From: Pseudoxanthomonas sp.
GTDB taxonomy: Bacteria; Pseudomonadota; Gammaproteobacteria; Xanthomonadales; Xanthomonadaceae
NCBI RefSeq assembly: GCF_024710765.1
Contig: NZ_JANJUE010000167.1
Coordinates: forward strand, 1-46,298
Length of the DNA stretch: 46,298 bases
Direction of reading: 5' to 3'
Shown here: piece by piece, positions 1 to 46,298 of the stretch
Layout: each line of letters begins with the position of its first letter
How positions within the stretch are numbered: position 1 is the stretch's first letter
Made by a program: the position numbers and the translations under genes
The notes under the pieces: model-generated
What the model saw: the letters and a program-made list of their open reading frames with translations, nothing else
Told to the model about the DNA's origin: nothing
The model's database searches: none

Positions 1-47
1 AGGTTGCCGATGGGCGTGGCGACGATGAACAGGGTTCCGGCGGGCAT
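1..47 (-). CDS. rsmI: RsmI, 16S rRNA (cytidine-1402 2'-O)-methyltransferase, N-terminal fragment
   Basis: Only the first 15 codons are inside the window. They read MPAGTLFIVATPIGNL, the hallmark N-terminus of the tetrapyrrole-methylase-fold enzyme RsmI (T-L-x-I-V-A-T-P-I-G-N-L). The family methylates the ribose of C1402 in the 16S rRNA decoding centre using SAM. ATG at 47-45 is the start because an in-frame TGA lies immediately upstream (50-48). The gene is divergent from lpoA, the same arrangement as in E. coli (rsmI / lpoA-yraN), which supports both calls. The rest of the gene lies off the left edge. Confidence 0.85.
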   Translation of the reverse strand, partial: MPAGTLFIVATPIGN

Positions 48-71
48 TCAGTGGGGATCCTTCGGCAGGGG

Positions 72-77
72 TAGAAT
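72..77 (+). promoter_or_regulatory. Candidate -10 element (TAGAAT) for lpoA
   Basis: TAGAAT lies about 30-45 nt upstream of the possible lpoA start codons, in the short divergent gap with rsmI. It matches five of six TATAAT positions. No convincing -35 box is visible, so this is a motif-based call only. Confidence 0.4.
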
Positions 78-120
78 CGTAGCCGGTTCCTCCGCCCCGC
101 CGTCGCCGATGCCTATGGAA

Positions 121-1488
121 ATGCGCTTCGCAAGGATTCTCGCCCCGCTGCTGCTGGCCGTGCTGTTCGCCGGTTGCGCCACCACCCAGGTCAGCGGTCC
201 GGCCACGCCGAAAGGCCAGGCGTCCGCCGCGATCGCCCGTGCGGCGGAACTGGCGCGGCAGGATGCCGTCCTCACCGGACAGGCCCGCGCCGACAATGCC
301 CGCGAGATCGACCGCCTGTTGTCCGGGCTGGACGACGCCACCCTGTCGAAGGACGCCGCCGCCCTGCCGGCCGGCGATCCGCTGTACAAGTTCGCCGGCC
401 GCGCGCTGCTGCGACGCGGGCTGGCGCTGCCGCGGCCGTTCGATCGCGATCAATGGCAGTTCGGCAACCGGCCGCCGGCCGAGCGCGACGGCTACCGGCC
501 GCCGGTGAAGCTGGCCGTGCTGCTGCCGCTGTCCGGTGATCTGGCCACCGCCGCGCAACCGGTCCGCGACGGCCTGATGGCCGGCTACTACGGCGAAAGC
601 CGGCGCCGGCCGGAAGTGCAGTTCTTCGACACCAGCGGCACCGCCGGCGGCGCGATCGCCGCCTATGGCCGCGCGGTCGCCGCCGGCGCCGATTTCGTGA
701 TCGGCCCGCTGGGCCGCGACGAGGTCAGCGCGCTGTTCCACGAGCCGGCGCTGAAGGTGCCCACCCTGGTGCTCAACCGCGGCAACGTGCCGCCGCCGAA
801 CGGCATGGCTGGCTTCTCGCTGACCCCGGAAGACGACGGCATCATGGCCGCCGAATACCTGCTCGAACGCGAGCGCCGCAACGTGCTGGTGATCGGTGGC
901 GCCGACGACAACGGCCGGCGCGCGGCGCAGGCATTCGCCGAGCGCTTCAGCGAGCGCGGCGGCAAGGTCGCGGCCAACCTCAGCGTCGGCGATACGCCCG
1001 GTGATCTGTCGGCCGCGCTGGCATCCGCCGCGCAGGCGAACGTCGATGCGGTGTTCCTGGCGGTGAAGGGCGCGACCGCGCGCGTGCTCGCCCCGCAGCT
1101 GGCACTGGCCGGGCTGGGCGGCAAGAGCCGGGTGGCGACCTCGCAACTGCTGTCCGGCACCGGCAAGACGCTGGACGACGTGGCGCTGGACGGCATCGTG
1201 TTCCCGACCGAGGCCTGGACCACCCGCGGCGTGCCCGGACTGCCGCCGGCCGGCATGACCGGCGAGCGCCTGGCGACCGCGCGCGGGCCCGCCGCGCGCC
1301 TGTTCGCGTTCGGTTACGACGCCTGGCTGCTGACCGCCTATCTGGAGAAGCTGGCGACCGACACCAACGAAGGCCTGCGCGGCGCCACCGGCGTGCTGCG
1401 CCTGGATGGTTTCGGCAACATCCTGCGTTCGCCGGCCTGGTCGACCTTCCGCAGCGGCGCGGTGGTGCCCATCGCCGATGGCGGTTGA
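121..1488 (+). CDS. lpoA: Penicillin-binding protein activator LpoA (LppC-family lipoprotein)
   Basis: Outer-membrane lipoprotein of the LpoA/LppC family, which in enterics stimulates PBP1A in peptidoglycan synthesis. From ATG 121 the protein is about 455 aa and begins [19 protein letters not shown], a clear lipoprotein signal peptide with lipobox LFAGC. After a helical N-terminal part comes a periplasmic-binding-protein-like domain beginning [10 protein letters not shown] and running to the end, the typical LpoA C-terminal domain. It is shorter than the roughly 680-aa enterobacterial LpoA, mainly in the N-terminal TPR-like region. In-frame ATGs at 109 and 115 are alternative starts; none has a good Shine-Dalgarno sequence. 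The gene overlaps yraN by 11 nt. Family and neighbours agree; PBP1A activation itself is inferred from the family. Confidence 0.85.
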
Positions 1489-1864
1489 TCGCCGCGCCCA
1501 GGGGGCGTTGGTGGAACAGGCCGCGCGTGATTTCCTGATCCGCGCCGGCCTTCGTCCGGTCGCCGCGAACGTGAACTACCGCGGCGGCGAACTGGATCTG
1601 GTGATGCGGGACGAGCGCACCGGTGAAACCACGCTGGTGTTCGTCGAGGTCCGGCATCGCCGCTCGGATGCCTTCGGCGGCGGTGCGGCCTCGGTGGACG
1701 CCGGCAAGCGGCGCCGCCTGATCGGGGCGGCGCTGCGCTTCCTGGCCGCCCATCCCCGCTACGCCGACCTGCCTTGTCGTTTCGACGTCGTCGACGCGCA
1801 GGGCGACCCGAAAGCGCCGCGGCTGAACTGGATTGCGGACGCGTTCCGCGCCGACGACGCGTAG
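1478..1864 (+). CDS. yraN: YraN/UPF0102 family predicted endonuclease-fold protein
   Basis: A 128-aa protein with the UPF0102 signature: an N-terminal helix ([17 protein letters not shown]), then RGGELDLV and, after a short turn, LVFVEVRHR. This matches the E-x-D...E-x-[KR] pattern of the restriction-endonuclease-like fold, with Arg in the usual Lys position. The family is widely annotated as a YraN endonuclease, but its cellular role is not settled. ATG 1478 is chosen because it starts the conserved domain and overlaps the lpoA stop (1486-1488) by 11 nt, implying translational coupling. The lpoA-yraN pairing is conserved in gammaproteobacteria. Confidence 0.85.
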
Positions 1865-1886
1865 GGTCCGGGCGCCGCGCCTCCCT

Positions 1887-1892
1887 TAGAAT
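1887..1892 (+). promoter_or_regulatory. Candidate -10 element abutting a GTG start (possible leaderless mRNA)
   Basis: TAGAAT ends 6 nt before the GTG start at 1899. A transcript starting 6-7 nt after the hexamer would begin at the start codon itself. No Shine-Dalgarno sequence is visible. The same 6-nt spacing occurs before the RDD gene at 41916. Confidence 0.45.
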
Positions 1893-1898
1893 GGCGCG

Positions 1899-3281
1899 GT
1901 GACCACGCCCTTGCCCACCGCCCTCGATGCCGCGCTGAGCGATCTGCTCGGCGACGGCTGGCTCACCGACGCCGATGCCCGCCGACGCTATGGCGAGGAC
2001 AATTCACGCCGCTACGCCCTCGCCGATGCGGTGGCGTTGCCCCGCACCCGCGAACAGGTCCAGGCCATCGTCCGCCTGTGCCGGGAGCATCGGGTGCCGA
2101 TCGTCGCCCGCGGCAGCGGCACCAGCAGCACCGGCGCGGCGATTCCCTACGCGGGCGGTGTGGCGGTCTCGTTCGAGCGGATGAACCGGATCCTGCGCAT
2201 CGAAGCCGGCGATCGCTACGCGGTGGTCGAGCCCGGCGTGCTCAACAGCGAGCTGCAGGCGGCGATCGCCGCGCACGGCCTGTTCTGGGCGCCGGATCCG
2301 GCCAGCGCCGACGTCGCCACCATTGGCGGCAACCTGGCCTGCAATGCCGGTGGACCACACGCGGTGAAGTACGGCGCCACCCGCGACAACGTGCTGGGCC
2401 TGCAGGCGGTCACCGGCACCGGCGATCTGATCGCCTGCGGCAGTGTCACCACCAAGGACGCGACCGGCTACGACCTCACCCATCTGCTGATCGGCAGCGA
2501 GGGCACGCTTGGCCTGATCGTGGAAGCGACCCTGCGCCTGCTGCCGAAGCCGCCGCGCCGCGCCAGCCTGCGCGCGCTGTACGGCGACGTCACCCAGGCC
2601 GCCGCCGCGGTGTCGCGGGTGATGGCGCAACCGGTGGCGCCGGCGATGCTGGAATTCATGGACCGCGCCTGCATCCGGCTGGCGCGCGAGGTGGGCGGCG
2701 CGGACATTCCCGACGCCGGCGCGCTGCTGATGATCGAGGTCGACGGCGAACACGAAACCCTGCCGCATGCGCTGGAAGCGGTGGCGGCGGCCGCCGCCGG
2801 CGAGGGCCTGATAGCGCTGGACGAGGCGCCGGACGAAGCCGCGCGCGAACGCCTGTGGTCCGCACGCAAATCGCTGTCGCCGGCCCTGCGCACGATCGCC
2901 GCCGGCAAGATCAACGAGGACGTGGTGGTGCCGGTCAGCCGCATCCCGGATCTGGTCGGCGGGGTCGAGAAGATGGCCGCCGGGTTCGATCTACCGATCG
3001 TCGCGTTCGGCCACGCCGGCAACGGCAACCTGCACGTCAACATCCTGTATGACCCACAGGATGCCGATCAGACAGCGCGCGCGCGGACCGCATTGCCGCG
3101 CCTGTTCGAACTGACGCTGTCGCTCGGCGGAACGCTTTCCGGCGAGCATGGCATCGGCGTGGCCAAGCGCGATTTCATGCCGCAGGCGTTCACGCCGGCG
3201 ACGCTCGCGGCGATGCGCGCGATCAAGCAGGCGCTCGATCCCGATGGCATCCTCAACCCGGGCAAGGTCCTGCCGCCGTGA
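1899..3281 (+). CDS. FAD-linked 2-hydroxyacid dehydrogenase (GlcD / D-lactate dehydrogenase type)
   Basis: A 460-aa flavoprotein of the vanillyl-alcohol-oxidase/GlcD superfamily. The N-terminal PCMH-type FAD-binding domain (about residues 35-220) shows PIVARGSGTSSTGAAIP, ATIGGNLACNAGG and LIGSEGTLGLI. The C-terminal FAD-oxidase domain shows FGHAGNGNLHVNIL, where His residues bind substrate or metal in relatives, and GTLSGEHGIGVAK near the end. Such enzymes oxidise D-lactate, glycolate or D-2-hydroxyglutarate and pass electrons to quinone or an electron-transfer flavoprotein. The substrate cannot be read from sequence. No glcE/glcF partners are adjacent. The start is GTG at 1899. Its stop overlaps the next start in the string GTGA (3278-3281), so the downstream SGNH hydrolase is translationally coupled. 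Confidence 0.85.
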   Translation: MTTPLPTALDAALSDLLGDGWLTDADARRRYGEDNSRRYALADAVALPRTREQVQAIVRLCREHRVPIVARGSGTSSTGAAIPYAGGVAVSFERMNRILRIEAGDRYAVVEPGVLNSELQAAIAAHGLFWAPDPASADVATIGGNLACNAGGPHAVKYGATRDNVLGLQAVTGTGDLIACGSVTTKDATGYDLTHLLIGSEGTLGLIVEATLRLLPKPPRRASLRALYGDVTQAAAAVSRVMAQPVAPAMLEFMDRACIRLAREVGGADIPDAGALLMIEVDGEHETLPHALEAVAAAAAGEGLIALDEAPDEAARERLWSARKSLSPALRTIAAGKINEDVVVPVSRIPDLVGGVEKMAAGFDLPIVAFGHAGNGNLHVNILYDPQDADQTARARTALPRLFELTLSLGGTLSGEHGIGVAKRDFMPQAFTPATLAAMRAIKQALDPDGILNPGKVLPP

Positions 3282-4114
3282 AGCGGCTGGGATGGCTGCT
3301 CCTGTTGCTGGGCGCATGCATCGCCCACGCCGCCGCGCAATCTCCCGGAAACGCGCCGACGGGACGCCCCACCCTGCGGGTCCTGCTGATCGGCAACAGC
3401 CTGGTCTATACCAACAATCTGCCCGGTCTGCTGCGCAGCCTGGCGCGCGCGCAGGACGCGGGCCCGCTGATCGAAACCGAAACCTACGTGATGCCGGGCG
3501 CGGAACTGGCCCAGCATTGGAAGAGCGGTACGGCGGCGAAGGCGCTTGGGCGCGGGCAGTGGGACTTCGTGATCCTGCAGGAACGCGGCGGCCTGCTTGC
3601 CTGCGCCGCCAGTCCCGCGCAGAAGGAGCAGGACACCTGCCGCAACAGCCTGCGTGCGCATCGCCGCTTCGCCGGGCTTGCGGAGCAGCGCGGCGCGCGC
3701 GTGCTGTTGCTGGGGACCTGGGGACCAGACACCAACTGGCAGGACAACCTGGATCGCGGCCTGCGCCAGGTCGCGCGCGAGACCGGCGCGACGCCGGTGA
3801 TGGCCGGCACCCGTCTGCGTGCCTACGAGGCAACATCCGGCGGCAAGCCCAAGTCGCTGTTCACCGATGACAGCCTGCATCCTTCCCTGCCCGCGTCGCT
3901 GATCGTGGCGGCGGTGCTGTATCGGGAAATCACCGGCGCGTCGGCGAAGGCGGCAAATTTACGCCTGGATTTTCCGCTGTTGCCGCCGGGCACCCGCATG
4001 GGCGACAACCTGCCGCTGGAGCGCAACGAGGCGCTCAACGCGCTGGTCAGGCCGGTCACCTTGGGCGCGGGCGAACTGCCGCCGCTGCTGGAAGCCGCCC
4101 AGCCGGCGCACTGA
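3278..4114 (+). CDS. Secreted SGNH/GDSL-fold hydrolase
   Basis: A 278-aa protein with a Sec signal peptide (LGWLLLLLGACIAHAAAQ). The body has an SGNH-hydrolase layout: block I VLLIGNSLVYTNNL with nucleophile candidate Ser41, and block V DDSLHPS with Asp198-x-x-His201. It resembles domains annotated SGNH/GDSL hydrolase or DUF4886-like. Members deacylate esters on sugars, lipids or polysaccharides. Three Cys residues (Cys110, Cys121 and Cys14 in the signal region) suggest one periplasmic disulfide, Cys110-Cys121. The GTG start at 3278 overlaps the upstream stop (GTGA), so it is co-expressed with the FAD dehydrogenase. The functional link between the two is unknown. It is convergent with thiL; the 63-nt gap holds an imperfect inverted repeat (CCTGCAT/ATGCAGG, 4143-4167). 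Confidence 0.7.
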   Translation: MKRLGWLLLLLGACIAHAAAQSPGNAPTGRPTLRVLLIGNSLVYTNNLPGLLRSLARAQDAGPLIETETYVMPGAELAQHWKSGTAAKALGRGQWDFVILQERGGLLACAASPAQKEQDTCRNSLRAHRRFAGLAEQRGARVLLLGTWGPDTNWQDNLDRGLRQVARETGATPVMAGTRLRAYEATSGGKPKSLFTDDSLHPSLPASLIVAAVLYREITGASAKAANLRLDFPLLPPGTRMGDNLPLERNEALNALVRPVTLGAGELPPLLEAAQPAH

Positions 4115-4177
4115 TCACGCTGCGGGAAGGGTCATCGTTTCGCCTGCATCCAATCCTCAAATGCAGGAGCGGCGGTG

Positions 4178-5122
4178 CTAGAAATGGGTGTATCCGGTCC
4201 GCCCGGGACGCCAGGGGTGCCCCGCTTCATCCAGCGCGCGCACGCCTTCGCCGTCGCCATCGACGATGCGGCCGATGCGGGTCAGCGGCAGATCGAGTTC
4301 GGTGGCGAGCATCGCCAGCCCATCCCGATGATCCGGCGACGCGGTAAAGCACAGTTCGTAATCATCGCCGCCACTGGCTTGCCAGGCGATGCGCGCCGAC
4401 AGCGGATGAACGCCCAGCGCATCCGAGACCGGCAGTCGCGCCAGTTCGATCTCCGCGCCGACGCCGCTGGCCCGGCAGAGATGGCCGAGATCGGCCAGCA
4501 GGCCATCGGAAACATCCAGCGCGGCGTGCGCGATGCCCGCGAGGCGTTGGCCGAGTTGCACCCGCGGCGTGGGCCGGTCCAGGCGCGCGCGCAATGCCGA
4601 GGGCGGGTCCGGCCACGCGTGCAGCGCCGCCGCCGCGTCACCCAGCGTACCGCTGACCCAGACGTCATCGCCCACCCGGGCACCCTCACGGCGCAGCGCG
4701 CGCCCGGTCGCGACGAGGCCGATCGCGGTGACCGCGATTGCCAGTGGACCACGGGTGGTGTCGCCACCGACCAGCGCGACGCCGTGCGCCCGCGCCAACC
4801 CGAGGAAGCCGTCGAGGAAGCCATCCAGCCAGCCCGGATCGCTGGCGGGCAGCGACAGGGACAGCGTGCACCAGGCGGGTTCGGCACCCATCGCCGCCAG
4901 GTCGGACAGGTTGACGGCCAGCGACTTCCAGCCGATGTCGCTGGCCGTCGTGGATTCCGGAAAATGCACGCCGGCGTTGAGCGTGTCGGTGGTGACGACC
5001 AATTGGCGACCCGCGGGCGGCTGCAGCAGCGCGGCGTCGTCGCCGATGCCCAGTATCACGTCGTCGCGCAGGCCGACCCGCGCGCGGATATGGGCAATCA
5101 GATCGAATTCGCCAGTGTTCAT
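4178..5122 (-). CDS. thiL: Thiamine-monophosphate kinase
   Basis: A 314-aa ThiL, the last step of thiamine diphosphate synthesis (TMP + ATP to TPP + ADP), in the cytosol. It begins GEFDLIAHI and shows the AIR-synthase-fold metal/nucleotide motif ILGIGDDAALL near residues 24-34, then VTTDTLNAGVHF, VGGDTTRGPL and LDVSDGLLADL, all characteristic. Length is normal (about 320 aa). It is the last gene of the ribE-ribBA-ribH-nusB-thiL run, 72 nt after nusB. nusB-thiL after ribH is a conserved gammaproteobacterial order. Its expression is probably partly under the upstream FMN riboswitch. Confidence 0.95.
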   Translation of the reverse strand: MNTGEFDLIAHIRARVGLRDDVILGIGDDAALLQPPAGRQLVVTTDTLNAGVHFPESTTASDIGWKSLAVNLSDLAAMGAEPAWCTLSLSLPASDPGWLDGFLDGFLGLARAHGVALVGGDTTRGPLAIAVTAIGLVATGRALRREGARVGDDVWVSGTLGDAAAALHAWPDPPSALRARLDRPTPRVQLGQRLAGIAHAALDVSDGLLADLGHLCRASGVGAEIELARLPVSDALGVHPLSARIAWQASGGDDYELCFTASPDHRDGLAMLATELDLPLTRIGRIVDGDGEGVRALDEAGHPWRPGRTGYTHF

Positions 5123-5194
5123 GTCGTCCCGCGCGTCAGGCCATCAAACCGGCAGGCCGCCTCGTGGAAGCGGCGATACGCGCACCGTCCGCTC

Positions 5195-5656
5195 TCAGCG
5201 CGCCTTGGCGGAGGTTTCGGCCGGACGCCACGCCACCGCGGCGTGGTCCAGCACGCCATTGACGTAGGTGTGACCGTGTTCGGCGCCGAAACGCTTGGCG
5301 GTTTCGATGGCTTCGTTGAGCACCACCCGGTAGGGCACGTCGAGGCGATGCAGCAGTTCGTAGGCGGCGATGCGCAGTACCGCGCGCTCGATGGGATCGA
5401 CTTCTTCCACCGTGCGGTCCAGGTACGGCGCCAGCGCCTCGTCCAGCTGCGCGCGGTGCTTCACCACGCCGCGCACCAGATCCTCGAAGTATTCGAGATC
5501 GGCGATCTCGTGCGCCTGCTCATGGGCGAACTGGGCGATCACCTGCCCGACCTCGCCACCCGACCGCTGCCACGCGTACAGCGCCTGCAGGGCGCGACGC
5601 CGCGCACGCGCGCGGGTCACGGGATCGACGCCATCTTTTCGGTACTGTCGGCTCAC
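5195..5656 (-). CDS. nusB: Transcription antitermination factor NusB
   Basis: A 153-aa all-helical NusB, which with NusE (S10) binds boxA RNA and supports rRNA antitermination. Conserved features seen: ARRRALQALYAWQ at the N-terminus, VRGVVKHRAQLDEALAPYLDRTVEEVDPIERAVLRIAAYELLHR in two blocks, VPYRVVLNEAIETAKRFG, and VNGVLD at the C-terminus. The start is taken as GTG 5656 (VSRQYRKDG), giving normal family length; the open frame upstream has no family-like residues. It lies 22 nt after ribH, so it is co-transcribed. Confidence 0.93.
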   Translation of the reverse strand: MSRQYRKDGVDPVTRARARRRALQALYAWQRSGGEVGQVIAQFAHEQAHEIADLEYFEDLVRGVVKHRAQLDEALAPYLDRTVEEVDPIERAVLRIAAYELLHRLDVPYRVVLNEAIETAKRFGAEHGHTYVNGVLDHAAVAWRPAETSAKAR

Positions 5657-5678
5657 GGGTTCTCCAGCCTGAATTGGG

Positions 5679-6146
5679 TTACGGCAGCTGTTCCAGCAAC
5701 TGCGCCATCTCGACGGCCGCCAGCGCGACCTCCTCGCCCTTGTTGCCATGGCTGCCGCCAGCACGCGCCTCGGCATCCTCGATGCGCTCGACCGCCAGCA
5801 CGCCGTTGAGCACCGGCACGCCGAAATCCAGCTGCACCCGCATCAGGCCTTCCGCGCAGCGGTCGGCGACGTGTTCGTAATGGCGGGTGTCGCCGCGGAT
5901 GACGCAGCCCAGCGCGATGATGCCGGCATGCGCGCTGCCCGCGGCCACGCGCGCGGCGGCGACCGGAATCTCCCATGCGCCGGGCACGCGGATGACGTCG
6001 ATGGCGTCCTCGCCCACCCCGTTGCCGGCCAGGCTCTGGCGGGCGCCGGCCACCAGCACATCGGTGATGCGGGCGTTCCAGCGACTGGCGATGATCGCGA
6101 AGCGGGCGCCTTCGGGGGCGCGCAGGTCGCCTTCGTAGTGGGCCAT
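5679..6146 (-). CDS. ribH: 6,7-dimethyl-8-ribityllumazine synthase
   Basis: A 155-aa lumazine synthase, condensing the RibB product (dihydroxybutanone phosphate) with the pyrimidine from the RibD branch. Motifs seen: [20 protein letters not shown] at the substrate site, [28 protein letters not shown] (with the catalytic His region) and [16 protein letters not shown] 6146 gives family length. The gene sits between ribBA and nusB; the 74-nt gap to ribBA contains a strong hairpin (6182-6208). Confidence 0.95.
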
Positions 6147-6181
6147 GGGCAGGGTTCCTTGGGGGGTGGCAAGTTTAACAG

Positions 6182-6208
6182 GGCCGGCCCCGGACACCTG
6201 GGCCGGCC
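6182..6208 (-). other. Intercistronic hairpin between ribBA and ribH
   Basis: A perfect 9-bp inverted repeat (GGCCGGCCC / GGGCCGGCC) with a 9-nt loop. It is not followed by a T-run on the minus strand, so it is unlikely to be an intrinsic terminator. It may stabilise RNA or mark a processing site. TTAAACT just after it could be an internal -10. Confidence 0.45.
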
Positions 6209-6220
6209 GGGTGCCGGGCG

Positions 6221-7318
6221 TCAGGGATCGACGTACTCGACCACGTCCAGGCCGAAGCCGGCCAGGCCGATCTGGCGACGCGGCGTGCCCAGCACGCGCA
6301 GGCGGCCCAGGCCCAGATCCGCGAGTATCTGGCTGCCGGCACCGTTGCGGCGCCATTCGGCCAGAACGCCGGCCCGGCTGGCCGGCGGCTCGGGGCACTC
6401 GCGGATGCGGTCGAGCAGGGCGTCCGGACTGGCGCTGTCACCCAGCAGTATCAGCGCGCCGCGTTCCTCGGCGGCGATGCGGCGGAGCACGTCGCCGATG
6501 GCCGGCCCGAAATCGGCGCGGCGCCAATGCAGCGCGTCGGCCAGCGGGTTCTGCATGTGCACCCGCACCAAGGTGGGTGTTTCGGCGTCGGCGGTCCCGC
6601 GCAGGAGGGCGAAATGCAGGCCGTGGCTGAGCCGGTCGCGGTAGGTGAACAGGCGGAACGGGCCATGCTCGGTCTGGATGTCGCGCTCGTCGACCCGCTC
6701 GACCGTGTGCTCGGTGCTCAGGCGATAGCGGATCAGATCCTCGATCGAACCCATCTTCAGGCCGTGCTCGCGGGCGAAGGCTTCCAGTTGCGGACGCCGC
6801 GCCATGCTGCCGTCCGCATTGAGCACTTCCACCAACACGCCGGCCGGTTCCAGCCCGGCCATCAGCGCCAGATCGCTGGCCGCCTCGGTGTGGCCGGCGC
6901 GATTGAGCACGCCGCCGGGCTGCGATGCGAGCGGGAAGATGTGACCCGGCTGGGCCAGATCCCGCGGCTTGGCGTCCGGGCGGACCGCGGTGCGCACGGT
7001 GTGCGCGCGATCGTAGGCGGAGATGCCGGTGGTCACGCCCTCGGCCGCCTCGATGCTGACGGTGAAGTTGGTGTGGTGCGGCGAGGTGTTGTCCTGGACC
7101 ATCGGCGGCAGGCCGAGCTGGCGGCAGCGTTCGCGGGTCAGCGACAGGCAGACCAGGCCGCGCGCGTGGGTGACCATGAAATTGATGTCCGACGGCTTGA
7201 CCAGTTCGGCGGCCATGATCAGATCGCCCTCGTTCTCGCGATCCTCGTCATCGACGATCACGACCATGCGGCCGTTGCGGATTTCTTCCAGCAGTTCTGG
7301 AATGGTGGCGAAGCTCAT
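6221..7318 (-). CDS. ribBA: 3,4-dihydroxy-2-butanone-4-phosphate synthase fused to a degenerate GTP cyclohydrolase II domain
   Basis: A 365-aa two-domain protein. Residues about 1-205 form a complete RibB domain ([16 protein letters not shown], acidic metal-binding loop; [29 protein letters not shown] with catalytic His/Glu), making dihydroxybutanone phosphate from ribulose-5-phosphate. Residues about 206-365 follow the GTP cyclohydrolase II layout. However, where GCHII has its three zinc cysteines (the ...ECLTGD...RCDC... region) this protein reads [20 protein letters not shown], with no cysteine at all. The cyclohydrolase half is therefore very unlikely to be catalytic, a state known for RibBX/RibBA-like proteins in gammaproteobacteria. 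A separate functional RibA should exist elsewhere. The ATG overlaps the ribE stop (ATGA). Confidence 0.92.
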
Positions 7319-7926
7319 GCCGACACCTCCGCGTCGCGCGCACCCAGCAGGCGCTCGACATAGCGCGCGACCAGGTCGATTTCCAGGTTCACCGCATCGC
7401 CCACGCGGGTCTGCGCAAACGCGGTGTGCGAGACCGTGTGTGGAATCAGCGCGACCTCGAAGCCAACATCATCCACTTCGTTGACGGTCAGGCTGACGCC
7501 GTCGACGCAGATCGAGCCCTTCTTGGCGATGTAGCGCAGCAGGGCGGCGGGCGCGGAGAAGCGCCAGCGCTGCGCGCGCGCGTCCTCGCGGATGTCCAGC
7601 ACCCGGCCCAGGCCATCGACATGGCCGCTGACCAGATGGCCGCCCAGGCGATCGGTGGGTCGCATCGCCCGCTCCAGGTTGACCGGCGCGCCCGGCGCCA
7701 GTCCGCCCAGGGTGGTCAGGGCGAGGGTTTCATTCGAAGCATCGGCCTGGAACGAGCCGGCGTCGAAATCGATCACGGTCAGGCAGACGCCATTGACCGC
7801 GATGCTTTCGCCCAATTGCACCTGTTCGAACGGCAGCGTGCCGACCCGCACGCTCAGGCGGACGTCGCCGCCCCGGCTTTCGGTTGTGGCCAGTGTGCCC
7901 AGGCCTTCGATGATGCCGGTGAACAT
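7315..7926 (-). CDS. ribE: Riboflavin synthase, alpha chain
   Basis: A 203-aa riboflavin synthase, dismutating two lumazines to riboflavin. It contains the expected internal duplication of lumazine-binding barrels: barrel 1 starts MFTGIIEGLG and carries ESIAVNGVCLTV, and barrel 2 carries HLVSGHVDGLG and GSICVDGVSLTVNEV. The start ATG 7926 has a good Shine-Dalgarno GGAGGT 7-12 nt upstream. It is the first gene downstream of the FMN riboswitch (8121-8260), separated by a leader of about 195 nt. It overlaps ribBA by 4 nt (ATGA). Confidence 0.96.
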   Translation of the reverse strand: MFTGIIEGLGTLATTESRGGDVRLSVRVGTLPFEQVQLGESIAVNGVCLTVIDFDAGSFQADASNETLALTTLGGLAPGAPVNLERAMRPTDRLGGHLVSGHVDGLGRVLDIREDARAQRWRFSAPAALLRYIAKKGSICVDGVSLTVNEVDDVGFEVALIPHTVSHTAFAQTRVGDAVNLEIDLVARYVERLLGARDAEVSA

Positions 7927-8120
7927 CAGGGCACCTCCGGCAGACGCAGGCCCGGGACAGGCGCGGAAAGGAAATCGCGGCGCGCGGACGGACGCACGGC
8001 GCATGAGGAAGCAGCGGAATATCGGGACATGAAACGTTTCTCGCGGAAATGGAAAAGCGAAAAACGCCCCAAGGCATGAGGCAGGCGCAGGCCATCGCTC
8101 GCGCGACGCCCCGCGTTTGC

Positions 8121-8260
8121 CGTCTTCTTTCATCCGGACTGTAACCGTCGGCCCCGGCATTGGACCGGGTCTGCTGACCCTCCGGCGTGGCCGGAGGCGC
8201 TCGCGGGCTCGTGCTTGCGCACCTACCGCCGGTGGGGAGTTTCGCCCCGCCCTGAAGACG
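8121..8260 (-). promoter_or_regulatory. FMN riboswitch (RFN element) controlling ribE-ribBA-ribH-nusB-thiL
   Basis: The minus strand shows the full RFN consensus in order: AGGGCGGGGCGAAACTCCCC, ACCGGCGGTA, AGCCCGCGAGCG, GGTCAGCAGACCCGGT, CCGACGGT, AGTCCGGATGAAAGAAGA. Terminal helix P1 pairs CGTCTTC (8260-8254) with GAAGACG (8127-8121). Known riboswitches of this class bind FMN and repress downstream riboflavin genes by termination or start-site sequestration. About 195 nt separates the aptamer from the ribE start. That stretch contains a GGGGCG followed by TTTTT on the minus strand (near 8070-8062), which might belong to a terminator, but no strong stem was confirmed. Confidence 0.96.
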
Positions 8261-8290
8261 TCGTTGGTTTGCCGGCGAACCGGCGCGCGC

Positions 8291-8296
8291 ATTGTA
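8291..8296 (-). promoter_or_regulatory. Extended -10 promoter of the FMN-riboswitch operon
   Basis: On the minus strand GTGCTACAAT contains TACAAT with an upstream TG (TG-N-TACAAT), an extended -10. It ends about 30 nt before the riboswitch, so transcription would start just ahead of the aptamer. No clear -35 is seen. Confidence 0.55.
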
Positions 8297-8403
8297 GCAC
8301 CCCGCTCCGCGGGCTCCGGCTGAACACAGCGTCGCGCGCGGCGGCGCGGATCAACCGCGGAAGCTGCGGTCTTTCCGGATGTTCCTGGTCAGGATGCTCC
8401 CGG

Positions 8404-9168
8404 TCAGGCCGGCTTGCGCCGCAGATGCAGTACCAGCGGCCAGCGCATCCGCCGCACGCGCATGGGATCGCCCCAGGCGGCGGCCAGTTCGGGGCCGTGG
8501 ATTTCAATGGCGTCGCGGCCGGTGGCGGCCAGGAAACACGCCGTCGCGGACAGGCTGGCGAAGTAGCCCAGCAGTTGCGGCAGGGTCCAGTCGGCGGTCA
8601 GCCACAGATCATCCGGCGCCGGCATGGCGTCGAACGGCCAGTCGTAGCCGGTGTAGCCGACGTCCACGTCGTTGCGCTCCGGCGGCCAGTACGGGTCGAT
8701 GTCATCGCGCACGGCTTCGGCGACATCGGACAGATCGTCGGAGAAGACGATGTCCTGGTAGGTCCACGCGGCCAGCACGCCGCCGGGGGCGAGCACGCGC
8801 TCGCAACTGGCGAAGAAGGCGCGCCGATCGAACCAGTGCAGCGCCTGCGCCACCGCGATCAGTTCGACGCTGACATCGGCCAGTGAGGGGGTCTCGGCCA
8901 GCTCCACCGCCACCGTCACGTTGCCGACGGGTTCCCGCTGCGCCCAATGGCGCGCGATCTGCGCGGCGCTCGGATCGGTGGCATGGACGTGGGCGAAGCG
9001 ACCGGCCAGGCCGCGGGTCGCCTGGCCGCTGCCACAGCCCGGTTCCCAGACCCGCGCGGCGGCCGGCACCACCGCCGCGATGGCGTCGTACAACGCGTCC
9101 GGATAGGTTGGGCGCGAACGGGCGTAGGTGTCGGCGAGCGCGGAGAAATGATCCTTGAAGGCAGCCAT
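8404..9168 (-). CDS. SAM-dependent class I methyltransferase
   Basis: A 254-aa methyltransferase. The SAM-binding motif I is VWEPGCGSGQATRGLA (about residues 41-56), followed by HVHATDPSAAQI (motif II acidic residue) and the methyltransferase-11 type continuation VAQALHWFDRRAFFASCERVLAPGGVLAAWTY. The DHFSALADTYARSRPTYPDALYDAI start is like the fungal Crg1/TMT1 group of small-molecule methyltransferases (trans-aconitate or lipid-like substrates). Substrate is unknown. ATG 9168 is 13 nt after the ribD stop, so it is the last gene of nrdR-GNAT-ribD-MT. It lies directly upstream of the riboswitch promoter. Confidence 0.75.
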   Translation of the reverse strand: MAAFKDHFSALADTYARSRPTYPDALYDAIAAVVPAAARVWEPGCGSGQATRGLAGRFAHVHATDPSAAQIARHWAQREPVGNVTVAVELAETPSLADVSVELIAVAQALHWFDRRAFFASCERVLAPGGVLAAWTYQDIVFSDDLSDVAEAVRDDIDPYWPPERNDVDVGYTGYDWPFDAMPAPDDLWLTADWTLPQLLGYFASLSATACFLAATGRDAIEIHGPELAAAWGDPMRVRRMRWPLVLHLRRKPA

Positions 9169-9181
9169 GATCGGAGCCGGC

Positions 9182-10288
9182 TCAGGCGGCGGGCGCGGGT
9201 TGCAGGAGGATGCGCTGATCCTGGCCAATCGCGCGCGCATCGACAATCTTCAGGTGGGCGCGCTCGGCCATGCTGTGGATGCCCAGCCCGGCAAACAGCG
9301 GTCGCGCCTGATCGCCCAGCAGCACCGGGGCGACGTAGAGCAGGACTTCATCGGCCAGGCCGGCGGCGATGAAGGCGCCGGCGAGGGTGGCGCCCGCCTC
9401 CACCTGGACTTCGTTGATGCCGCGCGCACCCAGCAGTTCCAGCACCGCACGCAGGTCGAAGTTGCTGCCGTCGGCCGGCGCCACCGCGCGCTGCGCGGCG
9501 ATTTCGCGCGGCGGCTTGGCATCGGCGGTATGGATGTACAGGGTGGGCGCATCGCCTTCGCGGACCCGGCCGCGCGCGATCGTCGCCAGTCCCGGATCCA
9601 GCACCACCCGCAGCGGCGGCACGAACGGCGTGTCGTCCTCCAGCCGCACGGTGAGCGAGGGATCGTCGGCCAGCACGGTGCCGGCGCCGGTCAGGATCGC
9701 GCCGGCGCGGGCGCGCCAGCGCTGCACGTCCAGGCGCGAGGCATCGCCGCTGATCCACTTGGAATCGCCGTTGGCCATCGCCGTGCGCCCGTCCAGGCTG
9801 GTCGCCAGCTTGACCCGCACGAACGGCCGGCCCCGCTCGATGCGCGAAAGAAAACCACGATTGAGCTGGCGCGCCTGCGCTTCCAGCAGACCGGACTGCA
9901 CCGTGACGCCGGCGGCGCGCAGCCTGTCGAAACCTGCGCCGTCGACCTGCGGGAACGGGTCCCGCATCGCCGCGACCACCCGGCTCACGCCCGCAGCGAT
10001 CAGCGCATCGGCGCAAGGCCCGGTGCGACCGCTCTGCGCGCAGGGTTCCAGGGTGACGTAGGCGGTAGCCCCCTTGGCGCGCTTACCGGCGGCCTGCAGG
10101 GCGAACACCTCGGCATGCGGCTCCCCGGCACGCTGGTGCCAGCCTTCCCCGACCACCTCATCGCCGTGGGCGATGACGCAACCCACCATCGGGTTGGGGC
10201 GCGTGGTGTAGGCGCCGCGTTCGGCCAGGCGCAGGGCCTGCGCCATCAGCGCGTGATCGGTGGCGGTGAAGGTGGCGGTATCGGTCAT
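9182..10288 (-). CDS. ribD: Bifunctional diaminohydroxyphosphoribosylaminopyrimidine deaminase / 5-amino-6-(5-phosphoribosylamino)uracil reductase
   Basis: A 368-aa RibD catalysing two successive riboflavin steps. The N-terminal cytidine-deaminase-fold domain has zinc motif H58-A-E60 and P-C83...P-C92. The C-terminal reductase domain begins RPFVRVKLATSLDGRTA and contains WISGDASRLDVQRWRARAGAILTG and NEVQVEAGATLAGAFI. Unusually, the loop between the two zinc cysteines reads PCAQSGRTGPC instead of the common PCxHHGRTPPC, replacing the His pair. The start ATG overlaps the preceding GNAT stop (ATGA). It is separated from the rest of the rib genes by the methyltransferase and the riboswitch, so it is not FMN-riboswitch controlled. 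Confidence 0.95.
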   Translation of the reverse strand: MTDTATFTATDHALMAQALRLAERGAYTTRPNPMVGCVIAHGDEVVGEGWHQRAGEPHAEVFALQAAGKRAKGATAYVTLEPCAQSGRTGPCADALIAAGVSRVVAAMRDPFPQVDGAGFDRLRAAGVTVQSGLLEAQARQLNRGFLSRIERGRPFVRVKLATSLDGRTAMANGDSKWISGDASRLDVQRWRARAGAILTGAGTVLADDPSLTVRLEDDTPFVPPLRVVLDPGLATIARGRVREGDAPTLYIHTADAKPPREIAAQRAVAPADGSNFDLRAVLELLGARGINEVQVEAGATLAGAFIAAGLADEVLLYVAPVLLGDQARPLFAGLGIHSMAERAHLKIVDARAIGQDQRILLQPAPAA

Positions 10289-10815
10289 GCCGGGTTTTCC
10301 GTCGTTCGAAGGAGAGTCGCGGGGGGTGTCGGCAACGCTCCCGCGGCGCAATGGGCGGGCGCGATGCCCATGATGCTGATCGGCACGCCGTGCAGATCCG
10401 CGCGCTCCTCCAGTTCCCAGCCCAGAGTCGCATAGAAATCCTCGTGCCAGAGGGTGAACAGACGCAGCCGTTCCACCCCTTGCGCGGCCGCATGCGCCAC
10501 CGCCGCCTCCACCAGGTGCTTGCCGCCGCCGCGTCCGCGCGCGTCCGGCGACACGAACAGGCTGGCCAGCCATGGGCCGCCGCGATCCTGCAATTCCGGC
10601 GCGTCTTCCAGCAGCAGGCTGACCGAACCCAGCAGGGTGTCGCCGTCCATCAGCACCAGCGTGGTGGGCAGGGAGTCGCGGCGCGTGTGGTCCTCCAGTT
10701 CGGCGGTGGCCGCCGGCAGGGTCCAGTCGTCATACAACTCACCCCATTCGGCATGGTGCCAGCGCGCCAGCGCGACCACGTGCTGCGGGTGGCGCCCGAT
10801 CCAGTCGATGCGCAT
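10285..10815 (-). CDS. GNAT-family N-acetyltransferase
   Basis: A 176-aa protein with the GNAT acetyl-CoA fold: DTLLGSVSLLLED (beta4), then WLASLFVSPDARGRGGGKHLVEAAVAHA, where ARGRGGGKHL is the R/Q-x-x-G-x-G/A pyrophosphate loop, and LFTLWHEDFYATLGWELEE, the typical FYxxLGF motif. The acceptor is unknown. It is sandwiched between nrdR (3-nt gap) and ribD (4-nt overlap), so it is translated in the same operon. The C-terminal tail (APAHCAAGALPTPPATLL) is low-complexity. Confidence 0.82.
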   Translation of the reverse strand: MRIDWIGRHPQHVVALARWHHAEWGELYDDWTLPAATAELEDHTRRDSLPTTLVLMDGDTLLGSVSLLLEDAPELQDRGGPWLASLFVSPDARGRGGGKHLVEAAVAHAAAQGVERLRLFTLWHEDFYATLGWELEERADLHGVPISIMGIAPAHCAAGALPTPPATLLRTTENPA

Positions 10816-10818
10816 GGC

Positions 10819-11355
10819 TCAGCGCTTCTTGTGCTTGTCGAGGTTCTTGTCGAAGGGCACGACTTCGCCGCCCAGCAGCGACAGCTGGCCGGCGCCGGCG
10901 GGCAGATCGCGCTCCAGCTTCTCGATTTCCTCGCGGAAGTCCGCCACGTCCTCGAAGCTGCGGTAGACCGAGGCGAAGCGGACATAGCCGACGTGATCCA
11001 GCTTGCGCAGCTCGTTCATCACGAACTCGCCGATCCGGCGCGACGGGATTTCGCGCTCGCCGCTCATGCGGATGCTGTGCACCACCGCGCGCACCGCCGC
11101 CTCGATCTGTTCTTCCGAGACCGGGCGCTTCTGCAGGGCGCGATCGAAACCGGCGCGCAGCTTGCGCGCGTCGAAGGCATCCCGGCGCCCATCGCTCTTG
11201 ATGACCGCGGGCAGCTTGATTTCGATGTTCTCCAGCGTGCTGAAGCGCTCGCCGCAGGCCTCGCACTCACGCCGCCGACGGATCGTCGCGCCGTCTTCGG
11301 AGACGCGTGAATCGATGACGCGGGTATCGGTGTGCTGGCAGAAGGGGCAGTGCAT
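10819..11355 (-). CDS. nrdR: Transcriptional repressor NrdR
   Basis: A 178-aa NrdR, the ATP/dATP-sensing repressor of ribonucleotide reductase genes. It has the N-terminal zinc ribbon C3-P-x-C6...C31-E-x-C34 with [13 protein letters not shown], and the ATP-cone domain ([24 protein letters not shown] ... [19 protein letters not shown]). Length is slightly above the usual 150-160 aa because of a C-terminal extension ([21 protein letters not shown]). nrdR followed by ribD and preceded by glyA is the usual gammaproteobacterial neighbourhood. A promoter and two hairpins lie in its leader. Confidence 0.96.
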
Positions 11356-11370
11356 CGGCTCTGGGGCTTT

Positions 11371-11411
11371 CCGCCGCAGGACGCGGCGGGCATGGACGGG
11401 AATCCCCGTCC
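11371..11411 (-). other. Two tandem hairpins in the nrdR leader
   Basis: Perfect 7-bp stem CCGCCGC/GCGGCGG with a 5-nt loop (11371-11389) and perfect 7-bp stem GGACGGG/CCCGTCC with a 4-nt loop (11394-11411). They lie between the candidate nrdR promoter and its ATG. No regulatory role is known; simple GC-rich chance pairing is possible. Confidence 0.35.
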
Positions 11412-11420
11412 GAGCGCCTG

Positions 11421-11449
11421 AGTGTACTGCCGGCGCCGCCTGCGGTCAC
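11421..11449 (-). promoter_or_regulatory. Candidate sigma70 promoter of nrdR-GNAT-ribD-MT
   Basis: On the minus strand GTGACC (11449-11444) is separated by exactly 17 nt from TACACT (11426-11421). Each matches four of six consensus positions. The predicted start is about 60 nt upstream of nrdR. Confidence 0.5.
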
Positions 11450-11510
11450 GATCCGCCTGTGATCAGGGTGGCGGACGTGGCGGAACGACGGGAAACCGCC
11501 GGGACCGCGG

Positions 11511-11560
11511 AAAAACGGCGCCGCCGGGAGGACCGCCGCCATCGTCGCGACGGCGGCGGT
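11511..11560 (-). terminator. Candidate terminator after glyA
   Basis: On the minus strand a perfect 9-bp stem (ACCGCCGCC/GGCGGCGGT, 11-nt loop, 11532-11560) begins 18 nt after the glyA stop. It is followed after about 16 GC-rich nt by TTTTT (11515-11511). The separation between stem and T-run makes this weaker than a classic intrinsic terminator. Confidence 0.45.
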
Positions 11561-11578
11561 TCCGGACCGGTCAGGCGG

Positions 11579-12832
11579 TCAGCCGTAGACCGGGAACTGG
11601 CGACACTGCAGGGTGACGTTCTCGCGCACGCCGGCGATGACCTTGTCGTCGTTGGGCGCGTCCAGCACGTCGCAGATCCAGTTGGCCAGGGCCACGCAGT
11701 CGGCTTCCTTGTAGCCGCGGGTGGTCACCGCGGGGGTGCCGATGCGCAGGCCGGAGGTGACGAAGGGCTTCTGCGGGTCGTTCGGCACGGCGTTCTTGTT
11801 GACCGTGATGTGGGCCTTGCCCAGCGCCTCCTCGGCCGCCTTGCCGGTGATCCCCTTGCCGATCATGTCGACCAGCATCAGGTGGTTCTGGGTGCCGCCG
11901 GACACGATCTTGTAGCCGCGCTGGATGATGGTCGCGGCCATCGCCTGCGCGTTCTTCACCACCTGTTGCTGGTAGGTGGTGAACTCCGGCTCCAGCGCTT
12001 CCTTGAAGGCCACCGCCTTGGCGGCGATGACGTGCATCAGGGGACCACCCTGGATGCCCGGGAACACGATGCTCTGCAGCTTCTTCTCGATGTCCTCGCC
12101 GGCGCCCTTGGCCAGGATGATGCCACCGCGCGGGCCGCGCAGGGTCTTGTGGGTGGTCGAGGTGACCACGTGGGCGTGCGGCAGCGGATTCGGGTACACG
12201 CCGGCGGCAACCAGGCCGGCCACGTGCGCCATGTCCACGAACAGGTAGGCGCCGATCTTGTCGGCGATGGCGCGGAAGCGCGCCCAGTCGATGACCTGCG
12301 AATAGGCCGAGAAACCGGCCACGACCATCTTCGGCTTGTGCTCCAGCGCCAGCTTCTCGACTTCGTCGTAGTCGATCAGGCCCTGGTCGTTGACGCCGTA
12401 CTGCACGGCATTGAACAGCTTGCCCGAGGCGTTGACCTTGGCGCCGTGGGTCAGGTGGCCGCCATGCGCCAGCGACATGCCCAGGATGGTGTCGCCCGGC
12501 TGCAGCAGGGCGAAATACACCGCCTGGTTGGCCTGCGAGCCCGAATGCGGCTGCACGTTGGCGTAGTCGGCGCCGAACAGCTGCTTGACCCGATCGATGG
12601 CCAACTGCTCGGCGATGTCGACGTACTCGCAGCCGCCGTAGTAGCGCTTGCCCGGATAACCTTCGGCGTACTTGTTGGTGAGCACGCTGCCCTGGGCTTC
12701 CATCACCCGCGGGCTGGCGTAGTTCTCGCTGGCGATCAGCTCGACGTGGTCCTCCTGGCGGCGGGCCTCGGCGGCGATGGCCTGGGCGAGTTCGTCATCG
12801 AATCCGGCAATACGGGTGGTGCTGGGGAACAT
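11579..12832 (-). CDS. glyA: Serine hydroxymethyltransferase
   Basis: A 417-aa PLP enzyme interconverting serine and glycine and feeding one-carbon units to tetrahydrofolate. Seen: [44 protein letters not shown], and the PLP lysine K229 in [16 protein letters not shown] (same number as in E. coli). Length is exactly that of the family. A -10-like TAATAT lies at 12925-12920 on the minus strand, about 90 nt upstream. It is the first gene before the nrdR group, with a candidate terminator in between. Confidence 0.98.
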
Positions 12833-12919
12833 TCGCGGCCTCGGATGGGAAGCTGAAGAAAAGATGAGACCCGGCGGCGCCGGCGGACCGGCATTCAGGC
12901 GGTCGGGACAAGACTTGAA

Positions 12920-12925
12920 ATATTA
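12920..12925 (-). promoter_or_regulatory. Candidate -10 element (TAATAT) for glyA
   Basis: TAATAT on the minus strand in the divergent glyA/lpxO gap, within an AT-rich patch (TAATATTTCAAG) that stands out locally. No firm -35 seen. Confidence 0.4.
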
Positions 12926-13060
12926 GCCCACGGGCGTATGGCGGCCAACCTCGAAAGGTGCCTCCGGGCCCGTTCTGCCCGACAATGGGCCAGTTTGACC
13001 CGCTTGCCCGACCCCGCCAGCCCCCGGGCCAGCCGGTCTCCCCACCTGGATGCCCCTACC

Positions 13061-13963
13061 GTGAAATGGGTTTTTGTCTTCCTGTTCGTCGCCAGTGCCG
13101 TCTACGTGCACTTCCGCGGACGCGTGCGCCACCGGATTGGCCGGCAGCTGCTGGACCACTCGACCTTCATGGCGCCGATCAACGTGCTGATGTACGCCTG
13201 CTCGCGGGTGCCGACCACCCCGTTCCTGGACCCGGAACGGCATTTTCCCGAACTGGCGCCGCTGCGGGCCCGCTGGCAGGACATCCGCGCCGAGGCCCGG
13301 CACCTGCGCGAAATGCAGCAGATCAAGGCCGCCGACGGCTATACCGATGTCGGTTTCAATTCGTTCTTCCGCCGTGGCTGGAAGCGCTTCTACCTGAAGT
13401 GGTACGACGACGCCCACCCCTCCGCGGCCGAACTCTGCCCCACGACCACGGCGCTGCTGCGCGAGCTGCCGGGGGTGAAGGCGGCCATGTTCACCGAACT
13501 GCCGCCGGGCAGCGAGCTGCGGCCGCACCGCGACCCCTATGCCGGCTCGCTGCGCCTGCACCTGGGCCTGGAAACCCCCAACGACGACGCCTGCTTCATC
13601 ACCGTGGACGGCCAGCGCTACAGCTGGCGCGACGGGCAGTGGACGATGTTCGACGAGACCTACATCCACAGCGCCCGCAACGACAGCCAGCAGAACCGGA
13701 TCATCCTGTTCTGCGACATCGAACGGCCGATGAAGTACCGCTGGGCGGCCGCGCTCAACCGCTTCGTCGCCCGCAACCTGATCGCCGCCGGCGCCTCGCC
13801 GAACCAGGAAGGCGACAAGACCGGCGGTTTCAACCGGGCGTTCAAGTACTTCTACGCCCTGCGCCTGAAGAGCAAGGCCCTGCGCGAACGCAGCAAGGGG
13901 CTGTACTACACGCTCAAATACCTGGGCGTGGCGCTGGTGGTGGCGCTGATCATCTGGATCTGA
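13061..13963 (+). CDS. lpxO: Lipid A 2-hydroxylase LpxO (aspartyl/asparaginyl beta-hydroxylase fold)
   Basis: A 300-aa Fe(II)/2-oxoglutarate dioxygenase of the LpxO type, which hydroxylates an acyl chain of lipid A. The N-terminal membrane segment KWVFVFLFVASAVYVHFRGRVRH followed by DHSTFMAPINVLMY is the LpxO signature. The metal triad is H156-R-D158 (ELRPHRDPYAG) with H203 in DETYIHSARNDSQQNRIILFCDIER, where R213 should hold 2-oxoglutarate. A C-terminal hydrophobic helix (LGVALVVALIIWI) ends the protein. GTG 13061 is chosen because the family-conserved sequence starts there; the frame stays open upstream to 12938 without similarity. GACAAT at 12981-12986 is a possible -10. Confidence 0.93.
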   Translation: MKWVFVFLFVASAVYVHFRGRVRHRIGRQLLDHSTFMAPINVLMYACSRVPTTPFLDPERHFPELAPLRARWQDIRAEARHLREMQQIKAADGYTDVGFNSFFRRGWKRFYLKWYDDAHPSAAELCPTTTALLRELPGVKAAMFTELPPGSELRPHRDPYAGSLRLHLGLETPNDDACFITVDGQRYSWRDGQWTMFDETYIHSARNDSQQNRIILFCDIERPMKYRWAAALNRFVARNLIAAGASPNQEGDKTGGFNRAFKYFYALRLKSKALRERSKGLYYTLKYLGVALVVALIIWI

Positions 13964-14092
13964 GCCCCGGCCCCGCGCCGGAGCGGGCCCGGCCGGGCGC
14001 CGGCCGCGGATCCGGCCGGGTTCGGCCTGAACGGTGGATGCGAATGGGCCGTTCCGGCCCTTTCACGCTGGCAACGCGCCCCCACCCTGCGG

Positions 14093-14098
14093 GATAAT
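14093..14098 (+). promoter_or_regulatory. Candidate -10 element (GATAAT) for ettA
   Basis: GATAAT lies 67 nt upstream of the ettA ATG, in the 200-nt lpxO-ettA gap. It matches five of six consensus bases. No clear -35. Confidence 0.4.
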
Positions 14099-14165
14099 CC
14101 CCATCTTCCCGCCCTGTCCCAGGCCATCCGGCCGGGCTCGGCGCGTCCCGGTTCCGGAGAGCCCC

Positions 14166-15830
<1,665 letters not shown>

Positions 15831-15831
15831 C

Positions 15832-15899
15832 GATTCGGGCCGTGGCCGGCAACGACTACGGCCCCGTCGAATCGTCATCCCCGCGAAAGCGGGGATCCA
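15832..15899. repeat. REP-like dispersed intergenic repeat with compound inverted repeats
   Basis: The core TCGTCATCCCCGCGAAAGC continuing to GGGGATCCA (15872-15899) folds as a perfect 8-bp stem ATCCCCGC-GAAA-GCGGGGAT with a GNRA tetraloop (15877-15896). Sequence of this kind, whose complement translates as WIPAFAGM, is a familiar dispersed element in Xanthomonadaceae and other proteobacteria. Just upstream, GATTCG+GGCCGT (15832-15843) pairs with ACGGCC (15858-15863) and CGAATC (15868-15873), giving a second overlapping stem. Only one copy is in this window. Confidence 0.75.
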
Positions 15900-15926
15900 T
15901 TGCCTGCCGGCAGTAAATTCCGAAGG

Positions 15927-15956
15927 GCCGGATTCCCCCGAATCCGGCTCTTTTTT
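15927..15956 (+). terminator. Intrinsic terminator of ettA
   Basis: A perfect 9-bp stem GCCGGATTC / GAATCCGGC with a CCCC loop, followed by TCTTTTTT (15949-15956). It lies about 100 nt after the ettA stop, beyond the REP-like repeat. Confidence 0.9.
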
Positions 15957-16033
15957 CATCCGCCAGGCAGGCCGCGTCCACCGCGCGAACACGTGCCTGC
16001 GGTACCCTGCCCCCGGATGAAGAGGTCGCCTCC

Positions 16034-17347
<1,314 letters not shown>

Positions 17348-17383
17348 GCGCTGGTCCAACGACCGGTGCGGTGCACTGGTCCG

Positions 17384-17911
17384 TCAATCGTCGCCCTGCG
17401 CGCCGGGAAACAGGATCTCGGTAAAGCCGAACTGGCTGAAATCGCGGATGCGTGACGGATACAGCCGGCCGATCAGGTGATCGCATTCGTGCTGCACCAC
17501 CCGCGCGTGGAAGCCTTCGGCTTCGCGATCAACCGGATTGCCCCGGGGATCGAAGCCGCGATAGCGGATCGCGCGATGGCGCGGCACCACGCCGCGCAAT
17601 CCCGGCACCGACAGGCATCCTTCCCAGCCGTCCTCCATCTCGTCGGACAACGGTGCGATGACCGGGTTGATCAGAATCGTGCGCGGCACCGGCGGTGCCT
17701 CCGGATAGCGATCACTGCTGTCGAAACCGAAGATGACCAGTTGCAGATCCACCCCGATCTGGGGCGCGGCCAGACCCACGCCGCCGGCGGCGGCCATGGT
17801 CTGGAACATGTCGGCAATCAGCGCATGCAGTTCCGGCGTGTCGAAATGCTCCACCGGTCTTGCGACCTTCAGCAGTCGCGGATCGCCCATTTTCAGGATG
17901 GGATGGATCAT
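17384..17911 (-). CDS. def: Peptide deformylase
   Basis: A 175-aa metalloenzyme removing the N-formyl group from nascent proteins. All three motifs are present: [11 protein letters not shown] (residues 43-53), EGCLSVPG with metal ligand C99, and QHECDHLIG with H141, E142 and H145. ATG 17911 overlaps the pncB stop (ATGA). This copy is not beside fmt, so it is likely one of two deformylases in the genome; the classical def-fmt pair is not in the window. Confidence 0.96.
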
Positions 17912-19116
17912 GGGGTTTCCTCCGTTTCTTCCGGCAGTTCGAACACCTGCCGCAGATAGCGCACGTAACCTTCGTCCTCGCACATGCTCTTGCCGGGTGA
18001 GTCGCTCAGTTTGGCCACCGGCTGCCCGTTGCAGCGAATCATCTTGATGACGATTTGCAGGGGCGTCGGCCCCAGATCGTTGGTCAGGTTGGTGCCGATG
18101 CCGAAAGCCAGCCGGCAGCGGCCCCGGAAACGCGCGTGCAGGCGCAGCACCTTGTCCACGTCCAGGCCATCGCTGAACACCAGCGTCTTGGCGAGCGGAT
18201 CGATGCGCATGCGCTCCAGGTGCGCGAGGATCGCCTCGCCCCAGGCGAACGGGTCGCCGGAATCGTGGCGCATGCCATCGAACAGCTTGCAGAAGTACAG
18301 ATCGAAATCGCGCAGAAATGCCTTCAGGCCGACCACATCGGACAAGGCGATGCCGAGGTCGCCGCGATACTCCTTGGCCCAGACATCGAAGGCGACCGCC
18401 TGCGAATCGCGCAGGCGCGGCCCCAGCGCCTGAAAGGCCTGCAGCCACTCGTGCGCCATCGTGCCCAGCGGGGTCATGCCGTATTCGCGCGCGAAGAACA
18501 CGTTGCTGGTGCCGACGAACTGCGCACCCAGCCCGGTCCTGAGGATGGGCAGCACGCGCGCGTGCCAGTCCCGCGAATAGCGCCGGCGCGTGCCGTAGTC
18601 GGCAATGACGCAATCGTCGCCGCCTTCGCGCAGGCGAACGATCTTGGCTTCCAGCCTGCGCTCGCCCTCCCCTTCATCCGGACGCCCGGCATGGCGGAAC
18701 CAGACCTCGTTGATGATCGCCAGCAGCGGCACTTCGAACAGGATGGTGTGCAGCCAGGGACCTTCGATATCGAGTTCGATTTCCCCGGGTACCGCCCGCG
18801 AGGCCCGCAGCCGGATGTACTTCCGATCCAGGTGGAACAGGCCGAGGAAATCGACGAAGTCCGATTTGATGAAGCGCAGCCCGCGCAGGTAATCCAGTTC
18901 ATCGGGCCGGAAGCGCAGCGTGCAGAGCGCGTCGACCCCGGCGGAGATTTCCTCGATATGGTCCGCCAGCGCGATGCCTGGCGTGCGGCACTTGAAACGG
19001 TACTGCACCTGCGCGGCCGGATAGTGATGCAGGACAGCCTGCATCATCGTGAACTTGTAGAGATCGGTGTCGAGCAGCGAGGTGATGATCATCGGGCCGG
19101 GCCGTGCGGAAGCCAT
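17908..19116 (-). CDS. pncB: Nicotinate phosphoribosyltransferase
   Basis: A 402-aa enzyme of the Preiss-Handler NAD salvage pathway (nicotinate + PRPP to NaMN, ATP-stimulated). The N-terminal [22 protein letters not shown] is diagnostic. [15 protein letters not shown] and [13 protein letters not shown] carry the phosphorylatable His (in AHEW), and [11 protein letters not shown] and [10 protein letters not shown] form the PRPP/nucleotide site. ATG 19116 is preferred because GGAG stands 9 nt upstream; GTG 19131 and ATG 19092 are alternatives. It overlaps def by 4 nt, so the two are co-translated. Confidence 0.95.
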
Positions 19117-19185
19117 GCCAGCATACTCCACGCGATCGTGGTGCCCTGGTCGCCCGGATGGCGTGGGTGGCGTCGTCGATGCCTC

Positions 19186-20043
19186 TCAGCGGCGGCGGAA
19201 CAACAGCTTCAGCGCGACCATCGCGAAATGCGCCCAGATGGCGGCGAACACGCCAACACGAACCCCCAAGCCGCGCTGGCTGGCTTCGAACTTGCCGAAG
19301 TAGCGCCACAGGCCGCGATGCTTGTGCCACTCCACGAAGAATGGCCGCGCGCGGCTGGACACGCCGCGGATATGCACCACGCGCACGCCATTGGCAACCG
19401 CCACCCATGCGCCGGCCATGCGCGCGCGCCGGCACAGATCCAGATCCTCGGCATGCAGGCGATAGCCTTCGTCGAATCCCCCAATCCGGCGGAACAACGA
19501 ACGCGGCATCACCATCAGCGCGCCGGACAAGGCCTCCAGCGGTTGCAGCGCCTGCGTGTCGTCCACGTCCACGCCCAGGCGCGACGCCGCCCCGGGCGCG
19601 GTCAGCATGGCCGCGAAATCCGGGTCGCGACGACGCGCGGCGGTATCCCGCACCCCGGCTTCGTCCACCAGATCCGCGCCCAGCAGGGCTTCCCGGCCAG
19701 TGCCGATGGACAGATCGCGCAGGCGGGCTAGGCTGTCCGGCTGCACCTGCAGATCCGGGTTCACGAACGCCAGCCACGGCGCCGAGGAATCGTCCGCGCC
19801 CTGGTTGCAGCCGACCGAGAAGCCGGGATTGTCCGGGTTGGCGACGAAGCGGACCCGCGGGTCCGCCAGCGCATGCCGCTGGACCACCTGGAGCGTGTCA
19901 TCGCTGGAGGCATTGTCCACCACCCGGATTTCCGCGACGTCCCGCGCATCGCGCAGACGCTGGAGGCAGTCGTCGATGGTGCTCGCGCTTTCGTAGGTAA
20001 CGACGATCGCGGCGATGGCGCGCGAATCAGTCGAAGAGTTCAC
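19186..20043 (-). CDS. Glycosyltransferase family 2 (rhamnosyltransferase-like)
   Basis: A 285-aa GT-A fold enzyme. Conserved blocks: AIVVTYESASTIDDCL, VVDNASSDDT, NPGFSVGCNQGA, WLAFVNPDLQVQPDSL (nucleotide-sugar/metal site) and FDEGYRLHAEDLDLCRRARMAG (ED catalytic-base block). These are typical of WbbL/RfbF-like transferases that build O-antigen or exopolysaccharide. A C-terminal hydrophobic stretch (VGVFAAIWAHFAMVALKLLF) probably touches the membrane. The start is GTG 20043 with GGAG 7 nt upstream, overlapping the preceding gene by 17 nt. It is last in the xps run. The acceptor glycan is unknown. Confidence 0.88.
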   Translation of the reverse strand: MNSSTDSRAIAAIVVTYESASTIDDCLQRLRDARDVAEIRVVDNASSDDTLQVVQRHALADPRVRFVANPDNPGFSVGCNQGADDSSAPWLAFVNPDLQVQPDSLARLRDLSIGTGREALLGADLVDEAGVRDTAARRRDPDFAAMLTAPGAASRLGVDVDDTQALQPLEALSGALMVMPRSLFRRIGGFDEGYRLHAEDLDLCRRARMAGAWVAVANGVRVVHIRGVSSRARPFFVEWHKHRGLWRYFGKFEASQRGLGVRVGVFAAIWAHFAMVALKLLFRRR

Positions 20044-20875
20044 GTTGCGGCTCCGGCGCGCCGGCCTCCAGGTAAAGCGATGTCAGCTGTTCGCGCGGAC
20101 CACGCACGGGATCCTCCATCAGGAAGTTCGCCAACCGCGAATGCCAGGCGGGCCAGCGCGCGTTGATTGCATCCATGTCGCCATCGCCGGGCAGTCCTTC
20201 GCCGCCGCGGGCGACGAACGCGGTTTCGCACAGCGCGTTGCGCCAGCCCAGGCCGGACAGCCGCAACGAGAGATCGATCAGCGCCGCATACCACGACGCA
20301 TAGCTGCTGGCATCCAGTCCGCCCGCGCGCTTGCGTGCACTGCCCCGGATGGCCACGGCATGGGCGATGCCCGCGGGGAGTTCCGGATGCATCGGCGGCA
20401 TTGCCGCGCAGGCCTGCGCGGTGCGTTCGAAGTCCACCGGTGGCGGCGAAATCTCGCCCAGCCTGGGCCACGCGGCGGCTTCGCCCGCATTGCACCAGGG
20501 CGTGGCGGTGGCGATGGAGGCATCGCGCGCCAGGCAAGCAGCCAGTTGCTGCAGCCAGCCCGGCAGCGGCTGCGCGTCCGGCGCCAGCACCACCACGTCC
20601 GCATCGCCGCAGGCGCGCAGCATTTCCTCCAGGTGCGCGACTTCTCCGACCGGGCGCGGGCGTCGGGTGTAGTCGGCCTGCAGGCGCGTGCGCTGCAGCC
20701 AGTGCTCGATGATGGCCAGGCCACGCGGCCCGGCCTGTGCATCGTCGGCCAGCCAGATCCGCGTGCCGGCGGGCGTACCCGCATCCAGGGCCCCCAGGCA
20801 GGCATCCAGCGCGTCGTCATCCGCGCCGATGGGCAGCAGGGTGATCGGCAGCGACGACACGCTGGCGCTGGTCAT
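20027..20875 (-). CDS. Divergent glycosyltransferase-like protein downstream of xpsD
   Basis: A 282-aa protein with a weak GT2 outline: PITLLPIGADDDALDACLGAL at the N-terminus (like the GT2 start strand), ADVVVLAPDAQPLPGWLQQL resembling the family's NPD-x-x-PG block, and a C-terminal half without obvious catalytic acids or DxD. It could be a non-catalytic partner of the adjacent GT2, with which it overlaps by 17 nt. Its ATG overlaps the xpsD stop (ATGA), so its translation is coupled to the secretin gene. There is no signal peptide. The assignment rests on layout and neighbours. Confidence 0.6.
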   Translation of the reverse strand: MTSASVSSLPITLLPIGADDDALDACLGALDAGTPAGTRIWLADDAQAGPRGLAIIEHWLQRTRLQADYTRRPRPVGEVAHLEEMLRACGDADVVVLAPDAQPLPGWLQQLAACLARDASIATATPWCNAGEAAAWPRLGEISPPPVDFERTAQACAAMPPMHPELPAGIAHAVAIRGSARKRAGGLDASSYASWYAALIDLSLRLSGLGWRNALCETAFVARGGEGLPGDGDMDAINARWPAWHSRLANFLMEDPVRGPREQLTSLYLEAGAPEPQRELFD

Positions 20876-23064
20876 TTCTTCTCGGGTGCGTACAGCGGTT
20901 TCATGGAACGGAAGCGCTGGCCGTACTCGTCGGTGAGATTGCGCGCATCCTGGGGATCGCGAACGATGGTCGGGGTCAGCAGGATGATCACTTCCTGGCG
21001 GTCGGTGTCCTGCCGTTTGCTTCCGAAGAGCGCGCCGACGATGGGAAGCCTGGCCAGGCCAGGAATGCCTGACGAACCGTTGTCCACCGAATCACTGATC
21101 AGACCTGCCAACATGATGGTGTCACCGCTGCGGACGGCCGCTTCGGTCTTGAGACGGCGCGTGTTGATCGGCACGTTGCAGCCAGCACCGGTATCGTTGT
21201 TGCAATTGGATGGACGTGGGCCGGGCGAACTGACTTCCTGCACCAGATCCAGGAAGACGGTGCCGTCCTTGGTGATTCGCGGACGTACTTTGAGGATCAC
21301 GCCGGTGTCCAGGTATTGCACCTGGCTGTAGGTGTTCGCCGTCTGGTCGGGAGTGATCGAAACCGAATTTATCGGGATCTTCGTGCCGACGTTGAGCGTG
21401 GCCTCCGCGTTGTTCCGTACCAGCACAGATGGCGTCTGCAACAACTGTACGTCGGTAATTTCCTCCAGAGCTTCGACGATGGCGGCGGCGTTCCGCCCCA
21501 GGAAGGTCCAGCCAAGTCCCTGCCCGTCGCCACGGATGCTGCCGCTGATATCACCCCAGATCCGACGTCCCAATGCACTGACGAGTCCCGCTTCATCGGT
21601 GACCGCGTTCTCGAAGAACCAATTGACGCCATACTTCAGGCGACCGGTCAGGTTGACCTCCGCGACTTGCGCCTCGATGTGAACCTGGCTCGGCATGACG
21701 TCGAGGCGCTCGATCACGTCCTTGATGGATTTCCACGCGCTGGCGTTGGATCGGACAAGCAGGGTGTTGGTTTCATCCACCGCTGCGACTCCAACCCGAT
21801 CACCGTCGACCTGGAGGGTCACGGCACCGTTTCCGTCGCGACGAGGATTCAGGCTGAAGCTGCCACCACCACTGGCGCCGCCGGCCCCATTTCCCACATT
21901 GCCCAGACCCGAGTCAGTTGCCGTGCCTTGGCCCATCATGCCGCTATCACTGATGGATATCGGATCCGCGCCCGGCATCAGGGATGCGTTGCCATCTCCC
22001 CCCGTGTTCTCGCCACGATTTCCACCGCCAGAACCAAACACCTCGGACAGGCGCTGCGCGAGTTCCTTCGCCTTGATGTACTTCAATTCGTACGAATACA
22101 GCCGCGCGCCCTCGCCGGCGCTGTCGATCCGTTCCAGCCATTGCTGGATCTGATCCAGATAGGCCGGCTGCGGGGTGATCACCAGCACGGCGTTGGCGCC
22201 TTCCAGCGGCATGAAACGGAACATGCCGGCGCTGGGCGTCTTGCTGGCCTCGCCGAACACTTTCTCCAGATCCGCGACGACCTTGGTGGCCTGCCCGGTT
22301 TCCAGCGGGAACACGCCCACCGACATGCCCGACAACCAATCGACGTCGAACACTTCGACCGTGCGCAGGTAGTTCTCCAGTTCCGAGCGGGTGCCGGCCA
22401 GGGTGATCAGGTTGCGGGTCGTGTCGATGTTGACGATGGCATTGGGGCGCGCATACGGCTCGAGCACCTTCTTCATCTCGGTCGCGCCGATGAAGCGCAG
22501 CGGCACCACCCGGACTTCATAGCCACGCGCGCTGGCGGCGCCACCGGTGCGCGGGGCGACCGTGCCGACCATGGCCTGGTCGGACGGCATGATGTTGTAG
22601 CGGCCATCGCTGTAGACCATGCGCGCGTTGTTCTGCGCCAGCACCTGTTCCAGCAGGGTCATCGCCTGCGCGGGCGATACCGGCCTGGGCGTGCCCAGGG
22701 TGACCGTGCCCTGCACGCCGGGTGCGATCACGTAGTTCTGGCCGAGCATATCGCCGAGGATGGCCTTCACCACCGCGTGCACGGATTCGCCTTCGAAGTT
22801 GAAGCTGGCCGAACCCGAGCTGGCGCCGCCCAGCGATGGCATCGGCGCGGCCGCCGCGCCACGGTTGATCATCTGGCCGCTGCCGCGGCGGATCACCGGG
22901 CGTGGCCCGCTTTCGGGCTCCTCGGTCTCCGCCAGCGGCGAAATCTGGGCGGTCCCCGGAGTGGCCGGGGTATCTCCCGTGCGCCGGATGTCCGGCGTGG
23001 GCGCGGTGGCGCAACCCGCCAGCAGGCCCAGGCAAACGGAGAACAGGAATAGGCGTGACTTCAT
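20872..23064 (-). CDS. xpsD: Type II secretion outer-membrane secretin XpsD/GspD
   Basis: A 730-aa secretin forming the outer-membrane channel of the type II secretion system. The signal MKSRLFLFSVCLGLLAGC has a lipobox ending at C18, consistent with the lipid-modified XpsD of Xanthomonas. N-terminal N0-N3 domains span about residues 85-430. The secretin core follows, with VHIEAQVAEVNLTGRLKYGVNW, LLQTPSVLVRNNAEATLNVGTKIPI, GVILKVRPRIT, and VRSGDTIMLAGLISD near the C-terminus. A Gly/Asn/Ser-rich loop (about residues 345-405) interrupts N3. The gene lies 9 nt after xpsN and overlaps the next gene by 4 nt. Confidence 0.96.
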   Translation of the reverse strand: MKSRLFLFSVCLGLLAGCATAPTPDIRRTGDTPATPGTAQISPLAETEEPESGPRPVIRRGSGQMINRGAAAAPMPSLGGASSGSASFNFEGESVHAVVKAILGDMLGQNYVIAPGVQGTVTLGTPRPVSPAQAMTLLEQVLAQNNARMVYSDGRYNIMPSDQAMVGTVAPRTGGAASARGYEVRVVPLRFIGATEMKKVLEPYARPNAIVNIDTTRNLITLAGTRSELENYLRTVEVFDVDWLSGMSVGVFPLETGQATKVVADLEKVFGEASKTPSAGMFRFMPLEGANAVLVITPQPAYLDQIQQWLERIDSAGEGARLYSYELKYIKAKELAQRLSEVFGSGGGNRGENTGGDGNASLMPGADPISISDSGMMGQGTATDSGLGNVGNGAGGASGGGSFSLNPRRDGNGAVTLQVDGDRVGVAAVDETNTLLVRSNASAWKSIKDVIERLDVMPSQVHIEAQVAEVNLTGRLKYGVNWFFENAVTDEAGLVSALGRRIWGDISGSIRGDGQGLGWTFLGRNAAAIVEALEEITDVQLLQTPSVLVRNNAEATLNVGTKIPINSVSITPDQTANTYSQVQYLDTGVILKVRPRITKDGTVFLDLVQEVSSPGPRPSNCNNDTGAGCNVPINTRRLKTEAAVRSGDTIMLAGLISDSVDNGSSGIPGLARLPIVGALFGSKRQDTDRQEVIILLTPTIVRDPQDARNLTDEYGQRFRSMKPLYAPEKK

Positions 23065-23073
23065 GCCGGCACT

Positions 23074-23865
23074 CTACTGATTCGGATTGGGTGGTGGGGC
23101 GGGCGGGGGAACCGCCTGACCCTGCTGCTGGCGCATCTGCGCGCGGCGCGCCTCGATGCGTTTGCGGATCGCTTCCATCTGCTGTTCGGTGGTCATGGCC
23201 GGCTGTTCGGCCGGCTCCGCGGCGGGATTGGCCGGCGGCACCGGCATCACCGCCGTGCCGGTATTCGGTGCCGGCTGCGGCGGCGCGTTGCCACCGGTGG
23301 ACTGCGGCACGGGGACCGGCGCGGCGATCGGCGGTGGCCTTCCCGACAGGCTGGGCGGTTGCCCGCCGGCGCCATCGAACACCCGCAGTTCCAGGGTTCG
23401 CCGGCCTTCCGGGCCCTCGAACACCGCCGCGCGCGGCTGCAGGTCCACCAGCGTCCACTGCGGCGCCGCGCTGGCCGCTTCGCCCTGCTTGATCCTCACG
23501 CCCTCGCCGCCCTGGCTCGGTTGCAGGATCGCCATGCGGAAGGCCGGCGTGATCAACACGCTGGTCAGCACGTAGTCGAAACTCGGCGCCTGCGCTTCGG
23601 CTTCATTGGTCAGGTAGAACGGTTGCGGCCGGCGGCCTTCATAGAACGGTGGGCGCGCGGTCAGTTCGGAATACTGCGCCAGTGGCCCCAGCCGTTCCGG
23701 CGCGGGCCTTGGCAGTGCCGGCAGGCGCGGCGCGCTGCCCGGATCGTCCGCGAGCGGCGTGATGCGGCCGCCCAGGCCGGCCAAGGCGAGAATCGCCACC
23801 AGCACCGCCCAGCCGGCGACCGTGCCCAGCAGCAGCGTGCGCGGTCCGAGCGAATCAACGCGCAT
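23074..23865 (-). CDS. xpsN: Type II secretion protein XpsN (GspC/N-like)
   Basis: A 263-aa bitopic inner-membrane protein: a short cytoplasmic start, TM segment [23 protein letters not shown] (about residues 10-33), a periplasmic HR-like domain (SELTARPPFYEGRRP, YVLTSVLITPAFRMAILQ), then a Pro-rich tail and a charged coiled stretch (QQMEAIRKRIEARRAQMRQQQ). The position between xpsM and xpsD is that of xpsN in Xanthomonas, whose product forms a complex with XpsL and XpsM and links the inner-membrane platform to the secretin. It overlaps xpsM by 11 nt. Confidence 0.88.
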   Translation of the reverse strand: MRVDSLGPRTLLLGTVAGWAVLVAILALAGLGGRITPLADDPGSAPRLPALPRPAPERLGPLAQYSELTARPPFYEGRRPQPFYLTNEAEAQAPSFDYVLTSVLITPAFRMAILQPSQGGEGVRIKQGEAASAAPQWTLVDLQPRAAVFEGPEGRRTLELRVFDGAGGQPPSLSGRPPPIAAPVPVPQSTGGNAPPQPAPNTGTAVMPVPPANPAAEPAEQPAMTTEQQMEAIRKRIEARRAQMRQQQGQAVPPPAPPPNPNQ

Positions 23866-24508
23866 CGCCGCCCTCCGGCATCGTCATCGCCGCGGGTGCG
23901 GCCGGGGCCGCGGGCGCGACCGTCCCGGGCTTCAGGTAGCCATACAGATCGAAGGTGACGTCCAGTCCGCCCGTGCCACCTTCCGGTGCCATGTACGCGT
24001 AGTTGCTGGAGAGGACGTTGAGGTTGTCCACGAACAGGCGCGGGCTGCCGGATTCCAATGCATGCAGCACCGCGGCCAGTTCCGGCGTGCCGCAACGCAG
24101 GCGCACCTGCACCGCCACCCGGGCGAAGCGTTCGCCGGCGGCCTGCGGCAACGGTGACTGGTTGGCGATGCCGCAGCTGCGGTTGCCGGGACTGGCTTCC
24201 TTGACCACCGCTTCCAGCCGCTGGACCAGTCCGGCGGTGGCCAGTTCGGTGCTGGCTTCGCCGAGGAAACCGGGACGCTGCGCCTGCAGGGCCAGCGCCG
24301 CGGCGAGTTGTTTTTCCACCGCCGGCGCCTGCTGCAATTGCGTGCGCACGCGCAGTTCGCGCTCGCGCAGACCCTCGATGCGTTCATTCACCTCCAGCAT
24401 CGGCTGGGTCCACCAGGGATGCACCAGGGCCAGATAGCCCAGCGACAGGAACGCCGCCAGCAGCCCCAGCGCCAACCAGCGATCACGATCAGTCAGCGCG
24501 CTTGCCAT
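23855..24508 (-). CDS. xpsM: Type II secretion protein XpsM (GspM)
   Basis: A 217-aa inner-membrane assembly-platform component. A single TM (WLALGLLAAFLSLGYLAL, about residues 11-28) is followed by a coiled coil (LEVNERIEGLRERELRVRTQLQ) and a periplasmic ferredoxin-like domain. Two Cys residues (RSCG and RLRCG) could form a disulfide. A Pro/Ala tail ends the protein. ATG 24508 is selected for its GGAGAT Shine-Dalgarno and the TM immediately after; it overlaps xpsL by 20 nt. Confidence 0.88.
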   Translation of the reverse strand: MASALTDRDRWLALGLLAAFLSLGYLALVHPWWTQPMLEVNERIEGLRERELRVRTQLQQAPAVEKQLAAALALQAQRPGFLGEASTELATAGLVQRLEAVVKEASPGNRSCGIANQSPLPQAAGERFARVAVQVRLRCGTPELAAVLHALESGSPRLFVDNLNVLSSNYAYMAPEGGTGGLDVTFDLYGYLKPGTVAPAAPAAPAAMTMPEGGDAR

Positions 24509-25628
24509 TCTGATCTCCGGTGCCGGGGGTGGGGGGAGCCGCGCCACCGACCAGTTGCGCGGTGAGGGTGAAGCGATCGCGGCGACGGGCCTGGTCCGGC
24601 TGCAATGCGCCGCTCAACGCGGGTGAGCGCCACAGCGGCGAACCCTGCAGCTTGGCGACCAGCGAGGAGGCTTCCTGGCTGAGGCCGATCACGACCAGCC
24701 GATCGCCTTCGATCGACATCTTTTCCAGGTAGGTGCCGTCCGGCAGGCGGCGACTCAGTTCGTCGAGCACCTCGACCGCGGTCGGGCGCTGCGCGCGCGC
24801 GCGTTCCAGCGCGTTCATGCCTTCGACCAGATCCACCAGTTGCTGGCGCTGCGCGGCGACCCGGCGCGCCTGTTCGGTCCGGGTCCGCAGCGAAGCCTCG
24901 AATGCATCGGCCGCGGCGCGTCGGTTGTCCAGTGTGGTCCACGCGGCGAACACCACCGCCAGCAGGGCCAGCGAGCCCAAGGCAAGATGCCAGCCGCGCA
25001 TCGGCGCCTGCCGCACCCGGCGTTCGGCGGGCGCCAGCAGGTTCACGCCCAGCGGCCGTTCCTGCGGACCGGCCACGTCCACGCCGCCCAGTTCGCCGGC
25101 CAGGCTTCCCAGTGGCGCCAGCGCGGCGTCGAAGCGTTGCCGTGGAATCACCACCAGGTCGACTTCCAGTTGGCCGTCCTCGCGGCGCTGGCGCAGGTTG
25201 GCGTCATGGCAGACATCGGCGGCGGCGAAGGGTGTCTGCCGGTCGATCTCGAACCGCACCACGTCGCGCAAGCGATCCGCCGCCGCCGCGGGCAGCACCA
25301 GCGACCTGCGCAGGACCGCGTCGGCCGGCAACAACAGCCAGCGCGGCAATCCGGCCATGCGCTTGCCGAGCAGGCCATCCAGATCGCCGGCTTCCAGCGG
25401 CAGGGGCAGGCGCGCGAGTTCGCGCACGCCTTCGGTGCTCTGCCAGGCCAGCGACAGGTGTTCGTCCTGCAGGCTCAGCAGCAGGCGATCCTGGGTGAGT
25501 CCCAGCAGCGAGCGCCAGCGGTGCGGCAGCCAGCTGGCCAGCGCCCTGCCCCACCATTCGAACAGCCCCCCCGCTCCCGGCAACAGGCGCGCGCGCAGGC
25601 TGTCCATGCTGTCGCGGATCGTGCTCAT
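24489..25628 (-). CDS. xpsL: Type II secretion protein XpsL (GspL)
   Basis: A 379-aa protein: a cytoplasmic actin-like N-terminal domain that binds the XpsE ATPase, then one TM (LALGSLALLAVVFAAWTTL, about residues 230-248), a coiled-coil stretch and a small periplasmic domain (EVLDELSRRLPDGTYLEKMSIEGDRLVVIGLS) of the PilN/GspL type. The start ATG 25628 overlaps the xpsK stop (ATGA). Length is normal for the Xanthomonas form. Confidence 0.9.
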   Translation of the reverse strand: MSTIRDSMDSLRARLLPGAGGLFEWWGRALASWLPHRWRSLLGLTQDRLLLSLQDEHLSLAWQSTEGVRELARLPLPLEAGDLDGLLGKRMAGLPRWLLLPADAVLRRSLVLPAAAADRLRDVVRFEIDRQTPFAAADVCHDANLRQRREDGQLEVDLVVIPRQRFDAALAPLGSLAGELGGVDVAGPQERPLGVNLLAPAERRVRQAPMRGWHLALGSLALLAVVFAAWTTLDNRRAAADAFEASLRTRTEQARRVAAQRQQLVDLVEGMNALERARAQRPTAVEVLDELSRRLPDGTYLEKMSIEGDRLVVIGLSQEASSLVAKLQGSPLWRSPALSGALQPDQARRRDRFTLTAQLVGGAAPPTPGTGDQNGKRAD

Positions 25629-26473
25629 GGCGGTGCAGTTCCCTCTTCCCAGCGCAAAACGGTGTACGCCATCCCCGGTACGGGGCCGCCGCCGGCCCGT
25701 ATCACCGCGCGCAACGTCGCCTCCCGCCCATCGCGAAGCTTCGCGTGGCTCTCGATACTATACGTGCCGCTCCCGCCGCCGACGAGTTGCCCCCCCGCCT
25801 GGTCCGGCGGCAGTTCGCGCTGCGCGAGGATGCGCTCGGCATCCAGGCCCATCGCCACCAGCACCGGCCCGGGCGCGTAATTGGCGTCCGGCAGGGTACG
25901 CCCGGAGTACAGGGTCAGGTACGGCGCCACGCGGTCATAGAATTCCGGCGTCATGCCCAATACCTGTTGCAGTTCCGCGACACTCTCGAACGGGGCGTCC
26001 TTGGCGCCATATTCGAGTCCGGCGGCGGCGTAGTCCGGATCCTCGGCCCCGCCCCGGGGCTGGGAGAGTGAATCGGCATCCCGCCAGTCGAGGATGGCCG
26101 CGGCCAGGCCGGGCGCGGTTTCCTCCGGTACGCCGCGTACCCGCAGCAATTGTTCCAGCAGGCGGGCATCGGCCTGATTGAGATCGACCTTGCCGCTTTC
26201 GTCGACCGCGCGGATCCGCAGCGGGCTGCCGGCGAACATCCAGTCATAGGCACGTCCGTCGGGGAGCCAGCGGGTCCTCTGCTGCGGGTCGGCGATGCGT
26301 ACCAACGCGTAGTCGATGCCGGCGCGGGCGCGCTCGCGCGCCACCGCGCCGTCGCGCACGATCTGGCCCTGCAGCGATTCCATCCGCGCGGTCACCGCGA
26401 ACGCGCCGATCAGCGCCGCCAGCAGCGCGGTCAGCCACAACACCAGCAACAGGGCCGCGCCACGCGCACGCAT
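25625..26473 (-). CDS. xpsK: Type II secretion minor pseudopilin XpsK (GspK)
   Basis: A 282-aa tip pseudopilin. The leader MRARG is followed by AALLLVLWLTALLAALIGAF, a prepilin-type segment without the usual Glu+5, which is characteristic of GspK. The large globular domain has GKVDLNQADARLLEQLLRVRGV (a helix-hairpin-helix-like block) and ILDWRDADSLSQPRGGAEDPDY, a GspK landmark. ATG 26473 overlaps the xpsJ stop by one base (TGATG). The family caps the pseudopilus with GspI and GspJ. Confidence 0.92.
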   Translation of the reverse strand: MRARGAALLLVLWLTALLAALIGAFAVTARMESLQGQIVRDGAVARERARAGIDYALVRIADPQQRTRWLPDGRAYDWMFAGSPLRIRAVDESGKVDLNQADARLLEQLLRVRGVPEETAPGLAAAILDWRDADSLSQPRGGAEDPDYAAAGLEYGAKDAPFESVAELQQVLGMTPEFYDRVAPYLTLYSGRTLPDANYAPGPVLVAMGLDAERILAQRELPPDQAGGQLVGGGSGTYSIESHAKLRDGREATLRAVIRAGGGPVPGMAYTVLRWEEGTAPP

Positions 26474-27117
26474 CACAGGCCTCCCGGCGGCTGCGCGCCA
26501 CCGCCTGCGCCGCCCTCGCTGTGCAGCAGGGTGACGATCAGCTCCGGCCAGCGCGCGCCGGTTTCGGTTTCGACGTCCACCGCCACCTGCAGCGGCAGGA
26601 TCTCCGCGGTGCGCCAGGCGTCCTGCCACGGACCGGGTTGTCCCTTCTCGTCCAGCCCGCGATAGCGGAAACGCACCTCGCGCAGGCGGTCGGCCAGTTG
26701 CTCCGGAGCAATGCCATCGGGTCCCTCGACCGCCTGGCCGGCCTGCACCACGGAGAAACGCGCCATCAGTCGTCCCCGGTCATCGAAGGCCAGGTCGTAC
26801 AGATGCGGACCGCCGCGGCCCAGGTAATTGGGCAGATCGGCGACGAAACGGATCCGCTTCGCTTCACCGAGGAAACGCGACTGGCGGAAGGTGGAAGGAT
26901 CGGTGGCGAACACCACCGGCAATGCGGTGCTGATGCGCTGGCGCAGGAAACCTTCCACCGCGCGCGCGCGCTCGTTGCGCTGGGCGCGGATCTCGCCGCG
27001 TTCCACCATCGTGGTGGCCGCGCGCACGGTGGCGAACGCCAGCGCGAGGCCGGCCGACAGCAGCACCAGCGCCAGCAGCATCTCCAGCAAGGTGAAGCCG
27101 CGCGCGCGCCGGTTCAC
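26473..27117 (-). CDS. xpsJ: Type II secretion minor pseudopilin XpsJ (GspJ)
   Basis: A 214-aa minor pseudopilin. The prepilin leader VNRRARG is followed by FTLLEMLLALVLLSAGLALA with Glu+5. The C-terminal domain includes FRYRGLDEKGQPGPWQDAW and LPLQVAVDVETETGARWPELIV, typical of GspJ. The start is GTG 27117, overlapping the xpsI stop (GTGA). It should associate with XpsI and XpsK at the pseudopilus tip. Confidence 0.92.
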   Translation of the reverse strand: MNRRARGFTLLEMLLALVLLSAGLALAFATVRAATTMVERGEIRAQRNERARAVEGFLRQRISTALPVVFATDPSTFRQSRFLGEAKRIRFVADLPNYLGRGGPHLYDLAFDDRGRLMARFSVVQAGQAVEGPDGIAPEQLADRLREVRFRYRGLDEKGQPGPWQDAWRTAEILPLQVAVDVETETGARWPELIVTLLHSEGGAGGGAQPPGGL

Positions 27118-27536
27118 TGCACGCTCCGTCCGCGGTTGGGATCCGGCGGCACCAGGCGCAGCGTGTCCCACACGATCCGCTCGCGGGCACCGTCACCCCA
27201 GCGGGTGGTCAGCCGCAACTGCATCAGTTCCGGCGTGGAAAGATCCTGGACCGGCGTCTCCCGCTTCGCGGGATCCTCGTAGGGAACGATCTCCAGGTCC
27301 CAATGGTAGCGGCCACGTTCGAATTCGCCCTGGCGCCGGCCGGGCTGCAGGAATTCACCCACGCCGATCTGCGCCAGCAGCGACTGCGCATGCAGCGACG
27401 CGCGGGTGGCGTCGTCGGCGGCCCGGATCTGGCGGGTGGCGCCGGACAGGGATCCCAGCAGCAGGGTCAGCGCCAGCGCCAGCAACGCGAACGCGACGAT
27501 CACCTCCAGCAGGGTGAAGCCATGCGGCCGCTTCAT
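27114..27536 (-). CDS. xpsI: Type II secretion minor pseudopilin XpsI (GspI)
   Basis: A 140-aa minor pseudopilin. Leader MKRPHG, then FTLLEVIVAFALLALALTLLLG with Glu+5. The soluble part (YHWDLEIVPYEDP...LMQLRLTTRWGDG) is GspI-like and of normal size. ATG 27536 overlaps the xpsH stop (ATGA). Confidence 0.9.
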   Translation of the reverse strand: MKRPHGFTLLEVIVAFALLALALTLLLGSLSGATRQIRAADDATRASLHAQSLLAQIGVGEFLQPGRRQGEFERGRYHWDLEIVPYEDPAKRETPVQDLSTPELMQLRLTTRWGDGARERIVWDTLRLVPPDPNRGRSVQ

Positions 27537-28018
27537 GTTCCGCCGCCTCCGCGGACCACCTGGACCTCGCCGGTCAGCCAGGCCACGTCGACATGCCAGA
27601 CCGCGCGACCGCCGCTGAGGCGGATTTGCCCGCCGCTGGAACCACCGTCATGGAAGAACATGATCGCGCCCACGCCCGGCGCCGGCTGCGCCTGGCGCGC
27701 GCCGATGAAGGCGATGCGCAGTGAATCCGGCACGCTGCCGCGGTGCTGGTTGGGCGCCTGCCAGCGATGCGTGGCCGGATCGATGACGAAGCGCTGCGGC
27801 TTGCCGGTCGCCATCGCCTGGGCGCGGGTGTAGCGCAGCTGCGCGGCGATCTCGCGCGCCTCCGAACGCAGGCGCATGCCTTCCAGTCCGCCGGTCAGCA
27901 CCATCGCCGCGAGGGTGCCGGCGATGGCGACCAGCATTACCACCAACAGCATTTCCAGCAGCGAAACGCCGCGGGCGTGGCGCGGCGTGCGGAAGGAAGG
28001 GCGAAGACCGCCGCGCAT
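27533..28018 (-). CDS. xpsH: Type II secretion minor pseudopilin XpsH (GspH)
   Basis: A 161-aa minor pseudopilin. Basic leader ending HARG, then VSLLEMLLVVMLVAIAGTLAAM with Glu+5, and AREIAAQLRYTRAQAMATGKPQRFVIDP, typical of GspH. The C-terminal half forms the predicted beta domain (MFFHDGGSSGGQIRLSGG). It lies 15 nt after xpsG and overlaps xpsI by 4 nt. Confidence 0.9.
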   Translation of the reverse strand: MRGGLRPSFRTPRHARGVSLLEMLLVVMLVAIAGTLAAMVLTGGLEGMRLRSEAREIAAQLRYTRAQAMATGKPQRFVIDPATHRWQAPNQHRGSVPDSLRIAFIGARQAQPAPGVGAIMFFHDGGSSGGQIRLSGGRAVWHVDVAWLTGEVQVVRGGGGT

Positions 28019-28033
28019 CGCGCCGTATCCGGC

Positions 28034-28495
28034 TTACTGGTAGGCGATGTCGGCGTCGTAGCTCTCGCCGCCGGGCTTGCCGTCCTTGCCATAGCTGACC
28101 AGATCGAAGGGCTGGGATTCGCCCGGCGCCCGGTACTCGATGGGATGGCCCCACGGATCCTTCAGTTCGGCCGGTTTGGCGTACGGGCCCAGCCAGCCAC
28201 CGGCGTTGGCCGGCGCGGTGACCAGGTCATCCAGCCGCGACGGCAGGCTGCCGGTGTCGAGCTGGTAGTTCTCCACCTTGCCGGCCAGGGTCTGGATCTG
28301 GCTCTTGGCCAGATTGGCCTTGCCGCGATCGGCGCCGCCCAGCAGGCGGCTGCCGACCAGCGCCATGATGCCGCCGATCAGGATCAGCACGATGATGATT
28401 TCCAGCAGGCTGAAGCCGGACTGCGAGGCCGGCGAGCGGAGGCGGGAGCCGGAACGGATTCGGGAAGGCTGGCGCATCGGTGTGGTCCTGGTCAT
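28034..28495 (-). CDS. xpsG: Type II secretion major pseudopilin XpsG (GspG)
   Basis: A 153-aa major pseudopilin, building the periplasmic pseudopilus. Prepilin leader ending SQSG, then FSLLEIIIVLILIGGIMALVG with Glu+5. The mature part has KSQIQTLAGKVENYQLDTGSLPS, LKDPWGHPIEYRAPG and DLVSYGKDGKPGGESYDADI, the calcium-binding C-terminal loop of GspG. Two starts are possible: ATG 28495, or ATG 28477, which has a better Shine-Dalgarno (AGGA at 8 nt). Both keep the prepilin peptidase site. An 84-nt gap separates it from xpsF. Confidence 0.94.
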   Translation of the reverse strand: MTRTTPMRQPSRIRSGSRLRSPASQSGFSLLEIIIVLILIGGIMALVGSRLLGGADRGKANLAKSQIQTLAGKVENYQLDTGSLPSRLDDLVTAPANAGGWLGPYAKPAELKDPWGHPIEYRAPGESQPFDLVSYGKDGKPGGESYDADIAYQ

Positions 28496-28579
28496 GCGTT
28501 GGAGGGTGAAAGAGAAGCCGCTTGAAGCGCGAAGGAGTCTGGTGGATGGTGCCTGAACCGGTTGTTGGGCGGAGCGGGC

Positions 28580-29797
28580 TCAGCCGATGGCGTTGGTCAG
28601 ACCATACAACGGCAACAGCACCGCCAATATCACCAGGCCCACGACCAGCGCCAGGACCAGGGTGATGACTGGGACCAGCAGCGCCAGCAGACGTTCCATC
28701 GCCTGTCCGGTCTCCTGCTCGAAGGTGTCGGCGGTCTTCAGCAGCATGCTGTCCAGCGCGCCCGATTCCTCGCCCACCTGGATCATCTGCAGGGCCAGGC
28801 GCGGAAACCGCTTGCCCTTCCCCAGCGAGGTGGCCAGGCCATGGCCGTTCTTGACCTGTTCGGCGGCTGCATCCACGTCCGCCCACAAGGCCCGGTTGAA
28901 CAGCACGTTGCGGGAGATGCCCAGCGCGGCGAGCAGCGGCACGCCGTTGCGCAGCAGGGTGCCGAGGGTACGGGCCAGGCGCGCGGTCTCCAGCCGCGCC
29001 ACCAGCGGTCCCACCAGCCTGCGCTCCAGGATCCAGCGATCGAAGCGATCGCGGAACGCCGGATCCCGGCGCTTGCGGTCGAACCACAGCAGCAGCACCG
29101 CGGGCACGGCGATCAGCACGAACCAGCCCTGCTGCACGAACGCGCCCGTCGCCATCACCCCGCGGGTGAACCAGGACAGTTCGACATCGAGGCTCTCGTA
29201 CATCTGCGAGAACTGCGGCACCACGTAGCCCAGCAGGAACAGCAGCGCGAAGCCGACCACGACCACCAGGATCGCCGGATAGATCAACGCGTTGATGACG
29301 CGGCCACGCAGGTTGCGGCTGCGCTCCAGGTAGTCCGCCAGGCGGGCCAGCGTGTCCTGCAGGCTGCCGCCGGCCTCGCCGGCGCGGACCATGTTGATGT
29401 AGAGGCGGCTGAACACGCCATGCTGGCGCTCCAGCGCGGTCGACAGGGGCGCGCCACCGCGCACGGCGTCACGCACATCGGCGATGATGTCGCGCGCGCG
29501 GCCTTCCTCCGGCATGTCCAGCAGGATCGACAGCGCCCTGTCCAGTGGTTGGCCCGCGCCCAGCAGGGTCGCCAGTTGCTGGGTGAACTGCACCAGCTGA
29601 TCGCCGGCCAGCGGCTGCGCGCGCAGCAGCCCACGCCAGGAAACTCCACCGCGCACCTCCGACGCCAGCCGCGCCTCCACTGGCAGATGCCCCTGTTCCT
29701 GCAGGCGCGTCACCACCTCGGCGTCGCTGACGGCCTCCATCTGGCCTTCCAGCAATTCGCCGCGCGGGTTCAGGGCCTTGTAGCGGTACAGGGGCAT
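28580..29797 (-). CDS. xpsF: Type II secretion inner-membrane platform protein XpsF (GspF)
   Basis: A 405-aa polytopic protein with two tandem GspF domains and three TM segments: around FALLFLLGYVVP, GWFVLIAVPAVLLLW, and the C-terminal LLVPVITLVLALVVGLVILAVLLPLY. It begins MPLYRYKALNPRGELLEG, as in the family. QLVQFTQQLATLLGAGQPLDRAL and QMIQVGEESGALDSMLLKTADTFEQE are the repeated cytoplasmic motifs. GGAAG precedes the ATG. In other Xanthomonas it directly follows xpsE; here the GH43 gene intervenes. Confidence 0.95.
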   Translation of the reverse strand: MPLYRYKALNPRGELLEGQMEAVSDAEVVTRLQEQGHLPVEARLASEVRGGVSWRGLLRAQPLAGDQLVQFTQQLATLLGAGQPLDRALSILLDMPEEGRARDIIADVRDAVRGGAPLSTALERQHGVFSRLYINMVRAGEAGGSLQDTLARLADYLERSRNLRGRVINALIYPAILVVVVGFALLFLLGYVVPQFSQMYESLDVELSWFTRGVMATGAFVQQGWFVLIAVPAVLLLWFDRKRRDPAFRDRFDRWILERRLVGPLVARLETARLARTLGTLLRNGVPLLAALGISRNVLFNRALWADVDAAAEQVKNGHGLATSLGKGKRFPRLALQMIQVGEESGALDSMLLKTADTFEQETGQAMERLLALLVPVITLVLALVVGLVILAVLLPLYGLTNAIG

Positions 29798-29854
29798 CGG
29801 CGGGGGCTTCCATGGTCTCCGAGCCCCTAAGCATACGCGTGCCGGGTTGCCTGG

Positions 29855-31699
29855 CTACGGGATCGCCACGGTTCCGCTCAGCGGCGAGACGCCGTTCTCA
29901 TCGAAGGCTTCGACCGCAACGTGATACGGCACGCCCGTGCTCAGCGCCCGCACCTCCAGCCGCGTGGGCTGGTCGGCGAACACCTGGTAGGTCGAATGCA
30001 GGCGATCCGGCGCGATGCCCCAGCGCACGTTGTAGCCCACCGCACCCCGGACCGGTCGCCATTGCACGGTCATCTGGCGCGGGTCGGCGTCGCGCTCCGC
30101 GCGCAGGCCTTGCGGAATCGGCGGCGGATTCCCGTCTGCATGGCCGAATACGCGCAGATCGCTGATCGCCAGGTGCGCGGCGCCGACATGGCCATGCAGA
30201 TAGCGCACATGGCGGGCACGCACCGGCTCCGGCAATTCCAGATAGGCGTTGGGCCGATCCCGGCGCCGTTCTCCCGTGGCCACGAGTGGCTCCCAGTGAC
30301 GGCCATCGAGCGAGGCATCGATGCGGAACTCGGTATAGATTTCGTCCGAATCACCATAGAGCCCGGACTGGTAATCGGCGAAGTTCACCTGGATCGCGCG
30401 CACGCTGCGGACGCCGCCCAGGTCCAGGCTCAGGGTCTGGCCGGCGTCCTTGTCCGCGGCGACCCAGAAGGTGCGGGGATTCTCGTCGGTGACATGGGCG
30501 GCGGCGAAGTTTTCGTGCACCGACGAGGCGGTCGCGCGCTTGCGGTATGACAGCAGCATCCAGCCGGTGAACAGCGCTTCCGGGTCCGCGTTCGCCGCAT
30601 CGGGCACGTAGTGCGGGAAATCACCGAAGCGGGTGGACACCGACATCTGCCCATCGGCGCCGAAGGCCGCGGGGAACATCGCGATGCGCCGTTCGAAGTT
30701 CCAGTTGTAGCCAATCCAGGGCGTACCGGTGTTCCACCAGTTGCCGTGCGCATCCTGGAACGTGGAGCCGTGCCCCGCGCCGTGGACGAAGCCGCCGGGC
30801 TTGTAGCCCACCGGGTTGTACGGCGCGTACTCGAACGGCCCCAGCGGAGCGTCGCCGACATAGACGCCGGTGGCGTAGGCGTTGTACTCGGTGCCGGGCG
30901 CGCCGTACTGCAGGTAGTAGCGGCCGCCGACCTTGTTCATCCATGCGCCCTCGATGTAGGTCGGGCGGCCTTCCTCGCGGTGGTCCTGGCCGAAGCGCTC
31001 CCAACCGTGCCGCTTCGGGTCCAGGACGATCAACGCGCGCGGCTTGCCCAGGTAGCGCAGGCCCTTGTCCATGTCGAGTTCGATGCCATACAGCGGGAAC
31101 GTGTCCGAGGAACCCCAGTACAGGTACCAGCGCCCGTCGTCGTCCTTGAAGAAGCTCGGGTCCCACGGTCCCGGGGGAACCTCGTCGGGTTGCGGATCGC
31201 CCGGGCGCCAGGGCTGCATGAACTGGTCCATGCCGGGGCGCACCGCGTTGGGCAGCTCCGGGGTCCGGCGGGTGAAGAAATCGAAAACGCCGTGTTCCGG
31301 ATCACGACTGACCAGCACCGCGCCGGGAGCGAACATCGAGCGCATCAGCAACAGGCGGTCGCCATCGGAAATCGCCGCCGGTGCGACCATGCTGTCGAAC
31401 GGCCAGCGGCTCGGTTCGATGAAGCGCCAGTCCACCAGATTGGTGGAACGCCAGTAGCCGTCGGCCAGTGTCTGGAACAGGTAATACGCATCGCCATGCC
31501 GGACCACCACCGGATCGGCGCCGGTGCGATAGGAAATGCCCTCGTTCAACTGCTCGAAGTTGTACCGGTAGTCGATGTCGATCGGGTTGGCGTAGGTGCG
31601 CCGCTGGGCCGCGCCGGGAGAGGAGGCATCGGCCGCCAGCAGCGGGTTGGCCAGGATCAGCAACAGCGCGCCGGCCAGCCGGCAGGAGATGATGCGCAC
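29855..31699 (-). CDS. Secreted GH43-like glycosidase with F5/8-type and fibronectin III domains
   Basis: A 614-aa protein with a Sec signal peptide (LAGALLLILANPLLAADA). The catalytic five-bladed propeller (about residues 35-370) shows the GH43 acid triad: D62 (GADPVVV, base), D180 (WDPSFF) and E250 (TYIEGAW, acid). Residues about 385-525 resemble a discoidin/F5-8 carbohydrate-binding domain (RATASSVHENFAAAHVTDENPRTFW in pieces, then LDLGGVRSVRAIQVNFADY). The end (about 535-614) is FnIII-like. GH43 members act on arabinoxylan, arabinan or galactan side chains; the exact substrate is open. GTG 31699 has a strong GGAGG. It lies between xpsE and xpsF, with a LacI-type palindrome in its promoter, so it is a likely type II secretion substrate. 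Confidence 0.85.
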   Translation of the reverse strand: MRIISCRLAGALLLILANPLLAADASSPGAAQRRTYANPIDIDYRYNFEQLNEGISYRTGADPVVVRHGDAYYLFQTLADGYWRSTNLVDWRFIEPSRWPFDSMVAPAAISDGDRLLLMRSMFAPGAVLVSRDPEHGVFDFFTRRTPELPNAVRPGMDQFMQPWRPGDPQPDEVPPGPWDPSFFKDDDGRWYLYWGSSDTFPLYGIELDMDKGLRYLGKPRALIVLDPKRHGWERFGQDHREEGRPTYIEGAWMNKVGGRYYLQYGAPGTEYNAYATGVYVGDAPLGPFEYAPYNPVGYKPGGFVHGAGHGSTFQDAHGNWWNTGTPWIGYNWNFERRIAMFPAAFGADGQMSVSTRFGDFPHYVPDAANADPEALFTGWMLLSYRKRATASSVHENFAAAHVTDENPRTFWVAADKDAGQTLSLDLGGVRSVRAIQVNFADYQSGLYGDSDEIYTEFRIDASLDGRHWEPLVATGERRRDRPNAYLELPEPVRARHVRYLHGHVGAAHLAISDLRVFGHADGNPPPIPQGLRAERDADPRQMTVQWRPVRGAVGYNVRWGIAPDRLHSTYQVFADQPTRLEVRALSTGVPYHVAVEAFDENGVSPLSGTVAIP

Positions 31700-31726
31700 C
31701 TCGACCTCCAGGGGTTTTTCCGCTTC

Positions 31727-31740
31727 TGAAAACGTTTTCA
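31727..31740. promoter_or_regulatory. LacI/GalR-family operator palindrome
   Basis: TGAAAACGTTTTCA is a perfect 14-bp palindrome with central CG, the standard pattern of LacI-family operators. It sits 28 nt upstream of the GH43 start, where a repressor would block transcription. No LacI-family gene is in the window, so the regulator is encoded elsewhere. Confidence 0.75.
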
Positions 31741-31955
31741 GCGTTGGAGTATTCCCTACCCCTGCTGTGCGGGAAAGCCGCAGTGCAGCGAAAGGGAATG
31801 ACCGGGGCCGGGGCGGGACCGACGGCGGATCAGGAATCCGGGAACGCCATCGCTCCCATTGCTGTTCCCATGCCTGCGGCGGCTTAGCCGGTCGGGGACA
31901 GGTCCGGGGTCATGGCGACGCCAGGGCCGCGCCGAAAGCGCAGGGAACGCGGCGC

Positions 31956-33674
31956 TCAGGATTCCTCGGTGACGCGCAGGACTTCCTCGATGGTGGTCTG
32001 GCCGGCCAGCGCCTTGGCGATGCCATCCTCGTACATCGTCCGCATGCCGGAGGCGCGCGCGATTTCCTCGATCTCGCCCATGCCGGCATGGCGCATCACC
32101 GCGCGGCGGAGTTCGTCGTTCATCACCAGGAACTCGACGATGGTGGTCCGGCCCAGGTAGCCGGTCGGCGCGATCGCCGACGGCCGCGGACGGTACAGGA
32201 CGATGTCGCCCTCCGGCTGGAAGCGGCGCAGGCCGAACTTCTCGATTTCCTCGGGCGAGGCGCGGTACGGCTCGGCATGGGTGGGCTCCAGCCGGCGCAC
32301 CAGCCGCTGCGCCAGGATGCCGTTGATGGTGGAGGTCAGCAGATAGTCCTCCACCCCCATGTCGAGCATGCGGGTGATGCCGCCGGCGGCGTTGTTGGTG
32401 TGCAGCGTGGAGAGCACCAGGTGGCCGGTCAGCGCGGACTGGATCGCGATGCGCGCGGTTTCCAGGTCGCGCATTTCGCCGATCATGATGATGTCCGGAT
32501 CCTGGCGGACGATGCTGCGCAGCGCATGCGAGAAATCCAGCCCGATCTGCGGCTTGGCCTGGATCTGGTTGATGCCCTCGATCTGGTACTCGACCGGATC
32601 CTCGACCGTGATGATCTTGACGTCGCTGGTGTTGAGCTTGCTCAGCGCGGTGTACAGCGTGGTGGTCTTGCCCGAACCGGTGGGACCGGTGACCAGCAGG
32701 ATGCCGTGCGGCTGTTCCAGCACCTTCTGGAACTGCGGCAGGAACACATCGGTGAAACCAAGCCGCTTGAAATCGAACACCACCGTCTCGCGATCCAGCA
32801 GGCGCATCACCACGCTTTCGCCGTGCGCGGTCGGCACGGTGCTCACGCGCAGATCCAGTTCCTTGCCCTGCACCCGCAGCATGATGCGGCCGTCCTGCGG
32901 CAGGCGGCGTTCGGCGATGTTGAGCTTGGCCATGATCTTGATGCGGCTGATCACGGCGGCGGTGAGGTTGGCGGGCGGGCTTTCGGCTTCCTCCAGCACG
33001 CCGTCCACGCGGTAGCGTACCTTCAGGCGGTTCTCGAACGGCTCGATGTGCACGTCCGAAGCGCGCAGTTCCACCGCGCGCTGGATGATCAGGTTGACCA
33101 GGCGGATCACCGGCGCTTCGGAGGCCAGATCACGCAGGTGCTCCACGTCGTCCAGATCGCCCGCGGCTTCGCCGTCGGCGTTCTCCACGATGGCGCCCAT
33201 CGCGCTGCGGCCCTGGCCGAAGTAGCGCTCGATCAGGTCATCGATCTCCGAGCGCAGCGCCACCTGCCGGCGCACCGCCTTGCCGGTCGCCAGCTGCACG
33301 GCGTCGACCGGATAACCGTCCTGCGGATCGGCCACCAGCAGATCCACCCCGGACTCGTCCTCGCCCACCGGGCAGACATGGAACTGCTTGAGGAACCGCA
33401 CCGACAGCGGCGTGGCTTCCGGCGGCAGTTCGGGCAGTTCCTTGACGCTGACCAAGGGCAGGCCGAGCACCTCGGCGGCGGTCTCGGCATGATCGCGCTC
33501 GGACACCAGGCCCAACCGCGACAGCAACGACAGCAGGCTGCCGCCGGTTTCCTCCTGCACCCGCCGCGCCCGCGCCAGATCCGGATCCTTGAGTTTTCCC
33601 CGCGCCAGCAGCGCATCGACCATCCGCTCTTCCACGCCGGCTCCGGTGGTCTGGGATTCGATCAGGGCGTTCAC
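31956..33674 (-). CDS. xpsE: Type II secretion ATPase XpsE (GspE)
   Basis: A 572-aa secretion ATPase. An N-terminal N1/N2 region (about 1-190) binds XpsL; the ATPase core has Walker A GPTGSGKTTT (330-339), the Asp box ITVEDPVEYQ, Walker B DPDIIMIGEMRD (392-403) and the His box LSTLHTNNA. In most GspE proteins a four-cysteine zinc motif follows (around RLVR...GRT). Here that region (QRLVRRLEPTHAEPYR ... YLGRTTIVEF) contains no cysteine; the only Cys in the protein is C101. GTG 33674 has GGAG 7 nt upstream. It is first in the xps order but separated from xpsF by the GH43 gene. Confidence 0.95.
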   Translation of the reverse strand: MNALIESQTTGAGVEERMVDALLARGKLKDPDLARARRVQEETGGSLLSLLSRLGLVSERDHAETAAEVLGLPLVSVKELPELPPEATPLSVRFLKQFHVCPVGEDESGVDLLVADPQDGYPVDAVQLATGKAVRRQVALRSEIDDLIERYFGQGRSAMGAIVENADGEAAGDLDDVEHLRDLASEAPVIRLVNLIIQRAVELRASDVHIEPFENRLKVRYRVDGVLEEAESPPANLTAAVISRIKIMAKLNIAERRLPQDGRIMLRVQGKELDLRVSTVPTAHGESVVMRLLDRETVVFDFKRLGFTDVFLPQFQKVLEQPHGILLVTGPTGSGKTTTLYTALSKLNTSDVKIITVEDPVEYQIEGINQIQAKPQIGLDFSHALRSIVRQDPDIIMIGEMRDLETARIAIQSALTGHLVLSTLHTNNAAGGITRMLDMGVEDYLLTSTINGILAQRLVRRLEPTHAEPYRASPEEIEKFGLRRFQPEGDIVLYRPRPSAIAPTGYLGRTTIVEFLVMNDELRRAVMRHAGMGEIEEIARASGMRTMYEDGIAKALAGQTTIEEVLRVTEES

Positions 33675-33777
33675 GTCGTACTCCGGCTGCGAGTATCCAC
33701 TTTACCAATGTCTACCATCATCCGGCGTCTTGGATATGGCCGGGCACGAGCGAAGTGCGGATGCCTGCCCACGTGCG

Positions 33778-34422
33778 CTAGCCCTTGGCCGAACCGACGG
33801 CCATGGTCCCGACCAGTTCGCCAATCCTGGTCACCGCGTCGGCGGACAGGGCGGATCGGTCCAGCCGCCGGAGCAAGGCTTCGCGCGCCACCGCGAAGGC
33901 GATGGCCTGGCCCAGGATGGCGTGCGCCCGCAGGATGTTCCCTTCCTCGCCGGGGGATTCATCCCGGATCGCCGCCACCAGATCCGTGACCGCTTCGTGC
34001 AGCGGCTGGAACAGGAGGCGGTGGAGCGTGTCGAAAGTCGGGGTTGGCTGGAGTTGCTCGCGTACCAGCATCAGGCTGTGCGCGGACGATGTATCGGAAT
34101 CCAGCAGGGCCGAAACGAACTCGCGCATCAGCGCGCGCAGGGCGTCCGCAGCCGCCTCGGGAGATCTCGCGGCCGGACACGGCAGGCGGAGCCGGCCGAC
34201 GATGCTCTCCGCGGTGCGCTCCAGCACCGCCGCATATACGCCATCCTTTCCTCCGAAGTGATAGGGGATGGCGGACTGGTTCACCCCCGCGTGCTCGGCG
34301 AGCTGGCGTGTCCGCACCCCTTCCAGACCTTGGCGACTGAACAGGACAAGACCCGCCCGGATGAGCTGTTCCCGCGTCTCCGCCGCGCGTTCGTTGGGAG
34401 TTTCCCTGTCCTGCGTCGTCAC
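33778..34422 (-). CDS. TetR-family transcriptional regulator, CecR-like
   Basis: A 214-aa regulator. The TetR helix-turn-helix is TREQLIRAGLVLFSRQGLEG, then TRQLAEHAGVNQSAIPYHFGGKDGVYAAVL. The ligand domain (AHSLMLVREQLQPTPTFDTLHRLLFQPLHEAVTDLVAA and HAILGQAIAFAVAREALLRRL) resembles the CecR (YbiH) C-terminal family. GTG 34422 follows an AAGGA Shine-Dalgarno. It lies 29 nt after the M24 gene, in one operon. The 40-bp palindrome upstream of that operon is the obvious candidate operator. The inducer is unknown. Confidence 0.85.
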   Translation of the reverse strand: MTTQDRETPNERAAETREQLIRAGLVLFSRQGLEGVRTRQLAEHAGVNQSAIPYHFGGKDGVYAAVLERTAESIVGRLRLPCPAARSPEAAADALRALMREFVSALLDSDTSSAHSLMLVREQLQPTPTFDTLHRLLFQPLHEAVTDLVAAIRDESPGEEGNILRAHAILGQAIAFAVAREALLRRLDRSALSADAVTRIGELVGTMAVGSAKG

Positions 34423-34451
34423 TGCCTGTTTTCCTTTCCGCCTTGGCGCAT

Positions 34452-35708
34452 CTACGCGTGCGCGTGCATCAACCGCGTCGAATTCTCGTTGAGCGCCACG
34501 CCTTCGCGTTCGCCGACGACGACCGTACCGCCGATGTTGGCAAGATGGCGTCCGAATGCACAATTCGGCTCGAATGCGAAGCACATGCCCGCCTGCAACG
34601 GCACTTCCCGGCCCACCGTGGGCAACCGGCTGAGCTGCTTGTAGGCCGCCGCCTCGGGCAGCGATTCTATGCCAGGCGCGGTGCCGAAGCCGACCGGGCC
34701 ATAGGGATTGATGCTGTGGACCAGCGGATGGACGTGCCAGCCTCCCGACGCGAGCAATGGTGCCTCCATGGCATCCACCAGATCGCCGAATGTGTTGCCT
34801 GCGCGCAGGGCCGCCAGTCCAGCCTCATAGCTCTCACGCGCCACTTCGGCGGCGCGCAGGATGTCCGCATGGACCTCGCCGACGGCGACGGCGGCCTGAT
34901 GCTGGGTCTCCACCATGCCGTACAGCGCGAAAATCTCGGACAACACGATATCGCCTTCCCGCAGTACCCGCGGCCGCTGCGCACGGTACTGCCATGCGGG
35001 CGGCCCCCAGCCGACGTAGTCCGGGCCCGAGCCCAGCAGGATCTCGGCCGTATAGCCGCCCATGGAGAAACAGGTGCCGGTCACCGCCGCCACCAGCTCG
35101 GCCTCGGACACGCCCGGCCGCGCGGTAGCCCGGAGTGTTTCGCTCATCGCCTCGCCGATATGCGCCGCATAGCGCACCAGGCCCAACTCTTCCTCGCTCT
35201 TGATCGATGCGCGCTGGAAGAAGGCGCGGTAAACGGGCACGAACTCCGACCGCGGCAGGGCCTCGCTCAGGCCCTGCATGGTTCGCGCGGGCAGCACGCC
35301 GTCGAAATAGAACGGTGGATAGGGTTCCAGGCCGATCACGCCGATGCGCGCGCCATCCAGCTTGCGGCTGGCCAGCCACGCGCCGACATCGCGGCCGGTC
35401 TTGCCCACGAACAACTGTTCGGGCGGCACCCATTGCAGGTCTCCACGCAACGCCGCCTGGATGTGGTCGGCGACCATGAGCGATGCGAAGGTATGCACCC
35501 TGGGGGCCTCGTCGCCGACGAACACCACGATTGAGCCTGGCCGGTCATTGGTGAAGTAGCAATCGGGGGAGAAGTTGGCGGGTGCGGCGGCCTCCCGGTC
35601 TCCGTAGACGATCAGGGCATCGAGGCGCTCGGCCTGCATCAGCGACCGTGCGAGGTTCCAGCGCCGGTCTCGTTCTGCGAGCGACAGGGGTTCGGGAATG
35701 CGGGACAT
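34452..35708 (-). CDS. M24 (creatinase/Xaa-Pro aminopeptidase) fold protein with altered metal ligands
   Basis: A 418-aa two-domain protein of the creatinase/prolidase fold: a creatinase-N-like domain (DALIVYGDREAAAPANFSPDCYFT) and a pita-bread C-terminal domain (GDIVLSEIFALYGMVETQHQ ... GMCFAFEPN). The canonical M24 metal set D-D-H-E-E is altered. The first Asp position reads E258 (VLSE), the second appears as E267, only E380 (FAFEPN) is standard, and the final Glu (R-x-E-D) is replaced by NIGG (G393). It is therefore more like creatinase, ectoine hydrolase (DoeA) or DddP-type relatives than a peptidase. ATG 35708 has GGAG at 6 nt; upstream ATGs at 35720 and 35738 are less likely, the latter lying inside the palindrome. 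Confidence 0.8.
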   Translation of the reverse strand: MSRIPEPLSLAERDRRWNLARSLMQAERLDALIVYGDREAAAPANFSPDCYFTNDRPGSIVVFVGDEAPRVHTFASLMVADHIQAALRGDLQWVPPEQLFVGKTGRDVGAWLASRKLDGARIGVIGLEPYPPFYFDGVLPARTMQGLSEALPRSEFVPVYRAFFQRASIKSEEELGLVRYAAHIGEAMSETLRATARPGVSEAELVAAVTGTCFSMGGYTAEILLGSGPDYVGWGPPAWQYRAQRPRVLREGDIVLSEIFALYGMVETQHQAAVAVGEVHADILRAAEVARESYEAGLAALRAGNTFGDLVDAMEAPLLASGGWHVHPLVHSINPYGPVGFGTAPGIESLPEAAAYKQLSRLPTVGREVPLQAGMCFAFEPNCAFGRHLANIGGTVVVGEREGVALNENSTRLMHAHA

Positions 35709-35730
35709 GTCTTGCTCCATGGGGGTTTCG

Positions 35731-35770
35731 GGATGCATATTAATTCATTTGAATGAATTAATATGCATCC
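35731..35770. promoter_or_regulatory. 40-bp palindromic operator upstream of the M24-tetR operon
   Basis: An 18-bp perfect inverted repeat (left arm GGATGCATATTAATTCAT, 35731-35748; right arm 35753-35770) around the spacer TTGA. It is about 72% A+T in a very GC-rich region. It lies 22 nt upstream of the preferred M24 start and is much longer than a chance repeat. By analogy it is the operator of the linked TetR repressor. Being symmetric, it would span two overlapping half-site pairs. Confidence 0.8.
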
Positions 35771-35839
35771 ACACTGCCCGGTGGCTTTGCCTTGCTTGCG
35801 GTCCAAGCATCCGGCCTCAGGGCGCTAGCCTGTTCCCAG

Positions 35840-35864
35840 AAAAAAAGCGGCGCCGGGGCGCCGC
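35840..35864 (-). terminator. Intrinsic terminator of purL
   Basis: On the minus strand GCGGCGCC / GGCGCCGC forms a tight stem (effectively 7 bp with a 4-nt loop) immediately followed by seven Ts (35846-35840). It begins 28 nt after the purL stop. Confidence 0.88.
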
Positions 35865-35892
35865 TTCGCGTTCGTCGCTATGAGTTGGGCGC

Positions 35893-38800
35893 TCAGCCCA
35901 CCCAGACCCGCGCGTTGCGGAACATCCGCAGCCACGGCGAATCCTCCGGCCAGTCGGCCGGCGCCCAGCTCAGGTTGACGCTGCGCGGGGTGCGCTCCGG
36001 GTGCGGCATCAGGATGGTGGAGCGGCCGTCGTCGCTGGTCAGGCCGGTGATGCCGTCGGGCGAACCGTTCGGGTTGAGCGGGTACTGCGTGGCCACCTGC
36101 CCGCCGCCGTCGATGTAGCGCAACGCGACCCGCGCGGCGGCCTGGTCGACACCGCTGTCGAACTCGGCGCGGCCCTCGCCGTGCGCCACCGCGACCGGAA
36201 TGCGCGAACCGGCCATTCCGCGGAAGAACACCGAGGGCGACTCCAGCACTTCCAGCAGCGAGGTGCGGGCCTCAAACTGTTCGCTGCGGTTGCGCAGGAA
36301 ACGCGGCCAGTGGGTCGCGCCGGGAATGATGTCCTTCAGCTGGCTCAGCATCTGGCAGCCGTTGCACACACCCAGCGAGAACGTGTCGCCACGCGCGAAG
36401 AACGCGGCGAACGCCTCGCGCAGCGCGCTGCGTTCCAGCACCGAGGTGGCCCAGCCACGGCCGGCGCCGAGCACGTCGCCGTAGCTGAAACCACCGCAGG
36501 CGGCGAAGCCCTTGAAGTCGGCCAGCGAGACACGACCGGCGATCAGATCGCTCATGTGCACGTCGTAGGCATCGAAGCCGACGCGATCGAAGATCGACGC
36601 CATCTCGATCTGGCCGTTGACGCCCTGCTCGCGCAGGATCGCCACCTTCGGACGCGCCCCGGTGGCGATGAACGGCCCCGCCACGTCCTCGGCCGGATCG
36701 AACGTCAGCTTCGGCTTCAGGCCGGCGCCGCCGAACTGGCGCGCGGCGGCGCGTTCCTGATCGGCCGCTTCCGGGTTGTCGCGCAGTTTCTGCATCGCGT
36801 GGGTCACCGACCACCAAGCATCGAACAGCGCCTCCCAGCGCCATTCGCTCAGGCTCTCGCCATCCTGGTGCACGCGCACCACCGGCGCGGTGGTCGGGCG
36901 GGCGATGCGCTGCGCGCACTCGATCAGGGCGTGGCGTTCGACCAGATCCGCGAACGCGGCGCGGTCCTCGTCGGCCACCTGCACCACCGCGCCGAGTTCC
37001 TCGGCGAACAGGGTGCGGAAGGGATCGTCGCCCCAACCGTCGAGGTTGATGTCCAAGCCCAGGTGCGAGGTGAACGCCATTTCGCACAGGGTCGCGAAGG
37101 CACCGCCGTCGCTGCGGTCGTGGTAGGCCAGCAGCAGGCCCGCCTCGCGCGCATCGCGGATCAGCGCGAAGAAATCGCGCAGGCGCTGCGGGTCATCAAG
37201 ATCCGGCACGCCATCGTCGGCATCCTCGCCGGCGAAGGCCGGCAGGCCGTCGCGACCACCGGCATCGGGATGGACCTGCGCCAGCACCGAACCGCCCAGG
37301 CGCTTCTTGCCCGCGCCCAGGCCGATCAGCCACAGATCGCTGGCCTCCTCGCGCCGCAGCAGCGGAGTGAGCTGGCCGCGCACGTCGGTCACCGGCGCGA
37401 ACGCGCTGATCACCAGCGAGACCGGCGACACCGATTTCCGCGCGCCGTCCTCGCCCTGCCATTGCGCCTGCATGGACAGGGAATCCTTGCCGACCGGGAT
37501 GCTGATGTCGATTTCCGGGCACAGTTCCATGCCGATGGCGCGGACCGCGTCGAACAGCAGCGCATCCTCGCCGTCATGGCCGGCCGCGGCCATCCAATTG
37601 GCGGACAGCTTGATCCGATCCAGCGACTCGATCGGCGCGGCGCACAGGTTGGTGATCGCCTCGCCCACCGCCATGCGGGCGGCGGCGGCGGCATCCAGCA
37701 GCGCCAGCGGCGTGCGTTCGCCGATCGCCATCGCCTCACCGCTGAAGCGGCTGTAGTCCGACAGGGTGATCGCGCAGTCGGCGACCGGCATCTGCCATGG
37801 ACCGACCAACTGGTCGCGCGCGGTCAGGCCACCGACGCTGCGATCGCCAATCGTGATCAGGAACTGCTTGGCCGCCACGGTCGGATGCGCCAGCACGCGC
37901 AGGCCCGCCTCGTGCAGATCGAGCTTCGCGGTGTCCAGCGCGGGCCACGGCGCCGGCGCCGGATGGCGGGTGTCGCGGTGCATCTTCGGCGCCTTGCCGA
38001 ACAGCACGTCCATCGGCAGGTTGATCGGCGCGTCGGCCGGAATCGAATCCGGGGTGGCGCCGTAGGCCACGACCAGGCGCTCCTCCGCGGTCGCCACGCC
38101 CACCGCCGCGAACGGGCAACGCTCGCGCTCGCACAATGCGGCGAATTCGGCCAGGCGCGCCTGCGGCACGCCCAGCACGTAGCGCTCCTGCGATTCGTTG
38201 CACCACAGTTGCATCGGCGACAGCGAAGGATCGTCGGTGGGCACCTTGCCCAGATCGATCACGCCGCCCACGCCGGAGTCGTGCAGCAGTTCCGGGATGG
38301 CATTGGACAAGCCGCCCGCGCCGACGTCGTGGAACCACAGGATCGGATTGTCCTCGCCCATCGCCACGCAGCGATCGATGACTTCCTGGCAGCGCCTTTC
38401 CATTTCCGGGTTGTCGCGCTGCACGCTGGCGAAATCCAGGTCCTCGGCGCTCTCGCCGGAGGCAACCGAACTGGCCGCGCCGCCGCCCAGGCCGATCAGC
38501 ATGGCCGGGCCGCCGAGCACGATCACCGCATCGCCCGGCGACAGGGTCTTCTTCTGCACCTGGCCGCGATCGATCGCACCCAGGCCGCCGGCCAGCATGA
38601 TCGGCTTGTCGTAGGCGCGCGCCAGCGCGTCGCCCTGCGCCAGTTCGAAACTGCGGAAGTAACCGAGCAGGTTCGGGCGGCCGAATTCGTTGTTGAACGC
38701 GGCACCGCCCAGCGGGCCGTCCAGCATGATTTCCAGCGCCGGGGCCATGCGCGGATTGAGCACGCGCTCGGCTTCCCAGGGCTGCGGCAGGGTCGGGATG

Positions 38801-39804
38801 CGCAGGTGGGAAACGCTGAAGCCGGTCAGGCCGGCCTTGGGCTTGCCGCCGCGACCGGTCGCGCCTTCATCGCGGATCTCGCCGCCGGCGCCGGTGCTGG
38901 CGCCGGGGAACGGCGCGATCGCGGTGGGATGGTTGTGGGTCTCGACCTTGATGCAGAACGCCGAGTCCAGGGTCGCCTCGACCTGGTAGCGCCCTTGCGC
39001 ATCCGGACGGAACCGCGCGGCCGGATAGCCCTCCACCACCGCCGCGTTGTCGCGGTACGCGGACAGCGTGTACTGCGGCGTCTGCGCGTGGGTGTGCTTG
39101 ATCATCCGGAACAGCGACTGCGGGCCGCCGTTGACCAGCATCTCCTTGCCGTCGATGGTCCAGGAGGCGTTGAAGATCTTGTGCCGGCAATGCTCGGAGT
39201 TGGCCTGCGCGAACATCATCAGCTCGACGTCGGACGGATTCCGTCCGAGCTCTTGGTAACGTTCGCGCAGATAGGCGATTTCATCGTCGGCCAGAGCCAG
39301 GCCCAGCCGCGCGTTGGCGCTTTCCAGGTCGGCCGGCGCGATGCGTTCCAGCTCGCCGCGCGCCGGGGTGCTGAACAACGCCGAGGCCTGCTCGCGCGCG
39401 TCCAGCAGCGACTGGGTCATCGGGTCGTGCAGCGCCCTGGCCAGCGCGGGCAGATCGTCGGTCCAGCCTTCCAGGTCGATGCGCACACCGCGCTCGACCC
39501 GGTGCAGGTCCAGGCCGGCGCCACGCAGCAGTTCGGTGGCCTTGCTGGCCCATGGCGACAACGTGCCCAGGCGGGGCACCACGAAGCGGGAAACGCTGCC
39601 GGCGGCCAGTGGCTCGGGCTGGTCGTGGGCCTGCAGGATCCGGCACAGGGTGGTCGAATCGAGCCGGGCCGACGCATCGGCATCGATGAAATAGACGTAC
39701 CAGGCGCCGCGGATGCGGACTTCGGGGACCAGGGACTGGAGCTTGCTTTCGAGCCGCGCGCGGCGGAATTGCGACAAGGCCGGTTGGCCTTCGAGGACGA
39801 TCAT
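35893..39804 (-). CDS. purL: Phosphoribosylformylglycinamidine synthase (large, single-chain form)
   Basis: A 1303-aa purine enzyme converting FGAR to FGAM with glutamine and ATP. Domains: N-terminal PurS-like (about 1-150), linker with [30 protein letters not shown], two AIR-synthase-like halves ([26 protein letters not shown]... region [22 protein letters not shown]), and a C-terminal class I glutamine amidotransferase ([45 protein letters not shown] with nucleophile Cys, and [10 protein letters not shown] with catalytic His/Glu). Length and order match gammaproteobacterial PurL. ATG 39804; TACAAT at 39851-39846 is a probable -10. An intrinsic terminator follows. Confidence 0.98.
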
Positions 39805-39845
39805 GTCCGGAACCGTGGGAGCGTGCCGTCAGGACGGGGCCCGCT

Positions 39846-39851
39846 ATTGTA
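39846..39851 (-). promoter_or_regulatory. Candidate -10 element (TACAAT) for purL
   Basis: TACAAT on the minus strand, ending 41 nt upstream of the purL ATG. It lies in the 170-nt gap between purL and the dsbC terminator. No clear -35. Confidence 0.5.
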
Positions 39852-39927
39852 ACGGAGGCCGGGTCCGCGGGCCCGATGCCGGGGTCGGGCCGACCCGGGC
39901 GGCCCGGCGGACGGGGTCGCGGATATG

Positions 39928-39959
39928 AAAAAGGCCGGCCCCGGTGACGGGACCGGCCT
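39928..39959 (-). terminator. Intrinsic terminator of dsbC
   Basis: On the minus strand a 12-bp stem (AGGCCGGTCCCG with CGGGGCCGGCCT, one G-T wobble) and TCAC loop is followed by TTTTT (39932-39928). It begins 12 nt after the dsbC stop. Confidence 0.9.
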
Positions 39960-39971
39960 GCAGGGCGGGGC

Positions 39972-40790
39972 TCAGGGCGCGCCGCCGGCCTTGGCCTGCT
40001 CGGCGGCCAGTTCGTCCAGCGCCTTGCGCAGCGCCGCCGGCGGCAGGTAGCCGCCCAGCTGGGTGCCGTCGGCGGCGAAGATCGCCGGAGTACCGTCCAC
40101 GCCGACCCGCTGGCCGATGTTGTATTCCATGGTCACCGGGTTGGTGCAATCGCGCGACTGCACCGGGCGGCCGGACTTGGCCTCGGTCAGCGCCTTCTTG
40201 CGATCGCTGGCGCACCAGACCGAGATCATGTCCTTGTGGTCCTGGCTGCCCAGGCCCATGCGCGGGAACGCGAGGTACTCCACCGCGATGCCCTGGCGGT
40301 TGATCTCGGCGATTTCGCTGTGCAGCTTGCGGCAGTAGCCGCATTCGATGTCGGTGAACACGCTGACGGTGTACTTGGCGTTCGGCGGCGAGAACACGAT
40401 GCGATCGGCGTGCGGCACCGACTTGATCAGCTCGGAGCGGTAGCGCGCCATCGCCGGGCTGCCCTTCATCAGTTCGCGGTTGCCGCCCTGCAAGTCGACC
40501 ACCGCGCCCTGCACCAGGTAGCGGCCATCATCGCTGATGTAGACCAGTTGGCCGCCGGCGATCACTTCGCGGAAACCGGGCAACGGGGCGACGCCGATGT
40601 ACTCGATGCTGATCTGCGGGTTGAGGCGCTTGATGGCCTCGCGCACCTTGGCATCGGTGGCGCTGCCGCCCACGGCGGCATTGGCCGGCGTGGCCTTGGC
40701 GTCGGCGCCAGGCGCCTGCGGGGCCTGCGCACAGGCGCTCAGGCTGAGTGCGCCCAGCAGCGCGGCGAAGAGAAGGCGGGTCATCGGCAT
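39972..40790 (-). CDS. dsbC: Thiol:disulfide interchange protein DsbC, with lipobox
   Basis: A 272-aa disulfide isomerase. Two adjacent ATGs (40790, 40784) precede LLFAALLGALSLSAC, a lipoprotein signal with lipobox LSAC (C20), unlike the soluble E. coli DsbC. The N-terminal dimerisation domain (KVREAIKRLNPQISIEYIGVAPLPGFREV) leads to the thioredoxin domain with active site C150-G-Y-C153 (TDIECGYCRKLH), a second Cys pair (C193, C215) and cis-Pro at GTPAIF (P235). It would repair mis-oxidised periplasmic proteins, presumably anchored in a membrane. It follows xerD by 82 nt, as in E. coli. Confidence 0.92.
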   Translation of the reverse strand: MPMTRLLFAALLGALSLSACAQAPQAPGADAKATPANAAVGGSATDAKVREAIKRLNPQISIEYIGVAPLPGFREVIAGGQLVYISDDGRYLVQGAVVDLQGGNRELMKGSPAMARYRSELIKSVPHADRIVFSPPNAKYTVSVFTDIECGYCRKLHSEIAEINRQGIAVEYLAFPRMGLGSQDHKDMISVWCASDRKKALTEAKSGRPVQSRDCTNPVTMEYNIGQRVGVDGTPAIFAADGTQLGGYLPPAALRKALDELAAEQAKAGGAP

Positions 40791-40872
40791 TTCGTGTTCA
40801 TTCCGCCGCAGGCGGCCAGTCGGGATTCCGCCGATTCTCGCACAGCACCTTGCCGGTTCGATTAACCGCGTC

Positions 40873-41826
40873 TCAGGCCCGCGGATGGTGCTTGCCGTGC
40901 AGTTGCTTGAGATGTTCGCGGGCGACCAGGGTGTAGATCTGGGTCGTGGACAGGGAACTGTGGCCAAGCAGCAACTGCAACGCGCGCAGATCCGCGCCGC
41001 GGTTCAACAGATGGGTGGCGAAACTGTGACGCAGGCCGTGCGGACTGATCCGGACCGGATCGATACCCGCCACCGCCGCGTAACGTTTGACCAGGGTCCA
41101 GAATTGCTGGCGGGTCGGCGCTTCGCCCCGCGGGGTCAGGAACAGCGCCGCCAGGCTGCGCTTGCCGGCTAGCGCCGGCCGCGCCCCGGCCAGGTAGGTT
41201 TCCAGCCAATGCTGGGATTCCTCGCCCAGCGGCACCAGCCGCTCCTTGCTGCCCTTGCCGGTCACCCGGATCACGCCCTGGCGCAGGTTGACCGCGGTCG
41301 CCGGCAGGTTGACCAGTTCGCTGACCCGCAGGCCGGCGGCATACATCAGTTCCAGCATCGCGCGATCGCGCAGTCCTTCGGGCGTGTCGACAGCCGGCGC
41401 CGCCAGCAGCGCGTCGATTTCCGACTCGGCCAGCGCCTTGGGCAGCGAGCGTGGCAGCTTGGGCGGATCCAGCAGCGCGGTCGGATCGTCGGCGCGATCG
41501 CCGCGGCGCAGGCGATGGGCGAAGAAGGCGCGCAGGGACGACAGCAGGCGCGCATTGCTGCGCGGCGAATAGCCTTCCCGCGTGCGCCAGGCGAAGTAGT
41601 CGAACAAGGCGGCGCGATCGGCCCGCGCCAGACCGCCGTGCGCGCCGTTGCGCCAGCGCGCGAACCCTTCCAGATCCCGTCGATAGCTGTCCAGCGACGG
41701 TCGCGCCAGGCCGCTCTCGGCCCAAGTGGCGTCCAGGAACGCCGCGATGACATCCGCATCGGCGTCGGGGACGGGCGGCAGCGCCTGTACCCGTTGGCGG
41801 CGATCGGCGGGAGTGCGGGCGTTCAT
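40873..41826 (-). CDS. xerD: Site-specific tyrosine recombinase XerD
   Basis: A 317-aa tyrosine recombinase that with XerC resolves chromosome dimers at dif. Catalytic residues: R167 (GLRVSEL), K191 ([10 protein letters not shown]), H263 and R266 ([14 protein letters not shown]), H289 ([13 protein letters not shown]) and the nucleophile Y298. The N-terminal SAM-like core-binding domain is complete, with an extra basic/proline extension of about 20 residues. The dsbC neighbour and the sequence [23 protein letters not shown] favour XerD over XerC. TAAGCT ends 6 nt before the ATG. No dif site was identified here. Confidence 0.93.
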
Positions 41827-41903
41827 CGCGCAAGCTTAGGACAGATCGCTGGGAACCCGCATGCCGGCATGCGTTCGCGGATACGCGCCGGTTGGTGGCG
41901 CGT

Positions 41904-41909
41904 TATCCT
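41904..41909 (+). promoter_or_regulatory. Candidate -10 element abutting the RDD gene start (possible leaderless mRNA)
   Basis: TATCCT ends 6 nt before ATG 41916, the same spacing as TAGAAT before GTG 1899. No Shine-Dalgarno sequence precedes the ATG (TTCGCG). A start site right at the ATG is implied. Confidence 0.4.
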
Positions 41910-41915
41910 TTCGCG

Positions 41916-42392
41916 ATGACCGCGACCGCCGCATCCACCGACAAACCCCGCGCCCTGATCGGCTGGCGCCTGCTGGCATTGCTCTACGACGTCTGGCCGG
42001 TGCTGGCGTTGTGGATGCTGATTTCCCTGGGTTTCACCCTGGGCTACACCTTCCTCGGGCATCACGCCGCGCGCGAAAACATCGCGCCCTACAGCCCATT
42101 GCAACTCCTGCTCTGGCTGTGCTGCTGGAGTGTCGCCGGCCTCTACGCCACGCTCAGCTGGGCCCGTGGCGGACAGACCCTGGGCATGCGTCCCTGGCGA
42201 TTGAAGGTGGTGGATGCGCGGGGCGGCGCGCCATCAAGGCGTGCGTTGTGGGTGCGCTTCGCCGTCGCCAGCCTGTCGCTGGCACTGGCGGGACTGGGGT
42301 TCTGGTGGGCCTGGATGGACCGGGAACGGTTGACGTGGCATGACCGCGCGAGCGGAACGCGGATGATCCGGTTGCCGAAGCAAAAGCGCTGA
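41916..42392 (+). CDS. RDD-family inner-membrane protein
   Basis: A 158-aa RDD protein, named for conserved R, D and D residues: ALIGWRLLALLYDVWPVL at the start of TM1, and GGQTLGMRPWRLKVVDARGG, the most conserved block. It has about four hydrophobic segments (TM1 VLALWMLISLGFTLGY region, TM2 LLLWLCCWSVAGLYATL, TM3 VRFAVASLSLALAGLGFWW). Function of the family is uncertain (some members affect ion transport). It is divergent from xerD and convergent with lptG. In other bacteria an RDD gene often lies near xerD/lptF-lptG. Confidence 0.88.
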   Translation: MTATAASTDKPRALIGWRLLALLYDVWPVLALWMLISLGFTLGYTFLGHHAARENIAPYSPLQLLLWLCCWSVAGLYATLSWARGGQTLGMRPWRLKVVDARGGAPSRRALWVRFAVASLSLALAGLGFWWAWMDRERLTWHDRASGTRMIRLPKQKR

Positions 42393-42582
42393 CACGTCCG
42401 TTTTCAATGACGCGCCGGGGCGCATTCAACACCGTCCTTCCGACGAGAAGCAAGGCGCCATATGAGGTTCCGGCTGCGGTCGAACGACCGGCCCGCCAAA
42501 GCAGGAACGCTCACTCGTGCTTTCGTCAGCGCGCCCCGCACCACCTGCATTTCGTGGGTCGGGATGCGCGCGGCGCCCACGC

Positions 42583-43683
42583 TTAGGCGCTGCGCCGTCG
42601 GAACATCCAGGCCGACACCGCCAGCAGCAGGATTGGCGGCATTGCGTAGGCGATGCGGAAATCCAGGTGGAACGCGCTGGCCAGGCGCACGAACTGCAGC
42701 TGCAGCGCCCAGAAGCTGACCGCGAAGATGATGCCCAGGAACAGCCGCTTGCCCATGCCGCCACTGCGCAGGCTGCCGAACGCGAACGGAATCGCCGCCA
42801 GGCACAGCGCCAGCACATTGAGCGGATAGAACCAGCGGCTCCAGTACAGATCCTCGTACTCGCGCGCATCCAGCCCGTTGCGCTTGCGGTAGTCGATGTT
42901 CCGGCCCAGTTCGCGGGTCGGCAGGTTGCGCGCCTTGGTCAGTCCCGACGACAGCACGGCCGCGTCGAGCTTGGATTCCCAGCGTTCGCCCAGCACCTGC
43001 TGCTGGGTCACCGAACGGGCGTGGAAGGTGGTCCGGCGCACGTTCTTCAACAGCCAATGCCCCTGCAGGTGCTCGGCGGTCGCCGCGTGCGCGATCGAGG
43101 CCAGGCGCCCGTCCGGGGCAAGCTCATACAGGCGGACATCGCGCAGTTGCAGCCAGTTGCGGCCCTCCTCCTTGCGCTCCTCGCCGCTCTGCGCATACAT
43201 GAAGGTGTTGCCCTCGCGTGCCCACAGCCCGTAGAAGCGATCCATCGCCACGTCACCGCTGCGCGCACTGTTCTTCAGCATGTCGGCCTGGCGCTGGCCC
43301 CACGGGCCCAGGGTCTCGCCGCTGAACACCATCACCGCGGTCAGGATGCCGAGCGCTGCCGCCACCGAGATGCTCAGGCGCCGGCGCGACAGGCCCAGCG
43401 CACGCAGCGCGGTCAGTTCGGAACTCGCCGCCAGCTGGCCCAGGCCCATCAGCGAACCGATCACCGCGGCGGTCGGAAACATCGTGTAGGCGCGGCGCGG
43501 GACGGTGTAGGCGATCCAGGCCACGGCGTGGCCGAAGGTGTAGTTGCCCTTGCCGATGTCGCTGACCTCGTTGGACAGCGCCATCACCACGTCCAGGCCA
43601 ACCAGCACCGCCCAGGTCAGCAGCACCGTCGCCAGCACCACCCGGCCGACGTACAGATCGTGCAGGTTCGGACGCAGCCTCAT
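42583..43683 (-). CDS. lptG: LPS export ABC transporter permease LptG
   Basis: A 366-aa permease of the LptB2FG transporter, which extracts LPS and hands it to LptC. Six TM segments in the YjgP/YjgQ pattern: YVGRVVLATVLLTWAVLVGLDVV near the start, then FPTAAVIGSLMGLGQLAASSELTALRALGLS (the coupling-helix region), a periplasmic beta-jellyroll, and C-terminal TMs (WFYPLNVLALCLAAIPFAFG, IFAVSFWALQLQF, PPILLLAVSAWMF). ATG 43683 overlaps the lptF stop (ATGA). A 190-nt spacer without a recognisable gene separates it from the RDD gene. Confidence 0.95.
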   Translation of the reverse strand: MRLRPNLHDLYVGRVVLATVLLTWAVLVGLDVVMALSNEVSDIGKGNYTFGHAVAWIAYTVPRRAYTMFPTAAVIGSLMGLGQLAASSELTALRALGLSRRRLSISVAAALGILTAVMVFSGETLGPWGQRQADMLKNSARSGDVAMDRFYGLWAREGNTFMYAQSGEERKEEGRNWLQLRDVRLYELAPDGRLASIAHAATAEHLQGHWLLKNVRRTTFHARSVTQQQVLGERWESKLDAAVLSSGLTKARNLPTRELGRNIDYRKRNGLDAREYEDLYWSRWFYPLNVLALCLAAIPFAFGSLRSGGMGKRLFLGIIFAVSFWALQLQFVRLASAFHLDFRIAYAMPPILLLAVSAWMFRRRSA

Positions 43684-44759
43684 GCGCGCGCCCTCGGACG
43701 GCCGAGCTTGCCATCACGCAGGTAGAACCAGATGGCCCCGGCCAGCAATGGCAGGGTCAGCCACCACAGGCCGACCAGTCCGGGCAGCCTGCCGTCGGCC
43801 AGCAACTGGGTGCCGTTGAACATCAGGCTTACTCCGACCAGATAGCCCAGGAATCCCAGCATCACCCGCCCATAGCGGGCCTGGCGGGGTGAACTGCGCG
43901 ACAGCGGCAGGGTCAGCAGGGCGAACGCCAGCGCCAGCAGCGGCGGGGTCAGCCGGGCGTGCAGTTGGGCATTCGCCCCCGGCCGCTCGTCGCCCAGCAG
44001 GGCGGCGGTGGAAAGCACCTCGGGGTCGTTCTGGTCGAGGGTGTCGGTCCGGTCCGGCAGCGCCGATTCATTGCTGGCGTAGCGCATCAGGCGGTAGTCC
44101 AAGCCCTCCCCGGCCGGGCCCTCGACCCGGAATCCGTCGGTCAGGCGCAGGTAGCGCTTGCGCTGGCCCTCGAAGAACATCTGCCCGTTCTGGGCCGTCA
44201 CCACGTCCAGGCGGTCGTCCTTCTGGCGATGCATGAATACCCGCTCCAGGGTGGTCCCGTCCGCGGAAATCCCGCTGACGTACACCACCGTGCCATTCGA
44301 AAGCACGGTGAACTTGCCGGCCTCCAGGCCGGACACCACCAGGCTGCGGTTGGCCTGGTCCAGCATGTTCTCGGCGGTGCGCTTGGCCCAGGGGCCCAGC
44401 CACAGCGAGCACAGGCCGACCGCGACCACCACCGGCACCACCACCATCAACAGCGGCCTGAGCAGGCGGCGCGGGCCCACGCCGGTGCCGGTGAACACCG
44501 CCATTTCCGAGTCCCGGTACAGCCGGGAGAAGGCCAGCAGCAGGCCCAGCATCAGCGCCAGCGGCAGGATGTAGGGCAGATAACCCAGGAACTGCAGGCC
44601 CAGCTGGGACAGCAGCAGCCGGGCCGGCACCTTGCCGTCGGCCACCTTGCCCAGGATGTCGGCCATGACCCCGCCCACGCTGACCATCAGCAGGATGATC
44701 AGCGTGGCCAGAAAGCTCTGGGTGAATTCGCGGAACAGGTAGCGGTCCAGCTTCGGCAT
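43680..44759 (-). CDS. lptF: LPS export ABC transporter permease LptF
   Basis: A 359-aa permease partner of LptG. It begins [30 protein letters not shown], typical of LptF, with [26 protein letters not shown] as the cytoplasmic coupling-helix region and three C-terminal TMs ([41 protein letters not shown]). ATG 44759 is taken as the start from family similarity; the frame is open 48 codons further upstream without similarity. It is divergent from pepA, the conserved gammaproteobacterial arrangement. Confidence 0.95.
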
Positions 44760-44770
44760 CGTGCTTGTTT

Positions 44771-44776
44771 TACAAT
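44771..44776 (+). promoter_or_regulatory. Candidate -10 (TACAAT) in the lptF/pepA divergent gap, plus strand
   Basis: TTTTACAAT on the plus strand, 110 nt upstream of pepA. It is mirrored by a minus-strand TACAAT at 44861-44856 facing lptF. The gap thus has outward -10 candidates in both directions; -35 boxes are not clear. Confidence 0.4.
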
Positions 44777-44855
44777 CCGGGGTTCGTTCGCTGGCGTCGG
44801 CAGACGGCGGTCTTGCGCTTCCGCACGGGAAGCCCGCCCTTCGACAGGACCCGCG

Positions 44856-44861
44856 ATTGTA
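44856..44861 (-). promoter_or_regulatory. Candidate -10 (TACAAT) for lptF-lptG
   Basis: TACAAT on the minus strand about 97 nt upstream of the lptF ATG, within the 127-nt divergent region shared with pepA. No firm -35 was found. Confidence 0.4.
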
Positions 44862-44886
44862 CGGAACTGGCCATGGAATCTGCTCA

Positions 44887-46298
44887 ATGACCCTGGAATT
44901 CACCCTGAACCATGACGCCCCGGCCAGCGCCGGCTTCGACTGCGTGGTGGTTGGCGCTTACGCCGACAAGACCCTGACCCCGGCCGCGCAGGCCATCGAC
45001 GCCGCCAGCGGAGGCCGGTTGGCGGCCCTGGTCGCGCGCGGGGACGTCAGCGGCAAGACCGGCCGCACCGCCCTCCTGCACGACCTGGCGGGCGTGACCG
45101 CCCCGCGCGTGCTGGTGGTGGGCCTGGGCGAGCCCGCCAAGTTCGGGGTCCCGCAGTACCTGAAGACGGTGGGCGACGCCGCCCGCACGCTCAAGACCGG
45201 CCCCTCGGCCAGCGCGCTGTTCACCCTGGCCGAGGTCGAGGTCAAGGACCGCGACGCCGCCTGGAAGATCCGCCAGGCCGTGATCGCCGCCGATCACGCC
45301 TGCTACCGCTACACCGCCACCCTGGGCAAGAAGAAGAACGACGAGCCGGGCCTGGCCCGCTTCGCGGTGTTCGGCGACGACACCCGGGCGCTGGCCCAGG
45401 GCATGGCCATCGCCGCCGGCGTGCAGTTCACCCGCGAGCTCGGCAACCTGCCACCGAACATTTGCAACCCGGCCTACCTGGCCGAGCAGTCGCAGAAGTT
45501 CGCGGCCGACCACGGCGCCGAATGCGAAGTGCTGGACGAGGCGCAGATGGAAACCCTGGGCATGGGCTCGCTGTTGGCGGTGGCCCGCGGCTCGGCCAAT
45601 CGTCCGCGCCTGATCGTGCTGAAGTGGAACAACGGCGGCGACGCCAAGCCCTATGTGCTGGTCGGCAAGGGCATCACCTTCGACACCGGTGGCGTCAACC
45701 TGAAGACCCAGGGCGGCATCGAGGAAATGAAGTACGACATGCTCGGCGCCGGCAGCGTCATCGGCGCCTTCGTGGCCGCGGTGAAGATGCAGCTGCCGCT
45801 GAACCTGGTGGTGATCGTGCCGGCGGTGGAGAACGCCATCGACGGCAACGCCTATCGTCCGTCCGATGTCATCACCAGCATGTCCGGCAAGACCATCGAA
45901 GTCGGCAACACCGACGCCGAGGGCCGCCTGATCCTGTGCGACGCGCTGACCTACGCGCAGCGCTTCGAGCCGCAGGCCCTGGTCGACGCGGCCACCCTGA
46001 CCGGCGCCTGCATCGTCGCCCTGGGCCGCTACGCCACCGGCCTGATGAGCAAACACGACGATCTGTCCAACGAACTGCTGGCCGCCGGCGAGCAGGTGTT
46101 CGACCGCGCCTGGCGCCTGCCGCTGTGGGACGAGTACCAGACCCAGCTCGAGTCCGCCTTCGCCGACGTCTACAACATCGGCGGCAAGGGCGCGGGCGCG
46201 ATCACCGCCGGCTGCTTCCTCTCGCGCTTCACCGAGGGCCAGCGTTGGGCGCACCTGGACATCGCCGGCGTCTCCAACGGCGAAGGCCGCAAGGGCCT
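44887..46298 (+). CDS. pepA: Leucyl aminopeptidase PepA (M17), 3' end cut by the window
   Basis: An open frame of 470 codons running to the window edge, so the C-terminus is missing. It is an M17 leucine aminopeptidase: the C-terminal catalytic domain has [11 protein letters not shown] (K261, D266), MKYDMLGAG (D284) and the signature [10 protein letters not shown] (D343, E345, R347). The spacing equals the E. coli two-metal site with a constant offset of nine. The N-terminal macro-like domain is divergent ([27 protein letters not shown]). Known PepA also binds DNA in Xer recombination in E. coli. ATG 44887 is divergent from lptF. Confidence 0.95.

Follow-up and report, generated by a model that had tools for sequence, protein, structure and literature searches.

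A perfect 40-bp palindrome in a Pseudoxanthomonas contig is, on sequence evidence, very probably the operator of the TetR-family regulator encoded beside it. That regulator would bind the palindrome and repress an autoregulated M24–tetR operon, the two genes being predicted to be co-transcribed and a ligand to relieve the repression. The palindrome keeps its position before the M24-fold gene in related bacteria, usually occurs once per genome, and co-occurs with one type of TetR recognition helix. The window, the whole stretch of 46,298 nucleotides that was analysed, contains the following features around this site.

35,731–35,770, unstranded: perfect palindrome, 19-bp arms and 2-nt spacer (sequence, simulation)
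35,740–35,761, unstranded: predicted operator core, 22 bp, TTAATTCATTYRAATGAATTAA (alignment with relatives)
35,744–35,757, unstranded: most conserved 14 bp of the core, TTCATTYRAATGAA (conservation in relatives)
35,731–35,739, unstranded: M24-proximal outer arm, similar to the flank of L012, a relative with 95% identity (7/11 columns)
35,762–35,770, unstranded: upstream outer arm, unlike L012 (1/9 columns) and mirroring the opposite outer arm perfectly
35,737–35,742, minus strand: presumed −10 hexamer TAATAT (position from alignment with relatives)
35,760–35,765, minus strand: place of the −35 hexamer, reading CATATT (1/6) versus TTGATT in many relatives (alignment with relatives)
35,715–35,718, minus strand: presumed ribosome-binding site GGAG (sequence)
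34,452–35,708, minus strand: M24 protein of 418 aa with the pita-bread fold, likely a hydrolase; start probably at 35,708
33,778–34,422, minus strand: TetR-family regulator with a CecR_C domain, presumed recognition-helix segment VNQSAIPYHFGG
35,844–35,867, minus strand: site resembling an intrinsic terminator, behind the upstream gene purL (sequence scan)

The palindrome and its gene pair

The palindrome consists of two 19-bp arms, 100% complementary, around a 2-nt spacer. An earlier note on this DNA had placed a 40-bp palindrome at the same coordinates, which stands, but had described it as 18-bp arms with a 4-nt spacer, which the sequence corrects. When folded as single-stranded DNA, the 40-mer forms 18 pairs and a 4-nt loop (−16.4 kcal/mol, DNA parameters). 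Its G+C content is 27.5% against about 69% in the window, in agreement with the AT-rich element in a region of roughly 70% G+C noted before. Perfect arms of at least 19 bp (spacer 0–10) are expected 2.3e-5 times per such window, and in 30 simulated Markov-1 windows the longest arm measured 9–14 bp. The palindrome is real and far beyond chance.

As had been recognised previously, the palindrome precedes genes for an M24-fold protein and a TetR regulator. The gene next after M24 is tetR, separated by a gap of 29 bp. Taken at its longest, the M24 reading frame (ATG at 35,738) overlaps the palindrome; the likely start is the ATG at 35,708, because the coding sequence of relatives begins to align at this codon, which is preceded by GGAGCAAGAC, and 22 bp lie between it and the end of the palindrome. 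The M24 protein matches Peptidase_M24 (PF00557) at 68 bits (cut-off 23), while the regulator matches TetR_N (PF00440) at 43.5 bits and CecR_C (PF09209) at 82.3 bits (cut-off 24 for each), which assigns it to the TetR family and the CecR_C subfamily. By the NCBIfam equivalog NF008587 the regulator is not CecR itself (105.9 bits versus 365), and the M24 protein falls far below the equivalog cut-off for the ectoine hydrolase DoeA (40.7 bits versus 613).

Conservation of the operator core

Scanning genome contigs with six peptide patterns gave a first set of 38 M24 loci, which comprises close relatives only and is no census. By record title these lie in what we take to be Proteobacteria, Bacteroidota and Actinomycetota. 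Twenty-one carry a TetR with the segment VNQ[SA]AIPYH, seven (Stenotrophomonas) a TetR with CSQSAIPYH, and ten have no TetR match in the examined flank. L107, apparently the L028 locus again, was left out of the counts, L122 (10/14), which may equal L031, was kept out of the seven Stenotrophomonas loci, and L138 and L139, the halves of one split gene, were counted once. That split gene comes from genome G1448, sampled in the Proteus family, where M24 is broken into two frames and the operator and tetR remain.

The site is present in all 21 VNQ-type loci of the first set. Four later loci, which came to light once the 22-bp pattern had been fixed, match it at 18–21 of 22 positions and carry the VNQ helix; the 14-bp motif was composed only after those four had been viewed. 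Three further VNQ-helix loci, found after the 14-bp motif was fixed, match it at 14/14 and extend a 26-locus set (the window plus 25 relatives) to 29. A search of related genomes upstream of M24/TetR pairs, as proposed in the earlier note, bears out the core and not the outer arms: 12–14 of the 14 positions match before M24 in 28 of 28 relatives whose TetR carries VNQ[SA]AIPYH, and the full outer arms were not seen in these relatives. Hosts include Pseudoxanthomonas, Serratia, Achromobacter, Comamonas, Cupriavidus, Proteus and others, and the record titles of VNQ-type loci span, presumably, Xanthomonadales, Enterobacterales and Burkholderiales. The Proteus TetR shares the helix segment and the operator even though it is only about 34–35% identical overall to that of the window.

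All 29 loci, which are non-independent (several congeners), thus hold a site of at least 12/14, with 24 at 14/14, four at 13/14 (L018, L020, L115 and L119) and one at 12/14 (L014). Shuffled upstream regions score 6–12, with none at 13 or above and 21 at 12 (5,200 single-base shuffles of 26 regions), so that the 12/14 of L014 is also reached by some shuffles. In this Achromobacter locus the two half-sites are spaced wider, GATTCATTCATTTGATTTAATCAAGTGAATGAATTAATC, as a rearranged operator, and the TetR helix reads NQAAIPYH. The central dinucleotide in the 26 loci is TG in 14, CA in 11 and CG in one, a tally in which the motif scoring itself favours a Y-R centre; the TG/CA mix fits spacer inversion and, equally, a protein preference for the Y-R step.

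The ten loci without an adjoining TetR match, two of them unjudgeable, score 6–10/14 and have no site. The match in L045 starts at residue 173, so its apparent upstream region is not truly upstream, and in L047 only 212 bp follow M24, which leaves TetR absence there unjudgeable. We therefore read the 40-mer best as a predicted operator, because its core recurs with the VNQ helix and is absent without such a TetR. The seven Stenotrophomonas loci, whose TetR is about 50% identical to that of the window, score 10–11/14, within the shuffle range. Another operator form must serve them, because the gene pair is kept without this operator. A different upstream element, TTGATTCATTCATCTGCGTGATC, is conserved in six of the seven (L027–L032 and L042), and is perhaps the operator of Stenotrophomonas. 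The VNQ and CSQ loci amount to a natural experiment in changing a recognition helix together with its operator.

Across whole genomes, 19 of 21 VNQ-helix hosts have exactly one site within two mismatches of the 22-bp pattern, at M24; the genomes of L014 and L020 have no site within three mismatches. A pattern search allowing up to three mismatches found no second copy in the window's own genome, and sites within one mismatch are absent from the 368 other genomes sampled in the class. Three-mismatch hits also occur in Proteus, Bacteroidota and two Serratia genomes, with a similar reversed control in several; those in Proteus are at chance level, because the reversed control gives up to three hits per strand in some genomes.

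Instead of being an operator, the palindrome could be a hairpin site that serves recombination, transposition or replication; the earlier note had considered, from its size, a recombination or hairpin site as a second role. It is a long, AT-rich and perfect hairpin, and the gene pair is patchy and sits in a variable purL–gspE junction. Against this, the site keeps its place relative to M24, together with one TetR helix type, despite differing host neighbours; it was not found where TetR is absent, a second genome copy was not found, and the conserved part measures only 14–22 bp. We regard such a site as highly improbable. A search for a repeat or recombination element with a 111-bp probe returned only the reverse strand of the palindrome and four short hits (E 2.9–5.4), and this candidate was rejected.

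Promoter context and predicted operator function

In 17 of 26 loci the best promoter is TTGATT, 17 bp and a −10-like hexamer; the 14-bp core falls between the two hexamers, and the 22-bp core slightly overlaps both. The window aligns with this arrangement at its presumed −10 hexamer, but its own promoter is poor: CATATT stands at the −35 place, and a sigma-70 consensus scan of the window matched no promoter here. The TTGATT box is absent from all five Proteus loci too.

Operators of 14–22 bp are of ordinary size for TetR proteins. We propose that a dimer of the adjacent CecR_C-type regulator would bind the inner 14–22 bp, TTAATTCATT-YR-AATGAATTAA. Because the 14-bp centre sits between the −35 and −10 hexamers of the M24–tetR promoter in many relatives, binding would repress both genes. 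A ligand, probably the substrate of the M24 enzyme or a related compound, would then release TetR. The outer arms would be a private extension, perhaps one flank copied onto the other by template switching. The palindrome thus reads as a TetR-type operator normal in kind with an unusual private extension. An autoregulated M24/TetR operon had been thought likely before, and conservation in 28 relatives now supports the palindrome well as its predicted operator.

The strong hairpin potential of the element (DNA parameters) could alternatively act in the transcript, as an attenuator or in translation control. Relatives, however, keep the core with shorter arms, and the palindrome itself would go untranscribed, because the −10 hexamer lies inside it and transcription would start near its M24-proximal end. 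An effect at the transcript level therefore seems barely credible beside the predicted operator.

Origin and role of the outer arms

The outer eight pairs are 8/8 in the window versus 0–3/8 in the 28 relatives, and the outermost six are 6/6 versus 0–3/6. The next longest arms, of 13 bp, are those of L134, so that only the last six pairs are strictly private to the window genome.

The size of the palindrome had been taken in the earlier note to suggest two TetR dimers binding cooperatively. On such a reading the full 40 bp would be functional, with the dimers side by side or overlapping and the outer arms as their second half-sites. Symmetry is indeed perfect over 40 bp, and an extra half-site of the TTCATT or TTCACT type lies 13–30 bp upstream of the core in five of 26 loci (L016, L020, L108, L115 and L119), with more distant ones in L015 (74 bp) and L046 (45 bp), so that multi-dimer binding is possible in relatives with extra half-sites. 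In the window, though, the outer arms GGATGCAT and ATGCATCC are unlike the half-site TTCATT, and the eight outer pairs are not kept in relatives. As the window has no additional half-site, the length of its palindrome is no evidence for two dimers. We rejected the size argument as the main reading, since only the core is conserved, and judge a functional 40-bp site for two dimers improbable. The length of a palindrome by itself says little about how many repressors bind it.

The core could also be an operator whose perfect outer arms arose as a fold-back artefact of assembly or sequencing. The genome is a draft of 443 contigs, and the outermost arms are unseen in the 28 relatives. Fold-back artefacts, however, are usually much longer inverted copies, whereas here the symmetry ends at 40 bp and the flanks continue to purL and M24 within one 46-kb window. 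We consider an artefact quite unlikely, and treat the arms as a private extension of the predicted operator.

At flank composition, the chance of nine further pairs is 7.5e-6. For the six private pairs, at 0.27 per pair, it is about 4e-4 per operator and about 1% over 29 operators, and a chance origin is unlikely. L012 is the sole close relative found; on the M24 side 7 of 11 columns of its flank agree with the window, against 1 of 9 upstream. Template switching may have copied the M24-side flank upstream, and would account for the private symmetry as well as for the loss of the −35 box. The direction of copying is weakly supported, because sequence further upstream matches between L012 and the window in only 16 of 30 positions. 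Imperfect inverted repeats can become more perfect or longer, and their spacers can invert (PMC7202029 and PMC8604942). The likeness to the quasipalindrome cases presented there lies in arm perfection and in a spacer that, among the relatives here, may read TG or CA. A parental sequence could be inferred for those cases, whereas here there is one close relative with an upstream flank too diverged for a firm reconstruction. It is a tentative and somewhat doubtful proposal that a template switch made a 22–28-bp operator into a perfect 40-bp one and overwrote the −35 hexamer, and that, separately, the VN/CS helix difference would be the specificity switch accompanying operator change in this regulator family. 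If true, the symmetry of a repressor site and the strength of a promoter would have been altered in a single mutational step.

Relation to known systems

The local targets of Escherichia coli CecR (YbiH), a TetR-family regulator, are the cecR–ybh operon and rhlE (PMC8249747). The window TetR shares with CecR the TetR_N and CecR_C architecture and a gene beside its target, and its best PDB sequence match is CecR (9i1x, E 1.3e-21). It differs in the helix segment, GQNIAAITYYFGS in CecR versus GVNQSAIPYHFGG in the window TetR, and in its partner, an M24-fold gene where CecR has an ABC exporter. In Serratia sp. PL17 (L013:6942-10185), tetR is convergent with two ABC2-membrane genes and an HlyD-type gene, recalling the ybh target of CecR; apart from the site at M24, this genome has no good copy of the operator.

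Promoter-overlapping operators of the TetR family are described as short palindromes with the regulator encoded beside its target (PMC6790063). The site in the window resembles these in being a short palindrome at a presumed promoter, with a regulator adjoining its target. Unlike in them, the outer arms carry the symmetry out to 40 bp, and a good −35 hexamer is lacking. A literature search among open-licence papers found no description of an M24–tetR operon.

The structure model of the M24 protein (pLDDT 88.5) has the pita-bread fold, which it shares with the ectoine hydrolase DoeA/EutD and creatinase. DoeA gives its best fold matches, from which it differs in that identity is only 18–19%. Two Asp positions of 5cdl, which we take to be ligands of a dinuclear metal site, align with E258 and Q269, and the Asp-Asp ligand pair is thus missing from the M24 protein. 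Both residues are invariant across 15 aligned M24 proteins. Because the Asp ligand positions read E258 and Q269, the protein is probably a non-peptidase hydrolase, and the sequence and model together suggest an enzyme that is probably more DoeA/creatinase-like than peptidase-like. Neighbouring genes were rejected as a clue to the substrate; the examined neighbours vary between hosts.

Distribution and genomic setting

Strong M24 matches were found in 2 of 37 genomes of the genus, namely the window's own and that of L012 (Pseudoxanthomonas sp. z9, G036), in 4 of 149 genomes of the family sample and in 2 of 369 of the class sample. Samples drawn around other hosts gave 13 of 268 for the family of Achromobacter pulmonis (G434), 4 of 30 for the genus of Serratia sp. 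PL17 (G429), 1 of 379 for the order sample of Cupriavidus basilensis (G432) and 5 of 295 for the family sample of Proteus terrae (G449); the samples overlap, and some include the genome around which they were drawn. This patchy distribution of M24–tetR suggests horizontal transfer, and the operon is probably mobile. Among plasmid records, three contain an M24 relative at E 1e-30 or better: two are Proteus records of 4 Mb, and the third is a Rhodococcus plasmid (39.5% identity). The core provides a concrete predicted operator for a regulator/hydrolase pair that seemingly moves between distant bacteria.

In Pseudoxanthomonas, the purL–gspE junction (33,674–35,893 in the window; also L012 and L104) is a variable spot. 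Among 30 purL loci, gspE follows purL within about 50–175 bp in 13, and was unseen in the examined flank of the other 17. The junction holds M24–tetR alone in the window, a YadA-type adhesin gene with an S8 protease gene in G012, and all of these, adhesin, S8 protease and M24–tetR, in L012.
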